Source of the DNA: Acidithiobacillus sp.
Lineage (GTDB): Bacteria; Pseudomonadota; Gammaproteobacteria; Acidithiobacillales; Acidithiobacillaceae
NCBI GenBank assembly: GCA_028697715.1
Contig: JAQVDS010000012.1
Location: 1-64,000, forward strand
Length of the DNA stretch: 64,000 bases
Direction: 5' to 3'
Shown: one piece after another, positions 1 through 64,000 of the stretch
How the letters are laid out: each line of letters opens with the position of its first letter
Numbering within the stretch: position 1 is the first letter of the stretch
Notes under the pieces: generated by a model
Told to the model about the DNA's origin: nothing
The model's database searches: none
What the model saw: the letters and a program-made list of their open reading frames with translations, nothing else
Program-made: the position numbers and the translations under genes

Positions 1-2
1 GC

Positions 3-212
3 CCTACCTGTCCGCAGGCCGAGACCATCTGGAAGGAAGCCGCTGAAAAGCGCCCACTGGATCTGGAGATCCTTGACGTGGGTGAAAAAGACGGCCGCGA
101 AGTGGTAAGTCGCCTACGCATCAAGACTGTTCCTGCTGTGGTCATTGATGGCGTGCTCAAAACCGTGGGGGTACAGCCGCTCTCCGAGGTTTTGAAATTG
201 CTGGGTGACTGA
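3..212 (+). CDS. Thioredoxin/glutaredoxin-like small protein, 3' part
   Basis: The reading frame is already open at the window edge and ends with TGA, so only the last 69 residues are seen. It opens with Pro-Thr-Cys, and the preceding codon ends in GC, so a CPTC redox motif is possible but unproven. The later 'VPAVVIDG' segment is the cis-Pro strand typical of thioredoxin folds. Together these suggest a small thiol-disulfide protein. The start, any signal peptide and the partner are outside the window. The next gene is on the opposite strand and converges 33 bp away. Confidence 0.6.
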   Translation, partial: PTCPQAETIWKEAAEKRPLDLEILDVGEKDGREVVSRLRIKTVPAVVIDGVLKTVGVQPLSEVLKLLGD

Positions 213-245
213 GCGCAATCCATAAACAAAAACCTGTGCGTAGCC

Positions 246-1232
246 TCACGCGCTGGGGCTGAAACTGTCGAAATGGATCTGCTCATGCGGCATCCCATGG
301 GAGAGCAGGAGATCGATGGCCGCCTCGATCATGCCGGGGCTGCCGCAGAGGTAGGCTTCGTGCCCCTGCCAGGGGCCAGCGGCGGCTACCGCGGGTAAAA
401 GGCGTCGGGGCCCCGACCATTCGGACAACTCCGGATCGGAGCAGGAAACCGACAGCCGCAGTTCCGGATGCTTTCTGGCGAGATCTTCAAGGAACTCAAG
501 ATGATAGAGATCCCGCTGCTGGCGCACCCCAAAATAGAGGGCAATGGGCCGCCGCTCGCCACGCCGGAAATGATCCTCCAAAATCGCTTCGATGGGCGCC
601 AGTCCTGTGCCGGCAGCAATGCACAGCAGGGGACGATCGTTTTCCTGCCGCGTAAACTCCCCCTGGGCAGCCGACAGCATGATCTCCTCGCCTATCTGAG
701 CGTGGTCGAAGAGCCATTCCGAGAATTTGCCCCCGGGCACCTTGCGGATATGAAAGTGCAGGCGATGATCCTCCCTGGGGGCGCTGGCCATGGAATAGGA
801 GCGCCAGAGGGAAGGCGCTCCGGGAACCGCGAGCCGTGCATATTGTCCTGCCCGGTAGGGATAGGGACGATCACAATCGACCCTGAGCTCCATGACCGTC
901 TCGCCCAGCAGGTGCAGACCGCTCACCCGGCCCTGCCAGTACGCTGGACTCTCGTCGACCGTTGCGGCGATGCGCATGGCAGTACGCGGTTGCAGCTTGC
1001 ACAGGATCGCCTTGTTGGATGCCCGCTCTTCCGGGGTCAGCAACAGGGGCATGAACGGTAGCTGCTCGCCGTCGCCCGCGAGAATGGTACCCTTGCAGTC
1101 ACCGCAAGAGCCATTGCCACAGCCGTGATGGATCGCTATGCCCTGTTCCAGGGCGGCCTCGACAATGGCCTGGTCCTCGCGCACCTGCAGGCAGATCCCC
1201 GAAGGTTCGAGTCTTACCTCATGGGTTTGCAT
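246..1232 (-). CDS. 2Fe-2S ferredoxin-NAD(P)H oxidoreductase (FAD)
   Basis: A 328-residue electron-transfer flavoprotein. Residues 1-90 form a plant-type 2Fe-2S ferredoxin domain with Cys38, Cys43, Cys46 and Cys78. A ferredoxin-NADP reductase module follows, with the FAD motif 'RSYSMAS' near residue 145, a nucleotide-binding 'AAGTGLAP' near 207 and a C-terminal 'YLCGSPGMI'. This layout is that of phenol-hydroxylase or CDP-glucoseen reductase subunits, which pass NAD(P)H electrons to a partner. It lies 62 bp after the globin gene on the same strand, so the likely partner is that globin: a two-protein equivalent of flavohaemoglobin. ATG start with a clear GGAGA site. Family secure, partner inferred. 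Confidence 0.88.
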   Translation of the reverse strand: MQTHEVRLEPSGICLQVREDQAIVEAALEQGIAIHHGCGNGSCGDCKGTILAGDGEQLPFMPLLLTPEERASNKAILCKLQPRTAMRIAATVDESPAYWQGRVSGLHLLGETVMELRVDCDRPYPYRAGQYARLAVPGAPSLWRSYSMASAPREDHRLHFHIRKVPGGKFSEWLFDHAQIGEEIMLSAAQGEFTRQENDRPLLCIAAGTGLAPIEAILEDHFRRGERRPIALYFGVRQQRDLYHLEFLEDLARKHPELRLSVSCSDPELSEWSGPRRLLPAVAAAGPWQGHEAYLCGSPGMIEAAIDLLLSHGMPHEQIHFDSFSPSA

Positions 1233-1260
1233 GTGCTCTCCTTTGTAGAAGGTAAAAGTG

Positions 1261-1286
1261 AACGCCGCCGCAGGGACGGCGGCGTT
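1261..1286 (-). promoter_or_regulatory. Intercistronic hairpin between globin and reductase genes
   Basis: A perfect 10-bp inverted repeat, AACGCCGCCG and CGGCGGCGTT, with a 6-nt loop lies just after the globin stop codon and about 29 nt before the reductase start. No strong U-run follows on the minus strand, so it looks more like an mRNA-stabilising or partly attenuating hairpin than a full terminator. Confidence 0.6.
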
Positions 1287-1294
1287 GCCAGCGC

Positions 1295-1759
1295 TCAGGC
1301 CGTGGCCGGGGGCACGTCATCCAGGATCAGAGGCACATAGCGACCTGGCGCCATGGCTTCGGCCGCAGCTTGAATACAGACCGTTGCCGCCAGGTTGTAG
1401 GCCTCGATCCAAGACTCCGCCATCTCTGCGGTCCAGGCAGGCCCCAGGAAATGCTTCAGCGTCAGCAAAAGGCTCTTGCCGACGATCGGATAGTGTTCCG
1501 GGCGGGTATCATATTTGATGTGGCCAACGCCGAGCTCCTTGAGGTAGGGGACCAGCATCTCGGTATTGTCGATGTTGCTGGCAATCTGGATCACCGAGTT
1601 GAAAAGACGCACGCGCTGCTGGGTCATATCTCCCGGAAACATCTTTCGCACTTCGGGGTAATGGCTGAACATGGTATCGTAAAAATGTTGGGCAACCTGT
1701 ACGCCCAAATCCTCTACGGCCTTGCCACTTTGCTTGATCAGATCGATGTTGATGCTCAT
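1295..1759 (-). CDS. Single-domain bacterial haemoglobin (Vgb-like)
   Basis: 154 residues, the size of Vitreoscilla-type haemoglobins. Tyr27 in 'HFYDTMF' fits the B10 tyrosine, 'MFPGD' the CD region, and His89 in 'PEHYPIVG' the proximal F8 haem ligand. These proteins bind O2 and NO; with a reductase they can act as NO dioxygenases or oxygen carriers. The ATG has an upstream GGAGA site. It is first in an operon with the 2Fe-2S/FAD reductase and divergent from a Crp/Fnr regulator, with an FNR-type box between. A role in nitrosative or low-oxygen stress is inferred from this context. Confidence 0.92.
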   Translation of the reverse strand: MSINIDLIKQSGKAVEDLGVQVAQHFYDTMFSHYPEVRKMFPGDMTQQRVRLFNSVIQIASNIDNTEMLVPYLKELGVGHIKYDTRPEHYPIVGKSLLLTLKHFLGPAWTAEMAESWIEAYNLAATVCIQAAAEAMAPGRYVPLILDDVPPATA

Positions 1760-1830
1760 CTTGGAGTCTCCCGTAATGAATAGTGCCCAATTGGCGAGCT
1801 ACAGTCTGGCTTCGCGAAAGATTCGCGTCC

Positions 1831-1844
1831 TTGATCTGGGTCAA
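1831..1844. promoter_or_regulatory. FNR/Dnr-type operator box
   Basis: TTGAT-CTGG-GTCAA matches the FNR consensus TTGAT-N4-ATCAA with one mismatch. It sits midway in the 147-bp divergent region between the globin gene and the Crp/Fnr gene. The regulator has the E-x-x-S-R recognition residues used by FNR-class proteins, so it may control the globin operon, itself, or both. Confidence 0.65.
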
Positions 1845-1906
1845 GGTTTTGCTCGTGGAATCTGCCGATCGATCGTGGCCAGCATTCTCCAATCGACGAC
1901 CCTGCC

Positions 1907-2593
1907 ATGAGCGTCGATCCCGCGGTCTATGCCGATCGTCTGCGGCAGCAGCCGATCTTTGCCGTATGGTCGCCAGCGGAATTGGTGGAGTTATTGCGCG
2001 TCTGTCAGCTCCAGTCGCATGCGGACGGAGAGGTCCTCTTCGTTGAAAGGGATCCGGCGAGCCAGTTCTTTTTTCTCGATGTCGGCATCGTGGAATTGTT
2101 CAGTACCAGTATCGATGGCAAGGAAAAGATTCTGGAGATCATGCAGGCTGGCGATCTTTTTGCCGAAGCCGTGGCCTTCATGGAAGGGAAATATCCGGTG
2201 ACCGCGCGCTGTCAGGGTCGCTGCAAAATCTTGCAAATCCCCTTCGCTCCCTTTGTGGCCATCCTCGACCGGGATCCCCGCCTGATGCGGCGGATACTTG
2301 CGCAGTTGAGCATGCGCCTGCACTTTCTGGTCAAGGAAGTGCGCATGCGTAGCATCGAGTCGGCGAACCGGAGAGTTTGCAATTATCTCCTGGAGCTGTC
2401 GGAGTCTGCGGCTCCGCAAGCCGATTTTTCCCTTCCTGCGAAGAAGGTCAGCATCGCGGCGCGTCTGGGATTGACGCCAGAAACCTTCTCGCGCGTCCTC
2501 CGCCGCCTGAAAGATGCCCATGCTATCGATATGCGGGGGCAGCATATCGTGATTCTGGATCGCAAGAAGTTGTTGGCTATCAGTCTGGCGTGA
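1907..2593 (+). CDS. Crp/Fnr-family transcriptional regulator (Dnr-like)
   Basis: 228 residues: a cyclic-nucleotide-binding-type sensor barrel (about 20-130), a long dimer helix (about 130-165), and a C-terminal winged HTH. The recognition helix carries Glu192, Ser195 and Arg196, the FNR-type E-x-x-S-R set that reads TTGAT half sites. The N-terminal cysteines of an FNR iron-sulfur cluster are absent, so oxygen sensing by such a cluster is unlikely; Dnr/NnrR-type NO sensing is an alternative suggested by the divergent globin operon. An FNR-type box lies about 70 bp upstream. ATG start. Family certain, ligand unknown. Confidence 0.85.
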   Translation: MSVDPAVYADRLRQQPIFAVWSPAELVELLRVCQLQSHADGEVLFVERDPASQFFFLDVGIVELFSTSIDGKEKILEIMQAGDLFAEAVAFMEGKYPVTARCQGRCKILQIPFAPFVAILDRDPRLMRRILAQLSMRLHFLVKEVRMRSIESANRRVCNYLLELSESAAPQADFSLPAKKVSIAARLGLTPETFSRVLRRLKDAHAIDMRGQHIVILDRKKLLAISLA

Positions 2594-2686
2594 GCGTAGG
2601 GGCTGCGTTCCTCTGAATCGCTGCTGTTGCAGAACCCGTCCGCTGGGAGGTCTCGCGGGCTGGAAGTTGCGTATAGGTTTTGGCGC

Positions 2687-3466
2687 TCAGCGCGGCGGGT
2701 AGCACCAAAGCGAACACTCGCCCGTTGGCGAGCAGCGCAGCAGGGTGGCCCCCGTAGCGTTCCAGTCGCTGAGCACAAAGCGATGCGCGTGGAGAGCTGG
2801 AAGATCCTCGTCGATGGCTTGATGTGTATGACCGTGGATGAGGATGCGATAGGGCGCAGAAGGACTGGCAAAGATGCCCTCGCCCAGGATCGCCATGGCG
2901 ATGCCACGATCCGTTGCCTGCATCATGGTGAAGGTCTTTTTTTGCAGCTCCTTTTGGCTGCTGCGTCGTAATCGACGGCCGATTCCCAGCAGGACGGCAT
3001 AGGGGAGGATGCGCAAGAGACCGAGCAGGAGGGGGTTGCGGATGATCCGACGAAAGCGCAGGTAGCGATGGTCCTGGGTACAGAGCAGATCGCCATGGGT
3101 CAGGACGATCCCGCCGGGCAGCAGGGTCGGATCGGGTAACGCCGTAATCCCGAACTCCGCCAGAAGCGAGGGCGCCAGGGCAAAGTCCCGATTGCCGGTC
3201 ATCACCCAGACGCGGATGCCGCTTTCCTGCACGATTTGCAGGGCCCGCAGCACGCGGTTCTGCGATTCTTCCAGCGCTTGCGCGCGGTGCACCCAGAAGT
3301 CGAAGAGATCGCCCAGAATGCAGAGATCGCTGACACCTGCCGGAATCTCCCGGCAAAAGCGCAGAAAGAGCTCGGTCAGCTCCGGTCGCTGTGGGCCGAG
3401 ATGCAGGTCGGAGAGGCAGAGGAGGTCTCCCTGCCGCTGCGCGAGGGCGGCTGGCGCCGGGTGCAC
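2687..3466 (-). CDS. lpxH: UDP-2,3-diacylglucosamine diphosphatase
   Basis: 259 residues. Hydrolyses UDP-2,3-diacylglucosamine to lipid X in lipid A synthesis at the cytoplasmic face of the inner membrane. The metallophosphoesterase ligands appear in order: 'SDLHLG', 'GDLFDFW', 'GNRDF', 'THGD' and 'HGHTH'. 'NRDF' in place of the generic GNHD is typical of LpxH. Length is close to the usual 240. The GTG start lies 3 nt after the ppiB stop, so the two are probably co-transcribed and coupled, the common ppiB-lpxH arrangement. A slightly downstream start cannot be excluded because the ribosome-binding site is weak. Confidence 0.92.
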   Translation of the reverse strand: MHPAPAALAQRQGDLLCLSDLHLGPQRPELTELFLRFCREIPAGVSDLCILGDLFDFWVHRAQALEESQNRVLRALQIVQESGIRVWVMTGNRDFALAPSLLAEFGITALPDPTLLPGGIVLTHGDLLCTQDHRYLRFRRIIRNPLLLGLLRILPYAVLLGIGRRLRRSSQKELQKKTFTMMQATDRGIAMAILGEGIFASPSAPYRILIHGHTHQAIDEDLPALHAHRFVLSDWNATGATLLRCSPTGECSLWCYPPR

Positions 3467-3469
3467 AGA

Positions 3470-3970
3470 TCAGGCGATACGTTCGGCCTTTTCGATCACC
3501 ACGGCTTCCTTGGGGACATCCTGGTGCATCCCGTGGTTGCCGGTGGCTACCTTGGCAATGGCGTCGACCACTTCCATCCCGGAAGTGACCTTGCCGAAGA
3601 CGGCATAGCCCCAGCCGCTGCCGGAAGCGGAACGGAAGTTGAGAAAATCGTTGTCCACGAGGTTGATGAAGAACTGCGCCGTGGCCGAGTGCGGATCGTT
3701 GGTGCGTGCCATGGCCAAAGTGCCGCGCTCATTTTTCAGGCCATTTTCCGCCTCGTTCTTGATCGCATCGTGGGTATTTTTCTGCTGCATTTTCTCGGTG
3801 AAACCGCCGCCCTGAATCATGAAACCTGGGATCACGCGATGGAAGATGGTCCCATCAAAGAAACCTTCGTCGACATATTGCAAGAAGTTGGCGACGGTCT
3901 TTGGGGCCTTGGCGTCATCCAGTTCGATCTGAATGTCGCCGTGATTGGTGTGCAGTACGACTTGTTCCAT
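3470..3970 (-). CDS. ppiB: Peptidyl-prolyl cis-trans isomerase, cyclophilin type
   Basis: 166 residues, standard size for cytoplasmic cyclophilin B, with no signal peptide. The catalytic block '[14 protein letters not shown]' contains the active-site Arg, and 'AQFFIN' and '[14 protein letters not shown]' are further cyclophilin signatures. It speeds proline isomerisation during folding. First gene of a likely two-gene operon with lpxH, which starts 3 nt downstream. The divergent region to its right carries the promoter of the TonB-dependent receptor. Confidence 0.95.
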
Positions 3971-4036
3971 GATGGACTCCTGTCTGTGAGAAAATTTTGC
4001 CCAGAGTAGGGGCCTCGCCGCCGCTTGTCGAGCCTC

Positions 4037-4065
4037 TTGCCCGAATTCTGACTCTTCATTAGTAT
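4037..4065 (+). promoter_or_regulatory. Predicted sigma-70 promoter of the TonB receptor gene
   Basis: TTGCCC (4037-4042), a 17-bp spacer and TAGTAT (4060-4065) fit a vegetative promoter at moderate quality. The expected transcript start near 4072 falls inside the palindrome at 4063-4085. Assigned by eye. Confidence 0.4.
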
Positions 4066-4085
4066 TTGCAACAAAGTTGCAAATA
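4063..4085. promoter_or_regulatory. Perfect 10-bp palindrome, candidate operator
   Basis: TATTTGCAAC-AAA-GTTGCAAATA is a perfect inverted repeat ending 13 bp before the receptor ATG and overlapping the predicted -10 box. It could be a repressor operator or, if transcribed, a hairpin next to the ribosome-binding site. It is not a Fur-type GATAAT repeat, so the regulator is not the usual iron repressor as far as can be seen. Confidence 0.6.
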
Positions 4086-4098
4086 TGGCGGGAGCAAG

Positions 4099-6369
4099 AT
4101 GAAGAAGACTTCGCGGCGTCTGCGCGCGCAGGCAGGCTTTGCGGCGCTATGGGCAGTATCAGCTGCTGTTAGTGACAGCGTGCTGGCAGAGGATCTCGGC
4201 ACGGTGCAAAGCACTGGGATGGCGGCGGCGCTGGCACCGGCCTTGGGAGAAAATCCGCCGGGGCATAATGCCAGTGCCTTTCGTCTGCGGCAGCAACAGA
4301 TCGAGGTGCTGGCTGGTCCCGGCGGGGCGAATCCTGATGCAGCGCTGGGGTTTCTGCCCGGCGTTTCTTATAACGCGCCGGATGCCCTCAACCTTGCCAA
4401 TGTGCAAAGTGCCAACAAGGGCCTGCGCGTGCGCGGTGAGACCGCTCAGCATGGTGCCGGTGATCTGCTCGCCGGCGCGCCTTTCATTGCCGGCTTTTCC
4501 GGGCCCGGACAATGGCTGGTAGACCAGGAGGATGTGCGCAGCGTGACCCTCTATGCCGGTGCGGTGCCGCCCTTTCTCTCGGCACCGGGTACGATCGCTG
4601 GGGTGGTGGACAGCGAGCTGCTCTGGCCGCAGGCGCAGAGCTCGTGGTTGCTGCGGCAAAGCGTCGGCAGCGACTGGTTTTCCCGGAGTTTTCTGCGTTG
4701 GGATAGCGGTCTCCTGCCGGGTGGCTCCAGTCTCTTCCTCTCTGGTTCTTTCACCCGTGCCGATACCTGGCGTGGCAGCGGCCTCGCTCCCGCAGGGCGC
4801 GGCAACGTGGCGCTCGCCTGGCAGCAGCCCTACGCCAGTGGCCGTCTGCGCCTCTTTTATGTGTATGACGACTACCGTAGCGACAATTACCGCCCTCTGG
4901 CCTTTGCCCAGTCCCAGGACTTGGCCCGATTCAGCGACTTGGGTTACAACGCCACGCCAGCGTCTGATCCCCGATCCGCTGAGGCCGCTTGGTACCAGGG
5001 CTACAACCGCCAATATTTTCGCGACGATGCCCTGCTGTTGCTTTGGCAGCAGAGTCTCGGGCGCCTTGGTGCGGTGCAATTGGAGCCCTACGGTATGAAA
5101 GAAACGGGCTGGTACCAGCGCGGCCTGGTACAGGGAACGCAGCCGCTCATCCAGCGCACCGACATCGATTCTTGGCGCTGGGGGCTGCGCCTGCAATGGG
5201 AGAAACGTCTCGGGCCTTGGCGCTGGCAGGCGGGGTATTGGCATGATGAAAAGATCGCGCCACATCCGGTCACCAACAGCGCCCTGTATGTGCCGACCGT
5301 TGGCGGCGGCCTGCAGTTTTTGCGCTGGTCCCTGCTCAGTGCCCCCACTCGCGCGGAGCGCTATGACAGTCTCTTTGCCGAACAATCCTGGCAGTCCGGT
5401 GCCCTGGCGCTGACGATGGGCGGGCGGTATCTCTGGGATCGACTGCCGGGTTTGCAGGCCTATGCCACAGCCGAGATCAGCACCGACTCTCTCAACCAGG
5501 CATTGGCGCAGGCACAGCCCGTTACTGCGCTCTCCGTGACCGGCCACACCCTGGGCGCTTTTCTGCCCTACTTGGGTTTCCGTTGGCTGCTCAGTGAGCA
5601 TTGGCTCTTGCGCGCCAGCGCCGGTAGCAATGTGGCCTCCCCCGGCTATGACCTCTGGCCTGCCTATCAGGCCAATGTGGCCGCGTTTCAAAAGGCGGGT
5701 CTGTCGATTCAGTCTTTATGGCACGCCCAGCGCCTGCAGCGCGCGGACCAGGGGGATTTGGCACTGCGCTGGGCCAACGACTCTGGCTTTCTCGAACTTC
5801 TGGGGTATTACGGTACCTTTCGCAACAAGTCGGTGGCCGTATTCGATCCGCTGTCGCAATTGGTCTATCCGCAAAATGTGGGCGATGGCCGCAGCTTCGG
5901 AGCCAGCATCAGCGCCGAGTTGCGCATGGCACCGCACTGGCAGATTGCTGGCAACGGCAACTACATCCGCAGCGTGTTCAGTCGCGATTTCCAGTCGCTG
6001 GGCGGCCAGACCCTCGTGGTTTCCGGCTTGCAGACCCCGGATACGCCCCTGTGGACTGGCAATCTTCTGCTGCGGTATGAAGATGACGCTTGGCGTGCTA
6101 GTGTGGTCGGACGCTATCTAGGACAACGCTGGGCCGACAGCCTGCACACAGAACCCATTTCCGCCTACTTTCTGGCGGATCTCAACGCCGGCTACCGCTG
6201 GCGTTGGAACCGGCAGGAACTGTACCTGGATATCTGGCTCTACAATCTCTTTGACCGCCGAGCCATCGGCTTCGTCAACACCGGTGGCTTGACAGTAGAT
6301 ACTGGGGCAAACTTTTACCCTCTGTCAGCGCGTACCCTCGCTTTGACCTTCACCTGGCGCTATCACTGA
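4099..6369 (+). CDS. TonB-dependent outer-membrane receptor
   Basis: 756 residues from the ATG preceded by GGAG; an upstream in-frame ATG would spoil the signal peptide and lie inside the palindrome. The N-terminus (KKTSRR, then a hydrophobic stretch ending 'DSVLA') is an export signal. A plug domain follows to about residue 190 ('[11 protein letters not shown]', 'GLRVRGE'), then a 22-strand-type beta barrel rich in Trp, Tyr and Gln with 'LYNLFDRRA' near the end, a hallmark of these receptors. It should import a metal chelate or cofactor with TonB energy; the substrate cannot be told from sequence. The 3' end overlaps the convergent DUF2892 gene by 45 bp. Confidence 0.88.
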
Positions 6370-6570
6370 GGCCGCGTCCGCCTTTTTCCGGCGCCGGAGA
6401 AATCCATAGACCGGGCAGTAACCGGTCGCCGCAGTAGCAATCAGGAGCAGGCCGGAGAAGGTCCATTCCTTATAGGGAAAGGGATTCATGAAGTAGATGG
6501 CGACAAGGATGGCGCCAAAATACAGGCGCAGCCAGCGCTCTATGGGCAGCATGTTCGCTCGGATCCCCAT
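6325..6570 (-). CDS. DUF2892 (YgaP-like) inner-membrane protein
   Basis: 81 residues with two short hydrophobic segments (about 12-30 and 37-50) and the family signature 'GYCPVYGFL', followed by a basic cytosolic tail. Such proteins are small integral inner-membrane proteins, sometimes fused to rhodanese domains; no reaction is known for the stand-alone form. ATG start with GGAGGAAT a few bases upstream. The 3' end overlaps the convergent receptor gene by 45 bp, an unusually long overlap. Confidence 0.75.
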   Translation of the reverse strand: MGIRANMLPIERWLRLYFGAILVAIYFMNPFPYKEWTFSGLLLIATAATGYCPVYGFLRRRKKADAASVIAPGEGQSEGTR

Positions 6571-6922
6571 GGCGATTCCTCCAAATCGGATGCCAAGGTC
6601 TTTACTGTAGGCCTTTCTTCAGCGGGATGCAATGATTCGGCTGTGCTACTGCTTTTGGCGGTAGTGCAGATTTTGCCGTAAGAGACAAGGTCCTTGAGGC
6701 TCCACATCAAGACCAGAGACTTGTGATATTTTTTAGCCTTCTTCGCGAGACGTTTATCAAATATCTCCTCAAGGGAAGCATGATAGTCGTGATGTTTTAT
6801 TCTTGAGAGCTTGCCGCTGCCACGGCTGATGAGCTGCCTTCCTGGCGCACGAAGATCGGGACGAGTCCAGGAACAGAAAGACTACGTTTGTTAGATGATT
6901 TGCCTGGCTTGGTCACAATCTA
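6571..6922. other. Intergenic stretch without a supported gene
   Basis: About 350 bp between the DUF2892 gene and the lipoprotein promoter. No start-supported gene is visible. On the minus strand a frame is open from 6881 to 6540 (113 codons) but lacks a credible start and overlaps the DUF2892 N-terminus; its Lys/His-rich middle ('RLAKKAKKYHKSL') matches nothing I recognise. Confidence 0.4.
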
Positions 6923-6952
6923 TTGAGTCTTGTGGTGTATCTGCAATAGAAT
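6923..6952 (+). promoter_or_regulatory. Predicted sigma-70 promoter of the Lpp-like gene
   Basis: TTGAGT (6923-6928), 18 bp, TAGAAT (6947-6952) is a good vegetative match. It implies a leader of about 115 nt before the lipoprotein ATG at 7076. Predicted by eye only. Confidence 0.42.
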
Positions 6953-7075
6953 GTCGGCACGGTATGACAAGTGGGCGCCGCGGTCTGCATGGAGATGCGC
7001 GCGGTGATAGCTCGGATGCCGGTGTTTGTGCTTGATTTTTTTGCTCGTTATTCCACCCGAAATGAGGAGACCGTT

Positions 7076-7381
7076 ATGAGCAAGCTGACCACCACGTTGA
7101 AAGTTGCAGCCCTGATCCTGCCTTTGGGTCTGGCTGGCTGTGCCACCAACTCCGACCTCGCCAAGGTTGCTTCCAAGGCTGACGCTGCGCAGTCTACCGC
7201 CAACGAGGCGCTCGCTAAGGCCAATGCGGCGCAGAACACCGCCAATGACGCTCTGAGCAAGGCCAATGCTGCGCAGAGCACCGCTGACCAGGCGATGAGC
7301 ACGGCCAATGCTGCCAACCAGAAGGCTGAAGAGGCCAACGAGAAGGTTGAGCGGATGTTCAAGAAGGCGATGATGAAGTAA
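7076..7381 (+). CDS. Lpp/OprI-like murein lipoprotein
   Basis: 101 residues. A lipoprotein signal peptide ends in the lipobox 'LAGC' with Cys22 as the lipidated residue. The mature part is an Ala/Asn/Lys-rich heptad-like coiled coil with repeated 'AKANAAQ' and 'TANEAL' units, as in Lpp and OprI trimers that tie the outer membrane to the wall. The last residue is Lys, as in Lpp, whose C-terminal Lys is linked to peptidoglycan. The start with upstream AGGAG is preferred over an in-frame start 105 nt earlier that would bury the signal peptide. The gene is followed by a strong terminator and a convergent L,D-transpeptidase, a plausible enzyme for its anchoring. Confidence 0.85.
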   Translation: MSKLTTTLKVAALILPLGLAGCATNSDLAKVASKADAAQSTANEALAKANAAQNTANDALSKANAAQSTADQAMSTANAANQKAEEANEKVERMFKKAMMK

Positions 7382-7407
7382 GTTTTACCGGTTCGGTAAA
7401 CTGAGAG

Positions 7408-7430
7408 GCCCCGCTTCGGCGGGGCTTTTT
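7408..7430 (+). terminator. Rho-independent terminator of the Lpp-like gene
   Basis: A perfect 7-bp stem, GCCCCGC / GCGGGGC, with the stable TTCG loop and a T5 tail, starting 27 nt after the stop codon. The T-run is on the plus strand only, so it mainly serves the lipoprotein gene. Confidence 0.9.
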
Positions 7431-7432
7431 GT

Positions 7433-8350
7433 TCAGTCTGTATCGGTTGTCGGGTCACGAACCGCTATGAGTGTTGGCACTCCATCTGCTTCGCGAAAAA
7501 CCTGCAGCGCCTTCACCCAAGATATCTGCATCCCCGTCGGAATTTGTTCCTGTAGCCATCGACGGAAAGCCTGTTCTTGTTCGCGCGTATCCGGGTTTTC
7601 GTGTAAGGGTGGGAACACCTGCAAAAAATAAGAACCGTCGCGCTCCCCCCAAAGCCAAGGCTGGTCAACGACCTGCACGACCGTGCCCGGCGCGACCTGC
7701 GCAAACAACGCCTCGATGTCGTTCGGCATCAGGCGAATACAACCATGACTGACCCGCATCCCCACCCCATAGGGCTTGTTGGTACCATGGAGCAGGTATC
7801 CTTTCCAGCCAAGACGCAACGCAAATTGTCCCAACGGATTGTCAGGGCCCGGGCCGACAACGGCGGGTAAAGGATCGCCGTTTTTTGCGTGTTCGGCGCG
7901 AATGCTGGCCGGAGGCGTCCAGCTTGGATCGCGGATTTTGGCGGTAATCGTTGTCGTGCCAGTGGGAGTGTTCCAACCCTCCCGACCAATGCCAATGGGG
8001 AAGGTGTCTACGGTATTGCCGTGCGGCGGGTAGTAGAACAGGCGCATGGCTGGCAGGTTGATGACGATGCCCCGGCGCGGTGTTGCGGGCAGGATGTATT
8101 CGCTGGGAAGCAGGATCTGCGTTCCCGCCTTAGGCAGCCAAGGATCGACGCCTGGGTTGGCGGCACGAAGGGCATCGTAACCAATGTCCTGTTGTCGGGC
8201 GATATCGACCAAGGTATCTTCATGACGTGCGCTGAGATAGCGGATTTCTCCCACCACATTGTTATTGCCCTGCGGCAAGGGATAGGTAGTCGCAGAGGCG
8301 GTGCCGATACCACAGAAAAAAGAGAGTAGGAGAACAGCGGTCAAACGCAT
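7433..8350 (-). CDS. L,D-transpeptidase, ErfK/YbiS type with LysM-like domain
   Basis: 305 residues from the ATG at 8350; an upstream TTG would add six residues before the signal peptide. A Sec signal ends near 'GTASA'. A LysM-like wall-binding region follows ('HEDTLVDIARQQ', 'AANPGVDPW'), then a YkuD domain with the catalytic block 'YGVGMRVSHGCIRLMPND' holding the nucleophilic Cys. ErfK, YbiS and YcfS attach Lpp to meso-diaminopimelate in peptidoglycan; other relatives make 3-3 cross-links. Convergent with an Lpp-like gene 52 bp away, which favours lipoprotein anchoring. The substrate is inferred from context. Confidence 0.9.
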   Translation of the reverse strand: MRLTAVLLLSFFCGIGTASATTYPLPQGNNNVVGEIRYLSARHEDTLVDIARQQDIGYDALRAANPGVDPWLPKAGTQILLPSEYILPATPRRGIVINLPAMRLFYYPPHGNTVDTFPIGIGREGWNTPTGTTTITAKIRDPSWTPPASIRAEHAKNGDPLPAVVGPGPDNPLGQFALRLGWKGYLLHGTNKPYGVGMRVSHGCIRLMPNDIEALFAQVAPGTVVQVVDQPWLWGERDGSYFLQVFPPLHENPDTREQEQAFRRWLQEQIPTGMQISWVKALQVFREADGVPTLIAVRDPTTDTD

Positions 8351-8405
8351 GGGAGAAACCTGAAGCAATGGAAACCGCCTGAGTCTGCCAGACTGCTTGG
8401 GGTGG

Positions 8406-9458
8406 TCAAGTATTCCAGGTGCCCTGCCGATAAAAGAGATCCATGACTAGACTGAAGCGCTGGAGCTCTGGTCCACTCCCGCCGGTTATGAGTTCAGCGT
8501 GGGCAAAAGCACCCAGCATGGGACAGTTGGGGAAATGCTCATGCCATAAGCTCAGCTCGTTTTTCGCTTGTGAGGAAAAAACCATCGCGCGGGAAGAGGA
8601 GTAGCTGAGCCAGGCGAAGTTCGGCATCTCGCGCGGCTTGACTGCCTCCAGAATTACCCGGGTGTCCCGTAGGGCCGCATCCGGATTACGCCAGGCAAGA
8701 AAGACCTGACTGTTCGCCCGCAGGGGGCGCTCCAGCCATAGGCCGCTGCGATTGCTGTCGGTTGCGACAATGTGCAGGTAGCGAATGCGTGATTGCGCAT
8801 CGCGTTCAGCTACCAGCAGTTGGTCGAGGGGCAGCCTGCGTGCTTCTCGCAAGGCAAAGGGGATGCTGCGCGCAAGGAGAGGCAAAGCTGAATAGCGTTC
8901 CAGCTGCAAGAGTAACGCACCCTCTTGGCGAAAATATGGGAAGAGAGTTGTCAGCGGGCTGATGCCGGAAGAGATCTCCTGCTGATGTTGCAATGGACCC
9001 AACAATGCCGTGCGCAGCAGATGCCGGCGCTGAGGATATTGCCAGAACCAGGAAAGTTTGCTGGTGACCACTCCCATCGACGCGCTTTCTTCTGCGGGCA
9101 ATTCTCCCGCATCCAAGTCTTGTGGGCTAGCCCAGAGCAGCGTGTTGGCACCGTGTGCACCGAGTCCAAGTGGGGAAGAGAACAGCAATACCGCACAGGC
9201 CGCCTGTCCCAGTGCGCTGCCGTGGTCACTAATGACTCCGGGGAAGGAAGCGGCGCGAATTTGCAGACAGGAGAGACGTCTTGCAAGACGCTGCAAGGCC
9301 GCGCGTGGTTGCGGCAGATGGCTCGGGCTGAAGGCAATGAGGGCCCCGCTGACCGGCCCCGCAAGCTTCGCGAGAGCCATGGCGACGGCATCATCGAGCA
9401 GAGCCTCTGCCCCTTTGCTACCCGTCGCAAACCCGGAAGAGACGACCCTCTCAGCCAA
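8406..9458 (-). CDS. FIST-domain sensory protein
   Basis: 350 residues. The N-terminus 'SSGFATGSKGAEALLDDAV' and the following 'SGALIAFSPSHL' fit FIST_N, and the C-terminus 'GAFAHAELITGGSG' fits FIST_C. FIST domains are proposed small-ligand (possibly amino-acid) sensors, usually attached to or beside signalling proteins; here the protein stands alone. The TTG start overlaps the nth stop by 8 nt and agrees with the expected FIST N-terminus, implying translational coupling with nth. No signalling output domain is seen. Family call moderate. Confidence 0.65.
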   Translation of the reverse strand: MAERVVSSGFATGSKGAEALLDDAVAMALAKLAGPVSGALIAFSPSHLPQPRAALQRLARRLSCLQIRAASFPGVISDHGSALGQAACAVLLFSSPLGLGAHGANTLLWASPQDLDAGELPAEESASMGVVTSKLSWFWQYPQRRHLLRTALLGPLQHQQEISSGISPLTTLFPYFRQEGALLLQLERYSALPLLARSIPFALREARRLPLDQLLVAERDAQSRIRYLHIVATDSNRSGLWLERPLRANSQVFLAWRNPDAALRDTRVILEAVKPREMPNFAWLSYSSSRAMVFSSQAKNELSLWHEHFPNCPMLGAFAHAELITGGSGPELQRFSLVMDLFYRQGTWNT

Positions 9459-10086
9459 GATTTTTGTTGGGCCAGACGCAGCAGTCGTGCAAGGCGCAGA
9501 CGCCGCAGCGCGGCTTGCGTGCAGTACAGGTGTAGCGGCCGTGCAGGATCAGCAGGTGATGGGCATCAAGCAGAAATTCTCTGGGCACTACCTGCATCAA
9601 GCGGTCTTCAACGGCACGCGGGGTTTTGCCTGGGGCAATGCCGGTGCGATTGGCCACCCGAAAAATATGCGTGTCGACGGCAATGGTGGGTTCCGCAAAG
9701 ACCGTGTTGAGAACGACATTGGCGGTTTTTCGTCCAACGCCGGGCAAAGACTCCAACGCCTTACGGTCGCGCGGAACCTCTCCTTGATATTGGCGTAGGA
9801 TGATTCCGGCCAAGGCGTGAACATTCCGTGCCTTGGTGTTGAAGAGTCCGAGGTGCCGTATGTATTCTCGAATTTTTTCTTCGCCCAAATCCCACAACCC
9901 CTGCGCATCGGGCGCAGCGGCGAAGAGACTGGCAGTGCAGAGATTGACCGCCTTGTCGGTACTCTGCGCCGACAAAACTACAGCAACCAGGAGTTGAAAC
10001 GGGGAAGAGTAGTGCAGCTCCGTGCGCGGCTCTGGAATTGCCGCCCGCAGGGCGGCAAAACACTTTGCTATGGTTTTCGGGTCCAT
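9451..10086 (-). CDS. nth: Endonuclease III
   Basis: 211 residues, identical in length to E. coli Nth, using the ATG at 10086; a longer frame to 10173 would overlap the next gene. DNA glycosylase/AP lyase for oxidised pyrimidines. The helix-hairpin-helix 'LPGVGRKTANVVL' carries the catalytic Lys, and 'AVDTHIFRVANR' the catalytic Asp. The C-terminus has the 4Fe-4S pattern C-x6-C-x2-C-x5-C ('CTARKPRCGVC'). Followed by the overlapping FIST gene. Confidence 0.95.
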   Translation of the reverse strand: MDPKTIAKCFAALRAAIPEPRTELHYSSPFQLLVAVVLSAQSTDKAVNLCTASLFAAAPDAQGLWDLGEEKIREYIRHLGLFNTKARNVHALAGIILRQYQGEVPRDRKALESLPGVGRKTANVVLNTVFAEPTIAVDTHIFRVANRTGIAPGKTPRAVEDRLMQVVPREFLLDAHHLLILHGRYTCTARKPRCGVCALHDCCVWPNKNLG

Positions 10087-10117
10087 CACGAATCCCGCTG
10101 GCGCGGGACGCAGATTG

Positions 10118-10540
10118 TCAGACGTGGCGGTAACGACCGATTTCCGGTGCTTCTGGACGAGGATGCTCGGCACTGACGGCGTCCGCTTCCTTGACCCACT
10201 CGTGGTGCTTCTGCTCCAGCGCGTGCAGGGCGTCGTGGTCCATCTTGGGGAAGATGGCGCCCTTGATGAACTCGCCTAGGTCGAGCAAACGGGTCGCAAT
10301 GGCGTAGCCATGCAGATGAAAATCATGGTCGGCATGCGTCCCGAAGTGGAAATGTTCCCCGGTGAAAAGAACGCCTTTGCTGGCTTTCAGATCGGCGTCG
10401 TTGAGGACGTAATTCTTGGCCCACTCGTACCAATGTTCAAAATATTTCTCCTGCGCTTCCAGACTCCAATCGTGTGCTTCAAAAAAGGCATAGACAGAAA
10501 CGCGGTTGGCTTTGCCAGAGAACGGAAAGTGACCTGCCAT
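10118..10540 (-). CDS. Conserved-looking His-rich protein of unknown function
   Basis: 140 residues with an ATG start, not recognised. Soluble, no signal or membrane segment, unusually rich in His, Trp and Tyr. The segment 'HFHFGTHADHDFHLHGYA' has seven His in 18 residues, and more His follow in 'MDHDALHALEQKHHEW'. Metal binding is a reasonable guess but no known metalloprotein motif is matched. It precedes nth by 31 bp on the same strand, so they may be co-transcribed. Confidence 0.6.
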   Translation of the reverse strand: MAGHFPFSGKANRVSVYAFFEAHDWSLEAQEKYFEHWYEWAKNYVLNDADLKASKGVLFTGEHFHFGTHADHDFHLHGYAIATRLLDLGEFIKGAIFPKMDHDALHALEQKHHEWVKEADAVSAEHPRPEAPEIGRYRHV

Positions 10541-10615
10541 GGACTGTGCTCCTATGTGCGGAAAAACTGAGTGATTATAGAACGGTTACCGCTTTTGCGG
10601 ATAGTCAGGGATTTT

Positions 10616-12007
10616 TTAGAGGGAATAATGATCTCCAATGACCGGGCAGTGGTAGCGCAGATTGCGCTCGCGCAATACCTTAGCGATCCCCTCGCGGCCG
10701 TTGTCTTCGCCATGCACTAGAAAGGTATTTGCCGGGCGTTGCTCGGCCCCATACCACTGCAGGAGTTCGTCGTGGTCGGCATGGGCAGAGAAGCCGCCAA
10801 TCGTATGCACTTTGGCGCGTACCAGGATTTCCTCGCCGAAGATCCGCACGGTCTTGGCGCCATCGATGATCCGTCGGGCCAAGGTCCCCTGTGCCGCATA
10901 GCCAACAAAGATGACGCTGCTGTCGGCGCGCCAGAGATTGTGTTTGAGGTGATGGGTAACGCGGCCACCACTCGCCATGCCGGAGCCCGCCATGATTACC
11001 GCTCCACCCTTGATCTGGTTGATCTGCATCGATTCCGCCGTCTCCCGGGTGAAGTGCAGATTGGGCAGCGCGAAGGGATCGACACCGCTCTGAAAGATCT
11101 TCCCGGTCGTGGTATTGAAACATTCGGGATGGCGACGAAAGATTTCGGTAGCGGAGATGGCCATGGGCGAGTCGAGAAATACGGGTAGTTGTTTGGGCAG
11201 TTCGCCAGCCTCGATCATCTCGCGCAGAAAATAGAGCAGGTCCTGGGCACGTTCGAGGGCGAAGGTAGGAATGATGGCGTTACCGCCGCGCTCTAGAGTA
11301 TCGAGGATGGCGTCACGAAGCTCGCCGATGGAGGGCTGCATAGCCTTGTGTAAGCGATCGCCATAGGTGCATTCCATCACCAGGATATCTACCTCGGGCG
11401 CCGGGCTCGGGCTGCGAATGATGGGTTTGCCCGCATTGCCAAGGTCACCGGAAAAGACAAAACGTTGGCGTTTGCCGCCTTCCACGGCCTCGATATGCAC
11501 CCACGCCGAGCCGAGGATGTGGCCGGCATCGCCAAAACGTACGGTAATGTCCGGACACAAGTCGATGGGCTCGTCATATTTCGCCAGACGGCCGAAGTGG
11601 TCCATGGCGTCCAGTACATCCTGCACTTCATAGAGGGGCTCCTGCAGCTCGTCACCATGTCGCGAGGCGTGTCGATTGGCCCGTTTCGCCTCCTCGGCGG
11701 CGAGCCCAGCGGAGTCGAGCATCACCAGACGCGCCAGGTCACGCGTGGCCGTAGTACAGAGAATTTCGCCACGAAAGCCACGTTTGACGAGCAAAGGAAT
11801 GCGCCCGCAGTGGTCCAGGTGCGCATGGGTCAGCAAGAGATAATCGATGTCCTTGGGCGAGAAACCGAAATCGGCGGCATTTTCCTTGGCAATGTCTCCT
11901 TCCCCCTGAAAAATCCCGCAATCCACCAGGATCTGGCGCTCACCAATCCGCAGATGGTGACAGGAACCGGTGACACCGCCCGCCGCTCCATGAAAGGAAA
12001 TTTCCAT
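10616..12007 (-). CDS. Metallo-beta-lactamase/beta-CASP RNA-processing hydrolase
   Basis: 463 residues using the ATG at 12007 with GGAGAA seven nt upstream. The metallo-beta-lactamase signature 'LTHAHLDHCGRIP' (HxHxDH) is near residue 57, followed by 'GDAGHILGSAWV'. A beta-CASP domain comes next ('MECTYGDR', 'PTFALERAQDLLYFL', 'MASGGRVTHHL') and a C-terminal RMMBL segment with 'HTIGGFSAHADHDEL'. Homologues are zinc RNA endo/exonucleases related to CPSF73 and YSH1, found beside housekeeping genes in many bacteria; the RNA target is unknown. It starts 29 nt after the glgA stop, so they are probably one operon. Confidence 0.88.
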   Translation of the reverse strand: MEISFHGAAGGVTGSCHHLRIGERQILVDCGIFQGEGDIAKENAADFGFSPKDIDYLLLTHAHLDHCGRIPLLVKRGFRGEILCTTATRDLARLVMLDSAGLAAEEAKRANRHASRHGDELQEPLYEVQDVLDAMDHFGRLAKYDEPIDLCPDITVRFGDAGHILGSAWVHIEAVEGGKRQRFVFSGDLGNAGKPIIRSPSPAPEVDILVMECTYGDRLHKAMQPSIGELRDAILDTLERGGNAIIPTFALERAQDLLYFLREMIEAGELPKQLPVFLDSPMAISATEIFRRHPECFNTTTGKIFQSGVDPFALPNLHFTRETAESMQINQIKGGAVIMAGSGMASGGRVTHHLKHNLWRADSSVIFVGYAAQGTLARRIIDGAKTVRIFGEEILVRAKVHTIGGFSAHADHDELLQWYGAEQRPANTFLVHGEDNGREGIAKVLRERNLRYHCPVIGDHYSL

Positions 12008-12036
12008 GATCAGTTCTCCGTTGTCGTGTGCTCTGA

Positions 12037-13476
12037 TCATGCGCCGAGTAGCAGTTTTCTGTAAAGCGCTATATATTCCCGCGCCGCCCGTTGCCAGCCA
12101 TAGTCGCCCTGCATGCCGCGGCGTTGCAGTTCCTGCCAGTGTTCGCGGTGCTGAAAGTGGCGCAGGGCGCGGTGGATGGCATCGCGCAGGCCATCAATCG
12201 CGGCGGGCGCGAAGGCAAAGCCGTTCCCAGCTCGTACATTCTGATCGACATCGACCACGGTATCAGCGAGTCCTCCTGTTGCATGGACGATGGGTGGGCT
12301 GCCGTAGCGCAGGCTGAACATCTGGTTCAGACCACAGGGCTCGAAACGCGAGGGCATGAGAAAGGCATCGATGCCTGCCTCGATGCGGTGGGCAAGACTC
12401 TCATCAAAACCAATATGCACTGCCATTTGCCCAGGATGCAAATGCGCAAGCTGCCGCGCCTGATCCTGGTAGTTCGCCTCACCAGTGCCCAGCAGTATCA
12501 GCTGGATGCGTTCGCGCAGTAATTCTGGAGCCAGTTGCAGAACGAGATCGATCCCCTTCTGTTCGACGAATCGGCTGATCAGCCCCAATACCAACACGTC
12601 GGGATCGGGATATAGTCCGAGCAAGCTTTGCAGAGCACTTTTACAGCGCGCCTTGCCCGCGAGATCATGTTCGTCGTAATGGGCGACCAGATAGGGATCG
12701 CCGCGCGGGTTCCAACGCGTGTCGTCGATCCCATTGAGGATACCAGTCAGATCGGCGTGACGCGTCCGCAAGAGCCCGTCCAGCCCCATGCCGAAGGCTT
12801 CGGTCTGGATTTCCTGGGCATAGCGCGGACTAACGGTGCTGAGGGCGTCGGCATAGACCAGCCCGGCCTTCAGGAAGGAAAAACTGCCATACAGCTCAGT
12901 ACCGCTGGGATGAAAATCTGCAACAGGCAGATGCAGAAACGCGAGTAGCTCCGGTGAAAAGCGCCCCTGGTAGGCCAGGTTGTGAATGCTGAGCAGGGTG
13001 GCGGGGCGTGGCGCGCCGATACGACCTTCCAGGTCGAGGAGATAGGGCGCCAGTCCTGCCTGCCAGTCATGGGCGTGCAACAGATCCATTCGTCCGGGCA
13101 GGAAGGGAATCCGCCCTTGGGCCAGTTCCACCCCCATCCGGTTGAGATAGGCGTAGCGCTGGGCGTTGTCCGGCCAGTCCTGGCCAAAGGGATCCTGGTA
13201 GATTCCGCCACGCTCGTAGAAACCGGGTTCGCGCAGGAAGAGGGTGTGTGGCTCGGCGGGTAAGCACCAGAGCTCTCCCTGGCGGCCGGTATACGGCGGA
13301 GTGAAGCTGCCCAGATAATGGAGATATTGCAATTCCGGTTTGCCATAGTACGGTTGCAAGACCCAGGTCTCGATTCCTTCCGCTCGCAGTTGTCCGGGAA
13401 GGGCACCGATGACGTCGCCGAGCCCCCCGGTTTTTGCGTAGGGGGCCATTTCTGAGGCGAGAAAAAGAACGCGCAC
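12037..13476 (-). CDS. glgA: Glycogen synthase (ADP-glucose)
   Basis: 479 residues from a GTG at 13476 with GAGGAG seven nt upstream; this matches the 477-residue E. coli protein better than the longer in-frame alternative. GT5 transferase elongating alpha-1,4-glucan from ADP-glucose. The N-terminal 'KTGGLGDVIGALP' is the ADP-glucose loop, and 'PSRFEPCGLNQMFSLRYG' is the C-terminal E-x7-E catalytic region. No other glycogen gene is visible nearby. The beta-CASP hydrolase follows on the same strand. Confidence 0.95.
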   Translation of the reverse strand: MRVLFLASEMAPYAKTGGLGDVIGALPGQLRAEGIETWVLQPYYGKPELQYLHYLGSFTPPYTGRQGELWCLPAEPHTLFLREPGFYERGGIYQDPFGQDWPDNAQRYAYLNRMGVELAQGRIPFLPGRMDLLHAHDWQAGLAPYLLDLEGRIGAPRPATLLSIHNLAYQGRFSPELLAFLHLPVADFHPSGTELYGSFSFLKAGLVYADALSTVSPRYAQEIQTEAFGMGLDGLLRTRHADLTGILNGIDDTRWNPRGDPYLVAHYDEHDLAGKARCKSALQSLLGLYPDPDVLVLGLISRFVEQKGIDLVLQLAPELLRERIQLILLGTGEANYQDQARQLAHLHPGQMAVHIGFDESLAHRIEAGIDAFLMPSRFEPCGLNQMFSLRYGSPPIVHATGGLADTVVDVDQNVRAGNGFAFAPAAIDGLRDAIHRALRHFQHREHWQELQRRGMQGDYGWQRAAREYIALYRKLLLGA

Positions 13477-13604
13477 ACTGCACTCCTCAACCGGCAAAAT
13501 CTGTGATGAAAATACCACTACCCGATATCTGCGCCAATTTTGAAAGTTCTTCCGGCCTGCCGTAGTATGCCGAAGGCTGATACTCGAAAGCGGAGAAGAA
13601 GGAA

Positions 13605-14180
13605 ATGGAAGTCTGTGAGCGCTTCAAGGAATTTCGCGACCGAAATCGTTGCGTGGTCTATTTCCCTAACACCCACAACGACGAGGAGCCAGAGGCGTAC
13701 AGCAGCTTTCTGGCGATGATGCGGGTGCAGATGGGGATCATGATCCTTGCCCCAGATCGCGAAGAGCGCTTCGAACCCGTCTACCGCGATGCCCTCAAGT
13801 ACCACTTGCAAACCATTCGCCATAGCCGTCTGTTCACCAGCTATGTGCCGATCAAGACGCGCGTCTACTTCGTGGAGACCATCGCCGTGCGTGATGCCTT
13901 CTATGCCTGTGCCGATTTTTGTGTGCCGGGCGGTACGCTGAGTGGTGGGCCTGTAGACCTGGAAAGCCCGATCCGCGTCGGCTGCCCCATCCTCTTCGGA
14001 CCGAAGATGGCGGATACCGCCGAGCGGCGGGGCCTGCTGGAGGCCGGCGGTGCACGCTATGCAGCCAGTAGCGAAGAGATTGCCGAGCAGGCACGGGACT
14101 GGCTCAAAGACCCGGCCAGCGCGAAAGAGGCTGCTGACAAGGCAAAGGCCTGGTGGCAGGCGCAGGGACGCAGCCTGTAG
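13605..14180 (+). CDS. Stand-alone Kdo-transferase-like GT-B C-terminal domain
   Basis: 191 residues. The order 'VVYFPNTHNDEEPEAY', 'ILAPDREERFEPV', 'ADFCVPGGTLSGGP', 'PILFGPKMADTAERRGLL' and a helical tail tracks the C-terminal (donor) domain of WaaA/KdtA, which moves CMP-Kdo sugars onto lipid A. The acceptor-binding N-terminal half is missing and is not encoded nearby, so transferase activity on its own is doubtful. ATG with a GGAG-like site (GGAGAAGAAGG). Neighbours are glgA (divergent) and a membrane protein (convergent). Similarity was judged by eye and is moderate. Confidence 0.55.
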   Translation: MEVCERFKEFRDRNRCVVYFPNTHNDEEPEAYSSFLAMMRVQMGIMILAPDREERFEPVYRDALKYHLQTIRHSRLFTSYVPIKTRVYFVETIAVRDAFYACADFCVPGGTLSGGPVDLESPIRVGCPILFGPKMADTAERRGLLEAGGARYAASSEEIAEQARDWLKDPASAKEAADKAKAWWQAQGRSL

Positions 14181-14183
14181 CTG

Positions 14184-14693
14184 TTAGCGAGTCGGGTTAC
14201 CGTCTATGTGAAACGGGTAGAGTGATTCGTAAAAATTATCCATAGCTGCACCTTGGGTGTCGTAGCCCGTCACCTGAATGCGACCGTCGACAATGGCCAT
14301 GTAGACATGACAGGCTCGCGCCTGCCGGTTTTCGGGTGCCTTACCCAGCACAAAGGCTGGTGCCTTTGCGCCGCAGGCGGGGGCCACTGCCGCCTGGTTC
14401 CACTCGCTAAGAAGGGCCAGAGCCCAGCGCTGCGCACTGCTCCCTACCCAGAGCGCGCGGTGCTTTGCCCATGCCGACTGGAGCTCGCTGCGGATGGCTG
14501 GATCGTTTTCCAGATCCATTTGATGCTGATGCAGAAAATCAATGGAATTCAGGGCGATGCTGAGGTTGTTGCGGACGCTGCCTTGCGCCTGGATGACCTG
14601 CCAGCTGAGGACTGCCGCAAAGAGCCCATACAGCCCAATGACGGAAAACAGGAGGATGGCAAAACGGCGCCGCGAAGCCGGGCTTGGTGTCAT
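14184..14693 (-). CDS. Membrane-anchored protein of unknown function
   Basis: 169 residues. A basic start ('RRRF') and one hydrophobic segment (about 12-32) give an N-in signal anchor, with the rest presumably periplasmic. Two cysteines ('PACGAK', 'RACHVY') could form a disulfide. No family recognised. Its ATG shares the A of the DUF3579 stop codon (TGATG), so it is translated by coupling with that gene. Confidence 0.6.
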   Translation of the reverse strand: MTPSPASRRRFAILLFSVIGLYGLFAAVLSWQVIQAQGSVRNNLSIALNSIDFLHQHQMDLENDPAIRSELQSAWAKHRALWVGSSAQRWALALLSEWNQAAVAPACGAKAPAFVLGKAPENRQARACHVYMAIVDGRIQVTGYDTQGAAMDNFYESLYPFHIDGNPTR

Positions 14694-15022
14694 CAGGAAG
14701 AGCGCCGGGAATCAGCTTGCTTGGCCGTTTTCTGGGCGGCGCGCCGCTCGGCCAGGGTGCCGATCTCATAATGGATCATCAGGTGATTTTCCTTGGCGAA
14801 ATGCAGTATTTCCTTGTACGCTTCGGGGCGTAATTGCTCCAACGCCTCATCCATGATGATCGCCGCATTGCCGTTGATGGTAGCCGGTTCGATCATCGGC
14901 AGGTAGTGGATCTTGTGGTCGCTACCAAAGTGGGCCAGTCCTACCCCCTCGATGAGCATCTCTGCCCAGGCCGAGGGGCGGAACTTGCCGCCTTTGTCAG
15001 TGACACCCTCAATGATGATCAT
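14693..15022 (-). CDS. DUF3579 family protein
   Basis: 109 residues from the ATG at 15022, preceded by a GGGGG stretch; the longer frame has no good site. The start 'MIIIEGVTDKGGKFRPSAWAEML' pattern and 'HFAKENHLMIHYEIG' are typical of DUF3579, a small soluble family of proteobacteria with no known function. The C-terminus is basic and low-complexity. Overlaps the membrane-protein gene as TGATG. Confidence 0.75.
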   Translation of the reverse strand: MIIIEGVTDKGGKFRPSAWAEMLIEGVGLAHFGSDHKIHYLPMIEPATINGNAAIIMDEALEQLRPEAYKEILHFAKENHLMIHYEIGTLAERRAAQKTAKQADSRRSS

Positions 15023-15110
15023 GACGCCCCCTTTCTCTTCAGCGCGCCATAGCATAACCCAAGAGGCGCCAGAGCGGAAAAGGCGGTGAGCGTGACCGGT
15101 GCAGCGTGAG

Positions 15111-15998
15111 TCAATCCGCTGTGCTCATGCTTTGGCATTGTTCCTGCAGATAGCGATTGAAGGCAGAGCCGACCTCGGGATGGCGTAGCGCAAAATTGAT
15201 GGTGGCCTGCAGATAACCCAATTTATCGCCACAGTCGAAGCGGTGTCCCTGAAAGCGATAAGCTAGAACCTGACGCTCGCGCAGCAGTTTGGCGATGGCA
15301 TCGGTGAGTTGGATCTCGCCGCCAGCGCCGGTACTGACATTCTCCAGAAAATGGAAGATTCGCGCCGGGAGGATGTAGCGCCCCACTACCCCCAGATTGG
15401 ATGGCGCTTCCTCGGGCTTGGGCTTTTCCACGATGCGGCTGACTTGGTAGATCTGCTCGTCCCAGGCGCGCGCCTCGACGACACCATAACGGACGCTGTG
15501 CTCGTAGGGAATCTCCTCGACGCCCAGAATCCCCGCCTGGTAGCGATGATATTGGTCCACCATTTGCGCCAGTACTGGCTCGTCGGCCAGCATCAGGTCA
15601 TCGGCCAGAAGGACGGCAAAGGGCTCGTCGCCCACCACCGGGCGCGCCATGGAAACCGCATGACCCAGCCCCAGGGGGTAGGGTTGGCGCAGGTGAATGA
15701 CGCTGACGTTGCTGGGAACAATGGCGCGAACCTGCTCCAGCAGGGCGTTCTTTCCCTTTTTTTCGAGTTCAGCCTCGAGTTCGTAGGATACGTCAAAGTG
15801 GTCGGCGATCGCCCGCTTGCCGCGTCCGGTGATGAAAATCATCTGATCACAACCGGCCGCGATCGCCTCCTCGACAGCGTATTGAATAAGGGGCTTGTCG
15901 ACTATCGGCAGCATCTCTTTCGGGCTGGCCTTGGTCGCCGGCAAAAATCGGGTACCGAGGCCGGCTACGGGAAAGACTGCTTTGCGCACACGATCCAT
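15111..15998 (-). CDS. galU: UTP-glucose-1-phosphate uridylyltransferase
   Basis: 295 residues. Makes UDP-glucose for LPS, capsule and related polymers. The nucleotide-binding '[20 protein letters not shown]' starts near residue 9, and '[19 protein letters not shown]' and '[12 protein letters not shown]' are further GalU signatures. The ATG at 15998 with GGAG five nt before is preferred to a GTG two codons earlier that overlaps that site. It lies 24 bp after the DUF502 gene on the same strand. Confidence 0.95.
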
Positions 15999-16022
15999 AT
16001 TCACTCCATTGGGGCTATAAAA

Positions 16023-16688
16023 TTATCGCTGTTCCGTATGATCCGCTCGCAGCGGTTTATCGCGCACTGCCCGGCCACTACCGAGGCCACCGGCCATGGC
16101 AAAGCGCAGCGCTTGCTGCGGGCTGAGATCGGGTAGCGGGATGATCTTGCTACGTGGCACCACACAGGTAAAGCCGCCCACACCGTAGCTCATGGGAATG
16201 AATACGGCGACACAGTCCTCGTCGGCGACAGTCGGTAACTCGGTGAGATGATCCCGGGTAATCAGTCCTACGACATAGCCCAGGTCGCCACCTTGGCGTA
16301 GCAAAACGGCGCTGCGAAAGCCTTTCTCTTTGCCGCCAAAGAGCAATTCCACGGTTTCCTGGATGGTGCTGTAGATGCTGTGCAAGACCGGGATTCGCTC
16401 GAGCACGGCGTTGAGACGCTCGAAAATCCAGGCGGTGAGGACGTGTGATGCCAGAAAGCCCACCGCAAAAATGCAGAGCAGCGTCAGAACAATACCCAGA
16501 CCCGGGATATCGGTACCAAAGATGGCATGGATCGGGGCGGCAAAGATACTGTCGACCCAGCTTCCAACCATCAGGACGACATAGATGGTCAGGCCAATTG
16601 GCAGGGAGATCAGTAGGCCTTGGATAAACCAGCGGCGTGGATGCCAGCGCCGCTGGATGGTTACCCTGGGGTTTGGCATTGGCAACAT
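16023..16688 (-). CDS. DUF502 family membrane protein
   Basis: 221 residues with two strong membrane helices (about 23-45 and 65-88) and the family pattern 'GLLISLPIGLTIYVV', 'IPVLHSIYSTIQET', 'MSYGVGGFT'. DUF502 proteins are inner-membrane proteins of unknown role. Upstream of galU on the same strand. ATG start; a second ATG three codons in is possible. Confidence 0.82.
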   Translation of the reverse strand: MLPMPNPRVTIQRRWHPRRWFIQGLLISLPIGLTIYVVLMVGSWVDSIFAAPIHAIFGTDIPGLGIVLTLLCIFAVGFLASHVLTAWIFERLNAVLERIPVLHSIYSTIQETVELLFGGKEKGFRSAVLLRQGGDLGYVVGLITRDHLTELPTVADEDCVAVFIPMSYGVGGFTCVVPRSKIIPLPDLSPQQALRFAMAGGLGSGRAVRDKPLRADHTEQR

Positions 16689-16760
16689 GACGTTTCGCAG
16701 ATCCCGTAAGTCCGTAAGTCGATGTGGGTAAAGTATACGCGCTACTGCAGGGGAAGATCA

Positions 16761-18164
16761 TCAGCGCGGCGTGGGGCAGAACTCCGTTTCCCCATCGTCT
16801 TTGAAGTCTTCTGTCCGCAACTGATGTTTGCGCATTAATTTGTACAGGTCCGTGCGATGCCGCCCGGCAATACGGGCGGCGCGCGAGATGTTGCCATCCG
16901 TGCTGCGCAGCAGCCGTTGCAGATAGTCGCGCTCGAACTCGGCCTTGGCTTCCTGCAATTGGGCAAATGCGGGGGTACTCGTCCCCCGGCCCGAGTTGGG
17001 TATGGCGCTGGCCGGAATCCAGTTCTCGTTGCTCAAGGCGACGGCTTGGGTCACGACGTTTTCCAGTTCACGCACATTGCCCGGCCAGGCCCGTTGCAGA
17101 AGTTTATCGACCGCTTCGGAAGCAAAACCCTGAATTTCCCGGTGTAGACGAGAGGCTTCGCGGTCGAGAAAGTGCTGCGCCAGCAGCAGGATATCCTCGG
17201 GGCGCTCGGCAAGGCTCGGAACCCGCAGGGGAATCACATGCAGTCGATAATAGAGGTCCTCACGAAAGCGACCAGCACTCAGAAGTGCGTGAATATCCTG
17301 GTGCGTGGCACTGATGACGCGGATATCTACCGGGAACTCCTCGCCTCCACCGACGGGCCGCACCCGACCCTCCTGCAATACCCGCAGCAGCTTGACCTGC
17401 AAAGGAAGAGGAAGATCGGCCACCTCATCGAGGAAGAGGGTGCCGCCATGCGCGCTGCGAATCAGTCCGGGGTGGTCGGCTGTGGCCCCGGTAAAGGATC
17501 CCTTTACATGGCCAAATAGCTCGCTCTCGGCGACATCGGCCGGAATGGCACCGCAGTTGATCGCCAAAAATGGCCCAGTACGCCGCGGGCTAGCGCTATG
17601 GATCGCGCGGGCAACCCGTTCCTTGCCGGCGCCGCTTTCGCCCGACAAAAACACGCTCGCCTGGGTGCCGGCGACCTGGGTTACATCGTCCATCAGCTCC
17701 TGCATGGCCCGGCTGCGGTACAGCAGGGACTGGTTGGCCTGCTGGCGGATGGCGGCACGCAAACGACGACTTTCCTGTTTGTCTTGCCATTGCTCCAGGG
17801 CCGCCTGCATCTGTTCTTGCAATTCTTCGTAGCGAAACGGTTTGGCTAGATAGGCAAAGGCATTGCCGCGCATGGCAGCGACGGCATTGGGAATGCTGCC
17901 ATGGGCGGTGAGAAGGAGGACGGGCAGATCCGGCTCGCATTCCTGCACCCACTCGAGGAGTTCCATGCCGTCGATTTCCGGCATGCGCAGGTCGCTGATC
18001 AATAAATCCGGCAGCCTTTTATCCAGTTGCTTCTGCAGATCCGCTGGATGGTCAAAAGTGACGACCTGATGCCCCTCACTTTCCAGCCACAAACCCAAAA
18101 CCCGCAGGAAATCGGGATCGTCATCGACTACGTAAATGGTTGCTGGTTCGGGCTCATTCCTCAT
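16761..18164 (-). CDS. glrR: Sigma-54-dependent response regulator GlrR/QseF-like
   Basis: 467 residues from the ATG at 18164; it overlaps the qseG-like stop as ATGA. Receiver domain 1-120 with acidic Asp14-16, phosphoacceptor Asp58 and Lys108. AAA+ domain with Walker A 'GESGAGKE' at 175-182, Walker B 'LFLDE' at 243-247, and a sigma-54-contacting loop 'GSFTGA' at 222-227, a Ser variant of GAFTGA. A Fis-type HTH ends the protein ('ISRAARIAGRHRTDLYKLM'). It activates RpoN promoters when phosphorylated by the upstream kinase. A near-consensus sigma-54 promoter is present at the far end of this operon. Confidence 0.92.
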   Translation of the reverse strand: MRNEPEPATIYVVDDDPDFLRVLGLWLESEGHQVVTFDHPADLQKQLDKRLPDLLISDLRMPEIDGMELLEWVQECEPDLPVLLLTAHGSIPNAVAAMRGNAFAYLAKPFRYEELQEQMQAALEQWQDKQESRRLRAAIRQQANQSLLYRSRAMQELMDDVTQVAGTQASVFLSGESGAGKERVARAIHSASPRRTGPFLAINCGAIPADVAESELFGHVKGSFTGATADHPGLIRSAHGGTLFLDEVADLPLPLQVKLLRVLQEGRVRPVGGGEEFPVDIRVISATHQDIHALLSAGRFREDLYYRLHVIPLRVPSLAERPEDILLLAQHFLDREASRLHREIQGFASEAVDKLLQRAWPGNVRELENVVTQAVALSNENWIPASAIPNSGRGTSTPAFAQLQEAKAEFERDYLQRLLRSTDGNISRAARIAGRHRTDLYKLMRKHQLRTEDFKDDGETEFCPTPR

Positions 18165-18667
18165 TTTGCTCTTTTCTCCAGACTCTTCTGGGCCTCTGCC
18201 TGTAACAATGAATTGAGTTGCGCGAGTTTGGCCTTTTGCTCGGCGTTTTCGGCGCTCAGTCGCGCAATTTGGACGTTTAGCGCAGAGCTGTTCTCGGCCG
18301 CGCATTTGCCCGAGCTTTCCGGGCGCGCGGCAAGCTGCAACCAAGAGGCAGTCAATCTACGCCAACCGTCGACTTGTTGTTCCAACTCCGGATTTTGTGC
18401 GGCCATATGCAGCTCCGAATGGGCCGCCGCTACGCTCGTGCGGCTGAGTGGTTGCTGGCGCAGGTAATGCTGCGCCAACGCTAGGTGAATCTGGGCACAA
18501 GCGAGGGAATCGGCGGCACCACAATGAGCGAGTGCGCTGAGGAGACCGCGTTCGCTGTTGCTCGTCAGGGGAGGGCTCGGAAAGGTCGGTGGCGGCAGGC
18601 GCTGGGCGCAAGCGCTCAACAGGAGAGACAGACCCAGAGACAACAGGAGCAGTCGGGACTTAGGCAT
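18161..18667 (-). CDS. QseG/YfhG-like lipoprotein
   Basis: 168 residues. Lipoprotein signal with the lipobox 'LLSAC' (Cys20), then Pro-rich linker and helical, Gln/Ala-rich sequence ending in a coiled coil. It sits between the kinase and regulator genes exactly where QseG lies in enterobacteria; there QseG is an outer-membrane lipoprotein that stimulates the kinase. The ATG at 18667 with GGAG six nt upstream is chosen; it overlaps the kinase stop by 8 nt, and its own stop overlaps glrR as ATGA. Sequence identity to QseG is not obvious, so the name rests on position and features. Confidence 0.7.
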   Translation of the reverse strand: MPKSRLLLLSLGLSLLLSACAQRLPPPTFPSPPLTSNSERGLLSALAHCGAADSLACAQIHLALAQHYLRQQPLSRTSVAAAHSELHMAAQNPELEQQVDGWRRLTASWLQLAARPESSGKCAAENSSALNVQIARLSAENAEQKAKLAQLNSLLQAEAQKSLEKRAK

Positions 18668-20153
18668 GAGCATCTCCATAAGGTAACCAGAATTCCGCGA
18701 GGAGTCCGGGGCGTGCGTTGCGTAAGGATATCTTGCCACCCTGCGCTTCCACCAGCTCTCGGGTGATGGCCAGCCCCAGACCCGTCCCTTTGCTCAATAC
18801 CCCTTTCTCCTGTACCTGAAAAAATTCCTCGAATACCTTCTCCAGCAATGCTTCGGGGATTCCCTTGCCGTAATCGCGCACGCAAAAGTCTACGCCCTGC
18901 GCGCCTTCCGCAACCGCAATCTCGATGCGGCTCTCTGCTGGGGCATATTTGTGGGCGTTGGTCACCAGATTGCTCAGAATCTGTAGCAGACGCTGTGGGT
19001 CAGCGCGAACCCTTCTGGATGTCTGGACGCTGCATTGTAGCTTTTGCCCCTTTTGTTCGAGCAGGCTACGAAAACGCAGTTCCAGTTCCCGCAGCAACGA
19101 GGCCGGTTCGACAGGCTCCAGATGGTAATCGAGACTGCGGGCGCGCAGGGCATGTAAATCCAGCATTTCCTGAATGGCGAGGAAGAGTTCGTGCACCTGC
19201 CGGTTGATGATCTCGAGAATTTCCCGTTGCCGCGCATCCAGTGCACCAAAACGTTCGCTCAGGAGCAGCTCTGCTCCGGAGCGAGCCGATGCCAGAGGGG
19301 TCTTCAGCTCGTGAGAAATCTGGCTGAGAAAGAGATGGCGCAATTTTTCTTCTTCTGCCAGACGCTCCTGCATCAGGGAAATGCTCTTCGCGACGGCGCG
19401 TAACTCAGGTGGGCCAGCCTCGGCAACCAACGCACTTCTGCCCGCCGCCATGTCTTCCAGGGCGGCGAGAATCCCGTGTAATGGACGGGAGAGGCTGACC
19501 TGTACCCGCCAGCTCACCAAAATGGCCAGCAATGCACTCAGAAGGACCAAAGCCAAAATGAGCCAGGTGGCATGCTGACGAGCTCTGGCCGCCCGATCCG
19601 CTTCCTGCTGAAAAAGTTGTTGCAGGTCGCTACTCAGTTTTTTCAGACGCGCATCGAGCAGTACCTGCGCGGCATGTAGCTGATTGGCATCAGCCTGGCT
19701 GAATGCCTGCAATTGCGTTTGCAAGCCATGTAAATCTGCTGCGATTTGCGGGTATGCTGCCAATTTTGGCAACAGCTCTGCCAGCTGATCTTGCTCCTGT
19801 TGTAGCAGTTGGGCGCTGGTCTCGCGGTAGCCCTGCTGCGGTAAAACTGCTGCCAAGCGTTCGTAGAATTCCGCCTGTTGCTGCAGGGCGCTGATACGCA
19901 ACGCGTCACGCTGTAGCGGAATGGCAACCCGAAGCAGGGTGTCGCTGCTATCCTGGAGGGTCTGCACGGCGCGCAGGGCGAGGGCGCTGATGGCAGTCAC
20001 AGTGATGACGGTAGCCAGGGCAAAGCCCAGTACCCGTCGCAGCAGGGACGCGCGCGGCGGAGCAGACCCTGTGTCGGTGGACGACAAATGAGGTTGAGAC
20101 GGACCGGCAACCCTGGATGCTCGTAACTTCTGCATGTTTGACAGTCTACCCAT
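18660..20153 (-). CDS. glrK: Sensor histidine kinase GlrK/QseE-like
   Basis: About 497 residues from the ATG at 20153 (an ATG at 20135 is also possible). A first membrane helix near 40-60, a helical periplasmic region of about 140 residues, a second helix ('LILALVLLSALLAILVSW'), HAMP, then HisKA with the phospho-His in 'SQISHELKTPLASARS' and a HATPase with 'NLVTNAHKYAP', 'DYGKGIPE' and 'GTGLGLAI'. First gene of the three-gene overlapping operon. In enterobacteria GlrK responds to envelope signals and phosphorylates GlrR. Confidence 0.9.
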   Translation of the reverse strand: MGRLSNMQKLRASRVAGPSQPHLSSTDTGSAPPRASLLRRVLGFALATVITVTAISALALRAVQTLQDSSDTLLRVAIPLQRDALRISALQQQAEFYERLAAVLPQQGYRETSAQLLQQEQDQLAELLPKLAAYPQIAADLHGLQTQLQAFSQADANQLHAAQVLLDARLKKLSSDLQQLFQQEADRAARARQHATWLILALVLLSALLAILVSWRVQVSLSRPLHGILAALEDMAAGRSALVAEAGPPELRAVAKSISLMQERLAEEEKLRHLFLSQISHELKTPLASARSGAELLLSERFGALDARQREILEIINRQVHELFLAIQEMLDLHALRARSLDYHLEPVEPASLLRELELRFRSLLEQKGQKLQCSVQTSRRVRADPQRLLQILSNLVTNAHKYAPAESRIEIAVAEGAQGVDFCVRDYGKGIPEALLEKVFEEFFQVQEKGVLSKGTGLGLAITRELVEAQGGKISLRNARPGLLAEFWLPYGDAHA

Positions 20154-20172
20154 TCGCGGGCTTTCCGCCACT

Positions 20173-20188
20173 GTAGTCTTTTGACTAC
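20173..20188. promoter_or_regulatory. Inverted repeat, candidate activator site for GlrR
   Basis: GTAGTC-TTTT-GACTAC is a perfect 6-bp inverted repeat, 54 bp upstream of the sigma-54 -24 element. The distance suits an RpoN activator site. It differs from the E. coli GlrR pattern TGTC-N10-GACA, so the link to this GlrR is inferred. Confidence 0.45.
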
Positions 20189-20241
20189 GGCAGACGCCGT
20201 CAGCACATCGCCAATCTGTTGATTTTCCCTCTCCATGATAT

Positions 20242-20257
20242 TGGCATGGGCATTGCA
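20242..20257 (+). promoter_or_regulatory. Sigma-54 (RpoN) promoter
   Basis: TGGCATGGGCATTGCA matches TGGCACGrnnnTTGCW at all fixed positions but one (T for C at position 6), with GG and GC exactly 12 bp apart. Transcription should start about 20268, giving a leader of about 30 nt before the ATG at 20300. It lies between glrK (minus) and the unknown gene (plus). Confidence 0.75.
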
Positions 20258-20299
20258 TTAGTATAACTGCATATTCTAATTCGTCTCAGGAGATCTTCT

Positions 20300-20809
20300 A
20301 TGCGCCTTTTCTGTTTGGAGAAAACCGGTTTTGCCAACCGCTACGCCGTCGTTAGCGAAGAAGACCTATTGCTGCTCGACTTTCAGAGCGACACCCTGGA
20401 AGAGGATCTCGACCGGGTCCTGGAATATCTGCCTGAGCCGCGCCGTGTGTGGCTGTTGCAAACGCGGCCGGACGCCGCCCTGAGTGCGGCGCGGGAGCGT
20501 CTGCAGTGCCTGCTGCCCGATGCAGAAAGTTTGGGTCCGGGGTATGACCTTACGGCGCTGACGCCGTGGCGCTTCTCCGGTCATCTGCTCAATATTTTGC
20601 CCATGGGTAATGAGCATTGGGCCTTTGCGCTGGCTGACTGGCTGTTTTTGGGAGCCGTACGCGATGAGCGCGGACGCTGGTGCGGAGATGATCTGGGACG
20701 CAAGATCCTCACGCGACAAGGCGCACTGCGGCGTCGCCTGTGGGCGTTTCCAGCAACGGCAGAGAAGGTGGTTGATCTAGCCGCGCTGCGTGCCTTGCGG
20801 GCTGCCTGA
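20300..20809 (+). CDS. Protein of unknown function behind a sigma-54 promoter
   Basis: 169 residues, soluble, Leu- and Arg-rich, ATG with AGGAG upstream. Not recognised. The stretch 'TPWRFSGHLLNILP' followed by 'ADWLFLGAVRD' faintly recalls the end of a metallo-beta-lactamase fold ('TPGHTPG', 'GDALF'), but the metal-binding His and Asp are missing; treat as a weak idea. Its promoter is of RpoN type and it is divergent from glrK-glrR, so it is the obvious target of that system. The 3' end overlaps the convergent recN gene by 33 bp. Confidence 0.6.
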   Translation: MRLFCLEKTGFANRYAVVSEEDLLLLDFQSDTLEEDLDRVLEYLPEPRRVWLLQTRPDAALSAARERLQCLLPDAESLGPGYDLTALTPWRFSGHLLNILPMGNEHWAFALADWLFLGAVRDERGRWCGDDLGRKILTRQGALRRRLWAFPATAEKVVDLAALRALRAA

Positions 20810-22474
20810 GCTGCGTGCGGCATCCTGCAGGAGCTTCTGCGCCGCGGTCTGCAGGCTGGCATCGATCTCGCTACCACCCAACATGCGGGCGATTTCATCG
20901 CCTCGCTCGGCGCTTTGCAGTCGGCGCAAACGACTTTCGGTCTGCCCGTCGGCAACGGACTTTTCCACATGGAGGTGCTGGTGCCCGTGCGCCGCTACCT
21001 GGGGCAGGTGGGTGACGCAGAGGACCTGATGGCTTGCACCCAATTGGCGCAATAACCTGCCGATGCGCTCGGCGACTGCCCCACCAACGCCCACGTCGAC
21101 TTCATCAAAGATCAGGGTCTCCACCTCTTCGAGCTTGAGTAGCACCTGCAGAGCAAGACTGATGCGGGCCAGCTCGCCTCCAGAGGCGACCTGGGCGAGC
21201 GGCTGAGCCGGGTGGCCAGGGTTTACGGATATCCAGAATTCCACCCGATCCATGCCGGCGTTTGTCCAGGACTTTTCCGCTGTTTGGGCGTCCAGGCGAA
21301 GTTCCACCACGGCATGCTGCATACCCAGAGAGCGGACTTGCTCTTGCAAGGCCAAGGCAAGCCGGGGCGCTGCCTCCTGCCGGTTGGCACTGAGGGCTTC
21401 CGCCTGCTGCAGGTAGCTTCGGCGACATTTCTCCAGGGTCTCTGCCGCATGGGCAAGCGGATCTCTGCCGCTGTCCTCGGCGGCAAATTCCGCCGCCAAT
21501 TGTTCCCGCAGGGCAAAAAGACCCGCCATATCGCAGTGATGCTTGCGCTGCAGGTCCTGCAGCTCCTGCAGGCGGCGCGCAATCTCATCCAGTCGCTCGG
21601 GTTCCGCCTCCAGGTGATGCAGATAGCCTCGCAGCCCTTCAACGACTTCGTTCGCCTGAATCATCGCCGCGTCGAGCAGCTGTAGCGAGTCTTCCAGGCG
21701 TGGATCCTTGTGTGCAGCCTGATTCAGCCCTCGCTGCGCATCTGCCAGACGCAACAGGGCACCACCTTCTTCGTCCAGAGCATGCAGCGCGAGATCGATG
21801 CCGGCACGAATCTGCTCGACCGCCGTGAGGCGTTGCTCTTCCTCCTGCAGCTCTTCCCATTCGCTAGGCCGGAGCCGCGCCTGCTGCAGCTCCTGGTACA
21901 AGAACTGTCGCCACTCGCGCTGGGCGGCATCCTGCGCCTGATTCTGGGCGAGCCGGTCCCATTCCTGTCGCGCCGCGCGCCACTGCTGCCAGGACACGGC
22001 AACCGCGGCACGCAGCGCGTCACTATTGGCAAAACGATCGAGCAAGGCCAGTTGACGCTCGGGTTTGAGCAGCTGGAGATGTGCATGCTGCCCCAGGATA
22101 TCAAGCAGAAACGACCCGAGATCGCGGGCTTGTTGGCTGCTGATCGCGCGGCCATTGAGAAACAGACGGCTGCGCCCCTGAACGGGCAGGACACGCCGTA
22201 GGATGAGGGTATCATCTTCCGCCGCAAGTTCTTGCTCCTCCAGCCAGGCCGCGCTGGCGCGATTGGCGGAAAAACTGCCGATGATTTCTGCTTGCTCGGC
22301 ACCGTGCCGTACCATTTGCGGGCTGCCCTTGTCGCCCAGTAGCAAGGCAATGGCGTCGATCAGGATCGATTTTCCGGCACCCGTCTCGCCGGTCAGCACC
22401 GTCAGGCCCCGCTCAAATTCGATGTCGAGACTGCGAATCAGGGCAAAATTGCGGATCTGCAGATCAAGTAGCAT
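20777..22474 (-). CDS. recN: DNA repair protein RecN
   Basis: 565 residues. SMC-like ATPase for double-strand-break repair. N-terminal Walker A 'GETGAGKSILIDAIALLLG' near residue 30, a long central coiled coil, then the ABC-type signature 'VASGGELARISLALQ' and Walker B/D-loop 'LIFDEVDVGVGG'. The start at 22474 shares its A with the nadK stop (TGATG), so it is translationally coupled to nadK, a common pairing. Its 3' end overlaps the convergent unknown gene by 33 bp. Confidence 0.95.
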   Translation of the reverse strand: MLLDLQIRNFALIRSLDIEFERGLTVLTGETGAGKSILIDAIALLLGDKGSPQMVRHGAEQAEIIGSFSANRASAAWLEEQELAAEDDTLILRRVLPVQGRSRLFLNGRAISSQQARDLGSFLLDILGQHAHLQLLKPERQLALLDRFANSDALRAAVAVSWQQWRAARQEWDRLAQNQAQDAAQREWRQFLYQELQQARLRPSEWEELQEEEQRLTAVEQIRAGIDLALHALDEEGGALLRLADAQRGLNQAAHKDPRLEDSLQLLDAAMIQANEVVEGLRGYLHHLEAEPERLDEIARRLQELQDLQRKHHCDMAGLFALREQLAAEFAAEDSGRDPLAHAAETLEKCRRSYLQQAEALSANRQEAAPRLALALQEQVRSLGMQHAVVELRLDAQTAEKSWTNAGMDRVEFWISVNPGHPAQPLAQVASGGELARISLALQVLLKLEEVETLIFDEVDVGVGGAVAERIGRLLRQLGASHQVLCVTHLPQVAAHGHQHLHVEKSVADGQTESRLRRLQSAERGDEIARMLGGSEIDASLQTAAQKLLQDAARSSGSPQGTQRG

Positions 22475-23349
22475 CAGTCCTCGCCAGGGGGTTCGGCCCA
22501 ATGAAGTTTGCGGCGCAGGATAGCAAAAAAGTCCTGCTCCTGTGGATGAATGAACAGGGCCTCGCAGTCGGCGCGACGCACATGGACTTCGTCACCGATG
22601 ACCATGGGAAAAGAACTGTGGCTGTCGAGGCTGAGGGCGGCCGGGAAGCGCGCTGCCGTCAGTTTGAAGCGCAGGGGCAAATGATCGGGCAAAACGATGG
22701 GGCGGGTGCTCAACGTGTGTGGGCAGATCGGCACGAGTAGTAGGGCGCGCAGCTCGGGGGTGAAAATGGGGCCACCAGCCGAAAGGGCGTAGGCAGTGGA
22801 GCCGGTGGGGGTGGAGAGAATCAGGCCATCGGCGCGTTCGGTATAGAGCTGCCGGCTGTCCAATTGCACACCAAGCTCGATCATGCTTTCGCCGCAGCCT
22901 TTGTGGACAAAGACCTCGTTCAGGGCGAGCCCGGAAGAGATCGGGATCCCTTCGCGCCAGAGCTCGGCGTGCAGGACGCTGCGCCGATCCTCGACATAGT
23001 TACCGGCGAGGATCGGCGGTAGAGTCTCGTCGATGTCGGCAAGGGAAATGTCGGCAAGAAAACCCAGGCGCCCGGTATTGATGCCCAAGACAGGAACATT
23101 GCGACCGGCCAGCTCGCGGGCGCTGCCGAGGAGGGTGCCATCGCCCCCCAGCGCGACGACCAGATCGCCGGGCTCCGCCTCGTGCAGGGAGGAAAAAGGC
23201 AGCAGGCCGGGAAACTGGTCCCGATAGCGGGCATCGATGCGCAGATCGCAGCCCCAGGCCTGTAAAGCCGAAGTGAGCTGGATGAGAGCAGGGAGGGCCC
23301 CACTGTCGCGGTATTTACCCAGCACAAAGATCCGCGAGAAGACTGACAT
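22474..23349 (-). CDS. nadK: NAD kinase
   Basis: 291 residues from the ATG at 23349 (a longer frame runs back into the previous gene). Phosphorylates NAD to NADP. The 'ALGGDGTLL' motif holds the catalytic Asp, with 'NTGRLGFLAD', 'LNEVFVHKG' and 'STPTGSTAYALSAGGP' also present. It begins 8 nt after the zinc-ribbon membrane gene and overlaps recN by one base. Confidence 0.96.
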   Translation of the reverse strand: MSVFSRIFVLGKYRDSGALPALIQLTSALQAWGCDLRIDARYRDQFPGLLPFSSLHEAEPGDLVVALGGDGTLLGSARELAGRNVPVLGINTGRLGFLADISLADIDETLPPILAGNYVEDRRSVLHAELWREGIPISSGLALNEVFVHKGCGESMIELGVQLDSRQLYTERADGLILSTPTGSTAYALSAGGPIFTPELRALLLVPICPHTLSTRPIVLPDHLPLRFKLTAARFPAALSLDSHSSFPMVIGDEVHVRRADCEALFIHPQEQDFFAILRRKLHWAEPPGED

Positions 23350-23356
23350 AAGCGCT

Positions 23357-23770
23357 CTATTTCTCTGGTGGCTGACGCAGGGCATGACCGCAGTGGGCAC
23401 AGAAGAGATCTTCCGGTCCGACGGCATGACCACAATGCGGACAAAAGACAGCAGTGCTGCTTGGCGTTGGCGGCGCCGTCATGATAGCTCTTGGCTGCGG
23501 GCTGAGCGAGGAGTTGTTGGGTGCGGCAACCGGAACCTGCATATATGCGTAGCCTTTCTTTTCGTCGAGCAGGGCCCAGATCAAGGAACCCACCCAACCC
23601 AGGAGACTCCAGCCAAGGAACAAGTTGAGCAGGAAGATGGCCAGAAAATTCTGGGTGCGCCGCGCGTAGGCGACAATACTCGGGATGAAATAGACGACGA
23701 TGGCGAGGGCGAACGCGAAAATCATGACTGCGACCATCACCGGACCAAAAGAGGAGTAACCCATCAGCAT
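23357..23770 (-). CDS. Superinfection-immunity-like membrane protein with zinc ribbon
   Basis: About 137 residues. Two hydrophobic helices (about 8-30 and 40-66) around 'SIVAYARRTQNFLAIFLLNL' and 'GWSLLGWVGSLIWALL' match the T4 Imm-like superinfection immunity family, common in bacterial chromosomes without a phage. The tail has two CxxC knuckles ('CPHCGHAVG', 'CAHCGHAL') forming a zinc ribbon. The start is uncertain: ATG at 23770 is chosen over a TTG at 23785. Precedes nadK by 7 nt. Confidence 0.7.
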   Translation of the reverse strand: MLMGYSSFGPVMVAVMIFAFALAIVVYFIPSIVAYARRTQNFLAIFLLNLFLGWSLLGWVGSLIWALLDEKKGYAYMQVPVAAPNNSSLSPQPRAIMTAPPTPSSTAVFCPHCGHAVGPEDLFCAHCGHALRQPPEK

Positions 23771-23912
23771 TGCCGTATTGTCCAAGGCCTCGACCCCCCG
23801 TCCTGCAAGAAGCAGACTGGATTATTTCACAAGCAGCGAGATCCAGCGACTTGGCCCATCGCGCGGCTGGCGCTATCCTCTCGACTTGCCTTGAAGAAAA
23901 GGAATGCGGTCA

Positions 23913-24179
23913 ATGCGAGTGGAATTTCCCATCATTAATCGTCTGGGCTTGCATGCCCGGGCCTCGGCCAAATTCGTCAGTATCGCGGCGCGCTTTCCTT
24001 GTCAGGTTTGGCTCGAGCGCGACGGGCAGCGGGTGAACGGTAAAAGCATCATGGGGCTGATGACCCTGGCCGCCTCGCAGGGCACGGTGCTCACCCTGGA
24101 GACCGAAGGCGAGCAGGAGGAAGAGTGCAGCGCCGCGCTGCGCGCCCTGGCCGCAGATTATTTTGGAGAAGGTGAGTGA
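23913..24179 (+). CDS. Phosphocarrier protein HPr (NPr-like)
   Basis: 88 residues from the ATG at 23913, which has GGA nine nt before it; an ATG three codons earlier is also possible. 'GLHARAS' has the phosphorylatable His14 and 'GKSIMGLM' the region of the regulatory Ser. It receives phosphate from enzyme I, whose gene overlaps it as GTGA. No EII sugar transporter is encoded nearby, so a regulatory (PTS-Ntr-like) role is more likely than sugar uptake. Confidence 0.9.
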   Translation: MRVEFPIINRLGLHARASAKFVSIAARFPCQVWLERDGQRVNGKSIMGLMTLAASQGTVLTLETEGEQEEECSAALRALAADYFGEGE

Positions 24180-25897
24180 CCTTTGAACTGGCAGGAATTG
24201 GCGCGGCCGCCGGTATTGCCATTGGCACGGCCGTCGTCTTGGAACCTGCCAGTATGGAGATTCCGGATTATAGCGTTGCGCGGGACGAGCTCGAAACCGA
24301 AGTACAGCGTTTGTGCGCCGCCCTGGCTCTGGCTCGCGATGAGCTCTTGCGCGTGCGTGAGGCCATTCCCAAGGACGCCCCCCAAGATACCCGCCTGTTC
24401 ATTGATGCCCATTTGCTCATGCTCGACGATCCCGCGCTACGGGATCGCCCCATTGCCCTGATCCGCGAACAGCATCGCAATGCCGCCTGGGCCCTGCACC
24501 ACGAACGCGAGCGCCTGGTCGAAGTCTTCGAGCGTATGCAGGATCCCTATCTGCGCGCCAAACGGGAGGACATCCTGCAGGTGACCGACCGCGTGCTACG
24601 GCACTTGCTCGGTGCCCAAGTGCCCAGCCTGAAGACAGCTGCAGAGCGCATCATCGTCGCCTCGGAACTGAGCCCTGCCGACACCGTCCTGCTCAAAAAT
24701 GGCTCGGTGCTGGGTTGGGTGACCGACTTTGGCGCGGCAACTTCCCATTCGGCCATCCTGGCGCGTAGCCTGGGGCTGCCGGCGGTAGTGGGTACCCACC
24801 ACGCCACGCGGCTGCTGCGCAGTGGCGATCAGCTGGTCGTGGATGGCGAACAGGGCACGGTACTGGTCAATCCCGGTCCAGAGCTTCTTGCCGAGTATCG
24901 CGAGATGCAGGCGCGGCGCGAGCGGCGGCGCCAACTCTTGGAAGAAGAACGGCATCTGCCCGCGCTTACCATCGATGGTACTGCCATTCGCCTCTTCGCC
25001 AACATCGAATTGCCCGAGGATATCGAGTGGGTGCAGCGCAGCAATGCCGAAGGAATCGGTCTGTTTCGCAGCGAGTTTCTCTTCATGAACCGGGCGGACA
25101 GCCCCAGCGAGGAAGAGCAGTATGCGGCCTTCGCGCAGGTGCTGCGCGCTCTTCCGGGTGCTGAGGTTACGATTCGTTCGGTGGACGTAGGGGCCGATAA
25201 GCTCCTTGCCGACAGTGACTTGCAATTGTATCCCAGCGGTCTGAATCCCGCGTTAGGATTGCGTGGCTTGCGCCTCTGTCTGCGGCGGCCGGAATGGTTT
25301 CGCCGTCATTTGCGGGCGATCTTACGCGCCTCCGCCCTGGCGCCCATTCGTCTGATGTTACCGATGGTGAGTACGGTCTATGAAGTACAGCAGACCCGGC
25401 AATTGATCGAACAACTGCGCAGCGAGCTGCGTGCCGAGGGGCAAAAGGTGGCGGAGCATCTGCCCGTTGGCATCATGGTCGAGGTTCCGGCGGTGGCGAT
25501 GGCCGCCCACGCTTTCGCTGGCGTGGCCGATTTTTTCTCTATCGGCACCAACGACCTCACTCAGTACGCCCTGGCGGTAGACCGTAGCGATGATGATGTC
25601 AATGCACTCTTCGACCCCCTGCATGTGGGTGTGTTGTCGATGATTCAGCACACCATTGCCGCGGGTGAGGCTGCTGGGATTCCCGTGGCCATGTGCGGAG
25701 AAATGGCGTCCAATCCGCAGTGGACAGCACTACTGGTTGGCTTGGGTCTGCGCCACTTCAGCATGTTCCCCGGTGCCATTCCCGAGGTAAAGGCGGCAAT
25801 CCGTGCGACCTCTGTGGAAGATGCAAAGGTTATGGCCCTCGCCGCCTTGGCCGGCAGCTCCGAACTCTTCGCCCACGTCGACGACATTGAAACGTAG
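24176..25897 (+). CDS. ptsI: Phosphoenolpyruvate-protein phosphotransferase (enzyme I)
   Basis: 573 residues, GTG start overlapping the HPr stop. Transfers phosphate from PEP to HPr. The N-terminal HPr-binding/phosphohistidine part holds His191 in 'TSHSAILARS'. The C-terminal PEP barrel has 'GIGLFRSEFLFM', 'LNPALGLRGLR', 'FFSIGTNDLTQYALAVDR' and the active-site Cys in 'AMCGEMA'. No N-terminal GAF domain, so it is EI rather than the PtsP type. Followed, with overlap, by an AsmA-like gene. Confidence 0.95.
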   Translation: MTFELAGIGAAAGIAIGTAVVLEPASMEIPDYSVARDELETEVQRLCAALALARDELLRVREAIPKDAPQDTRLFIDAHLLMLDDPALRDRPIALIREQHRNAAWALHHERERLVEVFERMQDPYLRAKREDILQVTDRVLRHLLGAQVPSLKTAAERIIVASELSPADTVLLKNGSVLGWVTDFGAATSHSAILARSLGLPAVVGTHHATRLLRSGDQLVVDGEQGTVLVNPGPELLAEYREMQARRERRRQLLEEERHLPALTIDGTAIRLFANIELPEDIEWVQRSNAEGIGLFRSEFLFMNRADSPSEEEQYAAFAQVLRALPGAEVTIRSVDVGADKLLADSDLQLYPSGLNPALGLRGLRLCLRRPEWFRRHLRAILRASALAPIRLMLPMVSTVYEVQQTRQLIEQLRSELRAEGQKVAEHLPVGIMVEVPAVAMAAHAFAGVADFFSIGTNDLTQYALAVDRSDDDVNALFDPLHVGVLSMIQHTIAAGEAAGIPVAMCGEMASNPQWTALLVGLGLRHFSMFPGAIPEVKAAIRATSVEDAKVMALAALAGSSELFAHVDDIET

Positions 25898-27137
25898 ATA
25901 CCTGCGCTGGCTGGCTCTCAGCCTGCTCGGTGTGGCTCTGCTGCTCTATTTGTGCATTCTTGCTGGACTGCCAGCTTGGCTCTTCGCGCGTGTGTTGAGC
26001 CTGGAGCTGCAGCAGCCAGTGACCTTGGCAAAAAATCCGCAGATTACCTTCAACACCCAGCATGTTGGCATTGTACTTCAGGGTCTGCAGGTTGGCAGGC
26101 ACCTGCTCGTGCTACGGCAGATGCGAGCAAGTTGGACCTGGACTGCTCTGCGCGCTGGCCGCTGGCTGGACATGGACTTGCATATGAATGGGCTGAATTT
26201 GCACGGGCCCTGGCCAAGTAGTGGCTCCCACAGCAGTCAGGGAATGGCTCTGCCGCGGGTAATCACCGTGCAGGATAGTTGCGTGGACTGGCCGCTGGGC
26301 GAACACAGCTTGCGGGTATCAAAACTGCAAGCCAACTACCGCGCCGGTCAAGGAGCCACGATGAGCGGGAAGCTTTCCTATGCTGGACGTTTGCTGGCCG
26401 TGCAAGCGAGATATCTAGCCCCGCAGCCCCAGCAAGCTGGGGCAATCTCTCTGCTGGCGCAAGGGCAGGGAAACTTGCTGCGACTGCAGGCGAAGGATGT
26501 TTCTTTGCCGGCCTCCGGTGTATTGGTAATCGACCAGGGCACGCTACGCTTGGTCTGGAAGCAGTTGAATGGCGAGCTCAATTGGCGAGGCCTACGCTAT
26601 GCTTCGACTGCACATGGCCTAGCGATTCGGACTTGGCGGATCGCGGCACAGCCACAGCTGAGCGGGAAGGGAAATCTGCTGCTACACTGGCAGCGGGCCC
26701 TCACCCTGAGCAGCCAGTTCCAACTGCAATCGGAGAATCTGCCGGACTGGCTGCGTCTGCTGGGATTATCAGTGTCCAAGGTTCAGGAGGGGCGGGCGAT
26801 GCGGCCAGCGGCTTTGTCGGGGGATCTCTCCTGGACGCAGGATGGCCCAATCCGGCTGGATCCACTGCGTGGGATTTTGGGCAAGACCCAGTTCCATGGC
26901 TCCCTGCAACGAGACAGCACGCAAGCCCCGTGGCAGATTACTGCTGTCATTCCCCAGCTGGATCTCGATCCTTGGCTACCCACGACACCATCGTCCAGTG
27001 CGCTATCCCCAAGTGTTCTCCCGACCTTGCCAAAGTCCTGGCCTCCCGTACGGGGCGAGCTGCAGGTCGGGCAGCTACGCTGGGGACAATGGCAGGCACG
27101 GGATCTCCAGATTCGCCTCCGGGCAAAATCAAAATGA
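25887..27137 (+). CDS. AsmA-like membrane-anchored envelope protein
   Basis: About 416 residues. Basic start, one membrane helix ('LALSLLGVALLLYLCILAGL'), then a long beta-rich periplasmic region with repeated short strands and the end 'VRGELQVGQLRWGQWQARDL', reminiscent of the AsmA C-terminal repeats. AsmA-like proteins are thought to move phospholipids or assist outer-membrane assembly. The TTG at 25887, overlapping ptsI by 11 nt, is the first start giving a proper signal anchor; upstream starts lie inside ptsI. It overlaps mutY as ATGA. Family assignment is moderate. Confidence 0.55.
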   Translation: MKRRYLRWLALSLLGVALLLYLCILAGLPAWLFARVLSLELQQPVTLAKNPQITFNTQHVGIVLQGLQVGRHLLVLRQMRASWTWTALRAGRWLDMDLHMNGLNLHGPWPSSGSHSSQGMALPRVITVQDSCVDWPLGEHSLRVSKLQANYRAGQGATMSGKLSYAGRLLAVQARYLAPQPQQAGAISLLAQGQGNLLRLQAKDVSLPASGVLVIDQGTLRLVWKQLNGELNWRGLRYASTAHGLAIRTWRIAAQPQLSGKGNLLLHWQRALTLSSQFQLQSENLPDWLRLLGLSVSKVQEGRAMRPAALSGDLSWTQDGPIRLDPLRGILGKTQFHGSLQRDSTQAPWQITAVIPQLDLDPWLPTTPSSSALSPSVLPTLPKSWPPVRGELQVGQLRWGQWQARDLQIRLRAKSK

Positions 27138-28174
27138 CGCCGCCGCGCATCGCCAATCGTCTCTTGCCCTGGTATCAGCAGTCTGGTCGCCATGATCTGC
27201 CCTGGCGGCAGAGTCGCGATCCCTATCTTTTGTATCTCGCCGAGATCATGCTGCAGCAGACCCGGGTGGAGACGGTGAAGCCCTATTTTCGCCGTTTTCT
27301 GGCGCACTTCCCCAGTTGGCAAGCCCTGGCCGACGCATCCCTCGATGAGGTGCTGGCGCTCTGGAGCGGCCTGGGCTACTACGCCCGGGCGCGCAACGCC
27401 CACGCCGCAGCGCGGATGGTAGTCGATAGATTTCAGGGAGAGTTCCCGACGGATCTCGCCCAGGCGGTCGAGCTCCCCGGCGTTGGCCGCAGTACTGCTG
27501 CCGCCGTGCTTGCCAGCGCTTATGGGCAAAGGCAGGCCATCCTCGATGCCAATGCGCGACGGGTGCTCTTTCGTTACTACGGGTTTACGGGTAGCGCGCG
27601 CAGTCCCCAGAACGAGCGTCGGCTCTGGCAGCTTGCGGAGCAGGAAACACCGGCTGCGGCGCACGATTATAACCAAGCAATCCAGGATCTTGGCGCCTTG
27701 CTTTGTCTGTCACGCAAAGCCCGATGTGACGACTGCCCTTTGTTTGGTCCCTGTGCGGGCCCGGGTGAACCTACCCAGATACCGCAGCCAGAGAAGCCCG
27801 TCCGTTACGCCTGTTTCTTACTGCTGCGCGCGGAGGATGGCTGTGTCCTGCTGGAGAAGCGGCCAAACCGGGGAATCTGGGGAGGGTTGTGGGCGTTGCC
27901 CTGGTATGCCCTGGTGGGCGCGAACGAAGCGCCGGAACTCGCGGAAACTCTACGCGATTGGGCACGAGAGGAATATGGCCTGCGGCCGCAACTAGGGGAA
28001 TGGCATCCGTGGCAACGTCATACGTTTACCCATTTTCATCTAGAGTATCGGATCATAGAGGCTGGCGTATTGGTCTATGGCGTGGGCGAAGGGCGACGGG
28101 CATTGTCCCCATTTGCTCCGGAGCAGCTCGCGCAGCTTGCCTTGCCCAGCCCTTTGCGGCGCTTGTTCTCCTGA
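27134..28174 (+). CDS. mutY: A/G-specific adenine glycosylase
   Basis: 346 residues. Removes A opposite 8-oxoG. HhH 'LPGVGRSTAAAVL', catalytic Asp in 'ILDANARRVLFR', the 4Fe-4S motif C-x6-C-x2-C-x5-C ('CLSRKARCDDC', 'GPC') and a C-terminal NUDIX-like domain that reads 8-oxoG ('RGIWGGLWALPWY'). Ser replaces the Lys found in bifunctional Nth, as expected for MutY. Start overlaps the AsmA-like stop as ATGA. yggX follows, the usual pairing. Confidence 0.96.
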   Translation: MTPPRIANRLLPWYQQSGRHDLPWRQSRDPYLLYLAEIMLQQTRVETVKPYFRRFLAHFPSWQALADASLDEVLALWSGLGYYARARNAHAAARMVVDRFQGEFPTDLAQAVELPGVGRSTAAAVLASAYGQRQAILDANARRVLFRYYGFTGSARSPQNERRLWQLAEQETPAAAHDYNQAIQDLGALLCLSRKARCDDCPLFGPCAGPGEPTQIPQPEKPVRYACFLLLRAEDGCVLLEKRPNRGIWGGLWALPWYALVGANEAPELAETLRDWAREEYGLRPQLGEWHPWQRHTFTHFHLEYRIIEAGVLVYGVGEGRRALSPFAPEQLAQLALPSPLRRLFS

Positions 28175-28267
28175 GCTCAGGATTCTGGACATCCCCTATG
28201 GCTCTCGCTACCCTGCGGGCTGTTCTGACTATGGCTATGGGTTGGCAAATTTTTCGGAGGTGTGAAT

Positions 28268-28543
28268 ATGGCGAGAATGGTGCAATGCGTGAAGTTGGGG
28301 AAGGAAGCCGAGGGTCTGGATCGTCCGCCCTATCCTGGTCCCCTGGGTGCGCGGATCTACCGAGAGGTCTCCAAGGAGGCATGGCAGGATTGGCTCAAGC
28401 ATCAGACGATGCTGATCAACGAATATCGTCTGTCGCCGATCGACCCCAAGTCGCGCTCCTTTCTGGAAAAGCAGATGGAGGCCTTTTTCTTCGGCGAAGG
28501 GGCGCAGACCCCAGAAGGATTCGTGCCGCAGCAGCACGCATAA
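28268..28543 (+). CDS. yggX: YggX-type Fe(II)-trafficking protein
   Basis: 91 residues from the ATG at 28268 with GGAGG seven nt before it. '[20 protein letters not shown]' holds the conserved Cys, and '[17 protein letters not shown]' is a family block. YggX protects iron-sulfur proteins from oxidative damage. Downstream of mutY, itself an iron-sulfur enzyme, and followed by a GC-rich hairpin. Confidence 0.95.
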
Positions 28544-28569
28544 CCTGTCGTTTCTCCACGACGGTGAGA

Positions 28570-28590
28570 GGGGGGCAGCTCCTGCCCCCC
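28570..28590 (+). terminator. GC-rich hairpin after yggX
   Basis: GGGGGGCAG-CTC-CTGCCCCCC is a perfect 9-bp stem with a 3-nt loop 27 nt after the stop. The following sequence is C/T-rich rather than a clean T-run, so termination may be imperfect. Confidence 0.6.
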
Positions 28591-28735
28591 CCCTTCTCCG
28601 ACTACAGGTTGCCAATTGATTGAATAATCAGCTATAAAAATATGAAAAATTTCATCATTGGGTAATGTCTGCGCGCCTTCCTCTACCTTGTTCCTGATCG
28701 TGTTTTGTCTTTCCCCGACACTTTCCTGCTGAGGA
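28591..28735. other. Intergenic region between yggX and the small secreted protein
   Basis: The gene-free stretch runs from 28544 to 28868, more A+T-rich than its surroundings. It contains the yggX hairpin, a predicted promoter (28736-28764) and a palindrome (28788-28800), listed separately. No convincing small ORF or RNA gene is seen; the minus-strand frames lack starts and family features. Confidence 0.4.
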
Positions 28736-28764
28736 TTGACCATGCTGATCCTGATCCATATTGT
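28736..28764 (+). promoter_or_regulatory. Predicted sigma-70 promoter of the small secreted protein gene
   Basis: TTGACC (28736-28741), 17 bp, TATTGT (28759-28764). A transcript from about 28771 would have a leader near 98 nt carrying the palindrome below. Predicted by eye. Confidence 0.4.
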
Positions 28765-28787
28765 TTTTCCAATGAATAATGTATCGG

Positions 28788-28800
28788 GCACATAATGTGC
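28788..28800. repeat. 13-bp perfect palindrome in the leader
   Basis: GCACAT-A-ATGTGC, symmetric about 28794, about 70 bp before the ATG and just downstream of the predicted transcript start. It could be an operator or a small hairpin. Confidence 0.4.
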
Positions 28801-28868
28801 ATATGTCTGGCTGCTGTAAATACGTCAGCCCGCGCAAGCGGATTTTATTCTAATGGAAGGAGTGAGTT

Positions 28869-29231
28869 ATGAAGAAGATTGTTGCCATTACGGCCGTCCT
28901 TGGTGTTCTGATGGCGGGTACCAGCTTTGCGGCGGAAACCCCTGCGGCCGCCGCATCGACTGGAACGACTACCTACGGAAGCCAGCTCATGACGCAGCAG
29001 GAGCGTGCAGAGCATCGCAACAAGATGCAGTCTGCCAAAACGGAGCAGGAGCGCCAGCAGATCCGCGCGGAGAACCATGAAACCATGCGCAAGCGGGCCG
29101 AGGAGAGAGGAATGAGTATCCCGGATAATGCCCCATCTACTGGCATGCATCAGGGCAGAGGCATGCAGGGTGGCGCCGGCGGCGGTATGATGGGTGGTGC
29201 AGGTATGGGGCGTGGTGGCCCCAATCGTTAA
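28869..29231 (+). CDS. Small secreted Gly/Met-rich protein
   Basis: 120 residues; ATG preceded by GGAAGGAG. A clear Sec signal peptide ends near 'TSFAAE'. The mature part has a charged helical segment ('QQERAEHRNKMQSAKTEQER'-like, residues 41-75) and a flexible Gly/Met tail ('GGAGGGMMGGAGMGRG'). Likely periplasmic; a chaperone-like or metal-binding role is conceivable (Met- and His-containing tail) but unproven. It has its own predicted promoter and terminator, so it is probably monocistronic. Confidence 0.75.
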   Translation: MKKIVAITAVLGVLMAGTSFAAETPAAAASTGTTTYGSQLMTQQERAEHRNKMQSAKTEQERQQIRAENHETMRKRAEERGMSIPDNAPSTGMHQGRGMQGGAGGGMMGGAGMGRGGPNR

Positions 29232-29284
29232 GTGACCACATTTGGGGTGATCGATTACCCTAGGGACAATCGTTGTTTTCTTCC

Positions 29285-29308
29285 GGCCGGGAGCTGATGC
29301 TCCTGGCC
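29285..29308 (+). terminator. Hairpin after the small secreted protein gene
   Basis: GGCCGGGAGC-TGAT-GCTCCTGGCC is a 10-bp stem with one G-T pair. The tail 'CTTCTAT' is only weakly T-rich. Located about 55 nt after the stop codon. Confidence 0.5.
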
Positions 29309-29361
29309 CTTCTATAGGACGCGGCCGAACCTGAAGACTACTGCCGCCTACTACTGCTTGC

Positions 29362-31050
29362 TCAGGCCTGCTTCCAGGCCTTGAGGAAAATGCTGGCGAA
29401 GCGCACCGCAAATTTGAGCACAAACTGGGTGTCTTTCGCGAAGAAAATTTTCATCAGACCGAAGATGCCGCCGCCCTTATTGGCTTCGTCCTTCATCTCT
29501 ACCTGCGTCTGCTCCAGCGCCTTGACCGCCTTGTCGACGCCGCTGGCAAATGCTGCATCCGAGGGAAGCAGAGGCAAGGCCTTGTCGAGAACCAGGTTGA
29601 CCTTGTGCAGCAATCCTGCCTTCTGCAGTTTGCCGACCAAGGCGAGTGCCTCGGGCACCATGTCCATCAGCTTGGCGTCGTGCAGTTCTTTTACCAGACC
29701 CTTCACCCGGGTGGTGATATCTGGGGCATCGCCTTTGAGCATGGCACCGCCGATCTGGGCGATTTCCATCCAGGCCAGGGCGCCCTGACTGATGTCGGCG
29801 CCGATGTTCTTGATGGTGCCGTCGCGCCACATTTCGCCGAGGAAATCGGTAGCCGTGCACGCTGCGATGCTCAGATCACCGCGCGGCGACAGGATGTCAC
29901 CCAGGTGGATCCCTTGCCGCTCGAGGTTGCAGGCGAGATTGCGCATCGTTTCGGCAATGGTTTCGGCATGATCCAGCAAGTTATTGATAGAATCCGCCAC
30001 ATCTCCCGACTTGGCGTCACCTATGGCGATCCGCTTGGCGCGCAGGGCGATCTTGCCCCATTTTTCCGCCTCTTCCGCAAGAATGTCGAGCTTTTCCGGG
30101 AGATCGAGATCCGTAACGATTCCCTGCACTGCTGCCAGGCCATCCTTACCGGCCTGCAGGAAGAAACCGGCGTTGCCAGCAAAGCCAGCAACCTTCTCGA
30201 CCTGATCGAGGAGCATTTCTACTCGACTGACCAGATCGCCATTATCGCCCGCAGCAAGATTCTTGACGCGGATGGCCACTTGCAGCCAACGCTTGCCGGC
30301 AATTCCGACGGTGCTGTTCAGATCGGCGTTATGGAGTAACTCTGGGGCGGTATCCTTGATGGTCCCCAGGGCCACGCTCATCTGGCCGCCAAGGATTTCC
30401 GCCATGTCGAGAAGTCCCTCCAGGCGCGCCTGCACGCTCGGCGCATCGCCCTGCACCAGCTTCTGCGCCCGCTTGGCCATCTGCAGCCACTGGTCGGCCA
30501 TTTCCTGCAGTTCATCGAGACGTTCAGGAAGTTGCAGCTCGCCAACGACGTTGCCGATGACGCCGATGCCTTGTTTGGCGCTGGTCCAGTAGTACTGCAG
30601 GTTTTCCATGGCGCTGCGCAGCTTGTTGACCATGTCTTCGGGGTTTTCGCCGATGAGAGGGCATTTCAGCTCGCCGCTCAGCGTCGCCAGGGAGGCAAAA
30701 AATCCGGATTTCTGCAGGTTGTTGAGGATGGTCAGCAATTCGCCGATGGTCTTGTCGAGTTGCGCGTCCTTGACTTCGCTTAGAAGCTGCTTCAAACGGT
30801 CGACACCGCCGTCGACGGTGAGCATCCCCTGCAGGGACTCTGTGGCCTCGCGCAGGGCATCGAGTTGCGGCTGGTATTTTGCAAGGAGTTTGTCCGTGTC
30901 GATGGCATTCGGGAGTTCGTTAAGGACATCGCGGAACATCTGCAGGAGATTCTGCAATTGCAGGGCGGCGTCGCCGACCTTGCCCAGTCCTTCCCACTGT
31001 TTGGGGGTAAGAGCTACTACTGTTTCCGCTGCTGCATTTCCGTTGGCCAT
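29362..31050 (-). CDS. DUF1641-like all-helical repeat protein
   Basis: 562 residues from the ATG at 31050. No signal or strong membrane helix; almost wholly alpha-helical. Four internal repeats share a Trp, an 'x2-A-x-R-A-K' helix and a Gly-Asp pair: around 188-203, 255-270, 331-346 and 427-442. Segments such as 'LLTILNNLQKSGFF' and 'ALALVGKLQKAGLL' resemble DUF1641, a family often near sulfide:quinone reductase genes. The C-terminus 'GGGIFGLMKIFFAKDTQFVLKF' fits the same family. Function unknown; probably a scaffold. Stands alone, divergent from the DUF1841 gene. Confidence 0.6.
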   Translation of the reverse strand: MANGNAAAETVVALTPKQWEGLGKVGDAALQLQNLLQMFRDVLNELPNAIDTDKLLAKYQPQLDALREATESLQGMLTVDGGVDRLKQLLSEVKDAQLDKTIGELLTILNNLQKSGFFASLATLSGELKCPLIGENPEDMVNKLRSAMENLQYYWTSAKQGIGVIGNVVGELQLPERLDELQEMADQWLQMAKRAQKLVQGDAPSVQARLEGLLDMAEILGGQMSVALGTIKDTAPELLHNADLNSTVGIAGKRWLQVAIRVKNLAAGDNGDLVSRVEMLLDQVEKVAGFAGNAGFFLQAGKDGLAAVQGIVTDLDLPEKLDILAEEAEKWGKIALRAKRIAIGDAKSGDVADSINNLLDHAETIAETMRNLACNLERQGIHLGDILSPRGDLSIAACTATDFLGEMWRDGTIKNIGADISQGALAWMEIAQIGGAMLKGDAPDITTRVKGLVKELHDAKLMDMVPEALALVGKLQKAGLLHKVNLVLDKALPLLPSDAAFASGVDKAVKALEQTQVEMKDEANKGGGIFGLMKIFFAKDTQFVLKFAVRFASIFLKAWKQA

Positions 31051-31232
31051 GACGTATTCATCTCCCGCTGAATGATGCTGATCCAAGCCCCAATTGGCCG
31101 AGCCACGCTTATTTAACACAAAGAACTGCGATTTTTCCAGTTACCAGATTGGTAATCCGGAATTTGCAGACTCCTTGCCCCAGTTTTACGGGGACGTATG
31201 ATGGAAGAATCTGATGCAGTTGGGTAATGAAT

Positions 31233-31685
31233 ATGCTTTATGGAAGCAGGAGAGAAACCTATCGTCAGCTGTTCATTGACTACTGGCAGCGCTTTCGCGC
31301 CGGTCAACCCCTGGATGCCATGGCGCAGCGGGTGGTGGAGGTGATTCGCGCGCACCCTGAGTATCATGCCCTGTTGGAAAATCCGGAAATGGCCCTGGAG
31401 GCAGATTTCCCGCCGGAGCTTGGCCAGAGCAATCCCTTTGCCCATATGTCGCTGCACGTGGCATTGCTGGAGCTCTTGGCGACCGGCCAACCGCCGGGTA
31501 TCGTGCAGGCGTATGGGCGTCTGCGGACGCGTTATGGGGAGGCAGTCGCCGAGCATCGGGTGGTGGACTGTCTGGGAGAATTGCTCTGGCAGGCGCAGCG
31601 CGCCGGCCGGGAGCCGGATCTGAGCGCCTTGTTGCCTTGTCTGCAGGCAGGTGAGGAGCGCGAGAAATTGGAAGGAGAGAAGTAG
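31233..31685 (+). CDS. DUF1841 family protein
   Basis: 150 residues. 'YRAGQPL'-like 'FRAGQPLDAM', 'HPEYHALLENPE' and 'GQSNPFAHMSLHVALLE' are DUF1841 signatures. Cytoplasmic, no known function. The ATG at 31233 fits the family N-terminus (MLYGSRRE); another ATG lies two codons earlier. pepF begins immediately after its stop codon, so they are co-transcribed. Confidence 0.85.
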   Translation: MLYGSRRETYRQLFIDYWQRFRAGQPLDAMAQRVVEVIRAHPEYHALLENPEMALEADFPPELGQSNPFAHMSLHVALLELLATGQPPGIVQAYGRLRTRYGEAVAEHRVVDCLGELLWQAQRAGREPDLSALLPCLQAGEEREKLEGEK

Positions 31686-33470
31686 ATGGCGGAAGCGAAG
31701 ACAGGAGCGGAATCGATCCATTGGCGTTTACAGGATCTCTATTCCGGGCGGGAAGATCCGCAGCTGCGGCAAGATATGGACTGGGCAGCCGCTGCGGCCA
31801 GTGAATTCGCGCGCCGCTATCGGGTCGATTTTGCGACCCTGACCGCGGCCGAGCTGGCCCAGGCCATGCAAGACCTGGAGGCGCTGCGCAGCCGCCTGGC
31901 ACGGGTTGGCGCGTACCGCTATCTCAGTTATGTCACCCATGCCGATGATCCCCTCTACGGCGCGGCGCTGCAGCAGTATCAAGAGCAAGCGACGCAGATC
32001 GGCAATCAGCTGGTCTTTTTTGATATCGCCTGGAATGGTCTGGCCGCGGAGCAGGCCGAGGCGCTGCTGCGCGCTCCAGAACTGGCACACTGGGCCCATC
32101 TCCTGCGTAATTGGCGCAACTATGCTGCCCATCTGCGCAACGAGGCAGAAGAGCAGATCCTGGCGGAAAAGGCGGTAACCGGTCGCAGCCTGTGGGAGCG
32201 GCTCTTTGACGAAACTCTCACCGAAATGCGTTTTTCCCTGCGCGGTAAGGAGTTGAGTGAGCAGGAGGTGCTCAGCAAGCTCTCTCACCCGGATCGCAGT
32301 TTGCGCAAGGATGCGGCAGAGGCCTTGAGTCAGGGGCTGGGCACGCGTCTGCATACGCTCACCTTCTGCTTCAACGCCGTTCTGGCGGACAAGGCCCTCG
32401 ATGATCGCCTGCGCCGCTATCCGCACTGGCTGGCCGACCGCAATCTCGCCAACGAGATCGATGACAGGATGGTCGAGGCGCTGGAACGCGCAGTCGTTGC
32501 CCGTTATCCCCTGGTGGGCCGCTACTACCGCTTGAAGGCGCGGCTGCTGGGCATCAGCCCCCTCTACGACTATGACCGCTATGCCCCCTTGCCTGGCTCT
32601 TCACGGTCCTATTCCTGGGCGGAATGCCAGTCTATCGTCCTTGGCGCTTTTCAGGACTTTTCCCCGGAGCTCGCCGCCATCGGCCAGCGTTTCTTTGCTG
32701 AGGGATGGATCGACGCCGCCCTGGCTGCCGGCAAGCGCGGTGGTGCCTTCGCCCACCCCGTAACCCCCGACGTGCATCCGTATCTCCTGGTCAACTACAC
32801 CGGGACGGTGCGCGACGTCATGACCGTTGCGCACGAACTGGGGCATGGCATTCACCAATACCTGGCGCGCGAACAGGGCTTTCTCAATGCCGACACGCCG
32901 CTGACCACCGCCGAAACCGCGTCGGTCTTCAGCGAGATGCTGACCTTTGAACGCTTGATGCGCAACGAGCCCGATGCGGACAAACGGTTGGCCCTGCTCT
33001 GTGGCAAGATCGAGGATACCTTCGCGACGGTGTTTCGGCAGATGGCCATGCACCGTTTCGAGGTTCTCATGCACGAGGCCCGGCGCAGCGAGGGAGAACT
33101 CAGCAAGGAGCGTCTGGCAGAATTCTGGATGCAGACGCAGGAAGAGCAGTTTGCCGGAGCCATCCAGTTCAGCGAAGGGTATCGCTGGTGGTGGAGTTAC
33201 ATCCCCCACTTCATCGGTTCGCCAGGCTATGTCTATGCCTACGCCTTCGGCGAACTGCTGACCCTGGCGCTGATCCAGCGCTACCGCGCCGAGGGGAAAG
33301 ACTTTGTGCCGTGCTACCGGAAAATGTTGGCCCTGGGTGGTAGTCTGCCGCCGGTGGAAGTGGTCGCTGCTGCCGGGGTGCGTCTGGATGACCCGCAGAT
33401 TTGGAACAGCGCCCTGGACTATCTGGAAGGAATGGTGAACGAGGCCGAACGCCTGGCGGAGAAACGCTGA
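31686..33470 (+). CDS. pepF: M3-family oligoendopeptidase F
   Basis: 594 residues. Cytosolic zinc endopeptidase cleaving oligopeptides. The zinc motif '[12 protein letters not shown]' (HExxH) is near residue 383, with the third ligand Glu in '[12 protein letters not shown]'. '[14 protein letters not shown]' and '[15 protein letters not shown]'-like '[13 protein letters not shown]' are M3B features. Starts directly after the DUF1841 stop; its own stop overlaps fumC as TGATG. Confidence 0.93.
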
Positions 33471-34858
33471 TGCGGCGCGAGCGCGATAGTCTGGGCGAGG
33501 TGGAAGTTGCGGACGATGCCTTTTGGGGGGCGCAGACCCAGCGCTCGTTGCACTTTTTTGCGATTGGCGAGGAGCGCATGCCGCTGCCCATTATCTATGC
33601 CCTGGCGCAGATCAAAGCGGCGGCGGCGCGGGTAAACGGCAAACTCGGCGTGCTTGGGGCCGATCTTGTCGAGCCTATCGCCCAAGCTGCCGACGAGGTT
33701 GCTGCTGGCCAATGGGATACCCAGTTTCCTCTGCGGGTCTGGCAAACGGGCAGTGGCACCCAGAGTAACATGAACGTCAATGAAGTGATCGCCAATCTTG
33801 CCAACGAACGCCTCGGTGGTGGCCGTGGCAGCAAAAATCCCGTACATCCCAACGACCACGTGAATCTCGGGCAATCCTCCAACGATGTCTTCCCCAGCGC
33901 CCTGCACCTCAGCGTTGCCAGCGCCGTTCATGCGCAACTGCTTCCGGCCCTGCAATGCCTGCGTGATCTGTTGCAGCAGCGCAGCCAGGACTTCGCCGAT
34001 ATACTGAAAATCGGCCGGACTCATCTGATGGATGCGGTGCCGATGCGATTGGGCCAGGAATTCTCCGGTTATGTCGATCAGCTTCGTCAGGGTGAGGCGG
34101 GAATCCGTACCGTGCTACCCGGGCTCTATGCCTTGGCCTTGGGAGGGACGGCGGTGGGCACCGGGCTCAACACCCATCCAGACTTTGCGCTACAGGTATG
34201 CAGGGTGCTCACAGAGCGATTGTCCTTGCCGTTGCGCCCGGCGGAGAACGCCTTTGCGGCTCTGGCCGGCCAGGAGGCGCTCTGCCAGCTCAGTGGCCAG
34301 TTGCGCAGTCTGGCGATGTCGCTGCTCAAGATCGCCAATGACATCCGCTGGATGGGTTCCGGGCCGCGGGCGGGGTTGGGAGAATTGGCGCTGCCCGAGA
34401 ATGAGCCGGGCTCCTCGATCATGCCGGGCAAGGTCAATCCTACCCAGGCAGAGGCGTTGAGCATGGTCTGTGCCCAGGTTTTTGGCAACGATGCGACAGT
34501 TGCTTTTGTTGCGTCGCAAGGAAATTTTGAACTCAATGTCTATAAACCCGTCATAGGCTACAATGTGTTACAGAGCATCACGCTGCTGGCAGATGCGATG
34601 CGTTCTTTTGCGTTGTATTGTGTGCAGGGTCTGCAGGCGCGTGCAGACCGGCTGCAGGTCCATCTCGACAGCTCCCTGATGCTGGTCACGGCCTTGGTAC
34701 CCAGTCTGGGTTACGAGCGCGCGGCCAAGATCGCCCAGCGTGCACACCAGGAGGGCAGCACACTGCGCGCTGCGGCGCTGGCGAGTGGCTGGATCGATGC
34801 GGCACAATTAGATGAAATTTTACGACCGGAGCGGATGCTGGCACCGGACAGAAACTAG
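33470..34858 (+). CDS. fumC: Fumarate hydratase class II
   Basis: 462 residues. Iron-independent fumarase of the TCA cycle. '[16 protein letters not shown]', '[17 protein letters not shown]' and the superfamily signature '[13 protein letters not shown]' (catalytic Ser loop) are present. The ATG shares its A with the pepF stop; longer upstream frames lie in pepF. Standard length for the family. Confidence 0.95.
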
Positions 34859-34882
34859 TGTGGGCGACGAAAAGGATAGACG

Positions 34883-36007
34883 ATGATTTTGATTCTTCGA
34901 GAGGATCTGCAGGAGAGTGCACCAGAATATCAGGCCCTGCTGCGCTATCTGGATGGGTTGGACGGTATCGAATACCGCGTGCATCGGGTGCAGGGTGCCG
35001 AACAGCTGCTCAGTGAAGTCTATCTGATTGGCAACACCAAAGCCTTGGATTTGGAGCAGATGGAATCCCTGCCCGGCGTGACTAAGGCCATTCGCGTGTC
35101 GCGTGAATACCGGGTGCTGGGGCGGCATCAGGATGACGCCCGTGCCAACGGCTTTACCTACAACGGGGTGGAATTCAGTCAGGATACCCTGCACGTTTTT
35201 GCCGGCCTCTGTGCCGTCGATACCCGCGAGCACGTCGAGCAGATGCTGCGTGCCCTGCAGGAAAATGGTCAGGTCTGCACGCGCATGGGTGCCTACAAGC
35301 CGCGCACCAGTCCCTACGCGTTTCAAGGGCATGGCAAGGCCTGTTTGCCTTATGTTTTTGAGCTGGCAGGCAAATATGGCATCAAGGTGATCGCCATGGA
35401 GATCCTGCACGAGCAGCACATGGATGAGATCCGCGAGGCGCTGCGGCAAACGGGCAATCCGACCGGCGTCATGCTGCAGATTGGCACCCGCAACACCCAA
35501 AATTTCGAGCTGCTGAAGGCGGTGGGCAGGCAGCAGGAATTTCCCGTCCTGCTCAAACGGGGCTTCGGAATTACCTTGGAAGAGTCCTTGAATGCAGCAG
35601 AGTACTTGGCCTCGGAAGGAAACAGCCAGGTAGTCTTTGGTTTGCGTGGCATGAAGACCAACCTGGGAGATCCGCACCGCAACTTTGTCGATTTTGCACA
35701 AGTACCGGTGGTCAAGCGTCTCACGCGGATGCCCGTCTGTATCGATCCCTCGCACTCGGTAGGCAGCCGCGATGCCGGCCCCGATGGCATACCGGAGGTG
35801 TTCCATGTCACCGCGCAGGGCGTGATTGCTGGTGCCAACATGGTGCTGGTCGACTTCCATCCCGATCCTGCCACGGCCCTGGTCGACGGGCCGCAGGCGT
35901 TGCTGCTGAAGGAACTTCCTTGGTTTTTGGAGGACGTCCGCCTGGCGCGGGAGGCCTACGAAGAACGTCGTTTGCTGGCCGGGGCGCAGCGGGATAGCAA
36001 TGGGTAA
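34883..36007 (+). CDS. aroF: 3-deoxy-7-phosphoheptulonate (DAHP) synthase, type I-beta
   Basis: 374 residues. First step of the shikimate pathway, from PEP and erythrose 4-phosphate. Residues 1-75 look like the small ferredoxin-like regulatory domain typical of the I-beta class, and the barrel has 'GAYKPRTSPYAFQGHG', 'LKRGFG', 'GLRGMKTN' and 'CIDPSHSVGSRD'. Feedback control through the N-terminal domain is expected from the class. ATG with AAAGGATAG upstream. Lies 24 bp after fumC and may belong to the same transcript. Confidence 0.93.
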   Translation: MILILREDLQESAPEYQALLRYLDGLDGIEYRVHRVQGAEQLLSEVYLIGNTKALDLEQMESLPGVTKAIRVSREYRVLGRHQDDARANGFTYNGVEFSQDTLHVFAGLCAVDTREHVEQMLRALQENGQVCTRMGAYKPRTSPYAFQGHGKACLPYVFELAGKYGIKVIAMEILHEQHMDEIREALRQTGNPTGVMLQIGTRNTQNFELLKAVGRQQEFPVLLKRGFGITLEESLNAAEYLASEGNSQVVFGLRGMKTNLGDPHRNFVDFAQVPVVKRLTRMPVCIDPSHSVGSRDAGPDGIPEVFHVTAQGVIAGANMVLVDFHPDPATALVDGPQALLLKELPWFLEDVRLAREAYEERRLLAGAQRDSNG

Positions 36008-36090
36008 AGAACGGGCAGATGGCGAAGTTCTGTGCAAGCGGGCGGAACGGTAACTTCGTTTGCTGTTCCGCTAGCGAAAGATTTAGACTG

Positions 36091-36120
36091 TTTACAAATT
36101 TGGACATGATATGCTATCGT
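36091..36120 (+). promoter_or_regulatory. Predicted promoter of the peroxiredoxin gene
   Basis: TTTACA (36091-36096), 18 bp, TATCGT (36115-36120), in a locally A+T-rich stretch 60 bp before the ATG. Moderate match, by eye. Confidence 0.38.
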
Positions 36121-36181
36121 TCATCTGTGCTGGAAATGCACGGAACGGTTTTTCCTAGGTACAATTTGAGGAGAGTGTTTT

Positions 36182-36838
36182 ATGTCCATTCGTATCAATG
36201 ATGTAGCTCCAGATTTTACGGTCGACTCCACTGCCGGTGAGTTGAATTTGCATAAGTGGATTGGCGATAGTTATGCCATCCTGTTTTCTCACCCGCGTGA
36301 CTTCACGCCGGTCTGCACTACCGAATTCGGTGCCGTCGCTCAGCTGGCGCCCGAATTTGCCAAGCGCAATACCAAGGTGATGGGGGTGTCGGTGGATACC
36401 GTCGAGGAGCACAAGAAATGGGTGCGCGACATCGCTGCGGTTGGCGGTACGCCGGTGGATTTCCCGATTATTGATGATACGTCCCTACACGTATCCAAGC
36501 TCTACGATATGCTCCCCGCCGAGGCGTATCTCCCCGAAAATCGTGACGCCAAGAATACCGCTACGGTGCGTACGGTGTTCATCATCGGCCCGGACAAGAA
36601 GGTGCGCCTGACCATGTCCTACCCCATGTCGGTGGGCCGGAACTTTGCGGAAATCCTCCGTGCCCTCGACGCTATCCAAGCCACTGACGGCGTTCCGCTG
36701 GCCACTCCGGCCAACTGGGTGCCCGGCCAGGACGTTATCGTCGCCCTGTCTTTGAATAACGAGCAGGCCAAGGAGAAGTTTGGCGAAATCGATATCAAGC
36801 TGCCCTATCTGCGTTTTGCCAAGGCGCCGAAGAAGTAA
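36182..36838 (+). CDS. 1-Cys peroxiredoxin (Prx6 type)
   Basis: 218 residues. Reduces peroxides. The peroxidatic Cys45 lies in 'FTPVCTTEFG', with the catalytic Arg in the later 'NTATVRTVF' segment. The long C-terminal domain ('VPGQDVIVALSLNNEQAKEK') and lack of a second conserved Cys fit the Prx6 class. ATG with GAGGAG upstream, own predicted promoter and a strong terminator, so monocistronic. Confidence 0.94.
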   Translation: MSIRINDVAPDFTVDSTAGELNLHKWIGDSYAILFSHPRDFTPVCTTEFGAVAQLAPEFAKRNTKVMGVSVDTVEEHKKWVRDIAAVGGTPVDFPIIDDTSLHVSKLYDMLPAEAYLPENRDAKNTATVRTVFIIGPDKKVRLTMSYPMSVGRNFAEILRALDAIQATDGVPLATPANWVPGQDVIVALSLNNEQAKEKFGEIDIKLPYLRFAKAPKK

Positions 36839-36859
36839 CGCGCGGCCAAGGCCTCTGAG

Positions 36860-36895
36860 CAGCTCCCCGGTCGTTCGGCCGGGGAGCTGTTTTTT
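36860..36895 (+). terminator. Rho-independent terminator of the peroxiredoxin gene
   Basis: CAGCTCCCCGG / CCGGGGAGCTG, an 11-bp perfect stem with an 8-nt loop and a T6 tail, 21 nt after the stop. metG ends 47 bp further on the other strand. Confidence 0.95.
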
Positions 36896-36941
36896 GTGGA
36901 TACTGTTTGTGCTGGAAGCCCGCGCCGTTGGCTCTATAGGG

Positions 36942-38957
36942 CTATTTAACCCGCATGCCCGGCTGGGCGCCGCTGTCAGGGCTGAGGAGGAAGGGGCCGC
37001 TGGCGTCGCCGCTGGCTGCCAGTACCATCCCCTCCGACAGGCCAAAGCGCATCTTGCGCGGGGTGAGGTTGGCGACCATGACGGTCAGGCGCCCGACCAG
37101 TGTGGCCGGATCGTAGGCGCTCTTGATGCCGGCAAAGACCGAACGGGTCTGCGCTTCGCCGATATCCAGGGTGAGATGCAGGAGCTTGTCTGCCCCCTCG
37201 ACGGCTTCCGCTGCGACGATGCGCGCAATCCGCAGATCGACCTTGCCGAAATCCTCGATGCCGATGGTTTCGCTCTTGGGCGCCTGCTCTGCTTTGCTGG
37301 TGGTAGGCGCTGGCGGGATAGGCTGGCTGGGTTCTTGAATCAAAGAGTCCACGTGGGTTTTTTCCATGCGTTGCAACAAGTGGGAATAGGGTTCGATGCT
37401 GTGTGCCAAGAGCGGATGCTGGACGCCGTCCCAAGACAGCTCGCAGCGGAGGAAGGCGGAGGAGCGCTGCGCCAGCCGGGGCAGCACCGGACTGAGCAGG
37501 GTGATCAATAGCCGGAAGCCATTGAGGATGACAGTGCAGACGCGCTGCAAGGTGTCGCGCTGGGTATCATCCTTGGCGAGCAGCCAGGGAGCGTGCTGAT
37601 CGACGTAGGCATTGAGCTGGTCAGCGATGGTCATGATCTCGCGCATGGCGCGGGCGTATTCGCGTGCCTCATAGCTGGCGGCAATCTCTTCTTGTTTGGC
37701 AGCCAATTGCGCATAAAAGGGCTGATCTTCTCCGAGACTGTCTGCCAGGTGGCCGGCAAAGTGCTTATGGATGAAGCCTGCGGCGCGGGAGGCGAGGTTG
37801 ACGACCTTCCCTACCAGATCGCCATTCCCCTTGAGTAGGAAATCTTCGAGATTCAGATCGATGTCTTCGACATGGCTGTTGAGCTTGCAGGCGAAGTAAT
37901 AGCGCAGGAACTCCGGATCGAGCTGCTCGAGGTACTGACGTGCGGTGATGGAAGTGCCGCGCGATTTGCTCATCTTGGCGCCATTGATGGTGAGGTGTCC
38001 GTGGGCGAAGACGCCGGTCGGCAGGCGGTGTCCGGAACCCTGCAACATGGCCGGCCAGAAGAGGGCGTGGAAGTAGATGATATCCTTGCCGATGAAGTGA
38101 TAGAGCTCGGCATCCGCGCCTTGGCCCCAGAATTCGTCGAAGTTGCGGCCATGCTTGTAGCACCAATGCTGCGTGGCGGCCATGTAACCGGGCAGGGCGT
38201 CGAGCCAGACGTAAAAAAACTTGCCCGGTGCATCGGGGATGGGGATGCCGAAGTAGGGCGCGTCGCGGCTGATGTCCCAGTCGCTCAGGCCGGCGGTAAA
38301 CCATTCGTCGAGCTTGTTGGCCATTTCCTCCTGCAGCGTACCGCTGTGAATCCACTGCTGTAGAAACTCCGTAAAGTCCCCCAACTCGAAGAAGTAATGT
38401 TCGGAACTGCGCCGTACCGGGGTGGCGCCAGAGACCGCCGAGCGCGCATCCAGTAGATCCGTGGGGCTGTAGGTGGCACCGCAGACTTCGCAATTATCGC
38501 CATACTGATCTGGCGCCTTGCAGCGCGGGCAGGTGCCGCGAATGAAACGGTCGGGTAGAAACATCTCGGCAACCGGATCATAGGCCTGCTCGATCTCCCG
38601 CACGATGATATGCTCGTTGGCGCGCAGGGCACGGTAAAGATCCTGGGAAATCTGAAAATTTTCCGGGGAGTGGGTGCTGTGATAGAGATCGAAGCCAATG
38701 CCGAAATCGGTAAAGTCGCGCAGGTGCTCAGCATGCATACGCTCGATCAGCGCTTCCGGGGTAATACCCTCAGACTGGGCACGCAGCATGATGGGCGTGC
38801 CATGGGCATCATCGGCACAGAAATAGAGGCATTCATGGCCGCGCAGGCGCTGGTAGCGCGCCCAGATGTCGGTTTGGGTGTATTCCACCAGATGGCCCAG
38901 ATGCAGAGGACCGTTGGCGTAGGGCAGGGCGCTGGTGACCAGGATCTTTCGTTTCAT
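36942..38957 (-). CDS. metG: Methionyl-tRNA synthetase
   Basis: 671 residues, full-length bacterial type with C-terminal tRNA-binding domain. HIGH-like '[12 protein letters not shown]', four-Cys zinc knuckle ('[18 protein letters not shown]'), '[10 protein letters not shown]', and an EMAP-type OB fold in the last 110 residues ('[12 protein letters not shown]', '[20 protein letters not shown]'). ATG start, no close upstream gene on this strand. Convergent with the peroxiredoxin gene. Confidence 0.97.
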
Positions 38958-39007
38958 GGGAAGCTAAATTACCTGCCTTTCCTTGCCTCGGCAATGCCAC
39001 GGCAGAT

Positions 39008-39787
39008 TCAGTGTTGTTCTGCGAGGAAGCGGATCCCTTCCAGTACTTGGTACAGATCGCGCGCGTCGTAGTCGGCGCGGACGTCGCGGTAGTCCTTGCG
39101 GCCCTGATCGGACCAGACCAGGATAGTTTTCAGCCCTGCCTCGCGTGCGCCAAAAACGTCCCGGTACATGTCATTGCCGACATAGACGGCCTCGGCAGGA
39201 TGTACCTGCAGGGCATGGCAGGTTTCTTTGAACAGGCGTGGATCAGGCTTACGGTAGCCATAGGCGGAAGAGATGGTCTTTACTGGGAAATATTTACGGA
39301 TTTTGGTGATGCGCATTTCCGGTTTGGCAAATTCCACCTGGGCGTCGGAGACAATACCCAATTGAAATTCACCAACAATGGCTTGTAACAGCTCCTTCGC
39401 TCCGGGATAGCGTTCGATCATGCGCCGCGACAGAGCCCGATGTAGCCGTACCAGTTCCTTGGCGAGACGTTCGCGGCGTTTTTCGATTTCCTTTACCCGA
39501 TGGTCCCCTTCGCTGGCCACGGATTCTGGGCGAAAATGCTTGGAGCCAGAACGCAGAATTTCCCGCCAGACGGCGCGCGCATCCATCTCGGGATAGGTCT
39601 CGGCGGAATTGCGTTTCTGTTGCTTGGCGAGATCGAAATAGCGTTCGCGTAGGCTGTCGGGGCGGGTATGTATGCGGTGGTAGCTCAGATAGCGGGACAG
39701 TGCCCAGTAGATTTCTCCCTGGGTTTCATCAGTTTCGATATGAATGAGGGTGCCATACAGATCGAAAAGAACGGCGCGTATACTCAT
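39008..39787 (-). CDS. HAD-superfamily hydrolase
   Basis: 259 residues. HAD motif I 'LFDLYGTLI' with the nucleophilic Asp, motif II Ser in 'LGIVSDAQ', Lys in 'YGYRKPDPRLF' and the acidic motif IV 'YVGNDMYRDVFGA'. A helical cap lies between motifs I and II, so a small phosphorylated metabolite is the likely substrate; which one is unknown. Starts 3 nt after the kinase-like gene, so the pair is one operon. Confidence 0.85.
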   Translation of the reverse strand: MSIRAVLFDLYGTLIHIETDETQGEIYWALSRYLSYHRIHTRPDSLRERYFDLAKQQKRNSAETYPEMDARAVWREILRSGSKHFRPESVASEGDHRVKEIEKRRERLAKELVRLHRALSRRMIERYPGAKELLQAIVGEFQLGIVSDAQVEFAKPEMRITKIRKYFPVKTISSAYGYRKPDPRLFKETCHALQVHPAEAVYVGNDMYRDVFGAREAGLKTILVWSDQGRKDYRDVRADYDARDLYQVLEGIRFLAEQH

Positions 39788-39790
39788 GAT

Positions 39791-40783
39791 TTATCTCCCC
39801 AGGCAAGCAATAGCCTCATGGACGATGGTGTGGGCGTAGTGATCGCCGAGATAGCTGTTGCGCGCAATGCGCAACAAGGTAAGACTCATATAAAAAGGCA
39901 GCCGTTGGCTAATGGCACGAAAGGCTGCGGGCTGATCCGGGAAATGACGGCTGTATTCCCAGAGAAAATGACCGATGTAATTTTCCGCTACGCCGCCATC
40001 GTTATGCTGTCGCAGTGCCCAGTGTTTCAGTTCGCCAGCAATCATACCCAGATCATAGGCGCGATCCCCGAAGTGGGAGCGCTCGAAATCGATGGCCGTT
40101 AGCTGGTGATGACCCGTCACCAGGAAGTTCGCCGGGGTAGCATCACCATGCAGGCGCACGCAGTGGTCCGCATACATGGCCGGATCGTCCGCCCACAGTT
40201 GACGCAGGGAATAGAGTCGATCGATATCCGACTGTTTGGCGCGGCCGCGGCGCCAGAGGCGGCCGACGATCTTGTCGAAGTAGGGAAACACGTCGCGAAA
40301 GCGTACCGCATCGCCGCGTACGTTATGGTTGTGCAGCCGCGCGAGGAAATACGCGAGATCGGAGAGGCTATGGTACATCTCCTGGTCGTCGTGGCCGGGA
40401 CGAGTGCGCGCCCAGATGCGATGCAGGGGTTCGCCCAGCACGTAACACTCAAAGAGGACATCGGCAAAAGCGGGATTGACGCCGAGCGGCTGGACCACGC
40501 GATGTTGACCGTGACCAAGGCCATTACCATGCAACAGGGATAAGACCTGGAATTCGTGCTGTGCCGCGGCGGCATTGTCATGACCTTGATGACGCTCAAA
40601 AAATTTCCCGAGCACGCGCCGCCGATAGCGCCGATCTTCGTATAGATATACCGCGTTGGAGCCGTTGAGGGCAAAGACGCGAAAGCCCTTGCTTGGCTCG
40701 ATGCCGAGCGAGGCCACGAAAATCTGGTGATATAGATAATCGTAGAGTGGATCGTTCCGCTGCAGGTGTCCCAAATAGTGCAC
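39791..40783 (-). CDS. APH/choline-kinase-fold phosphotransferase
   Basis: 330 residues from a GTG at 40783 with a strong GGGGAGG site; ATGs at 40807 and 40825 are possible but lack one. Kinase-like lobes with the Brenner motif 'RLHGDATPANFLV' and the metal-binding Asp in 'AIDFERSHFGDRAYDLG'. Members phosphorylate small molecules (aminoglycosides, choline, sugars) and many are uncharacterised. Followed 3 nt later by a HAD phosphatase-like gene: a kinase/phosphatase pair on an unknown metabolite is a fair inference. Divergent from pepP. Confidence 0.78.
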   Translation of the reverse strand: MHYLGHLQRNDPLYDYLYHQIFVASLGIEPSKGFRVFALNGSNAVYLYEDRRYRRRVLGKFFERHQGHDNAAAAQHEFQVLSLLHGNGLGHGQHRVVQPLGVNPAFADVLFECYVLGEPLHRIWARTRPGHDDQEMYHSLSDLAYFLARLHNHNVRGDAVRFRDVFPYFDKIVGRLWRRGRAKQSDIDRLYSLRQLWADDPAMYADHCVRLHGDATPANFLVTGHHQLTAIDFERSHFGDRAYDLGMIAGELKHWALRQHNDGGVAENYIGHFLWEYSRHFPDQPAAFRAISQRLPFYMSLTLLRIARNSYLGDHYAHTIVHEAIACLGR

Positions 40784-40898
40784 GGCCCGCCTCCCCGTTA
40801 CGATCATCGGCTTCGAGCTTAGCATGCTCGGGAGCGGGAAGCCCGCCTCGGCAATTTTGTGGCATACTCTTGGTTTCCGCAACTCCAGGCAGGTACTT

Positions 40899-42236
40899 AT
40901 GTTTGCTCTTGATCTTCCGCGCCCCGATACCCTCGCCCGCCGGGCACGCTTGCTCGCACAGATCGGTGAGAGGGGTGTCCTGGTTCTTCCCACGGCGCGG
41001 GAGCAGTTGCGCAATGGGGACGTCGCTTATCCTTTTCGTCCGGATTCGGATTTTTATTATTTGACCGGTTTTGCCGAGCCGGAGGCAGTGCTGGTGCTGA
41101 TACCGGGCCATGCGGATGGCGAGCAGATCCTTTTCTGTCGCAGCCGAGACCCCGAGCGGGAAACCTGGGATGGACGCCGCGCCGGCATCGAGGGCGCAAA
41201 GGAGCTTTGTCAGGTCGATCAGTGCCATCCCATTCAAGAGTTGGACGAAATCCTGCCCAAGCTGCTGGAGAATCGTGATGTGCTGCTCTATCCCATGGGA
41301 CGGGAGAGCGACTTTGACGCCCGGGTGCTGCGTTGGCGGAATCAGGCGCGCTCACGCAGTCGGCAGGGGATCGGCTATCCCCTGGAACTGGTCGATGCGG
41401 CTCACTTTCTTGAGGAGATGCGCCTGCATAAGGATGCCGTTGAGCGCGAGCTGATGCGGGCAGCGGCGGGGGTGAGTGCGGCGGGGCACCGGCATGGCAT
41501 GCGACAGACGCGGCCGGGGATGATGGAGTATCAGTTGCAGGCCGAGATCGAATATGTGTTTCAACGTCAGGGAGCCGCGCGCCTGGCTTACTCCAGCATT
41601 GTTGGTGGTGGAGCCAATGGCTGCATTCTGCATTATGTAGAAAATCGCGATGAACTGCGCGATGGGGATCTGGTACTGGTCGATGCGGGCGCGGAAATTG
41701 CGGGCTACGCCGGCGATATCACGCGCACCTGGCCGGTGAATGGGCGTTTTTCCGGTCCGCAACGGGACATTTACACCCTGGTGCTGGCGAGTCAGAAGGC
41801 CGCCATTGCTGCGGTGCAGATTGGTCGGCCGGTCAACGATTACCATGATGCCGCGCTCGAGGTATTGGCGGATGGTCTGCACGACTTGAAAATTTTGCGG
41901 GAGAGTCGCGAGGAAATCCTCGAAAAACAGCTATACCGACCGTTTTACATGCACCGCACCGGCCATTGGCTGGGTATGGACGTGCACGATGTGGGGGCGT
42001 ACCGTCAGGGTGCGGAGCAGAGCTGGCGCCCACTCGCTGCGGGGATGGTCTTGACGGTCGAGCCAGGACTGTATTTTGCCCCTGGTCAGGAGGGGGTGCC
42101 CGTGGCCTATCAAGGTATCGGTATCCGCATCGAGGACGATCTCTTCCTGGATGCGGAAGGCCCGGAGATATTGAGCGCCGGCGTGCCCAAGGAGATCGAC
42201 GAGATCGAGGACCTGATGGCCGGGGGGCTCGGCTAA
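40899..42236 (+). CDS. pepP: Xaa-Pro aminopeptidase P
   Basis: 445 residues from the ATG at 40899 after AGGCAGG. Removes N-terminal residues before proline. The creatinase N-domain ('YPFRPDSDFYYLTGF') is followed by the metallopeptidase pita-bread fold with metal ligands in 'VDAGAEIAGYAGDITRTW', 'HRTGHWLGMDVHDVG', 'LTVEPGLYF' and 'GIGIRIEDD'. Often near ubiH/visC in gammaproteobacteria; here flanked by a kinase-like gene and a 3D-domain gene. Confidence 0.95.
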   Translation: MFALDLPRPDTLARRARLLAQIGERGVLVLPTAREQLRNGDVAYPFRPDSDFYYLTGFAEPEAVLVLIPGHADGEQILFCRSRDPERETWDGRRAGIEGAKELCQVDQCHPIQELDEILPKLLENRDVLLYPMGRESDFDARVLRWRNQARSRSRQGIGYPLELVDAAHFLEEMRLHKDAVERELMRAAAGVSAAGHRHGMRQTRPGMMEYQLQAEIEYVFQRQGAARLAYSSIVGGGANGCILHYVENRDELRDGDLVLVDAGAEIAGYAGDITRTWPVNGRFSGPQRDIYTLVLASQKAAIAAVQIGRPVNDYHDAALEVLADGLHDLKILRESREEILEKQLYRPFYMHRTGHWLGMDVHDVGAYRQGAEQSWRPLAAGMVLTVEPGLYFAPGQEGVPVAYQGIGIRIEDDLFLDAEGPEILSAGVPKEIDEIEDLMAGGLG

Positions 42237-42253
42237 ACCCAGCCCACACCGGA

Positions 42254-42808
42254 TCACGAATCGACTGTCTGGGGTTGCTGCTTGGGCAGAATGCGCAGCT
42301 CGGCGCGCTGGACACCAAAATTCAGAGCTTGTTGCACAGTGCTCATGAGAATGTCGGCAGCCATGTGGTAGCGCGGATTCATCACATCCCATACCACACC
42401 GCGAACGACCTGCCCGGAACCGAGCAGGATCTCGACGTGCTCGCCGCAGCGGTTACTGCCATTGCTGCGGAAGAACAGGTCCGGCGAAAGCGCTACCTGA
42501 TTGGGGCGGGTCGGACCACAGGCCGACATGGCCGGGTCACTGTTGGTTTGCCAGGATACGGCGTTGTAAGCCGATACCCGATGCAGGTAGATCAGCTTGT
42601 GGCCGAGCATCATGGTACCATTGAGGGCAATCTTGGCGGCGTCTTGCGCCTGTAACTGTGCCTGCGTGGCTGTCAACTCTGCGCTTTGCTTGTCCATGGC
42701 CTGATGCAGCAAAGAAACCGGCAAACCTGGCTGAGCCAAGGAAAGCGCATTCGGGATCACCGCTGCCAACAGGGCTACGGCAATGCCTGCACTAACTTTT
42801 TCCAACAA
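42254..42808 (-). CDS. Secreted 3D-domain (double-psi beta-barrel) protein
   Basis: 184 residues. A Sec-type signal ('AGIAVALLAAVIPNALSLA'), a short helical linker, then 'VSAYNAVSWQTNSDPAMSACG' pattern (residues 79-99), 'VALSPDLFF' and 'GVVWDVMNPRYHMAADI'. These follow the 3D-domain order seen in YuiC/YorM-like wall-active proteins (MltA/RlpA superfamily fold), in which three Asp serve catalysis. The TTG at 42808 is the only start near the GGAG site. A predicted promoter lies upstream. Family call by pattern only. Confidence 0.6.
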   Translation of the reverse strand: MLEKVSAGIAVALLAAVIPNALSLAQPGLPVSLLHQAMDKQSAELTATQAQLQAQDAAKIALNGTMMLGHKLIYLHRVSAYNAVSWQTNSDPAMSACGPTRPNQVALSPDLFFRSNGSNRCGEHVEILLGSGQVVRGVVWDVMNPRYHMAADILMSTVQQALNFGVQRAELRILPKQQPQTVDS

Positions 42809-42897
42809 AACGTTCGTCTCCTTTTACCTCGAGGCCCTTTGCATGGCTTGGGTACCTGTTGGCACCTTCTCTCAAGATAATTGTTTTCGGGGCGGAG

Positions 42898-42926
42898 ACT
42901 ATCGCAAAATTGTCAATAAAAATCAA
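42898..42926 (-). promoter_or_regulatory. Predicted promoter of the 3D-domain gene
   Basis: On the minus strand TTGATT (42926-42921), 17 bp, GATAGT (42903-42898) in a very A+T-rich patch just after coaX. It gives a leader of about 80 nt. Confidence 0.35.
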
Positions 42927-42957
42927 TGAAATATAAAATATTAGAAAAAACAGTTAG

Positions 42958-43713
42958 TTATCGTATCTTCTTGCTGTTATTGCGATTTTCTTGCACGAGA
43001 CGGACAAATCCTTGCAACAACAGCAGGGGATCGTGCTGTGACTGCGAAAGTCGTGGCTGCAGGAAAGCCGCGTCGCCACCGGTCAGAAAGATCCTGCCGT
43101 CCGGCCATTCCTGCTGAAAGCCGGCGATGGCTTGGCGAATGGCCGCGAGCGTGCCATGCCAGACCCCTGACTGCATGCCGCCAATAGTATCGTTTGCTAG
43201 GAGTTCCGGGCTTGCCAGCGGACTGGTCGGTGGCAGCAGGGCGGTGCTCTGCTGTAGGCAATCCAGTTGACTTTGCAGACCGGGGAGGATCTGCCCACCG
43301 AGAAAGCGACCGTGCGCCAAGATATCCATGGTGATGGCGGTACCGGCATCGATGACCAATGCTGCACCATTCGCCACCTGCTGCCAGGCGCCGATGAGGC
43401 AACAGCGGCGATCAAAGCCGAGAGACTCGGGCGGCTGGTAGGCGTTGGGCAGGAGCTGGTGAAAGATTTCCGGGTTCCAGACCGGCAGATGACAATCCTG
43501 GAGTTCCCTCTGCCACGACTCCTGCACGGCAGGCACGACGCCGCCCAAGAAAATTTCTTCTGTCGCCCACCAGTCTGCCCATGACGGGGGCAGTTCGGCG
43601 AGAATCTGTGCAGGACTGTGCGTGCTGGCAAAGCGCCCTGTGGTAAAGCTCCTGCCGCCATCATCGGTATGGGCGAGGAGGGTGCGAGTGTTGCCGATAC
43701 TGATGAGGATCAT
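42958..43713 (-). CDS. coaX: Type III pantothenate kinase
   Basis: 251 residues from the ATG overlapping the birA stop (ATGA); the longer frame lies in birA. First step of CoA synthesis. 'ISIGNTRT' is the phosphate-binding loop, with Ile-Ser before Gly where most CoaX have Asp-x-Gly, and 'VIDAGTAITMDIL' is the second ASKHA motif. 'ERL..GFDR'-like 'SLGFDRRC' and 'LTGGDAAFL' complete the set. The change in the first Asp-bearing strand deserves an alignment check. Last gene of the leuS-lptE-holA-proA-birA run. Confidence 0.88.
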   Translation of the reverse strand: MILISIGNTRTLLAHTDDGGRSFTTGRFASTHSPAQILAELPPSWADWWATEEIFLGGVVPAVQESWQRELQDCHLPVWNPEIFHQLLPNAYQPPESLGFDRRCCLIGAWQQVANGAALVIDAGTAITMDILAHGRFLGGQILPGLQSQLDCLQQSTALLPPTSPLASPELLANDTIGGMQSGVWHGTLAAIRQAIAGFQQEWPDGRIFLTGGDAAFLQPRLSQSQHDPLLLLQGFVRLVQENRNNSKKIR

Positions 43714-44633
43714 GGATGGAGCCGGATTTCGCCAGCATGGACAATGCGTTGCTGGATGCCATCGTCGATACACAGACGACCGTCGTCCTGGATGTCGAGC
43801 ACCTGGCAGGTTTTTCGCTCGCCGCCCAGAGCAAACTCTACCTGCTTGCCGCGCAGGCGGTCCGCCTCCCGCCAGCGCTGGCGAAAGGCCGCGAAACCGC
43901 TGCGTTCCAGTTGCGCGAAATCGACGCGCCACTGCTGGATGATTGCCAACAGCAATTCCAGTCGGGTCATTCTGCAGCCAGCCTCGCACAGACTGATTGC
44001 CATAGGGAGCAAGTCAGGATCAGCGAGGACGTTGAGGCCGAGCCCGAGCACCCAGCGCTGGCCTTCCGCGCCGTGGCGCCCTTCAAGGAGCAGACCGGCG
44101 ACCTTGCGCTGTCCAATCCACAGATCGTTGGGCCATTTGAGCCATAGTGCGGGTATCTGCTCCCGCAAAACCTGATAGACTCCGAGGCCGGCAACCACAG
44201 GCAATACCTGCGCATAGGCGGCAGAAATTTCCACAACCAGGCTGCAATAGAGATGTTTGCCGAAGCTGGAATGCCAGTGGCGCCCGCGCTGGCCATGACC
44301 GGACCACTGCGCTTCGGCGAGTCCGAGGCGCAGATGGCTTTCTGCCAGCAGGCGGGTATTGCTGGAATCGCAAAGAGGCCAGATGCCAATTTCCTCTTCC
44401 CCCAGCTGCAGGGCACTGGCCAAGGTCGGGAGATCCCAGGCCCGCTCCGGATGCTCTAGTTGCCAGGAGCCATTGCCGGCGATAAGGGGAATGCCCCAGC
44501 GTCGCGCTTCCTGCTCGCGCTGCCCGTCGCTAGGCTGACGGGCGACGCGGTGTCCCATGTAGCTCTGTCGCAGGAGCGCGAGGAATTCTCCGCTCGGGGC
44601 TTCAGGAGCGGATATGACCGTCCCCCAGGACAA
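43710..44633 (-). CDS. birA: Biotin-[acetyl-CoA carboxylase] ligase
   Basis: 307 residues if it starts at the TTG at 44633, inside proA; an ATG at 44558 would shorten it by 25. The ligase core has 'GQRGRHWHS' (biotinyl-AMP loop), '[20 protein letters not shown]' and 'LGLGLNV'. The N-terminal 60 residues are poorly matched to the BirA winged helix, so repressor function is uncertain. Overlaps proA at its start and coaX at its end; birA-coaX is a common cofactor pair. Confidence 0.85.
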
Positions 44634-45864
44634 TCCATTTCTGCAGGGTCAGTCCCTCCAGACCCACCGGGCCGCGCACATGCAGGCGATTGGTGGAGAT
44701 GCCGATCTCTGCTCCCAGGCCATATTCAAAGCCATCGGCGAAGCGAGTGGAGGCATTCACCATTACCGAACTGGAATCGACTTCGTGCAAAAAACGCCGC
44801 GCATTGCTGTAATTTTCGGTAATGATGCTTTCTGTATGCTGCGAGCTGTAGGTGTTGATATGCTCGATGGCGGCATCCAGACTATCGACAATTTTCAGGG
44901 AAAGGATGGCCGCCAGATACTCGGTACCGTAGTCCTCATCCGTAGCGGCAACGGCCCCGGGAATGAGGGGCAAAGCCTCCTGGCAGGCACGGATTTCGAC
45001 GCCTTTCTCCTGTAGTGCGCTGGCAATGGGTAGCAGGAGATCGCCAACCCGATCCCGGTGAATGAGCAGGCTTTCTGCGGTATTACAGGTGCCCAGACGC
45101 TGGGTCTTGGCATTGACGACCACCTGCAGGGCCTTCTGGCTGTCGGCGTCCTGGTCGACGTAGACATGACAATTGCCATCGAGGTGCATGATTACCGGCA
45201 CCGTCGCTTCGTCGCGGATACGGGCGAGCAGCCCCTTGCCGCCGCGGGGAATCACGACGTCCACGAAGGCATCCATGCGAATCAGGGCGCCGACAGCCTC
45301 CCGATCGGCCGTGTGCACGTATTGAACGAGGTCCAGGGGCAGGCCGGACTTGCCGAGGGCCGCGCGCAGTCGCTCGGCAATGGCCATGTTGCTGTTCAGG
45401 GACTCAGAGCCTCCCCGCAGAATGACGGCGTTACCCGATTTGACACTGAGTCCGGCGGCATCGGCGGTGACGTTGGGACGGGATTCGTAGATCATGGCGA
45501 TGACCCCGAGCGGCATGCGCATGTGCCCCACCTGAATGCCGCTGGGCCGCATCTTCAGATCGGTGATTTCGCCCACTGGATCGGGCAGGGCGGCGATCTC
45601 CTCCAAACCCTGAGCCATGGCTTCGATCCGCTTCTCATCGAGACGCAGGCGATCAATGAAGGCCTCGTCGCGGCCGGCCTGTTCGGCGTTACGTAGATCC
45701 TTGCGGTTGGCGCGCTGCAGGTCATCGGCATCACGGCGCAAAAACTCTGCCATTTGCCGCAGGGCGTCATTCTTACGACCAGGCTCCAGGGCCAGTGCGC
45801 GCCGTTGCGCCTGGCGCGCACGCTGGCCGGTGTTCTGCATCAAGCTTTGTAGGTCTTCGGACAT
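44602..45864 (-). CDS. proA: Gamma-glutamyl phosphate reductase
   Basis: 420 residues. Second step of proline synthesis. The catalytic Cys lies in '[13 protein letters not shown]', with '[15 protein letters not shown]', 'VIPRGGKGL' and '[19 protein letters not shown]' as family landmarks. ATG start, 80 bp after holA. Its neighbourhood (leuS, lptE, holA) is the usual proteobacterial proA location. Confidence 0.97.
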
Positions 45865-45944
45865 TTTCGCTCCTGGTCTGGGGCGAGATCATGGCGGTGC
45901 CCACCGGATGGGCGCGGCGATGATTTCGCGGGTCAACGGGTACT

Positions 45945-46952
45945 TTATTGTGCCGGGACTTTGCTGTTCTGGCAAAACTGCAGTGCGAGATCCGACAGGG
46001 CGGGCCAGAGCGGGCGCGCGTCTTGCCCCTTGATGCGGGCATCGATTTCCTGACACTGAAAGAGAGCCTGACGCAGGCGTTGCCGTGGTAGACGGCGGGC
46101 GGCTCCCAGCAAGCGCTCGCTGCGCGGCGGAAAGAGTCGTTCGCGGCGCAGAATCTCGGCAGTATTGCCTTCCTGTAGTTGCAGGAGCAGGACGAGGTCG
46201 CGATGTAGGGTCCACAGGATCAGGACCGGCTCGGCTTCTGCATCCCGCAGACGCCCGAGACTATGCAACACCGCATGCGGATTGCCCTGCAGGACGGCAT
46301 CACTGAGATCGAAGACGGAAAACTGGCTGTTGTCGCCCAGCAGATCGGGCAGATCCACCGCCTCCAGGTGCTGGCCTGGGTATAGCTCCGCCCAGCGACG
46401 AATGGCCTGATCGGCAGCACTCACGTTCCCCAGGCTGTGCTCGGCAAGCAGGGCTATGGCCTCTCGGCTGGCATCGACCTTTGCCCGCCGCAACCGTTCT
46501 TCGACCCAAAGCGGCCAGTCGCTTGCTTCCGGCGGGTAGAGGATCACCAGGCCCAGGGTTTCACACTGGTCGAGGGTTTGAAACCATTTGAGTTTCTGGA
46601 TGGCAGCGTCAGGCCTGGCACCGGTGAGGAGCAAACGGGCATCCTGCGGCGGGCGCCCCAACCAGAATTCGAGGGCGGCCAGGGCGTCTTTGCTCAGGCG
46701 TAGATCAGAGAGTCGCAGCAAAAGAATGCGCGGCTCGGGAAAGAGGGATAGGGCATCGCGTTCTTCGCGCAGGATTGGCCACGGATTATCCTGTGGCAAG
46801 CGCTGCAGGCGCAGAAACCCTTCCTGCTGCCAACGCTTGCGTACCTGCGTTTCGGCTTCGGCCAATAGGAAAGGTTCGTCGGAAAACAAGGCGTAGGCGA
46901 GAGCCTTGCCGCGTGCCAGCGCTGTGGGCCAGTCGCGCGCCTTGATGCGCAT
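45945..46952 (-). CDS. holA: DNA polymerase III subunit delta
   Basis: 335 residues. Clamp-loader wrench subunit that opens the beta ring. N-terminal 'YALFSDEPFLLAEAETQVRKRW' region is the typical start ('GDEPLL..E'), followed by AAA+-like domains without a functional Walker A and a helical C-terminal collar domain. The ATG shares its A with the lptE stop (TGATG). Position right after leuS-lptE supports the call. Confidence 0.93.
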   Translation of the reverse strand: MRIKARDWPTALARGKALAYALFSDEPFLLAEAETQVRKRWQQEGFLRLQRLPQDNPWPILREERDALSLFPEPRILLLRLSDLRLSKDALAALEFWLGRPPQDARLLLTGARPDAAIQKLKWFQTLDQCETLGLVILYPPEASDWPLWVEERLRRAKVDASREAIALLAEHSLGNVSAADQAIRRWAELYPGQHLEAVDLPDLLGDNSQFSVFDLSDAVLQGNPHAVLHSLGRLRDAEAEPVLILWTLHRDLVLLLQLQEGNTAEILRRERLFPPRSERLLGAARRLPRQRLRQALFQCQEIDARIKGQDARPLWPALSDLALQFCQNSKVPAQ

Positions 46953-47443
46953 CAGCGTAGCGCTGGCGCGAGCAACACGCGGCGCAGCACGACTCTTGCA
47001 GCCTCGTCGAAGAGCTGCCGCTGACTCTCGATCTGTTGCTCGTTGGTGGCGAGGGGAGTGCCGCTGTTGTAGGTAAAGCTCTGCTCGACCAAGAGCGGTT
47101 CCGCCGGCAACAGGATCTTTTTGCCGCGTTGCACCCAGACGCTGCCGCGCAGGGTATTGAGGAACTCCAAGGCGGCACCCGTGCTGGGGCTGATGCTGAT
47201 GGCCCGTTGGTTGAGGGAGATATTGTCGAGCCGCAGCACGGGACCATCTGCACTCGCAACATTGCCATCGCGTTCCAGGGCCCTCTCGACTGCCTGGGCG
47301 AGCTGCCCGCCAGCCGGGCCGCTGGCTTCGACGCGCAGGCCCTGGAGGCTGGTGGGGATCGTGCTGCCGCCGGGCAGATGGAATCCACAGCCGCCAAGCA
47401 GGGAAAGGGTGCCGAGAGCGATCAGAAATTGTCGGCGCTGCAT
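46952..47443 (-). CDS. lptE: LPS-assembly lipoprotein
   Basis: 163 residues from the ATG at 47443. Lipobox 'LLGGC' with Cys19 and the family start 'GCGFHLPGG'. It plugs the LptD barrel and helps insert LPS in the outer membrane. Overlaps leuS (TGATG) and holA (TGATG). Sequence diverges after residue 40, as is common in LptE, but 'LFDEAARVVLRRV' near the end fits. Confidence 0.93.
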   Translation of the reverse strand: MQRRQFLIALGTLSLLGGCGFHLPGGSTIPTSLQGLRVEASGPAGGQLAQAVERALERDGNVASADGPVLRLDNISLNQRAISISPSTGAALEFLNTLRGSVWVQRGKKILLPAEPLLVEQSFTYNSGTPLATNEQQIESQRQLFDEAARVVLRRVLLAPALR

Positions 47444-49911
47444 CAGGCCACCACGATGTTGATCAGGCGACCCGGTACGACAATGACCTTGCGCACGGTC
47501 TTTCCTTCCAGATGCCGCGCCATCTCCGGATGGATGAGGACGGCGGACTCCAGCTCTTGGGGGGTACTGTCGGCAGGAAAATCGAGACGCTCCCGCAGCT
47601 TGCCATTGACCTGGATGACTAGGGTGACGGTATCGCTGTGCAAGGCTTCGGGATCTGCCTCGGGCCACGGATGGTCGAGAATAGCCTTGCCGTCGCCGAT
47701 CTTGTCCCAGAGTGCCTCGGTGAGATGCGGTGCAAAGGGACTGAGCAGGAGCAACAGGGCACGTAGCCCTTCTCCCAGCACGGTGTGCTCGTCGCTGCCC
47801 GGCGTTGCCTCGGCCTTGGCGAGCTGGTTGCTGAGCTCCATGCAGGCAGCGATCGCTACATTGAAATGCTGGCGCTCTTCCATGTTGAGGGTGACGCGCT
47901 CGATGCACTGGTGCACGGCGCGGCGCAGGTTACGGGCAGTATCACTCAGTACTTGCGGCAGAGGTGGCACGGGTCCGTGATAGTCCTGCACCAGACGCCA
48001 GATTCGTTGCAGAAAGCGATAGGCCCCTTCGACGGCACTGTCCGACCACTCCAGCGACTGCTCGGGCGGGGCGGCAAAGAGGATGAAGAGACGCGCGGTA
48101 TCGGCACCATAGCGATCCAGGATTGCCTGGGGATCGACGGTATTGCCCTTGGACTTGCTCATCTTGCTGCCGTCTTTCAAGACCATGCCTTGGGTGAGAA
48201 GGCGACGGAAGGGCTCGTCGTGTTTGCCATCGTTAGGCAGGAGTCCGACATCCCGCAGCAGGCGATTGAAGAAACGGGCATAGAGCAGATGGAGTACCGC
48301 ATGCTCTACGCCGCCCACGTACTGGTCCACCGGGAGCCAATCGGCGGCGCGGCTATCGAGCATCTGCGTGGCATCGGGACAGGTAAAGCGGGCGTAGTAC
48401 CAGGAACTCTCGACGAAGGTATCCATGGTATCCGTTTCGCGCTGTGCCGCCGCCCCACACTGCGGGCAATCGACCTGCAGAAATTCCGGATCGTCCAGTA
48501 ACGGTGAACGCGGATCGTGCAGTTGATAATGGGTGGGCAGCACGACGGGCAGATCGGCTTCCGGCACCGGCACGACGCCACAGTGTGGGCAATGAATCAT
48601 GGGAATGGGATTGCCCCAGTAGCGCTGCCGCGAGATGCCCCAATCGCGCAGGCGATAGTTGATGGTCTTCTTGCCCAGATCTTTGGCCGCCAGGGCCTCG
48701 GTGATGGCCGTCTTGGCTGTCTTGCTGTCGAGGCCATCAAAGTTTGCGGAATGGACAAGGCAGCCGGGCGTGGTGAGCGCGGCTTGCGGATCAGCAGCGC
48801 TCTCGAGTTCATCCTGCTCTGCGCGAATGACGATACGGATCGGCAGCCCATACTTGCGGGCAAACTCAAAGTCGCGCTGGTCGTGGGCGGGGACGCTCAT
48901 CACCGCACCCTCACCGTAGCCCAAGAGGACGAAATTGGCGGCCCAAACCGGCAGCAGCTCGTCGGTGAGGGGGTGACGCACCTGGATTCCCAGGGGCACG
49001 CCTTCCTTCTCCTGCGATTCAATGGTCGCTTCCGATACCGCCACATGCTTGCAGCGCTCGATGAAGTGGGCGACCTCGTTGTTGCTTTCCGCGGCCTGTA
49101 GTGCCAGCGCATGTTCGGGCGCCACCGCCAGATAGGTGGCGCCAAACAAGGTATCGGGACGGGTGCTGAAAACCTTGATCACCCCGCTACCGTCGGCGAG
49201 GGGGAAGTGGATTTCCGCTCCCTCCGAGCGACCGATCCAATTGCGCTGCATAGTGAGTACTTGGTCGGGCCACTGCCCCTGTAGGGTATCCAGCCCGTCC
49301 AGCAACTCGTCGGCGTACGCACTGATGCGCAGGAACCACTGGCGAATCTCGCGGCGCTCCACTAACGCGCCAGAACGCCAGCCGCGGCCATCAACCACCT
49401 GCTCGTTGGCGAGCACGGTCTGATCCACTGGGTCCCAATTTACGGTGCTCAGCTTTTGGTAGACCAGACCTTTTTTCCACAACTGCAAAAATAACCATTG
49501 CTCCCAGCGATAGTAATCCGGAGTGCAGGTGGCAATCTCCCGCGACCAGTCATAGGAAAGCCCTAGGCGCTTGAGTTGCCCGCGCATGTGCTCGATGTTG
49601 GAAAAGGTCCAGTCTGCTGGTGCGGAGCCGTTCTTGAGTGCCGCATTCTCCGCGGGTAGCCCGAAGGCATCCCAACCCATGGGGTGCAAGACCGTTTTGC
49701 CGCGCATGCGTTGGTAGCGAGCGATGGCATCGACGATGCTGTAATTGCGCACATGCCCCATGTGCAACTGCCCGGAGGGGTAGGGGAACATGGCGAGGGC
49801 GTAGTATTTCTCGCCCTCAGGATGGTTCGGGGCGCGAAAGCTGTTCTCGCGCTCCCAGCGCCGCTGAATGGCGCTTTCCAGATTTTGCGGGTGATAGGAA
49901 TTTTCGCTCAT
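47443..49911 (-). CDS. leuS: Leucyl-tRNA synthetase
   Basis: 822 residues. 'YPSGQLHMGHVRNYSI' (HIGH), CP1 editing domain around 220-420, a zinc region with CxxC pairs ('CPHCGVV', 'CPQCGAA'), 'KMSKSKGNTVDP' and the anticodon-binding end 'VQVNGKLRERLDF'. Overlaps yhbY upstream as ATGA. Head of the housekeeping run that continues to coaX. Confidence 0.98.
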   Translation of the reverse strand: MSENSYHPQNLESAIQRRWERENSFRAPNHPEGEKYYALAMFPYPSGQLHMGHVRNYSIVDAIARYQRMRGKTVLHPMGWDAFGLPAENAALKNGSAPADWTFSNIEHMRGQLKRLGLSYDWSREIATCTPDYYRWEQWLFLQLWKKGLVYQKLSTVNWDPVDQTVLANEQVVDGRGWRSGALVERREIRQWFLRISAYADELLDGLDTLQGQWPDQVLTMQRNWIGRSEGAEIHFPLADGSGVIKVFSTRPDTLFGATYLAVAPEHALALQAAESNNEVAHFIERCKHVAVSEATIESQEKEGVPLGIQVRHPLTDELLPVWAANFVLLGYGEGAVMSVPAHDQRDFEFARKYGLPIRIVIRAEQDELESAADPQAALTTPGCLVHSANFDGLDSKTAKTAITEALAAKDLGKKTINYRLRDWGISRQRYWGNPIPMIHCPHCGVVPVPEADLPVVLPTHYQLHDPRSPLLDDPEFLQVDCPQCGAAAQRETDTMDTFVESSWYYARFTCPDATQMLDSRAADWLPVDQYVGGVEHAVLHLLYARFFNRLLRDVGLLPNDGKHDEPFRRLLTQGMVLKDGSKMSKSKGNTVDPQAILDRYGADTARLFILFAAPPEQSLEWSDSAVEGAYRFLQRIWRLVQDYHGPVPPLPQVLSDTARNLRRAVHQCIERVTLNMEERQHFNVAIAACMELSNQLAKAEATPGSDEHTVLGEGLRALLLLLSPFAPHLTEALWDKIGDGKAILDHPWPEADPEALHSDTVTLVIQVNGKLRERLDFPADSTPQELESAVLIHPEMARHLEGKTVRKVIVVPGRLINIVVA

Positions 49912-50210
49912 GAGTTGACTTGCAAGGGAATGAAAATTTCGTTTTTGGGGCGCGGGCGATAGAGCATCAGGATCCGCCCGACTCGACCAATAGCCTCAGC
50001 ACGGGATCCATCGACCAGTTTTGCGATACAGTCGTCACGCTCCTCCTTGTCGAGAGCGGGCAGGCGCACTTTGAGCAATTCGTGATCAAAGAGCGCACGG
50101 TCCAGTTCTGCTAGCAGGGTGGGGGTGACGCCCTGGGCGCCGACCATGATAATGGGCTTGAGGTGGTGCGCTCGGGCGCGCAGTTCTTGTCGGGCTTTGC
50201 TGTCCAGCAT
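49908..50210 (-). CDS. yhbY: YhbY-type CRM-domain RNA-binding protein
   Basis: 100 residues. 'ARAHHLKPIIMVGAQGVTP' contains the GxxG loop of the CRM fold, and 'HELLKVRLP' follows. YhbY binds pre-50S ribosomal particles. Normally divergent from rlmE, as here (74 bp). Overlaps leuS. Confidence 0.94.
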   Translation of the reverse strand: MLDSKARQELRARAHHLKPIIMVGAQGVTPTLLAELDRALFDHELLKVRLPALDKEERDDCIAKLVDGSRAEAIGRVGRILMLYRPRPKNEIFIPLQVNS

Positions 50211-50284
50211 GCTATGCTCTGGTGTCCGGTCGGAAAGATCAGAAGTGTACGGTTCGCCGCTGGTGGGGTCAAAAGGAGAGAGGC

Positions 50285-50911
50285 GTGGCGCGCAGTAAAT
50301 CGAGTGGACGCTGGCTCAAGGAACATTTTCAGGACGCGTACGTGCAACGGGCAGCGAAGGAGGGTTATCGCTCCCGAGCTAGCTACAAGTTGCTGGAAAT
50401 ACAAGAAAAAGACCGCATCTTGCGACGGGGCATGCGGGTTTTGGATCTTGGTGCGGCGCCCGGCGGCTGGACGCAGGTAGCGGCGCCAATCATCGGCCCG
50501 CAAGGGCGCATTGTTGCGGTAGACCGGCTGGCGATGGACCCCATTGCCGATGCCTTGGTGATCGAGGGCGACATCTTCGATGAGGACGTGATTGCGCAAT
50601 GTCGCGAAGCCTTTCCCGAGGGGGTGGATCTGGTCATGAGCGACATGGCGCCCAATATGTCTGGAATCGCCAGTAGTGATCAGGCCCGCGCCATAGGCTT
50701 GTGCGAGTTGGCCCTCGATCTGGCCCGGGAGTGGCTGGTACCCGGCGGCACTCTGTTGATGAAGGTTTTTATGGGTGCTGGAGCCGAGGAGTTACGGCGG
50801 GAACTGCGCGCCAATTTTGCTAAAATCGTCGTGCGTAAACCCGACGCCTCCCGTGCCCGCTCGGCAGAGCAATACTGGCTCGCGCTGGACTTCCGCGGTT
50901 CGACAAAATAA
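50285..50911 (+). CDS. rlmE: 23S rRNA 2'-O-ribose U2552 methyltransferase
   Basis: 208 residues from a GTG with AGGAG upstream. SAM-dependent methylation late in 50S assembly. Catalytic K-D-K-E set: Lys in 'SRASYKLLE', Asp in 'MSDMAPNMSG', Lys in 'LLMKVFMG', Glu in 'RSAEQYWLA'; SAM loop 'VLDLGAAPGGWTQ'. The usual downstream ftsH is not here; tRNA-Arg and the island follow instead. Confidence 0.96.
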   Translation: MARSKSSGRWLKEHFQDAYVQRAAKEGYRSRASYKLLEIQEKDRILRRGMRVLDLGAAPGGWTQVAAPIIGPQGRIVAVDRLAMDPIADALVIEGDIFDEDVIAQCREAFPEGVDLVMSDMAPNMSGIASSDQARAIGLCELALDLAREWLVPGGTLLMKVFMGAGAEELRRELRANFAKIVVRKPDASRARSAEQYWLALDFRGSTK

Positions 50912-50925
50912 ACTGCAGTCCTCAT

Positions 50926-51002
50926 GCGCGGTTAGCTCAGCTGGATAGAGCGTTGGCCTCCGAAGCCAAAGGTCACAGGTTCGAATCCTGTATCGCGCGC
51001 CA
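50926..51002 (+). tRNA. tRNA-Arg (CCG)
   Basis: 77 nt with encoded CCA. Acceptor GCGCGGT pairs with ATCGCGC (one G-T), D arm 'AGCTCAG', anticodon stem TTGGC/GCCAA around loop CTCCGAA giving anticodon CCG, and a T arm with GTTCGAATC. It reads CGG. Its 3' end is the probable attachment site of the island that begins right after it. Confidence 0.97.
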
Positions 51003-51048
51003 TATAAATCAATAAGTTGTAGAGATTTCGGGCCAGCTGTTGGAAGTT

Positions 51049-51088
51049 TGTGTCCGAAATGTGTCCATTCTGTGTCCCCGTTGTGCCC
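51049..51088. repeat. Four phased 11-bp direct repeats next to the tRNA
   Basis: TGTGTCC at 51049, 51060 and 51071 and TGTGCCC at 51082, each exactly 11 bp apart, one helical turn. They begin 47 bp after the tRNA. Best explained as arm-type integrase or excisionase binding sites at the left attachment region; not proven. Confidence 0.7.
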
Positions 51089-51187
51089 ATTGAATTCCCT
51101 CCTCTCATCAATCCTGCCCAGAATGACCATTAGCGTCAGTGTCCACTGGCTTGGTTTCAAGTGGGAATGAATTTGCCATACGCGGGT

Positions 51188-51421
51188 TCATCTCTGAGTT
51201 TCATCCGGGATGTGCTCAAGCAACTCTCCCACGCTACACCTGAGGAAGGCGCATATTTTATCTATGTTGTCTGTAGTAGTGTTGTATCCGCGTTGATTTG
51301 CAATTTTTGAAAGGGTGGTACGGTGGATTCCTGTCGCCGAGGCCATCTCCTCCAGAGTGATCCTTCTTCCTGACTGGAACTCTCGGTCGGCAAGTAGGGA
51401 CTTGAGATGAATACGAATCAT
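51188..51421 (-). CDS. XRE-type HTH repressor of the island
   Basis: 77 residues from the ATG at 51421, which has GAAGGG upstream; longer frames exist. A compact Cro/CI-like HTH: 'ITLEEMASATGIHRTTLSKI' and 'NIDKICAFLRCSVGELLEH'. It is divergent from the excisionase-integrase operon and probably represses it, as in many integrative elements. Regulatory target inferred from position. Confidence 0.78.
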   Translation of the reverse strand: MIRIHLKSLLADREFQSGRRITLEEMASATGIHRTTLSKIANQRGYNTTTDNIDKICAFLRCSVGELLEHIPDETQR

Positions 51422-51563
51422 GCGAGAACCCTTCGGAGCCAGAGCGTCAATTGACGCACAGAAGCTACCATAGTCGAGAGGCTTCATCAAAATCGCTTGA
51501 CATCGTGCCTGTGAAGAATAGAATGTCATATACACGCTACGTTAGATGTATGGAGGCATCATC

Positions 51564-51809
51564 ATGAGCAACCTTACCTATGTGACGACTGAGGAACTCT
51601 CTCAAAAGATCAAATACGATTGTAGGACAATCAGGAATCGGTTAAAGGACTCCGTCCTTTTGGAAGGAATCCATTATATCAGGCCATTTGGTGGTCGGAA
51701 AATACTTTATATCTGGGAAAGGATTGAAGAAGATATGGTAAAGGTGTCATCTCAATCAAACTTTGATATTCCTTTGGCAAGAGGAGGTGTTTGCCATGGG
51801 AAGTATTAA
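51564..51809 (+). CDS. Excisionase-like small DNA-binding protein
   Basis: 81 residues from the ATG at 51564 with GGAGG seven nt before. 'YVTTEELSQKIKYDCRTIRN' reads as a winged-helix start, with 'FGGRKILYIW' as the wing strand. Small proteins of this shape precede DUF3596-type integrases in many proteobacterial elements and act as, or resemble, excisionases. Overlaps the integrase start by 14 nt. Confidence 0.65.
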   Translation: MSNLTYVTTEELSQKIKYDCRTIRNRLKDSVLLEGIHYIRPFGGRKILYIWERIEEDMVKVSSQSNFDIPLARGGVCHGKY

Positions 51810-53007
51810 AAATAGGCCTGAGACTGGAAACCTATTTTTTGATTTCCGGTACTGTGGAAAAAGATATAGAGAGCAAACTCTTCTCAAAGACACCCCAGCG
51901 AATCGCAAGAAGATGCAGAAGGTTCTTGATCGCATCGAGGAGGAAATTTCCCTGGGAACCTTTGAGTATGCGAGGTATTTTCCAAACAGCAAGTCCCTTG
52001 CGAGGCTGGATAAGCCTCGCCAGGAGCCCAAACGGGCTATTGATGCGTCGGCAGCAGAGAACGAGACTCCCTTCTTTGTGGAGTTTGGTCTTCAATGGCT
52101 GGAGGAGATGCGCATTCAGTGGCGCAACACGCAGATCAAAACGGTGACGGGCACGCTGGAGAAATACCTGAACCCAGCTTTCGGGAAGAAAAGGGTTGGC
52201 CTCATCACCAAGAGAGAAATCATGGAGTTTCGGTCGGACCTCGCCAAAGTCCCCGGCCGAAAGGGAAAGAAGCTGTCTGCCTCTCGTATCAACCATATTC
52301 TCACACCCCTGCGGATGATCCTCAATGAGGCGGCCAACCGGTATGAGTTTACCTCGCCCTACCATGGAATTAAAAGCCTCAAGGTTCCTCGTACGATCGT
52401 CGAGCCGTTTTCCCTGGAGGAAGTCGAGCTGATCCTGAGTACGGTGCGAAAGGATTTTCGCAACTACTTTCTGATCCGTTTTTTCACCGGACTACGAACG
52501 AGCGAGATCGATGGCTTGCGCTGGGAGAAGGTGGATCTCGAGCGACGACAGATTCTCGTGCATGAGGCCCTGGTCAACGGAGAGGTGGTGGAAACCAAGA
52601 ACGATGGTTCCTTCCGCACGGTGGAAATGTCCCTTCCGGTTTACCAAGCATTTCTGGACCAATACGAGCATACAGGGAAGGGGAACTACGTGTTTTGTAC
52701 TCGGGAGGGCACTCCCTTGCGACATGACAATGTAACGAACCGAGTCTGGTACCCGCTCTTGCGGTACTTGGGTCTCAAACGAAGGCGGCCCTATCAAACC
52801 CGCCACACTGCCGCCACGTTGTGGCTTGCTTCGGGAGAGAGCCCGGAGTGGATTGCTCGTCAAATGGGGCATACCACGACGGAGATGCTCTTCCGAACGT
52901 ACTCACGCTATGTACCCAATCTGACTCGCAAAGATGGATCCGCCATGGAACGGCTGCTGTTGTCGCGCCTGGCCAATGGGGCGGTGGGGGAGGGGGACAA
53001 TGAATAA
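51796..53007 (+). CDS. int: Tyrosine integrase (DUF3596 arm-binding type)
   Basis: 403 residues from the ATG at 51796 with GAGGAGGTG upstream. The N-terminal 'GSIKNRPETGNLFFDFRYCG' start and 'TLLKDTPANRKKM' match the DUF3596 arm-DNA-binding domain, then a SAM-like core-binding domain and the catalytic domain: Arg in 'TGLRTSEIDGLRW', Arg in 'YQTRHTAATLWL' (Tyr in place of the usual first His, common in this subfamily), His in 'QMGHTTTEML' and the nucleophile in 'RTYSRY'. It probably integrates the island at tRNA-Arg. The next gene overlaps its stop. Confidence 0.92.
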   Translation: MGSIKNRPETGNLFFDFRYCGKRYREQTLLKDTPANRKKMQKVLDRIEEEISLGTFEYARYFPNSKSLARLDKPRQEPKRAIDASAAENETPFFVEFGLQWLEEMRIQWRNTQIKTVTGTLEKYLNPAFGKKRVGLITKREIMEFRSDLAKVPGRKGKKLSASRINHILTPLRMILNEAANRYEFTSPYHGIKSLKVPRTIVEPFSLEEVELILSTVRKDFRNYFLIRFFTGLRTSEIDGLRWEKVDLERRQILVHEALVNGEVVETKNDGSFRTVEMSLPVYQAFLDQYEHTGKGNYVFCTREGTPLRHDNVTNRVWYPLLRYLGLKRRRPYQTRHTAATLWLASGESPEWIARQMGHTTTEMLFRTYSRYVPNLTRKDGSAMERLLLSRLANGAVGEGDNE

Positions 53008-53305
53008 TCTCTCACCGGCCTACGAACAACGCAGGGACGAGCAAAAGCCAGCTGCCCGAGGAAAGCAGTCATCTGTTCTGGGGCGGCTCGCGGCAGCATT
53101 GGCGGCGACGTTTTCACTACCAGAACCAGAAACGCTCGCAGATCTTCTTGAGGTCCCGGCAGAAGAGGATATCTCCTCTCTGCTAGAGGCGTGGATCGCC
53201 AAGTGCCTGCTGGACCTTGATGAGGCGCAAGCTACGCAGTTTCTGCCCATGTTGGTGGCGCGCCTGGACCGACTGTTGACAAATGGGAGGGCCCATGAAG
53301 AATGA
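53000..53305 (+). CDS. Small island protein of unknown function
   Basis: 101 residues from an ATG overlapping the integrase stop by 8 nt, with a GAGGGGGA site. Mostly helical, with an Ala-rich stretch ('LGRLAAALAATFSL') and an acidic region ('EVPAEEDISSLLEAW'). Not recognised. Its last 11 nt overlap the HD-protein start, so it is translated as part of the same operon. Confidence 0.65.
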   Translation: MNNLSPAYEQRRDEQKPAARGKQSSVLGRLAAALAATFSLPEPETLADLLEVPAEEDISSLLEAWIAKCLLDLDEAQATQFLPMLVARLDRLLTNGRAHEE

Positions 53306-54233
53306 TCTGCGGCGGGTATTGTATGTTCTGCGCCACCTTCGGGCAGGCGTCAGCCGGATTGGACAACCCTATTGTGCTTGCGAGCTCCTTGAGCCCGGAG
53401 GAATGATTTGGTCGGCCTATTGGTGGCAGAGATTTCCGCACCCTGGCTTGTGGCCTGATGGGATTGAGGTCTTGGCGACGGTTCGCCCTCGTCGATTAGG
53501 AGAGCGCTGGCTGCTGGATATTGAGTCGCTTGGTGTGGCCGCGCTAGGAGTTTCTTCGTGCGGCGTAGATCTCCCTTTTCCTGGGTGGTTGTTACCGTTG
53601 ACTACGCAGCCACGGTTACTACGCGAGCTGTGGGCGCAGATCCTTTTTCTGCGTGATCCCTGGCTGCGAAGATTCAATCAGCGCATTCTGCATGATCCCG
53701 ACATCAGTGTTCGCTGGGTAGAGATTCCCGCAAGCCAGCGGCATCACCATGCGGAACCCGCTGGTTTGCTTCGTCACAGCGTAGAGGCAGTGCGGTTACT
53801 CAGCAAAAGTCCGCAGATGTCGCAGCAAGAATGGGAAATCGCGCGTACTGCTTTACTGTGGCACGACGTGGGAAAGATCCTGGCTTATCAAGGGCAGCCG
53901 AGGCGACATGCGGAGGGATTTCTGGTGCAGCATGAGTTGGCCACGGTAGAGGTTTTGGCTCCACATCTGGCCTGGTTACGGCAACATGCCCCAGACTTGG
54001 TGACTGCGCTGAAGCTGCACTGGCATACCCCATACCGAGGTCGCCCGCTCATGCCCGGCCGGATCTTGGTAGAAGCATGCGACCGGACAAGTGCCGCTCT
54101 GGATAGTCGGGAGCAGGTGTTTCGCGGGGAACCCGAATGGCGGCAACTGGGACAAATGGAAGGGCCTGGTCCCATGACGCGGTATTGGCGATTGCGCACA
54201 CCCGTACCACTGCTGGAGATCGATTCACCGTAA
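53295..54233 (+). CDS. TraI_2-like HD-domain protein
   Basis: 312 residues from the ATG at 53295 after GGGAGG. An N-terminal region of about 140 residues of unknown fold is followed by 'ASQRHHHAEPAGLLRHSVEAV' pattern (from about residue 152) and 'TALLWHDVGKILAY', which together give the metal ligands of an HD phosphohydrolase, in the arrangement of the TraI_2 region of MobH-type relaxases. It lacks the rest of a relaxase. A nuclease or phosphohydrolase acting in element transfer or recombination is possible. Ends 62 bp before the 892-residue gene. Confidence 0.65.
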   Translation: MKNDLRRVLYVLRHLRAGVSRIGQPYCACELLEPGGMIWSAYWWQRFPHPGLWPDGIEVLATVRPRRLGERWLLDIESLGVAALGVSSCGVDLPFPGWLLPLTTQPRLLRELWAQILFLRDPWLRRFNQRILHDPDISVRWVEIPASQRHHHAEPAGLLRHSVEAVRLLSKSPQMSQQEWEIARTALLWHDVGKILAYQGQPRRHAEGFLVQHELATVEVLAPHLAWLRQHAPDLVTALKLHWHTPYRGRPLMPGRILVEACDRTSAALDSREQVFRGEPEWRQLGQMEGPGPMTRYWRLRTPVPLLEIDSP

Positions 54234-54295
54234 TGTGTACACTGCATCGACATGATGCCAGAGGTTCTAGGAATATTGCCCCATAGGAAAGTCCA

Positions 54296-56974
54296 TTGAC
54301 TACCTCGGATGAGTTGACAGGACGCAGCCGTAAGATCCGCGGACTTTTGCCTCCTGCGGAATGCCAGGAATTCGTTCTTTTTTGGGATGGGCTCAGGGCA
54401 GACGCCACCGTATCCGATACAGCCATGCTCACAATGTTTCGTGATCTTGGGGTATATGGGCACTTAACAGAACTCGGAACTATTGCCCTTAATCTCCGGC
54501 AGATACTGGATCTGGTGATGGATCGCGCCGGTTGGGAGTACTCAGATCTAATGATGGATTGGCCTCCGTTAGTTGACTGGATTCTTCGTCATCCATCCCT
54601 TCTGCCGCAACCGAAGTATACGCGCGGGACTGCAGATAAGAATCCATTGGTATATCTCTGTGCGACCAGTCACCCGCTCTATACCCTGCTCTGGACTGAT
54701 ACGGATCCCAATCAACTTGAGGAGTTGCGTCTTCTGCAAGCGCATGCGCTGATTGCTCATCTGATTCAGGTAAGGATGCACGATGATCACCACTATGATT
54801 ACCTGGCAGCAAAAAAGGCTCCTTACGCAGAAGTTATTGCAAATACGTATCGGATGAGTGTTGCTATTCGCGAGATATCTCAGATTTCTTCGCCAATACG
54901 GCCTGAAGACTTGCGGCCCGATCGCCCACCGGAGCAGTTTGCGGAGCAGATGTATTTGGTAAGCCAAGAGCTTCAGAAAAAAACTGCAAAAAAGAAGCAA
55001 TCTTCGGACTCTGCCACTGGGGAGGGAGACGTGGAGTCTCTTGATGATTCTGACGGTCTCCCTGACCTTTTCCGTCAAGCGAGCATGCCCACGCGCACGC
55101 ATTTGCAAGGATTGTCCTATGCTTTGGCAGAAACCTATGCGTTGCGCTCGCGTGGGCATCGTAGCCGCACGAAGGGAAGAGCAAGAGATCGGCGAACCAT
55201 CCATGGTTATCTGCCACTATTAGAGCTTGCTAACGCTGATCAAAGCAAAGCTAACGATGATGACCCTGCGAGGCGGTCCGAAGCTGTACGCCGGGTGGTC
55301 GAAGCGGCCGTAAGTTTTCGCCACGATGGACGCGGAGCCAGAAAATATCAAGAAGAGTTCGACATTGATGAGGCGGAAAATTATGGCCAGGAAATGCTCG
55401 AGGTGGAGATTGGCTGTGCTTTGACGCAAGGAGGATACCCTGCCCTGCATACCCTTGCATTGCGCGGAAAAGTTCAGGCAGAGGCAGTGCAGAATCAGCT
55501 TTTCCCCTGGGATTACGATCTTCTCACCGACACGGCGGTGAAAAATCTCCTCAATACTATGCAGGAGACCTTTGAGCAGGAATTGCAGCGCACTACTCTG
55601 TCCATGACTGCCCGTCTTGTAGCATTGCTCGGTGTGATCCTGTGGACAGGCTGTAGTTTGGATGTTGCAAGAAAGCTGCGGATTATCCCTGCCGGAGAAG
55701 AAAGATGGGGTGGCGGCATGCTTGTGCTGGAGCATTGCTCCGCTACGGGTGGAGCATTCTGGAATCTTCAGGTTAGTCCTCCCAGCTATGCGCAGAGCGT
55801 GGCCAGTAGCCACGAGGCATCTGTTGATATCCAAGAGTCGGTTCTGAGGTTCCCAGATGTTGCAGGGGGGAGTCGGTATTTTCTGCAACTGCGGGAAAGG
55901 TACCCAGAGTGGGATTGCACGTTTCCCCGCCCGGAAAAGTTGCAGAAGCCTTTGCGGCGGTACCTAAAAATGGTGGATCCCAGCGGTTATCTGACCATCA
56001 GCAAGATCGAGGATTATTTATGGCGACACCTGGTGCTCCACGGAGACCTCGCTGAAGCGGATCTTCTCGTAGGTAAGCGCCACTACCTTTCTCAAGTGCG
56101 AAGATACTACACGGCGCTGCCCGTTGCTGTGTTGGAACGGCGCTATGTCGCCGTAGTGGAGCAACTGCAACGGGATATAGGGCTGCAGAAGGTGGCAGAG
56201 ACGGACTTAGTTTCCCCGGCTAGCAAATATGTCGGCGCCGCCTATCGACCTACTTTGGTTGCGGTGCAACGTGCAGTTCATACTTTGCAGGATCGGTTGC
56301 AGGAGTCGGAAGGAGAGTGGGAATCAAAGGGCTTGGCTTCTGATCGTGTAAAACTGCAGCTTTGGCAAAAGTATTACAATCTCTACACGGTGTATACTTG
56401 GTTTTATTTTGCCTATGCCACTGCGGCGCGGGCAACCTGCAACACCTTGCCCCATGATCCAAGCTTCCCGCTCCATGAGGGATTTATCGCGTACTCGGAT
56501 AAAACAACGGCTGATCAGTCGCACGTTCGCTTGGTTTGGCTGCCGGAAGCGTTGGCACGTCAATTGGCAATGCAACGCCTTCTTGCTGAAGAGTCGTGGG
56601 ACATTAGGGCCCGGAACACTCGCGTAGAGAGGACAAACGGAAATTTCCTTTTGATCGCCAAGAGCGCCCAACCCCTATGCCCCAAAATTCTCCAGGCGCA
56701 GTTCGCTGATCTGTTTGGAGCGTTCCTGCCCGCCAATAGCCACCGACGATTTTGTCGTTCTCACCTCCTGGAAGAGGGGTGTCCGGCCGAAGTTGTCGAT
56801 GCCTTTATGGGCCACTGGTTTGCCGGGGAGTCCTCTTGGAGTCGCTACTCCAGCCAGTCGGCATTGACCTATTTGCAGGAGCTGCAGCCCTATCTTCTGC
56901 GCATGTTGGATGCCCTGCAGTTTCGGTATATTCCGCTGGGGCTTCGTAAATTGTCGCATGGCCAGGAACGATGA
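54296..56974 (+). CDS. Giant recombinase-like protein (892 residues)
   Basis: TTG start with AGGAAA five nt upstream. About 700 residues of unrecognised, mostly helical sequence with a Lys/Ser/Asp-rich linker around 230-255 precede a C-terminal part resembling a tyrosine recombinase: Arg712 in 'TAARATCNT', a possible Lys736, His816-Arg817-Arg818 in 'SHRRFCRSHLLEEG', Gly-His840 and Tyr851 in 'WSRYSS'. The spacing fits the catalytic fold but the H-x-x-R motif is altered, so activity is uncertain. Overlaps the next giant gene by 17 nt. It may be a partner subunit of that protein, as TnpB is to TnpA in Tn554-type systems. Confidence 0.6.
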   Translation: MTTSDELTGRSRKIRGLLPPAECQEFVLFWDGLRADATVSDTAMLTMFRDLGVYGHLTELGTIALNLRQILDLVMDRAGWEYSDLMMDWPPLVDWILRHPSLLPQPKYTRGTADKNPLVYLCATSHPLYTLLWTDTDPNQLEELRLLQAHALIAHLIQVRMHDDHHYDYLAAKKAPYAEVIANTYRMSVAIREISQISSPIRPEDLRPDRPPEQFAEQMYLVSQELQKKTAKKKQSSDSATGEGDVESLDDSDGLPDLFRQASMPTRTHLQGLSYALAETYALRSRGHRSRTKGRARDRRTIHGYLPLLELANADQSKANDDDPARRSEAVRRVVEAAVSFRHDGRGARKYQEEFDIDEAENYGQEMLEVEIGCALTQGGYPALHTLALRGKVQAEAVQNQLFPWDYDLLTDTAVKNLLNTMQETFEQELQRTTLSMTARLVALLGVILWTGCSLDVARKLRIIPAGEERWGGGMLVLEHCSATGGAFWNLQVSPPSYAQSVASSHEASVDIQESVLRFPDVAGGSRYFLQLRERYPEWDCTFPRPEKLQKPLRRYLKMVDPSGYLTISKIEDYLWRHLVLHGDLAEADLLVGKRHYLSQVRRYYTALPVAVLERRYVAVVEQLQRDIGLQKVAETDLVSPASKYVGAAYRPTLVAVQRAVHTLQDRLQESEGEWESKGLASDRVKLQLWQKYYNLYTVYTWFYFAYATAARATCNTLPHDPSFPLHEGFIAYSDKTTADQSHVRLVWLPEALARQLAMQRLLAEESWDIRARNTRVERTNGNFLLIAKSAQPLCPKILQAQFADLFGAFLPANSHRRFCRSHLLEEGCPAEVVDAFMGHWFAGESSWSRYSSQSALTYLQELQPYLLRMLDALQFRYIPLGLRKLSHGQER

Positions 56975-59900
56975 TGAAATCGTCTTTCAGGAGACGGCGC
57001 GTGGCCTCTGGGACGAACTATTAGCCACGCCTGGAGTCCGGCGCGGCAGCAGATTGTTTTCCGAGCAAGAGAGGCAGGCCTACAGAGCCTGGTTGGTAGG
57101 AGAAATTGTCGAGGCCAAGAAAGGAAGATCCCAAGAGGCTGCTGCCCAGGCTTACCCCGGTTTTTTGGAATCCCTCTGTGGTGACCGAAGCCACAATGTA
57201 CAAGACGAAATCACCCGAGAGGCGCTTAGTCGTCTTTTGCATGATCGGGTGCTGGCTGCCTTTGACGTGGAAGAGTGGAGTGATTCCCGAAGGCCGATGC
57301 CGGCCAAGAAGGACTTGAAGTCTCGGTTGCCAGATGCAGCGAAGTTTTTACAGTTTTTGAGTCTTCTCATTCGTCGGGGTAACGCCGAAGGCCTGTGGCA
57401 ATGGTGTCCTCCGTCCGTACCAATGCTCTTGGCGCGGGAACCAACGCCATTCACGCCGGAGGGAATGCGGGGATACCGCTACGTCCAGATTGCCCGGAAA
57501 ACCTTTTGGATAGACCTGCAACGGTCCACTAAACTCGAGGGAATTACCGCGGAAGGCCGTATTCTGGTGAGCGCGTTGCTCTATGGTGGATTGGCGGATA
57601 TCGGTGCGTTGCGAGAGCTGTTGAGGTCGCTGCGGCGGTCCACAACTGTCACGTATCTCTCTCGCGCGGGGATCTCCTATCTGGAGTTGGAGCTTCCACT
57701 GGGACGAAGTGGTCGGCGTCTGCGCCGTTGGTTCCCAGATCCTCTGTCGGAGATTCTGATATTGCGTTATCGGTTTTCAGGGGATGCCTCCGAAACGGTC
57801 ACTCAAAAAAACGTGCTGGAAGCCATGGATGCCTATCTGCATAGCCTTCCCAAATGGGAGGGAAAATACCTGCGAGCTAGGTCTTTGTTGCGGTGGATCC
57901 CACAAACTCTGCGAATCGAACTTCCCCAGTTTCTTGGCGCCTATGCCACGGGCACTCTTCTCGCACACGCGGTTCGCCCTGACAGGTGGCTGCAACTTCA
58001 CGGTCACCGAGCCACAACGACTAGCGACTTGTGCTTGGCAGAAGATGCTATCTTGCGAGAGACGCCTCCAACTGCTGCGGTCACCGAGGTTCGGGAGGCT
58101 TTGCAATCCGTGCCGTGGCTCATCAATTTGCGTAAGATATTGCGGGAGACGGACCGTCGTGTCGTGATCAAAGCATTAGCGGATGCACGGGTGGTGGGGT
58201 TCTCTGAACCATTAAGCCAAATGTTCTACGAATGGGCGGAACATCTTTTCAAGCATGGCTCTGCTTACCGGCATCGTCTGAGCCTGCGTACCATCCGGCG
58301 ATATGTGAGTCGTCTGGCAGCGCTGATGCTACAAATGTTGGAGCCCCCCTCCTCGATTGAGACGTTTGGGGATGCCTCGTGGCGACAATTATATGAGGAT
58401 CTGCTCGACTCAGTAGAGACGGAACACCAGCGCGCCTTGGTGGCGAGAGCGATTCGTGAGTGGCACCAGTACCTGGTGGAAAAGAAAGATGCTAGCCCTA
58501 TCCCCGATCAGCAGCTGAGCAGTTTGACCGTAGACGTTGTACCCGATGCCCGTATTCTCGGCATGAACGAGTTTGAGCAGGTAAAAACGGAGATTGCCAG
58601 AGGTGCCCACGTTGAAAGGCATGTGCAGTTGCCAACGGTCTTGACGCTGGTTGCGATTTTGGGATTCCGTTGTGGGCTGCGGCGAATGGAAGCCCTTCGG
58701 CTGCGGCTCACGGATTGTCACCTGGAGGGTGTCAGAGCAACCCTCCTGATCCGCCCGTTTGCAGAGCGCTCGCTCAAAAGCCGCAATGCAACTAGGGCCA
58801 TTCCCGTCCACGCGCTGTTGGAGCCGCAAGAGTTACAACTCTTGCGCGAATGGGTGCAACTCCGCAGAAAATCAGGTTCTCCGCCGGAGGGCTACGTATT
58901 TGTGCTGGAGGAGATTGGCCACAATCCGATTTCCCAGGAGATGGCGATGTCTCGCATTCACGAGGCCTTGCGAACAGTCACTGGCGACCCATTGATGCAT
59001 TTCCATCATTTGCGTCACAGCTTTGCATCTCATTTGCTGTGGCGATTGAGTTTGGCGCAAGTACCCGTGGACGCAACGCCAGCCGTATTTTTTGAGGAAC
59101 GAGAGGCTGCGGGTCAGCTCTATCAACATCTCTTTGGCCACAGCAGAAGCAGCCGCAAGCTCCTCTATGCCCTGACGAGTCTCTTGGGGCACTCAGGACC
59201 GGAGGTCAGCGCACAACATTACGTCCACAACCTGGACCTCATCCTCTTCGTGCATCTCCAGGATCGGATTCCCAAAGACGTGCACTCTTGGTGCGCCTTT
59301 GCTCACGAGATCCCGCAGTCGTCACTGTATCGGATTTGGAAAAATAACGGGATGGGAGGGATCGTTGATCGAATTCGACAAGCCTACGTGCAGCGGGTGA
59401 AGATTCCAGAAATTTGGATGCCGGATCCGGAGGGAAAAGTTCAGAAGCGACGTCGCCTGTTTGTTGATCCACTTCCGCTTGAGGATCTGTGGCGAATTTT
59501 ACGGCTTGGATTACTTGCCGACGCTACATCCCTGGGATTAGAAGAAAGTGCTCTGTGGGATCAGCTGTCGGAGGAATACGGTTTGAGTGCAGCACAATTG
59601 CAAGCGATGGCGTCCAAGGCGAAGTGGATATACGCGCTGCGAGGAAATATGGGACTTCGCCATCACGCGATGAAGCTGACTGGAGCAGGGGGTGAAGTAT
59701 CGCTGGCGTTGCCAGCCAAGATGCGAACCAAGCCGGATCTGGCGGTTTACGAACAGTTGGTACCGTTTTTTTGGAAGAGTATCGAGAAGGATCCGCGGCT
59801 GGTTGCGGAAGTTTTGGATAAATACCTTGTGCAAGCATGGGCCAGCCACCCAGGATATTTTTTAGGAAAATCTCCAGATAAACCGGAAGACGTGATGGCA

Positions 59901-60188
59901 TTCCGAGAGCTACTTTTCGACTGGGGTGTCAAGCCAGGACAAGTTGCTTATGTAAGTTATGATCCCGCAGAGAGGTCGGTTTGGCGTTCCCGCTGGAGGC
60001 TGGCACTCCATTTGCATAAAGGTATCACTGTGGAAATCAGATCTCTTCCAGAACACCAGAGAGCTGGTGAATGGCTCCATGTGTACCCAAGATTTTTGAA
60101 GGAAGGGAAGACGCAGGCTGCAGCTGCTTCACCAGGATTCACTTATTTGCTAGTCATGGCTGCAATTTTTCTTGCGGGAAAGATATAG
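56958..60188 (+). CDS. Giant tyrosine recombinase (1076 residues)
   Basis: Starts at an ATG inside the end of the preceding gene. About 570 residues of unrecognised N-terminal sequence, then a full tyrosine-recombinase core: Arg575 in 'RCGLRRMEALRL', His683-x-x-Arg686 in 'HHLRHSFASHLL', His745 in 'LLGHSGPEV' and Tyr755 in 'AQHYVH'. A further 320 residues follow the nucleophile, an unusual C-terminal extension containing 'LGLSAAQLQAMASKAKW'-type helices. Ordinary integrases are 300-450 residues. Catalysis looks intact. Last gene of the island operon; no terminator is obvious. Confidence 0.78.
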   Translation: MARNDDEIVFQETARGLWDELLATPGVRRGSRLFSEQERQAYRAWLVGEIVEAKKGRSQEAAAQAYPGFLESLCGDRSHNVQDEITREALSRLLHDRVLAAFDVEEWSDSRRPMPAKKDLKSRLPDAAKFLQFLSLLIRRGNAEGLWQWCPPSVPMLLAREPTPFTPEGMRGYRYVQIARKTFWIDLQRSTKLEGITAEGRILVSALLYGGLADIGALRELLRSLRRSTTVTYLSRAGISYLELELPLGRSGRRLRRWFPDPLSEILILRYRFSGDASETVTQKNVLEAMDAYLHSLPKWEGKYLRARSLLRWIPQTLRIELPQFLGAYATGTLLAHAVRPDRWLQLHGHRATTTSDLCLAEDAILRETPPTAAVTEVREALQSVPWLINLRKILRETDRRVVIKALADARVVGFSEPLSQMFYEWAEHLFKHGSAYRHRLSLRTIRRYVSRLAALMLQMLEPPSSIETFGDASWRQLYEDLLDSVETEHQRALVARAIREWHQYLVEKKDASPIPDQQLSSLTVDVVPDARILGMNEFEQVKTEIARGAHVERHVQLPTVLTLVAILGFRCGLRRMEALRLRLTDCHLEGVRATLLIRPFAERSLKSRNATRAIPVHALLEPQELQLLREWVQLRRKSGSPPEGYVFVLEEIGHNPISQEMAMSRIHEALRTVTGDPLMHFHHLRHSFASHLLWRLSLAQVPVDATPAVFFEEREAAGQLYQHLFGHSRSSRKLLYALTSLLGHSGPEVSAQHYVHNLDLILFVHLQDRIPKDVHSWCAFAHEIPQSSLYRIWKNNGMGGIVDRIRQAYVQRVKIPEIWMPDPEGKVQKRRRLFVDPLPLEDLWRILRLGLLADATSLGLEESALWDQLSEEYGLSAAQLQAMASKAKWIYALRGNMGLRHHAMKLTGAGGEVSLALPAKMRTKPDLAVYEQLVPFFWKSIEKDPRLVAEVLDKYLVQAWASHPGYFLGKSPDKPEDVMAFRELLFDWGVKPGQVAYVSYDPAERSVWRSRWRLALHLHKGITVEIRSLPEHQRAGEWLHVYPRFLKEGKTQAAAASPGFTYLLVMAAIFLAGKI

Positions 60189-60274
60189 CGGCATTGTGGC
60201 CGAACATCGCAGGTAAATGCTTTGTAAGCTAATACTTCAGGAGATCTCTCGATATTACGAAGAGCGATCTTGAG

Positions 60275-60556
60275 CTAGACGGAACGCTGCGTCTTGAGCT
60301 GAAGAACTATTGCACGGTGTAAAACGCTTTGTCCGTGGGCAACATCACTGACACGTAGGGCCACCAGATCGCGGCCACGCAGTTTGCTGTCTATGGCGAG
60401 ATCAAACAAGGCAAGGCCGCGGATTCTGGACGCCAACTGTAGACGGATCCGGATAGCCCAGACCTCCTGCAACTTGAAAGGGCGTTTTTGGCCGACGATC
60501 TTGCCCTTGTTCCAGGGTATGGAGGATGATGAGGTTGAACGGTTTCTGGCTTGCAT
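60275..60556 (-). pseudogene. 5' fragment of a chromosomal-type tyrosine recombinase
   Basis: 93 codons, ATG at 60556. 'PWNKGKIVGQKRPFKLQEVW' and 'LALFDLAIDSKLRGRDLVAL' match the start of a widespread proteobacterial integrase of about 200 residues that contains its first catalytic Arg; the frame stops right after 'LKTQRSV', where the full protein would continue to the H-x-x-R and Tyr boxes. The cut at 60275 may mark a recombination or island junction. Confidence 0.65.
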
Positions 60557-60954
60557 GACACAATCTCCTCTGCGAGGTGAGGTTAAGGGTCATTGTCTCA
60601 CCGTTGCCCAAAAGAAAAAGGGCGGTATCAGACTGGAAGCGGACATTTAGGCTCAACCGCAGTTTGGTATAAGCGGCATCAGAAAACGATGTGGGGCAAC
60701 ACGATTCTGGCTGATACGATCAGCCGTCGATGCATTTATACAGGGTCACTATTTAAGAAACAGAATTCTGATCTGCTCGATTTTCCTCAAAAAGAAAAGC
60801 ACTTTCCACCGCGCCCAACACCACATCTTCGAAGATCTTTAGGCAGACAGCATTACCTGCCGAGCCAGCGATAACAAATAATGGGGCCAAGTGCTCTTCC
60901 CTTGGTTGGGCATATTGTGCGCCCGGTGCATCAGCCCATCGAAATAGTGCGTTC

Positions 60955-60966
60955 TATGGTGGACCC
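60955..60966 (+). repeat. IS left terminal inverted repeat
   Basis: TATGGTGGACCC; the other end reads TATAGTGGACCC on the minus strand. The preceding TTC (60952-60954) is the target duplication. Confidence 0.85.
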
Positions 60967-60988
60967 ATTGGTCAAGACCAAAAGTGTT

Positions 60989-61951
60989 TCAGTTTAAGCT
61001 AGTACTGACGTCTTCATTCGCAGCGGATTGGCGCTGCCCCACGTCTTCCTTGGCGACCTTTTGGTCCGCTTTGGGATACTTGTCCACGATACAGGCACCA
61101 CCGCCCTGCCCAGTCCGATAAACGAGATCAGGAGTGGCGTAGCCCAGCGATTGATGGGGGCGAAGGGTATTGTAGCGCTCGAAATAATCGGTAAGCCCGA
61201 TCAGTAATTCCGGCACTCCCGCATAGGCCTTCAGATAGATGTCCTCATACTTCAAGGATCGCCACAAGCGCTCCACAAAGACATTGTCCAAGGCTCGGCC
61301 ACGACCGTCCATGCTGATTTGCACATCATGGGATTTGAGTACGCCGACGAAGGCCTCGCTGGTAAACTGGCTGCCCTGATCAGAATTGAAGATCTCCGGG
61401 ACTCCGTAACGCTGTAACGCTTCTTCCAGGCAATCGACACAAAAGGGCGTATCCATTGTGTTGCTGATTCTCCAGCTCAAGACCTCACGGCTGTACCAGT
61501 CCATGATGGCGACCAGGTAGACAAACCCCTGCTTCAGCCGAACATACGTGATGTCCGTGCTCCACACCTGCCCAGGCCGCTCAATCACCAAGCCCCGCAG
61601 TAGATAGGGATAGACCTTGTGCTCGGGGTGCGGCTTGCTAGTATGTGGCCCTGGCGGCATGCCCGCGAGACCCATCTGGCGCATCAACCGTTGCACCCGT
61701 TTTCGATTGACCAAGAAGCCCTTTTTCCGCAAGCACACCGTCATCCTGCGGCTCCCCAAATAGGGGGTATTCGTATACAAGGCGTCGGTGGCGTTCATGA
61801 TCTCTACATCCTCCCCGTTGGGCTCCGTCGCTTTCCGTTGAGCATACACCGTGGCTCTGGCCACACCCGCCAGCTCACATTGCCGACGCAGGGGAATTTG
61901 ACAGTGCGGCACAATCCAGCCCCTGCGCACTTCTAATGGGAAAGTCCGGAC
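60989..61951 (-). CDS. IS3-family transposase OrfB (DDE catalytic part)
   Basis: 320 residues in the frame entered after the slippery run. rve integrase core with DDE residues: Asp in 'STDITYVRLKQGF', Asp in 'NSDQGSQFTSEAF' and Glu in 'DNVFVERLWRSLKYEDIY'; HTH_21-like 'YLGSRRMTVCLRKKGFLVNR' precedes it. The frame stays open upstream to 62119, so the true protein is the OrfAB fusion made by -1 frameshifting. No inactivating stop is seen, so the element may still be mobile. Confidence 0.92.
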   Translation of the reverse strand, partial: VRTFPLEVRRGWIVPHCQIPLRRQCELAGVARATVYAQRKATEPNGEDVEIMNATDALYTNTPYLGSRRMTVCLRKKGFLVNRKRVQRLMRQMGLAGMPPGPHTSKPHPEHKVYPYLLRGLVIERPGQVWSTDITYVRLKQGFVYLVAIMDWYSREVLSWRISNTMDTPFCVDCLEEALQRYGVPEIFNSDQGSQFTSEAFVGVLKSHDVQISMDGRGRALDNVFVERLWRSLKYEDIYLKAYAGVPELLIGLTDYFERYNTLRPHQSLGYATPDLVYRTGQGGGACIVDKYPKADQKVAKEDVGQRQSAANEDVSTSLN

Positions 61952-62225
61952 TTTTTTTGAGCCAATCCAGCTCGACTTTGAGACGCCCAATCTCGCTGTA
62001 CAGGCGATCCGGATCACTCCGGGCATCCAGCGGCTGCGGTCCTCTTTTCCCTTCAAACAACGTCCCTGCGAGATCCTGAATGGCCTTCTTCCACTGCGCC
62101 ACCTGAGAAGGATGCACACCTTGCTCCTGCGCGATCTCGTTTACCGTCTTCAGCCCACGGATGGCCTCCAGACCGACCTTCGCCTTGAAGGCTGGACTAT
62201 ACACATTCCTCTTTACCACACTCAT
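61875..62225 (-). CDS. IS3-family OrfA (HTH protein)
   Basis: 116 residues from the ATG at 62225. Helix-turn-helix 'NEIAQEQGVHPSQVAQWKK' binds the IS ends, followed by a leucine-zipper-like stretch ('LYSEIGRLKVELDWLKK'). The run of seven A followed by G (minus strand, 61958-61951) sits right after 'DWLK' and is the expected -1 slippage site to make OrfAB. Overlaps the orfB frame. Confidence 0.9.
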   Translation of the reverse strand: MSVVKRNVYSPAFKAKVGLEAIRGLKTVNEIAQEQGVHPSQVAQWKKAIQDLAGTLFEGKRGPQPLDARSDPDRLYSEIGRLKVELDWLKKSPDFPIRSAQGLDCAALSNSPASAM

Positions 62226-62272
62226 CGTCTTCTCCGTGCCAGACGATAGCTTAAACCTCTGTCTCAAATCCG

Positions 62273-62284
62273 GGGTCCACTATA
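62273..62284 (-). repeat. IS right terminal inverted repeat
   Basis: Minus-strand TATAGTGGACCC, one mismatch to the left end. The following TTC (62285-62287) is the second copy of the target duplication. Confidence 0.85.
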
Positions 62285-62986
62285 TTCTTCCGTTCTTCTG
62301 GAGCCTGCGTTGTAAGAGTTTCTGTTAACCACATATCAAAATTTTTGCCAGAGACAGAACCAGTTTGATTCTTCATTCCTCGGAGTAAAACCGGGATATT
62401 ATGAAACGTATTTCCAGAACCAATTAGCAAGATGTTATGCTCGCGCAGTACGCGCAAAGCAGTTCCAGCCCGATAATGTAATTCCGGGTCCAGACTGTTA
62501 TGTAACGATAACTGTATGAACGGAATATCGGAAAAGGGAAAAGCAACCTTCATCGGGACGAAGACTCCATGGTCATAGCCCCGCGTTGTATCCAGCGCGG
62601 TGGGTAGCCCAGCGGATTTCAGAAGCTGTGATACTTCTGTTGCCAACTCCCGACTTCCTCTGGCCGACCACTGCAGTTGGTAGGTTTCCTCAGGGAATCC
62701 ATAATAATCGAAAATTAAACCGGGCGATGGATTTGCCTGCACGATAAATTGACTGGCTTCCCAATGGGCGGATACGACGATGACCGCATCAGGACGCTTG
62801 GGCAGCAACGTTTGGATACTCTCCAGAAACTGTCGATGCCTGTGCCAGGTGTCGGCTGGATCCCAGTCCATGAAAAAGCATGGCCCTGCGCCATGAGGAA
62901 TGTATAAGCTCGGTTGTTGCATGCGGCCACCAGCACTTGTCGAAAAAGATTTGTCAGGGGTGGCGATTGCTCACCCCTGACTATGC

Positions 62987-63619
62987 TTATTGTTTGATGC
63001 CTTCTACCTCGACCTTAATGGCGATGGAATTAGACAATCCCTCCGGGAGATAGGCGTCCATACCAAAATCCGAGCGGTGGATGGTGGTCGTCGCGACAAA
63101 GCCCGAGAGATAGCCGCCCCAGGGTTTGGGCAGGTAGGAGACGTTGCCAGCACCCAACTCGCGGACCTGAAAGACTACAGGCTTGGTGACGCCATGCAGG
63201 GAGAGGTTACCGTAGAGATCCCCAGTCTTCTTACCGGCAGGAACATACTTGCTGCTGACGAAAGTGATGTCGGGGTATTTCTTGACATCAAAGAACTCTT
63301 TGCTGCGCAAGTGCTGATCACGTAGAGCGAAGTCGGTATTGATACTGCCAGCAGGAATCGTAATTCTCACGCGATCCTTGGCGGGGTCTTGCGCGTCGAA
63401 GGTATAGGTGCCGGAGATCTGGTCAAAACGGCCAGTAAATTCCGTAATGCCCACATGACCGATGGTAAAGAGCACATTGGTGTGCTGGGGATCGATGCGG
63501 TAGCTACCGTCGGGATTGCCATTGAGGAAGCTATAGTGCTTCGCTGGTGCGGCAAGGGCCGGTCCTGCGACCAACACTGCAGCTGCTACCAAGGCGGTGG
63601 TTAGTTGTTTTGCAGACAT
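62987..63619 (-). CDS. YceI-family periplasmic lipid-binding protein
   Basis: 210 residues with a Sec signal peptide ('LVAAAVLVAGPALAAP'). 'YRIDPQHTNVLFTIGHVGITEFTG', 'INTDFALRDQHLRSKEFFDV' region, 'GNLSLHGVTKPVVF' and 'IHRSDFGMDAYLP' are YceI landmarks of a lipocalin-like barrel that binds isoprenoid chains. Between wrbA and ygiD on the same strand (15 and 64 bp gaps). Confidence 0.93.
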   Translation of the reverse strand: MSAKQLTTALVAAAVLVAGPALAAPAKHYSFLNGNPDGSYRIDPQHTNVLFTIGHVGITEFTGRFDQISGTYTFDAQDPAKDRVRITIPAGSINTDFALRDQHLRSKEFFDVKKYPDITFVSSKYVPAGKKTGDLYGNLSLHGVTKPVVFQVRELGAGNVSYLPKPWGGYLSGFVATTTIHRSDFGMDAYLPEGLSNSIAIKVEVEGIKQ

Positions 63620-63634
63620 GGAATTCCTCCGTAT

Positions 63635-64000
63635 TTACCCAAACAATTTCGTGCTGATTTCTGCCACATGCCGCCCTTGGAAGCGGGCAATGGCAAGCTC
63701 GTTGGCCGAGGGCATGCGGCTGCCGTCGCCCTTGGCCAGGGTGCTGGCGCCGTAGGGAGTGCCACCGCTTATTTCGTCCATAGTGAGGAGCTCGGGGCAA
63801 CTGTAGGGTACGCCAACGACGATCATCCCCTGGTGCAGCAGAAAGGTATGGAAGGAAGTGATGGTCGTCTCTTGGCCACCGTGCTGTGAAGCGGTACTGA
63901 CAAAGACGCCGCCGACCTTGCCCACCAAAGCCCCCCGTTGCCAAAGATTGCCCGTGCGGTCCAGAAAATTACGCATCTGCCCACTCATGTTGCCGAAGCG
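63635..64000 (-). CDS. wrbA: WrbA-type NAD(P)H:quinone oxidoreductase, C-terminal part
   Basis: 122 residues seen; the gene continues past the window edge. '[20 protein letters not shown]' and '[20 protein letters not shown]' are WrbA signatures of this flavodoxin-like FMN enzyme that makes two-electron quinone reductions, avoiding semiquinone stress. First visible gene of a wrbA-yceI-ygiD operon, a set that fits quinone and aromatic detoxification. Confidence 0.93.

Follow-up and report, generated by a model that had tools for sequence, protein, structure and literature searches.

Judged from its genome sequence, the acid-loving sulfur bacterium Acidithiobacillus sp. possesses a known envelope-sensing regulator in two copies, one of them diverged: two GlrK-lipoprotein-GlrR systems are encoded, and the regulator in the stretch analysed here is the paralogue (GlrR2). 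Our main reading, to which we give a probability of roughly three in four, is that this second, paralogous three-gene system (GlrKGR2) forms a unit with a linked target, in which GlrR2 would drive the gene for a 169-residue protein via a sigma-54 promoter. The window, by which we mean the whole stretch of 64,000 nt analysed (GCA_028697715.1, contig JAQVDS010000012.1, forward strand), contains the following features at this locus:

16761-18164, minus strand: glrR2, encoding a receiver domain, a sigma-54 activator domain (GSFTGA) and a Fis-type HTH with the helix RHRTDLYKLM
18161-18667, minus strand: lipoprotein gene in the position of qseG, 168 aa, LSAC lipobox read by eye
18660-20135, minus strand: glrK2, sensor histidine kinase (HAMP, HisKA, HATPase_c), 491 aa, ATG at 20135
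20143-20148, minus strand: putative -10 hexamer TAGACT of glrK2, read from the sequence
20172-20189, no strand: candidate GlrR-type upstream activating site TGTAGTCTTTTGACTACG (TGT-N12-ACG), common to the glrK promoter region and including the inverted repeat
20212-20224, minus strand: IHF-like site AATCAACAGATTG (exact WATCARNNNNTTR) between the activating site and the promoter
20242-20257, plus strand: sigma-54 (-24/-12) promoter TGGCATGGGCATTGCA, 42 bp 5′ of the ATG at 20300, with the transcript start predicted near 20268
20257-20280, no strand: 24-bp imperfect palindrome ATTAGTATAACTGCATATTCTAAT across the predicted start
20300-20809, plus strand: 169-aa target gene, with AGGAG at 20288-20292 immediately 5′ of the ATG

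The operon of kinase, lipoprotein-like ORF and regulator is transcribed away from the 169-aa gene, and its domain content (HAMP/HisKA/HATPase kinase, 168-aa lipoprotein-like ORF, receiver/activator/Fis-HTH regulator) agrees with the kinase-lipoprotein-GlrR-type activator operon, divergent from the promoter, that a first-pass annotation had described. A glrK2 match at E ≤ 1e-40 was obtained in 24 of the 40 genomes searched, and a scan of genome contigs, performed to widen the search, returned three loci only, all from the family. The order recN, (gene), glrK-lipoprotein-glrR, DUF502 and galU is kept in the family loci compared (L084-L106), as far as the stretches extend. Eight genomes have the target gene between recN and glrK, namely the window's own (G000), five others of the same genus (G001, G002, G003, G006 and G007) and two of the sister genus (G010 and G013); it was not found at this position in G004, G005, G009 and the g2 genomes. 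The claim that the target encodes a protein was supported by the differences at the three codon positions, which amount to 20/12/41 against G002 and 58/36/103 against G003.

The element at 20242-20257 is, as far as its sequence and conservation allow us to judge, a real sigma-54 promoter. It carries both the -24 GG and the -12 GC elements, and compared with TGGCACG-N4-TTGCW its sole departure is a C to T exchange at position 6, which corresponds to the annotated score of 15 out of 16, a score that includes the four free positions. Sigma-54 elements usually lie 12 bp from the start, and the predicted start near 20268 is based on this offset. Counting both strands, the 2.46 Mb genome has 24 exact matches to TGGCAYN5TTGCW; a match in the 135-bp gap is therefore unlikely by chance alone (expectation ~0.0013). 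The window contains two such exact matches, the other one, at 60001, lying inside a 554-aa ORF. Upstream of the target gene, NGGCAYN5YTGCW was detected in 8/8 loci compared to 0.01 expected from dinucleotide shuffles, although here and in all conservation counts below the genomes compared are relatives and not independent, so that shuffle-based expectations overstate significance. Among these promoters the five spacer bases drift and both core elements are kept. Absence of rpoN would have spoken against the proposal, and the gene was found (Sigma54_DBD at C3:25724-26200, E 7.9e-71); the claim of a near-perfect sigma-54 promoter thus stood. Between recN and glrK2 of G009, where the target gene is missing, two operator-like sites and the degenerate TGGCATGATCATCGCC remain, which suggests that a promoter-gene pair once present has been lost.

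The perfect 6+4+6 inverted repeat GTAGTCTTTTGACTAC at 20173-20188, which had been noticed as lying at a typical activator distance, is best read as part of a GlrR-type upstream activating site. For E. coli QseF/GlrR, PMC6075780 gives an operator TGTN12ACA, aided by IHF, at a sigma-54 target. The TGT-N12-ACG of the window has this layout with one end base off, and we counted it as an operator of this type. Upstream of glrK2, with G012 left out of the counts as it has no kinase match, TGTAG-N8-CTACR matched exactly at 17 of 24 loci (shuffled 0.00) and at 21 of 24 when one mismatch was allowed (shuffled 0.20), the misses being G004 with two mismatches and G005 and G023 with three each; the looser TGTN12ACR was exact in 21 of 24 loci, with 2.03 expected after shuffling. 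Allowing one mismatch, TGTAG-N8-CTACR was also found in 7 of the 8 target-gene regions (shuffled 0.06), and in the six gene-bearing genomes of the window's genus the spacing between operator and sigma-54 site, start to start, is 70-72 bp. Genome-wide, the dyad is not enriched, with 1 exact occurrence, 2 with one mismatch and 40 with up to two per strand versus 232 for the reversed control; its support comes from conservation and position, not from frequency, and a reading as a regulon motif was rejected on the same ground. A LexA site was rejected as well, since the dyad has a spacing of N12 and not the N8 of LexA sites.

The activating site is kept at glrK2 in many genomes that have no target gene, and therefore belongs to glrK2 too. 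Its centre is located about 35 bp from the TAGACT hexamer, at which CAGTCTA is conserved in the alignment of six genomes, and probably the site also serves autoregulation of the glrK2 operon, a reading based on a -10-like hexamer that is weak and has no -35. An exact match to the IHF consensus, which defines the IHF-like site, is present in four of the eight target-gene regions (G000, G007, G002 and G001). The palindrome across the predicted start, ATYAGAA-N10-TTCTRAT, was detected, allowing one mismatch, in 6 of the 8 promoters of the target gene (shuffled 0.00), is displaced downstream relative to the sigma-54 promoter in G010 and G013, and might represent a second operator. Interpretation of the palindrome as a sigma-70 -10 element was dropped, as there is no conserved -35.

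The first-pass annotation had regarded the operon as the enterobacterial GlrR system with a different output. GlrR/QseF of enterobacteria is an activator of glmY and rpoE. In a search with the GlrR model PRK15115, however, the best match was found on another contig (C31:3778-5118, 626 bits; window regulator 485 bits; both below the NCBIfam cut-off of 763 bits), and E. coli GlrR shares 58% identity with the C31 copy and 47% with the window regulator. A tree with 21 rows separates the two GlrR types and gives the window type a clade of its own (100/99), with E. coli GlrR placed beside the C31 type (93/92, the branch not starred, and a long-branch warning on the root side); a grouping of the window regulator with E. 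coli GlrR ahead of the C31 copy was not observed. The lipoprotein had been named QseG. Blastp gave no alignment with E. coli QseG at E ≤ 10, and no lipoprotein family of Pfam or NCBIfam was hit except for a 10.7-bit match to an LptM signal. Scores, identities, the tree and the QseG mismatch therefore make the window system a GlrR paralogue and did not sustain either designation.

The C31 locus includes a kinase of its own and, at the lipoprotein position, an ORF of 151 aa. When searched for with GlrR1, two GlrR-type genes were present in 22 of 25 family genomes, the window's included, and one in G001, G004 and G012. The recognition helix RHRTDLYKLM is found in all 22 readable GlrR2 loci out of 23 (the remaining one is truncated), RNRTEFYRLL in eight family GlrR1 rows of the tree, and RNRTEFYKLL in E. 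coli GlrR and in GlrR1 of G025, an outgroup of the same order; GlrR2 has GSFTGA, not GAFTGA. In G013 (C1:422210-423580) the glrR2 frame contains one in-frame TGA, due to decay or a sequencing error, and the target gene and its promoter are kept. The available excerpt of a survey of Acidithiobacillia (PMC12194929) lists GlrR/GlrK and GlrR_2/QseE groups and states no operator or target for them. Its GlrR_2/QseE group is likewise a second, class-wide GlrR-type sigma-54 two-component system, and very probably corresponds to one of the two systems described here, that of C31 or that of the window.

The operators appear to follow the two paralogues, and two further promoters of the genome come into play:

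G000:C40:32300-32531 (L066): sigma-54 promoter of opgG (mdoG) with E. coli-like GlrR operators
G000:C58:21311-21595 (L191; family loci L172-L195): ArsR-type gene beside a zwf-like gene, which we take to be zwf, with TGTAG-type or hybrid operators

The genome contains a single exact copy of the canonical operator TGTCGCT-N4-AGCGACA, which precedes the sigma-54 site TGGCACGTCCTTTGCT of the MdoG/OpgG gene by 216 bp. For opgG, 16 family genomes out of 25 were searched, that of the window among them; leaving out G012 (truncated opgG) and the additional opgG copies (second and third) in G008, G011 and G014, both TGGYAYN5YTGCW and YGTCG-N8-CGACR were present in 15/15 upstream regions (shuffled 0.03 each). 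In G025, glrR1 and opgG are near each other: glrR1 is directly followed by TGTCGCCGAATGGCGACA, a second such site, TGGCACGCCCCTTGCT, a small ORF and opgG. The operators of E. coli K-12 glmY, as read here, are TGTCTGTAAATCACGACA, TGTCGCTTTCTGGCGACA and TGTCTCTTTTTAGCGACA. Among the literature entries listed, no obvious link of GlrR/QseF to opgG was apparent.

Upstream of the ArsR-type gene, with G015 left out of the count as only a second paralogue was found there, TGTAG-type or hybrid operators are present in 24/24 loci, and the sigma-54-like site is exact to the relaxed pattern in 21 and has one mismatch in the other three. The form YGTAG-N8-CKACA lies within 240 nt in 22 of the 24 regions and further up in G009 (-261) and G012 (-271); in the g2 and g4 genomes the operator is located 92-96 bp before the sigma-54 sites. 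In G000, G001, G002, G003 and G007 the site begins with TGTAG and a TGTCG site is found further upstream; all of these except G001 have CGACA as the right half of the TGTAG site, giving a hybrid of both operator types. We infer that TGTAG-N8-CTACR, related forms of which precede the family-wide ArsR-type gene, is the operator of the window paralogue, the assignment of regulators to operators being drawn from correlations between helix and operator.

The first-pass annotation had proposed a search for the repeat before other RpoN promoters. The genome contains 255 sigma-54-like places (at most one mismatch), of which 30 loci, comprising the 24 exact ones and 6 others, were inspected, leaving out L059 and L083 at contig ends. 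A close TGTAG-type operator was found at the window locus only, and the TGTCG site of opgG was the only other clean operator. A TGTAG palindrome at C58:33030 was set aside as element-associated, since a nearly identical stretch is repeated in G003 and G013. Another such palindrome, TGTAGCCTTACACCTACA, is located at G000:C35:7026-7043 (L157), just 5′ of a soxY-like ORF and with no sigma-54 site beside it in G000; a similar site is present at G007:C1:2725032.

We propose the following course of events, each step of which is put forward because of the motifs and the E. coli precedent. GlrK2, perhaps tuned by the lipoprotein, would phosphorylate GlrR2, which may have arisen from a GlrR-type ancestor and would recognise TGTAG half-sites. 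Phosphorylated GlrR2 would bind TGTAGTCTTTTGACTACG between the divergent transcripts, and IHF would bend the DNA between the activating site and the promoter. GlrR2 would then drive opening by sigma-54 RNA polymerase at 20242-20257, with transcription of the 169-aa gene from about 20268. From its position some 35 bp ahead of the -10-like hexamer of glrK2, the same site would probably also autoregulate the operon. The C31 protein, as orthologue of E. coli GlrR, would keep the TGTCG half-sites and drive opgG.

Other explanations of the arrangement have to be weighed. The promoter could be genuine and its main activator canonical GlrR1 from C31, or both regulators, which we consider unlikely. In its favour, a single base in each half-site distinguishes the two operators, and there are hybrids: forms such as TGTAGCCGCGGATCGACA, together with a separate TGTCG site, are seen at ArsR-gene promoters within the window's genus, and the target-gene site of G006 is TGTCGATGAATGGCTACG. 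Yet the window site reads TGTAG...CTACG on both sides, all 15 opgG regions are of the TGTCG type, the recognition helices differ and are each conserved, and the site is linked to glrK2. More generally, the search with the GlrR model yielded 11 activator-type places above 220 bits in the genome, and another sigma-54 activator could bind TGTAGTCTTTTGACTACG; GlrR2 was assigned by linkage and operator type. Counting against the main reading are also the end base of the window site (ACG), the more distant glrK2 sites of G004, G005 and G023, the single operator of the intergenic region, the IHF match in half of the eight regions, GSFTGA in GlrR2 and the in-frame TGA in G013.

We give still less credit to the idea that the dyad is the operator of the glrK2 promoter only, the sigma-54 promoter being activated from elsewhere or by a different activator. 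Preservation of the dyad at glrK2 where neither target gene nor sigma-54 promoter is found between recN and glrK would fit this explanation, but the 70-72 bp spacing to the sigma-54 site within the genus and the same operator type at a defined distance from the ArsR-gene sigma-54 sites (g2, g4) argue against it. It seems very improbable that an ordinary promoter serves the gene and that both the -24/-12 match and the dyad arose by chance or are relics: exact sigma-54 motifs do occur inside coding sequence of the genome and G009 retains its degenerate element with no gene there, but conservation in all eight loci against drifting spacer bases, and the presence of rpoN, speak against such an origin.

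The system resembles E. coli GlrK-QseG-GlrR (QseE-QseG-QseF) with glmY in the order kinase-lipoprotein-activator, in the TGT-N12-ACR operator, in the IHF-like site and in a sigma-54 promoter adjoining the kinase gene. It differs in that the regulator is the paralogue with TGTAG instead of TGTCG half-sites, the lipoprotein is not recognisably QseG, one operator is present in the intergenic region versus three at glmY, and the target is a divergent protein gene. In line with the annotated proposal of a protein gene as linked target, Rfam glmY/glmZ had no match in the 10 sources scanned (window and seven family loci at gathering; C31 and rpoN loci at E ≤ 1).

The duplicate GlrR pair with its separable operators would be an example, provided by nature, of a sigma-54 activator diverging in specificity, with opgG, the ArsR-type gene and the 169-aa gene as predicted targets of the two systems, for which the accessible portion of the class-wide survey (PMC12194929) assigns none. 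It also suggests protein targets, rather than GlmY, as an output of GlrR-type systems outside enterobacteria. A wider scheme, which we offer tentatively and hold at somewhat less than even odds, is that Acidithiobacillaceae possess two insulated systems with operators one base apart per half-site (TGTCG versus TGTAG). GlrR1 would control periplasmic glucan synthesis (opgG), and GlrR2 a metal-less ETHE1-like pseudoenzyme in addition to itself; both would meet at the ArsR-type sigma-54 promoter via hybrid sites, and the envelope state would be wired to metabolism by proteins and not by the sRNA GlmY.

The 169-aa product had no Pfam or NCBIfam family at E ≤ 1 and no match in family models or in sequences of solved structures. 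Apart from weak beta-lactamase matches of two homologues (E 0.11 and 0.14), its assignment comes from the predicted fold. The AlphaFold2 model, built from eight sequences (pLDDT 81, pTM 0.78; residues 151-160 and 162-169 below 50), shows an alpha-beta/beta-alpha sandwich, which Foldseek matched to E. coli glyoxalase II (6rz0) at E 8.6e-8 and which reached a best Z of 14.7, rmsd 2.8 over 155 residues, to Myxococcus ETHE1 (4ysb). Metallo-beta-lactamase-fold enzymes bind metal through HxHxDH. This motif is absent from the eight aligned proteins, the window protein having TRPDAAL. The product is thus predicted to adopt a small metallo-beta-lactamase fold, nearest to ETHE1 persulfide dioxygenase and glyoxalase II, from which it differs in having no HxHxDH metal ligands, only 169 residues and no family HMM match. 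A pseudoenzyme with a binding or regulatory role appears more likely than a metallohydrolase; our best guess would be binding of a thiol, a persulfide or a protein partner, as a shared fold by itself shows no function. In G013 a second homologue (L107 4065-4649) is located beside ntrB/ntrC-like, glnA-like and glnK-amtB-like genes (names by eye). An exact sigma-54 motif at G000:C11:6870-6885 (L057) precedes the gene for a 237-aa metallo-beta-lactamase-like protein, which has HWNVSH in place of HxHxDH and is divergent from a sigma-54 activator (C11:7425-8135).

Follow-up and report, generated by a model that had tools for sequence, protein, structure and literature searches.

Mobile elements with several tyrosine recombinases are few (Tn554, RIT, GInt, SE and GMT), and why more than one such enzyme is needed is an open question. 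Gamma-mobile-trio (GMT) elements are defence-rich. The locus described here, an Acidithiobacillus island in which a tRNA integrase (Int) lies upstream of a pair of giant proteins (892 and 1076 residues), resembles them in combining a recombinase with a partner of about 900 residues and a small protein. However, GmtY has only 441 residues, and the island pair has no similarity to GmtY or to its 908-aa neighbor. The comparison used a genuine GMT locus in genome G141, where GmtY scores 508 bits against NF040693 and the 908-aa gene next to it was taken as GmtZ. None of the 403-, 892- and 1076-aa proteins gave an NCBIfam match to GmtY (NF040693) at E<=1, hmmsearch with alignments of the two giant families (A1 and A3) against the G141 locus returned nothing at E<=10, and hhalign gave probabilities below 3% for the 908-aa gene and showed no similarity to GmtY. 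A preliminary description of this DNA had doubted that known trios fit, and for the gamma-mobile-trio that doubt was justified.

GInt elements (ginABCD) carry three consecutive integrases and a small protein, the four genes lying in a 5.8-kb fragment (PMC5385486). As in GInt, three tyrosine-recombinase-type proteins, one of them degenerate, are accompanied by a small protein in a site-specific island with variable cargo. The two are set apart by layout. Unlike the consecutive ginABC, Int here forms part of a module of its own, equipped with a repressor and an AlpA-like factor; the 101-aa and HD genes stand between it and the pair, elsewhere Int and the pair are convergent, and the island pair alone spans 5.9 kb. 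The degeneracy also differs, since the 892-aa protein has lost His and Tyr and kept the first Arg. GInt ends are imperfect direct repeats of 10-17 nt; here the tRNA 3' end is repeated on contig C26, with an unproven contig link.

Strand-biased circularizing integrative elements (SE) carry intA-tfp-intB-srap at the left end between inverted repeats (PMC10214605). They share with this locus two RHRY-motif recombinases and a further protein of recombinase fold that lacks the motif, but the gene order and set differ, and Acinetobacter relatives of the pair have no inverted copy of their left terminus within about 6 kb. As regards Tn554 (TnpA, TnpB) and RIT (RitABC), NCBIfam gives only weak Xer-type matches. 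Integrative mobilizable elements with MobH have in common with the island a tRNA site, an Arm-DNA-bind_2 integrase, an AlpA-like factor and a TraI_2/HD domain; unlike them, the island has an HD protein that consists of the N-terminal domain only and falls far below the MobH cut-off, and the giant pair is extra. Judged against a limited search of the open-access literature, the pair looks like an undescribed gene-moving system. We propose, at about even probability, that the locus is a mobile genomic island with two recombination modules, a conventional tRNA integrase module and a heteromeric giant-pair module, and that it represents a new family of multi-recombinase islands.

The tRNA-Arg site and the integrase module

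The window, meaning the whole 64,000-nucleotide stretch analyzed, covers positions 1-64000 of the 68121 positions of contig C54, in a genome of 2.46 Mb. Its features are listed in the table.

Features of the tRNA-Arg island, with positions in the window
Feature	Position	Strand	Basis or remark
tRNA-Arg (CCG)	50926..51002	+	intact; ARAGORN and Rfam; 3' part is the probable attachment site (attL)
Four direct 7-mers TGTG[T/C]CC	51049..51088 (starts 51049, 51060, 51071, 51082)	+	exact 11-bp spacing
XRE/Cro-type HTH repressor	51188..51535	-	Pfam HTH_26, E 7e-15
AlpA-like candidate excisionase / directionality factor	51546..51809	+	no profile hit
Tyrosine integrase Int (P0004), 403 aa	51796..53007	+	Arm-DNA-bind_2 and Phage_integrase, Pfam E 8e-25 and 6e-18
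101-aa protein after integrase	53000..53305	+	no profile hit
Stand-alone TraI_2/HD protein (P0003), 316 aa	53283..54233	+	motifs PASxxHHH...HDxGK; Pfam TraI_2 27.9 bits (cut-off 23.9)
892-aa degenerate tyrosine-recombinase-like protein (P0001)	54296..56974	+	TTG start; alignment A3 and profile alignment
1076-aa tyrosine recombinase (P0002)	56958..60188	+	Pfam Phage_integrase E 7e-12, residues 565-694
IS3-type transposase pair	60989-62267	-	orfA-like 61875-62267, orfB-like 60989-62119; by eye from ORFs; later insertion, right side

The ORF list confirms the five plus-strand genes from Int to the 1076-aa recombinase in a single run, just as they had been described, and the run does sit downstream of tRNA-Arg. 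Int overlaps the 101-aa gene by 8 bp, that gene overlaps the HD gene by 23 bp, and the two giant genes overlap by 17 bp, which suggests operons. The XRE repressor, the AlpA-like excisionase candidate and the four phased 7-mers after the tRNA had been missed. XRE genes occupy the same place in several related islands, and by eye proteins resembling the AlpA-like one precede the integrase in L022, L025 and L154. The integrase motifs are present in Int. The 101-aa protein belongs to a weakly conserved small family found after Int in several islands, and the HD protein reaches 29 bits against NCBIfam MobH (cut-off 200).

At the tRNA-Arg gene the G+C content drops from about 0.60 to 0.45-0.57. The 7-mers that follow are candidate arm-type sites of the integrase. 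After the same tRNA, HP-2 and Acidithiobacillus montserratensis GG1-14 have phased arrays of equal spacing and other letters (counted), and A. sulfurivorans RW2 has a phased array of CGTGACC at the same place (by eye); equal phasing with other letters in three Acidithiobacillus islands is as expected of integrase arm sites. The tRNA-Arg 3' part has one further copy in the genome, on contig C26, where positions 1-131, at the end of the contig, hold a partial tRNA-Arg gene and, behind it, TGTGTCC repeats phased at 11 bp. This partial gene may be the right border or may belong to a second island of the same type. With an integrase beside a tRNA gene whose 3' end recurs, on another contig, the locus qualifies as a tRNA-targeting integrative island, the border itself being unproven. 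The site is a hotspot, because genome G007, which is 96% identical at rlmE, has the same tRNA-Arg followed by different DNA, and the tRNA end recurs there 20 kb further along. That 20-kb insertion (G007:C1:1956691-1977150) lacks the giant pair.

The preliminary description had called the island cargo-free and placed its right border at 60274. Neither proposal is supported, since the IS3 copy and accessory genes come after the pair, the region runs on, and the other tRNA 3'-end copy lies on C26. Read by eye, C54 60989-68121 contains the IS3 copy and then DODA dioxygenase, YceI, WrbA and HxlR-type genes, with a TIR-domain-like protein at 66037-66693. The best copies of the stretch after 60188 elsewhere in the genus are only 73-85% identical, compared with 96% at rlmE; since IS3 and accessory genes follow and the genus relatives are this distant, the island probably continues past 60188, and the stretch from IS3 to the HxlR-type and TIR genes is probably island cargo.

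Flanking repeats were also sought around other islands. In G045, 23 bp directly repeated around the island were rejected as att sites: the XRE gene contains one copy, and the second adjoins a CRISPR-like array (L096 13600-15700), where the 23 bp adjoining the CRISPR-like repeats match the island's XRE gene. A 15-bp repeat match around Int and the pair in G273 was judged to be chance, and no att-like repeats were found around Int and the pair in G141, G084 or G055.

The giant pair and its association with the integrase

Of the three genes that the preliminary description had counted as tyrosine-recombinase-like, those for Int and the 1076-aa protein are clear cases; the 892-aa protein is only a degenerate relative. 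In the 1076-aa protein the full catalytic set is present (R575 K607 H683 R686 H745 Y755), and these residues are kept in nine relatives in alignment A1, except for the histidine in some. The 892-aa protein has no significant profile match (Pfam E 0.12). In a profile alignment of 20 relatives, every member that spans R712, K736, R817 and H840 keeps them. The histidine of HxxR is replaced, mostly by Asn, and the tyrosine is found in only 6 of the 20, the others having F, L, H, T, G, A, V or N in its place. With the HxxR histidine gone, and the tyrosine gone in most lineages, the 892-aa protein is probably a catalytically impaired partner. A CKS match in it (22 bits, cut-off 27) was taken as chance. 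AlphaFold models of both giants from four-sequence alignments (pLDDT 39) were set aside as too poor. Both giants are under purifying selection, with dN/dS of 0.14-0.36.

Three Acidithiobacillus genomes have the same gene order at the tRNA-Arg beside rlmE, with identities of 70-81% for Int, 58-60% for the HD protein, 38-40% for the 892-aa protein and 42-43% for the 1076-aa protein; the 101-aa gene was recognized in only one of the three. A contig profile search with alignment A4 recovered only three Acidithiobacillus loci, and a contig search with the 1076-aa protein alone gave no related loci. Pair relatives were absent from the viral contigs and phages searched.

Class and phylum surveys used one genome per species, drafts included. 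Among 369 genomes of the class, the 1076-aa family was present in 9 (E<=1e-20), the 892-aa family in 13 (E<=1e-8) and the integrase type (at least 47% identity) in 13. The 892-aa family and the integrase type share a genome in 9 cases against 0.5 expected, a hypergeometric p of 1.5e-12 for which the unit is the genome rather than the independent event. The phylum survey found the 1076-aa family in 22 of 398 genomes; over class and phylum the pair occurs in about 2-6% of sampled genomes.

Fifteen of the phylum loci were read. An intact 892-aa type lies directly upstream of the 1076-aa type in 11; one locus is fused, at another the only 892-type match is weak and falls within the same ORF, a third has a short fragment, and at the last no 892-aa type was detected. 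Fusion of the giants into single ORFs of ~1280-1860 residues is found in several lineages (L061, L027, L063, L096, L098, L166). Across Proteobacteria, the 892- and 1076-aa genes almost always occur together, side by side or fused. The integrase (50-64% identity) lies within 1.2 kb in 5 of the 15 loci, in one case with the HD gene as well.

Int and the pair occur within 5 kb of each other in 14 genomes (G000, G008, G015, G018, G045, G055, G084, G141, G273, G488, G568, G690, G706 and G771), some with the HD gene, so the co-occurrence on which the preliminary description had made its proposal depend was indeed found. At several loci an XRE-AlpA-Int-small(-HD) module and a module of a small gene followed by the two giants abut at the 3' end of the second giant gene, convergent or in line. 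BLAST shows no likeness among the small genes that precede the pair. G200 and G298 carry the Int-HD module but lack the pair, and in G251 the module and the pair are on separate contigs. Many Acinetobacter plasmids and several chromosomal loci have the pair without this integrase subfamily, and the pair is thus not obligately tied to the integrase.

Plasmid relatives and alternative explanations

A tblastn search of 72,556 plasmids gave matches in 125 records, of which 122 are Acinetobacter. The core genes of GR13 Acinetobacter plasmids include a recombinase gene, 'tyr13' (PMC9455709), and the GR13 plasmid pDETAB5 carries an 892/1076-type pair. Two divergent types were found: a trio-type block with the pair after a 154-aa gene (224 matching records) and a fused type with one ORF after a ~224-aa gene (65 records). 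The pair block has a sharp left end, TAATAACAGAAAACTAAAAAAAAGTGG or ATAAAGTTAGTAAATAAATTATATAAATC, some 165 or 140 bp ahead of the first gene, and the DNA upstream of it is unrelated. On the right side, AAATAGCCTAAGC is an exact mark in both types, at the recombinase stop codon or 215-356 bp past it (L028, L029, L132-L137, L139, L027); with one mismatch allowed, about 0.3 hits are expected by chance over all loci together. The genes after the pair vary and include BREX, a DUF4011 protein and ATP-binding proteins.

These plasmid data are explained equally well by the main rival to our two-module proposal, in which the pair, together with a small gene that frequently precedes it, forms an independent multi-recombinase element. 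Such an element would have nested repeatedly beside a common tRNA integrase and would move itself and its cargo without needing Int. We regard this as a substantial possibility, if one short of even probability. The stand-alone occurrence of the pair on Acinetobacter plasmids, in a block whose left end is sharp, favors an autonomous unit, and the number of block records, the variable and often defensive DNA after the pair and the absence of Int relatives from L026-L030 point the same way. So do diverged copies of the left terminus upstream of the block, which form direct repeats around neighboring HipBA and Fic modules. Against it, random nesting hardly explains why, in unrelated genomes, the pair is found time and again next to a single integrase subfamily, closely spaced and with the 3' ends abutting. 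This association argues for a functional partnership. In addition, the right terminus of such an element is unproven, no circular form was found, and the window lacks the small gene in front of the pair.

A second alternative is that the pair, carried as cargo, serves to maintain DNA or to act against mobile elements, for example by dimer resolution or by defense through recombination. The pair is common on large plasmids and adjoins BREX, CBASS-like, Wadjet-like, type I restriction and toxin-antitoxin genes. However, the pair has no PADLOC match and no effector domain was found, while the sharp left terminus and the tight association with the integrase point to mobility, making this explanation improbable. 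That the giants are decaying integrase remnants, together by chance, would fit the partly missing active site of the 892-aa protein, but is contradicted by the purifying selection on both, the gene order and fusions conserved over a phylum and the integrase association, and deserves almost no credence.

Some further observations concern the DNA around the pair. In the Acinetobacter relatives, the left-terminus direct repeats that delimit the HipBA and Fic-YhfG modules lie at 1433, 4033 and 5991 in L132 and at 3817 and 6016 in L139. Such repeats look as if cargo had been added stepwise. In genome G055 (L025, L104, L105), CBASS-like and Wadjet-like gene clusters flank the pair island (by eye). 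HP-2 and RW2 have different cargo between the HD gene and the pair; the two islands become homologous again ~40 bp upstream of the 892-aa gene.

Proposed roles of the two modules

In the two-module proposal, the first module, comprising the XRE repressor, the AlpA-like factor, Int, the small protein and the TraI_2/HD protein, would carry out integration and excision at the tRNA-Arg 3' end, with the AlpA-like protein as the directionality factor for Int. The HD protein may serve mobilization, in the manner of a reduced MobH relaxase.

The giant pair would constitute the second module. The 1076-aa protein is predicted to cleave and rejoin DNA through Tyr755, and the 892-aa protein may be its catalytically impaired partner, binding DNA or the second half-site. 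Together they would perform a second recombination reaction, most likely the movement or capture of DNA just upstream of their own operon, by which the island and its plasmid relatives would gain variable, often defensive cargo. Cargo capture is suggested by one comparison of two islands, HP-2 and RW2, and by the repeats in the plasmid relatives. The full proposal, a giant heteromeric recombinase with an active and an impaired subunit that is present in a few percent of sampled proteobacterial genomes, inserts and accumulates cargo, often defense genes, beside its own operon and works with a conventional tRNA integrase, is tentative, and we consider it less likely than not.

An ordinary integrase stands here apart from a pair in which, in most lineages, one partner lacks the nucleophile, and a division of labor among multiple recombinases is therefore directly testable. 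The frequency of the pair among genomes and its common neighborhood of defense genes add to this testability.
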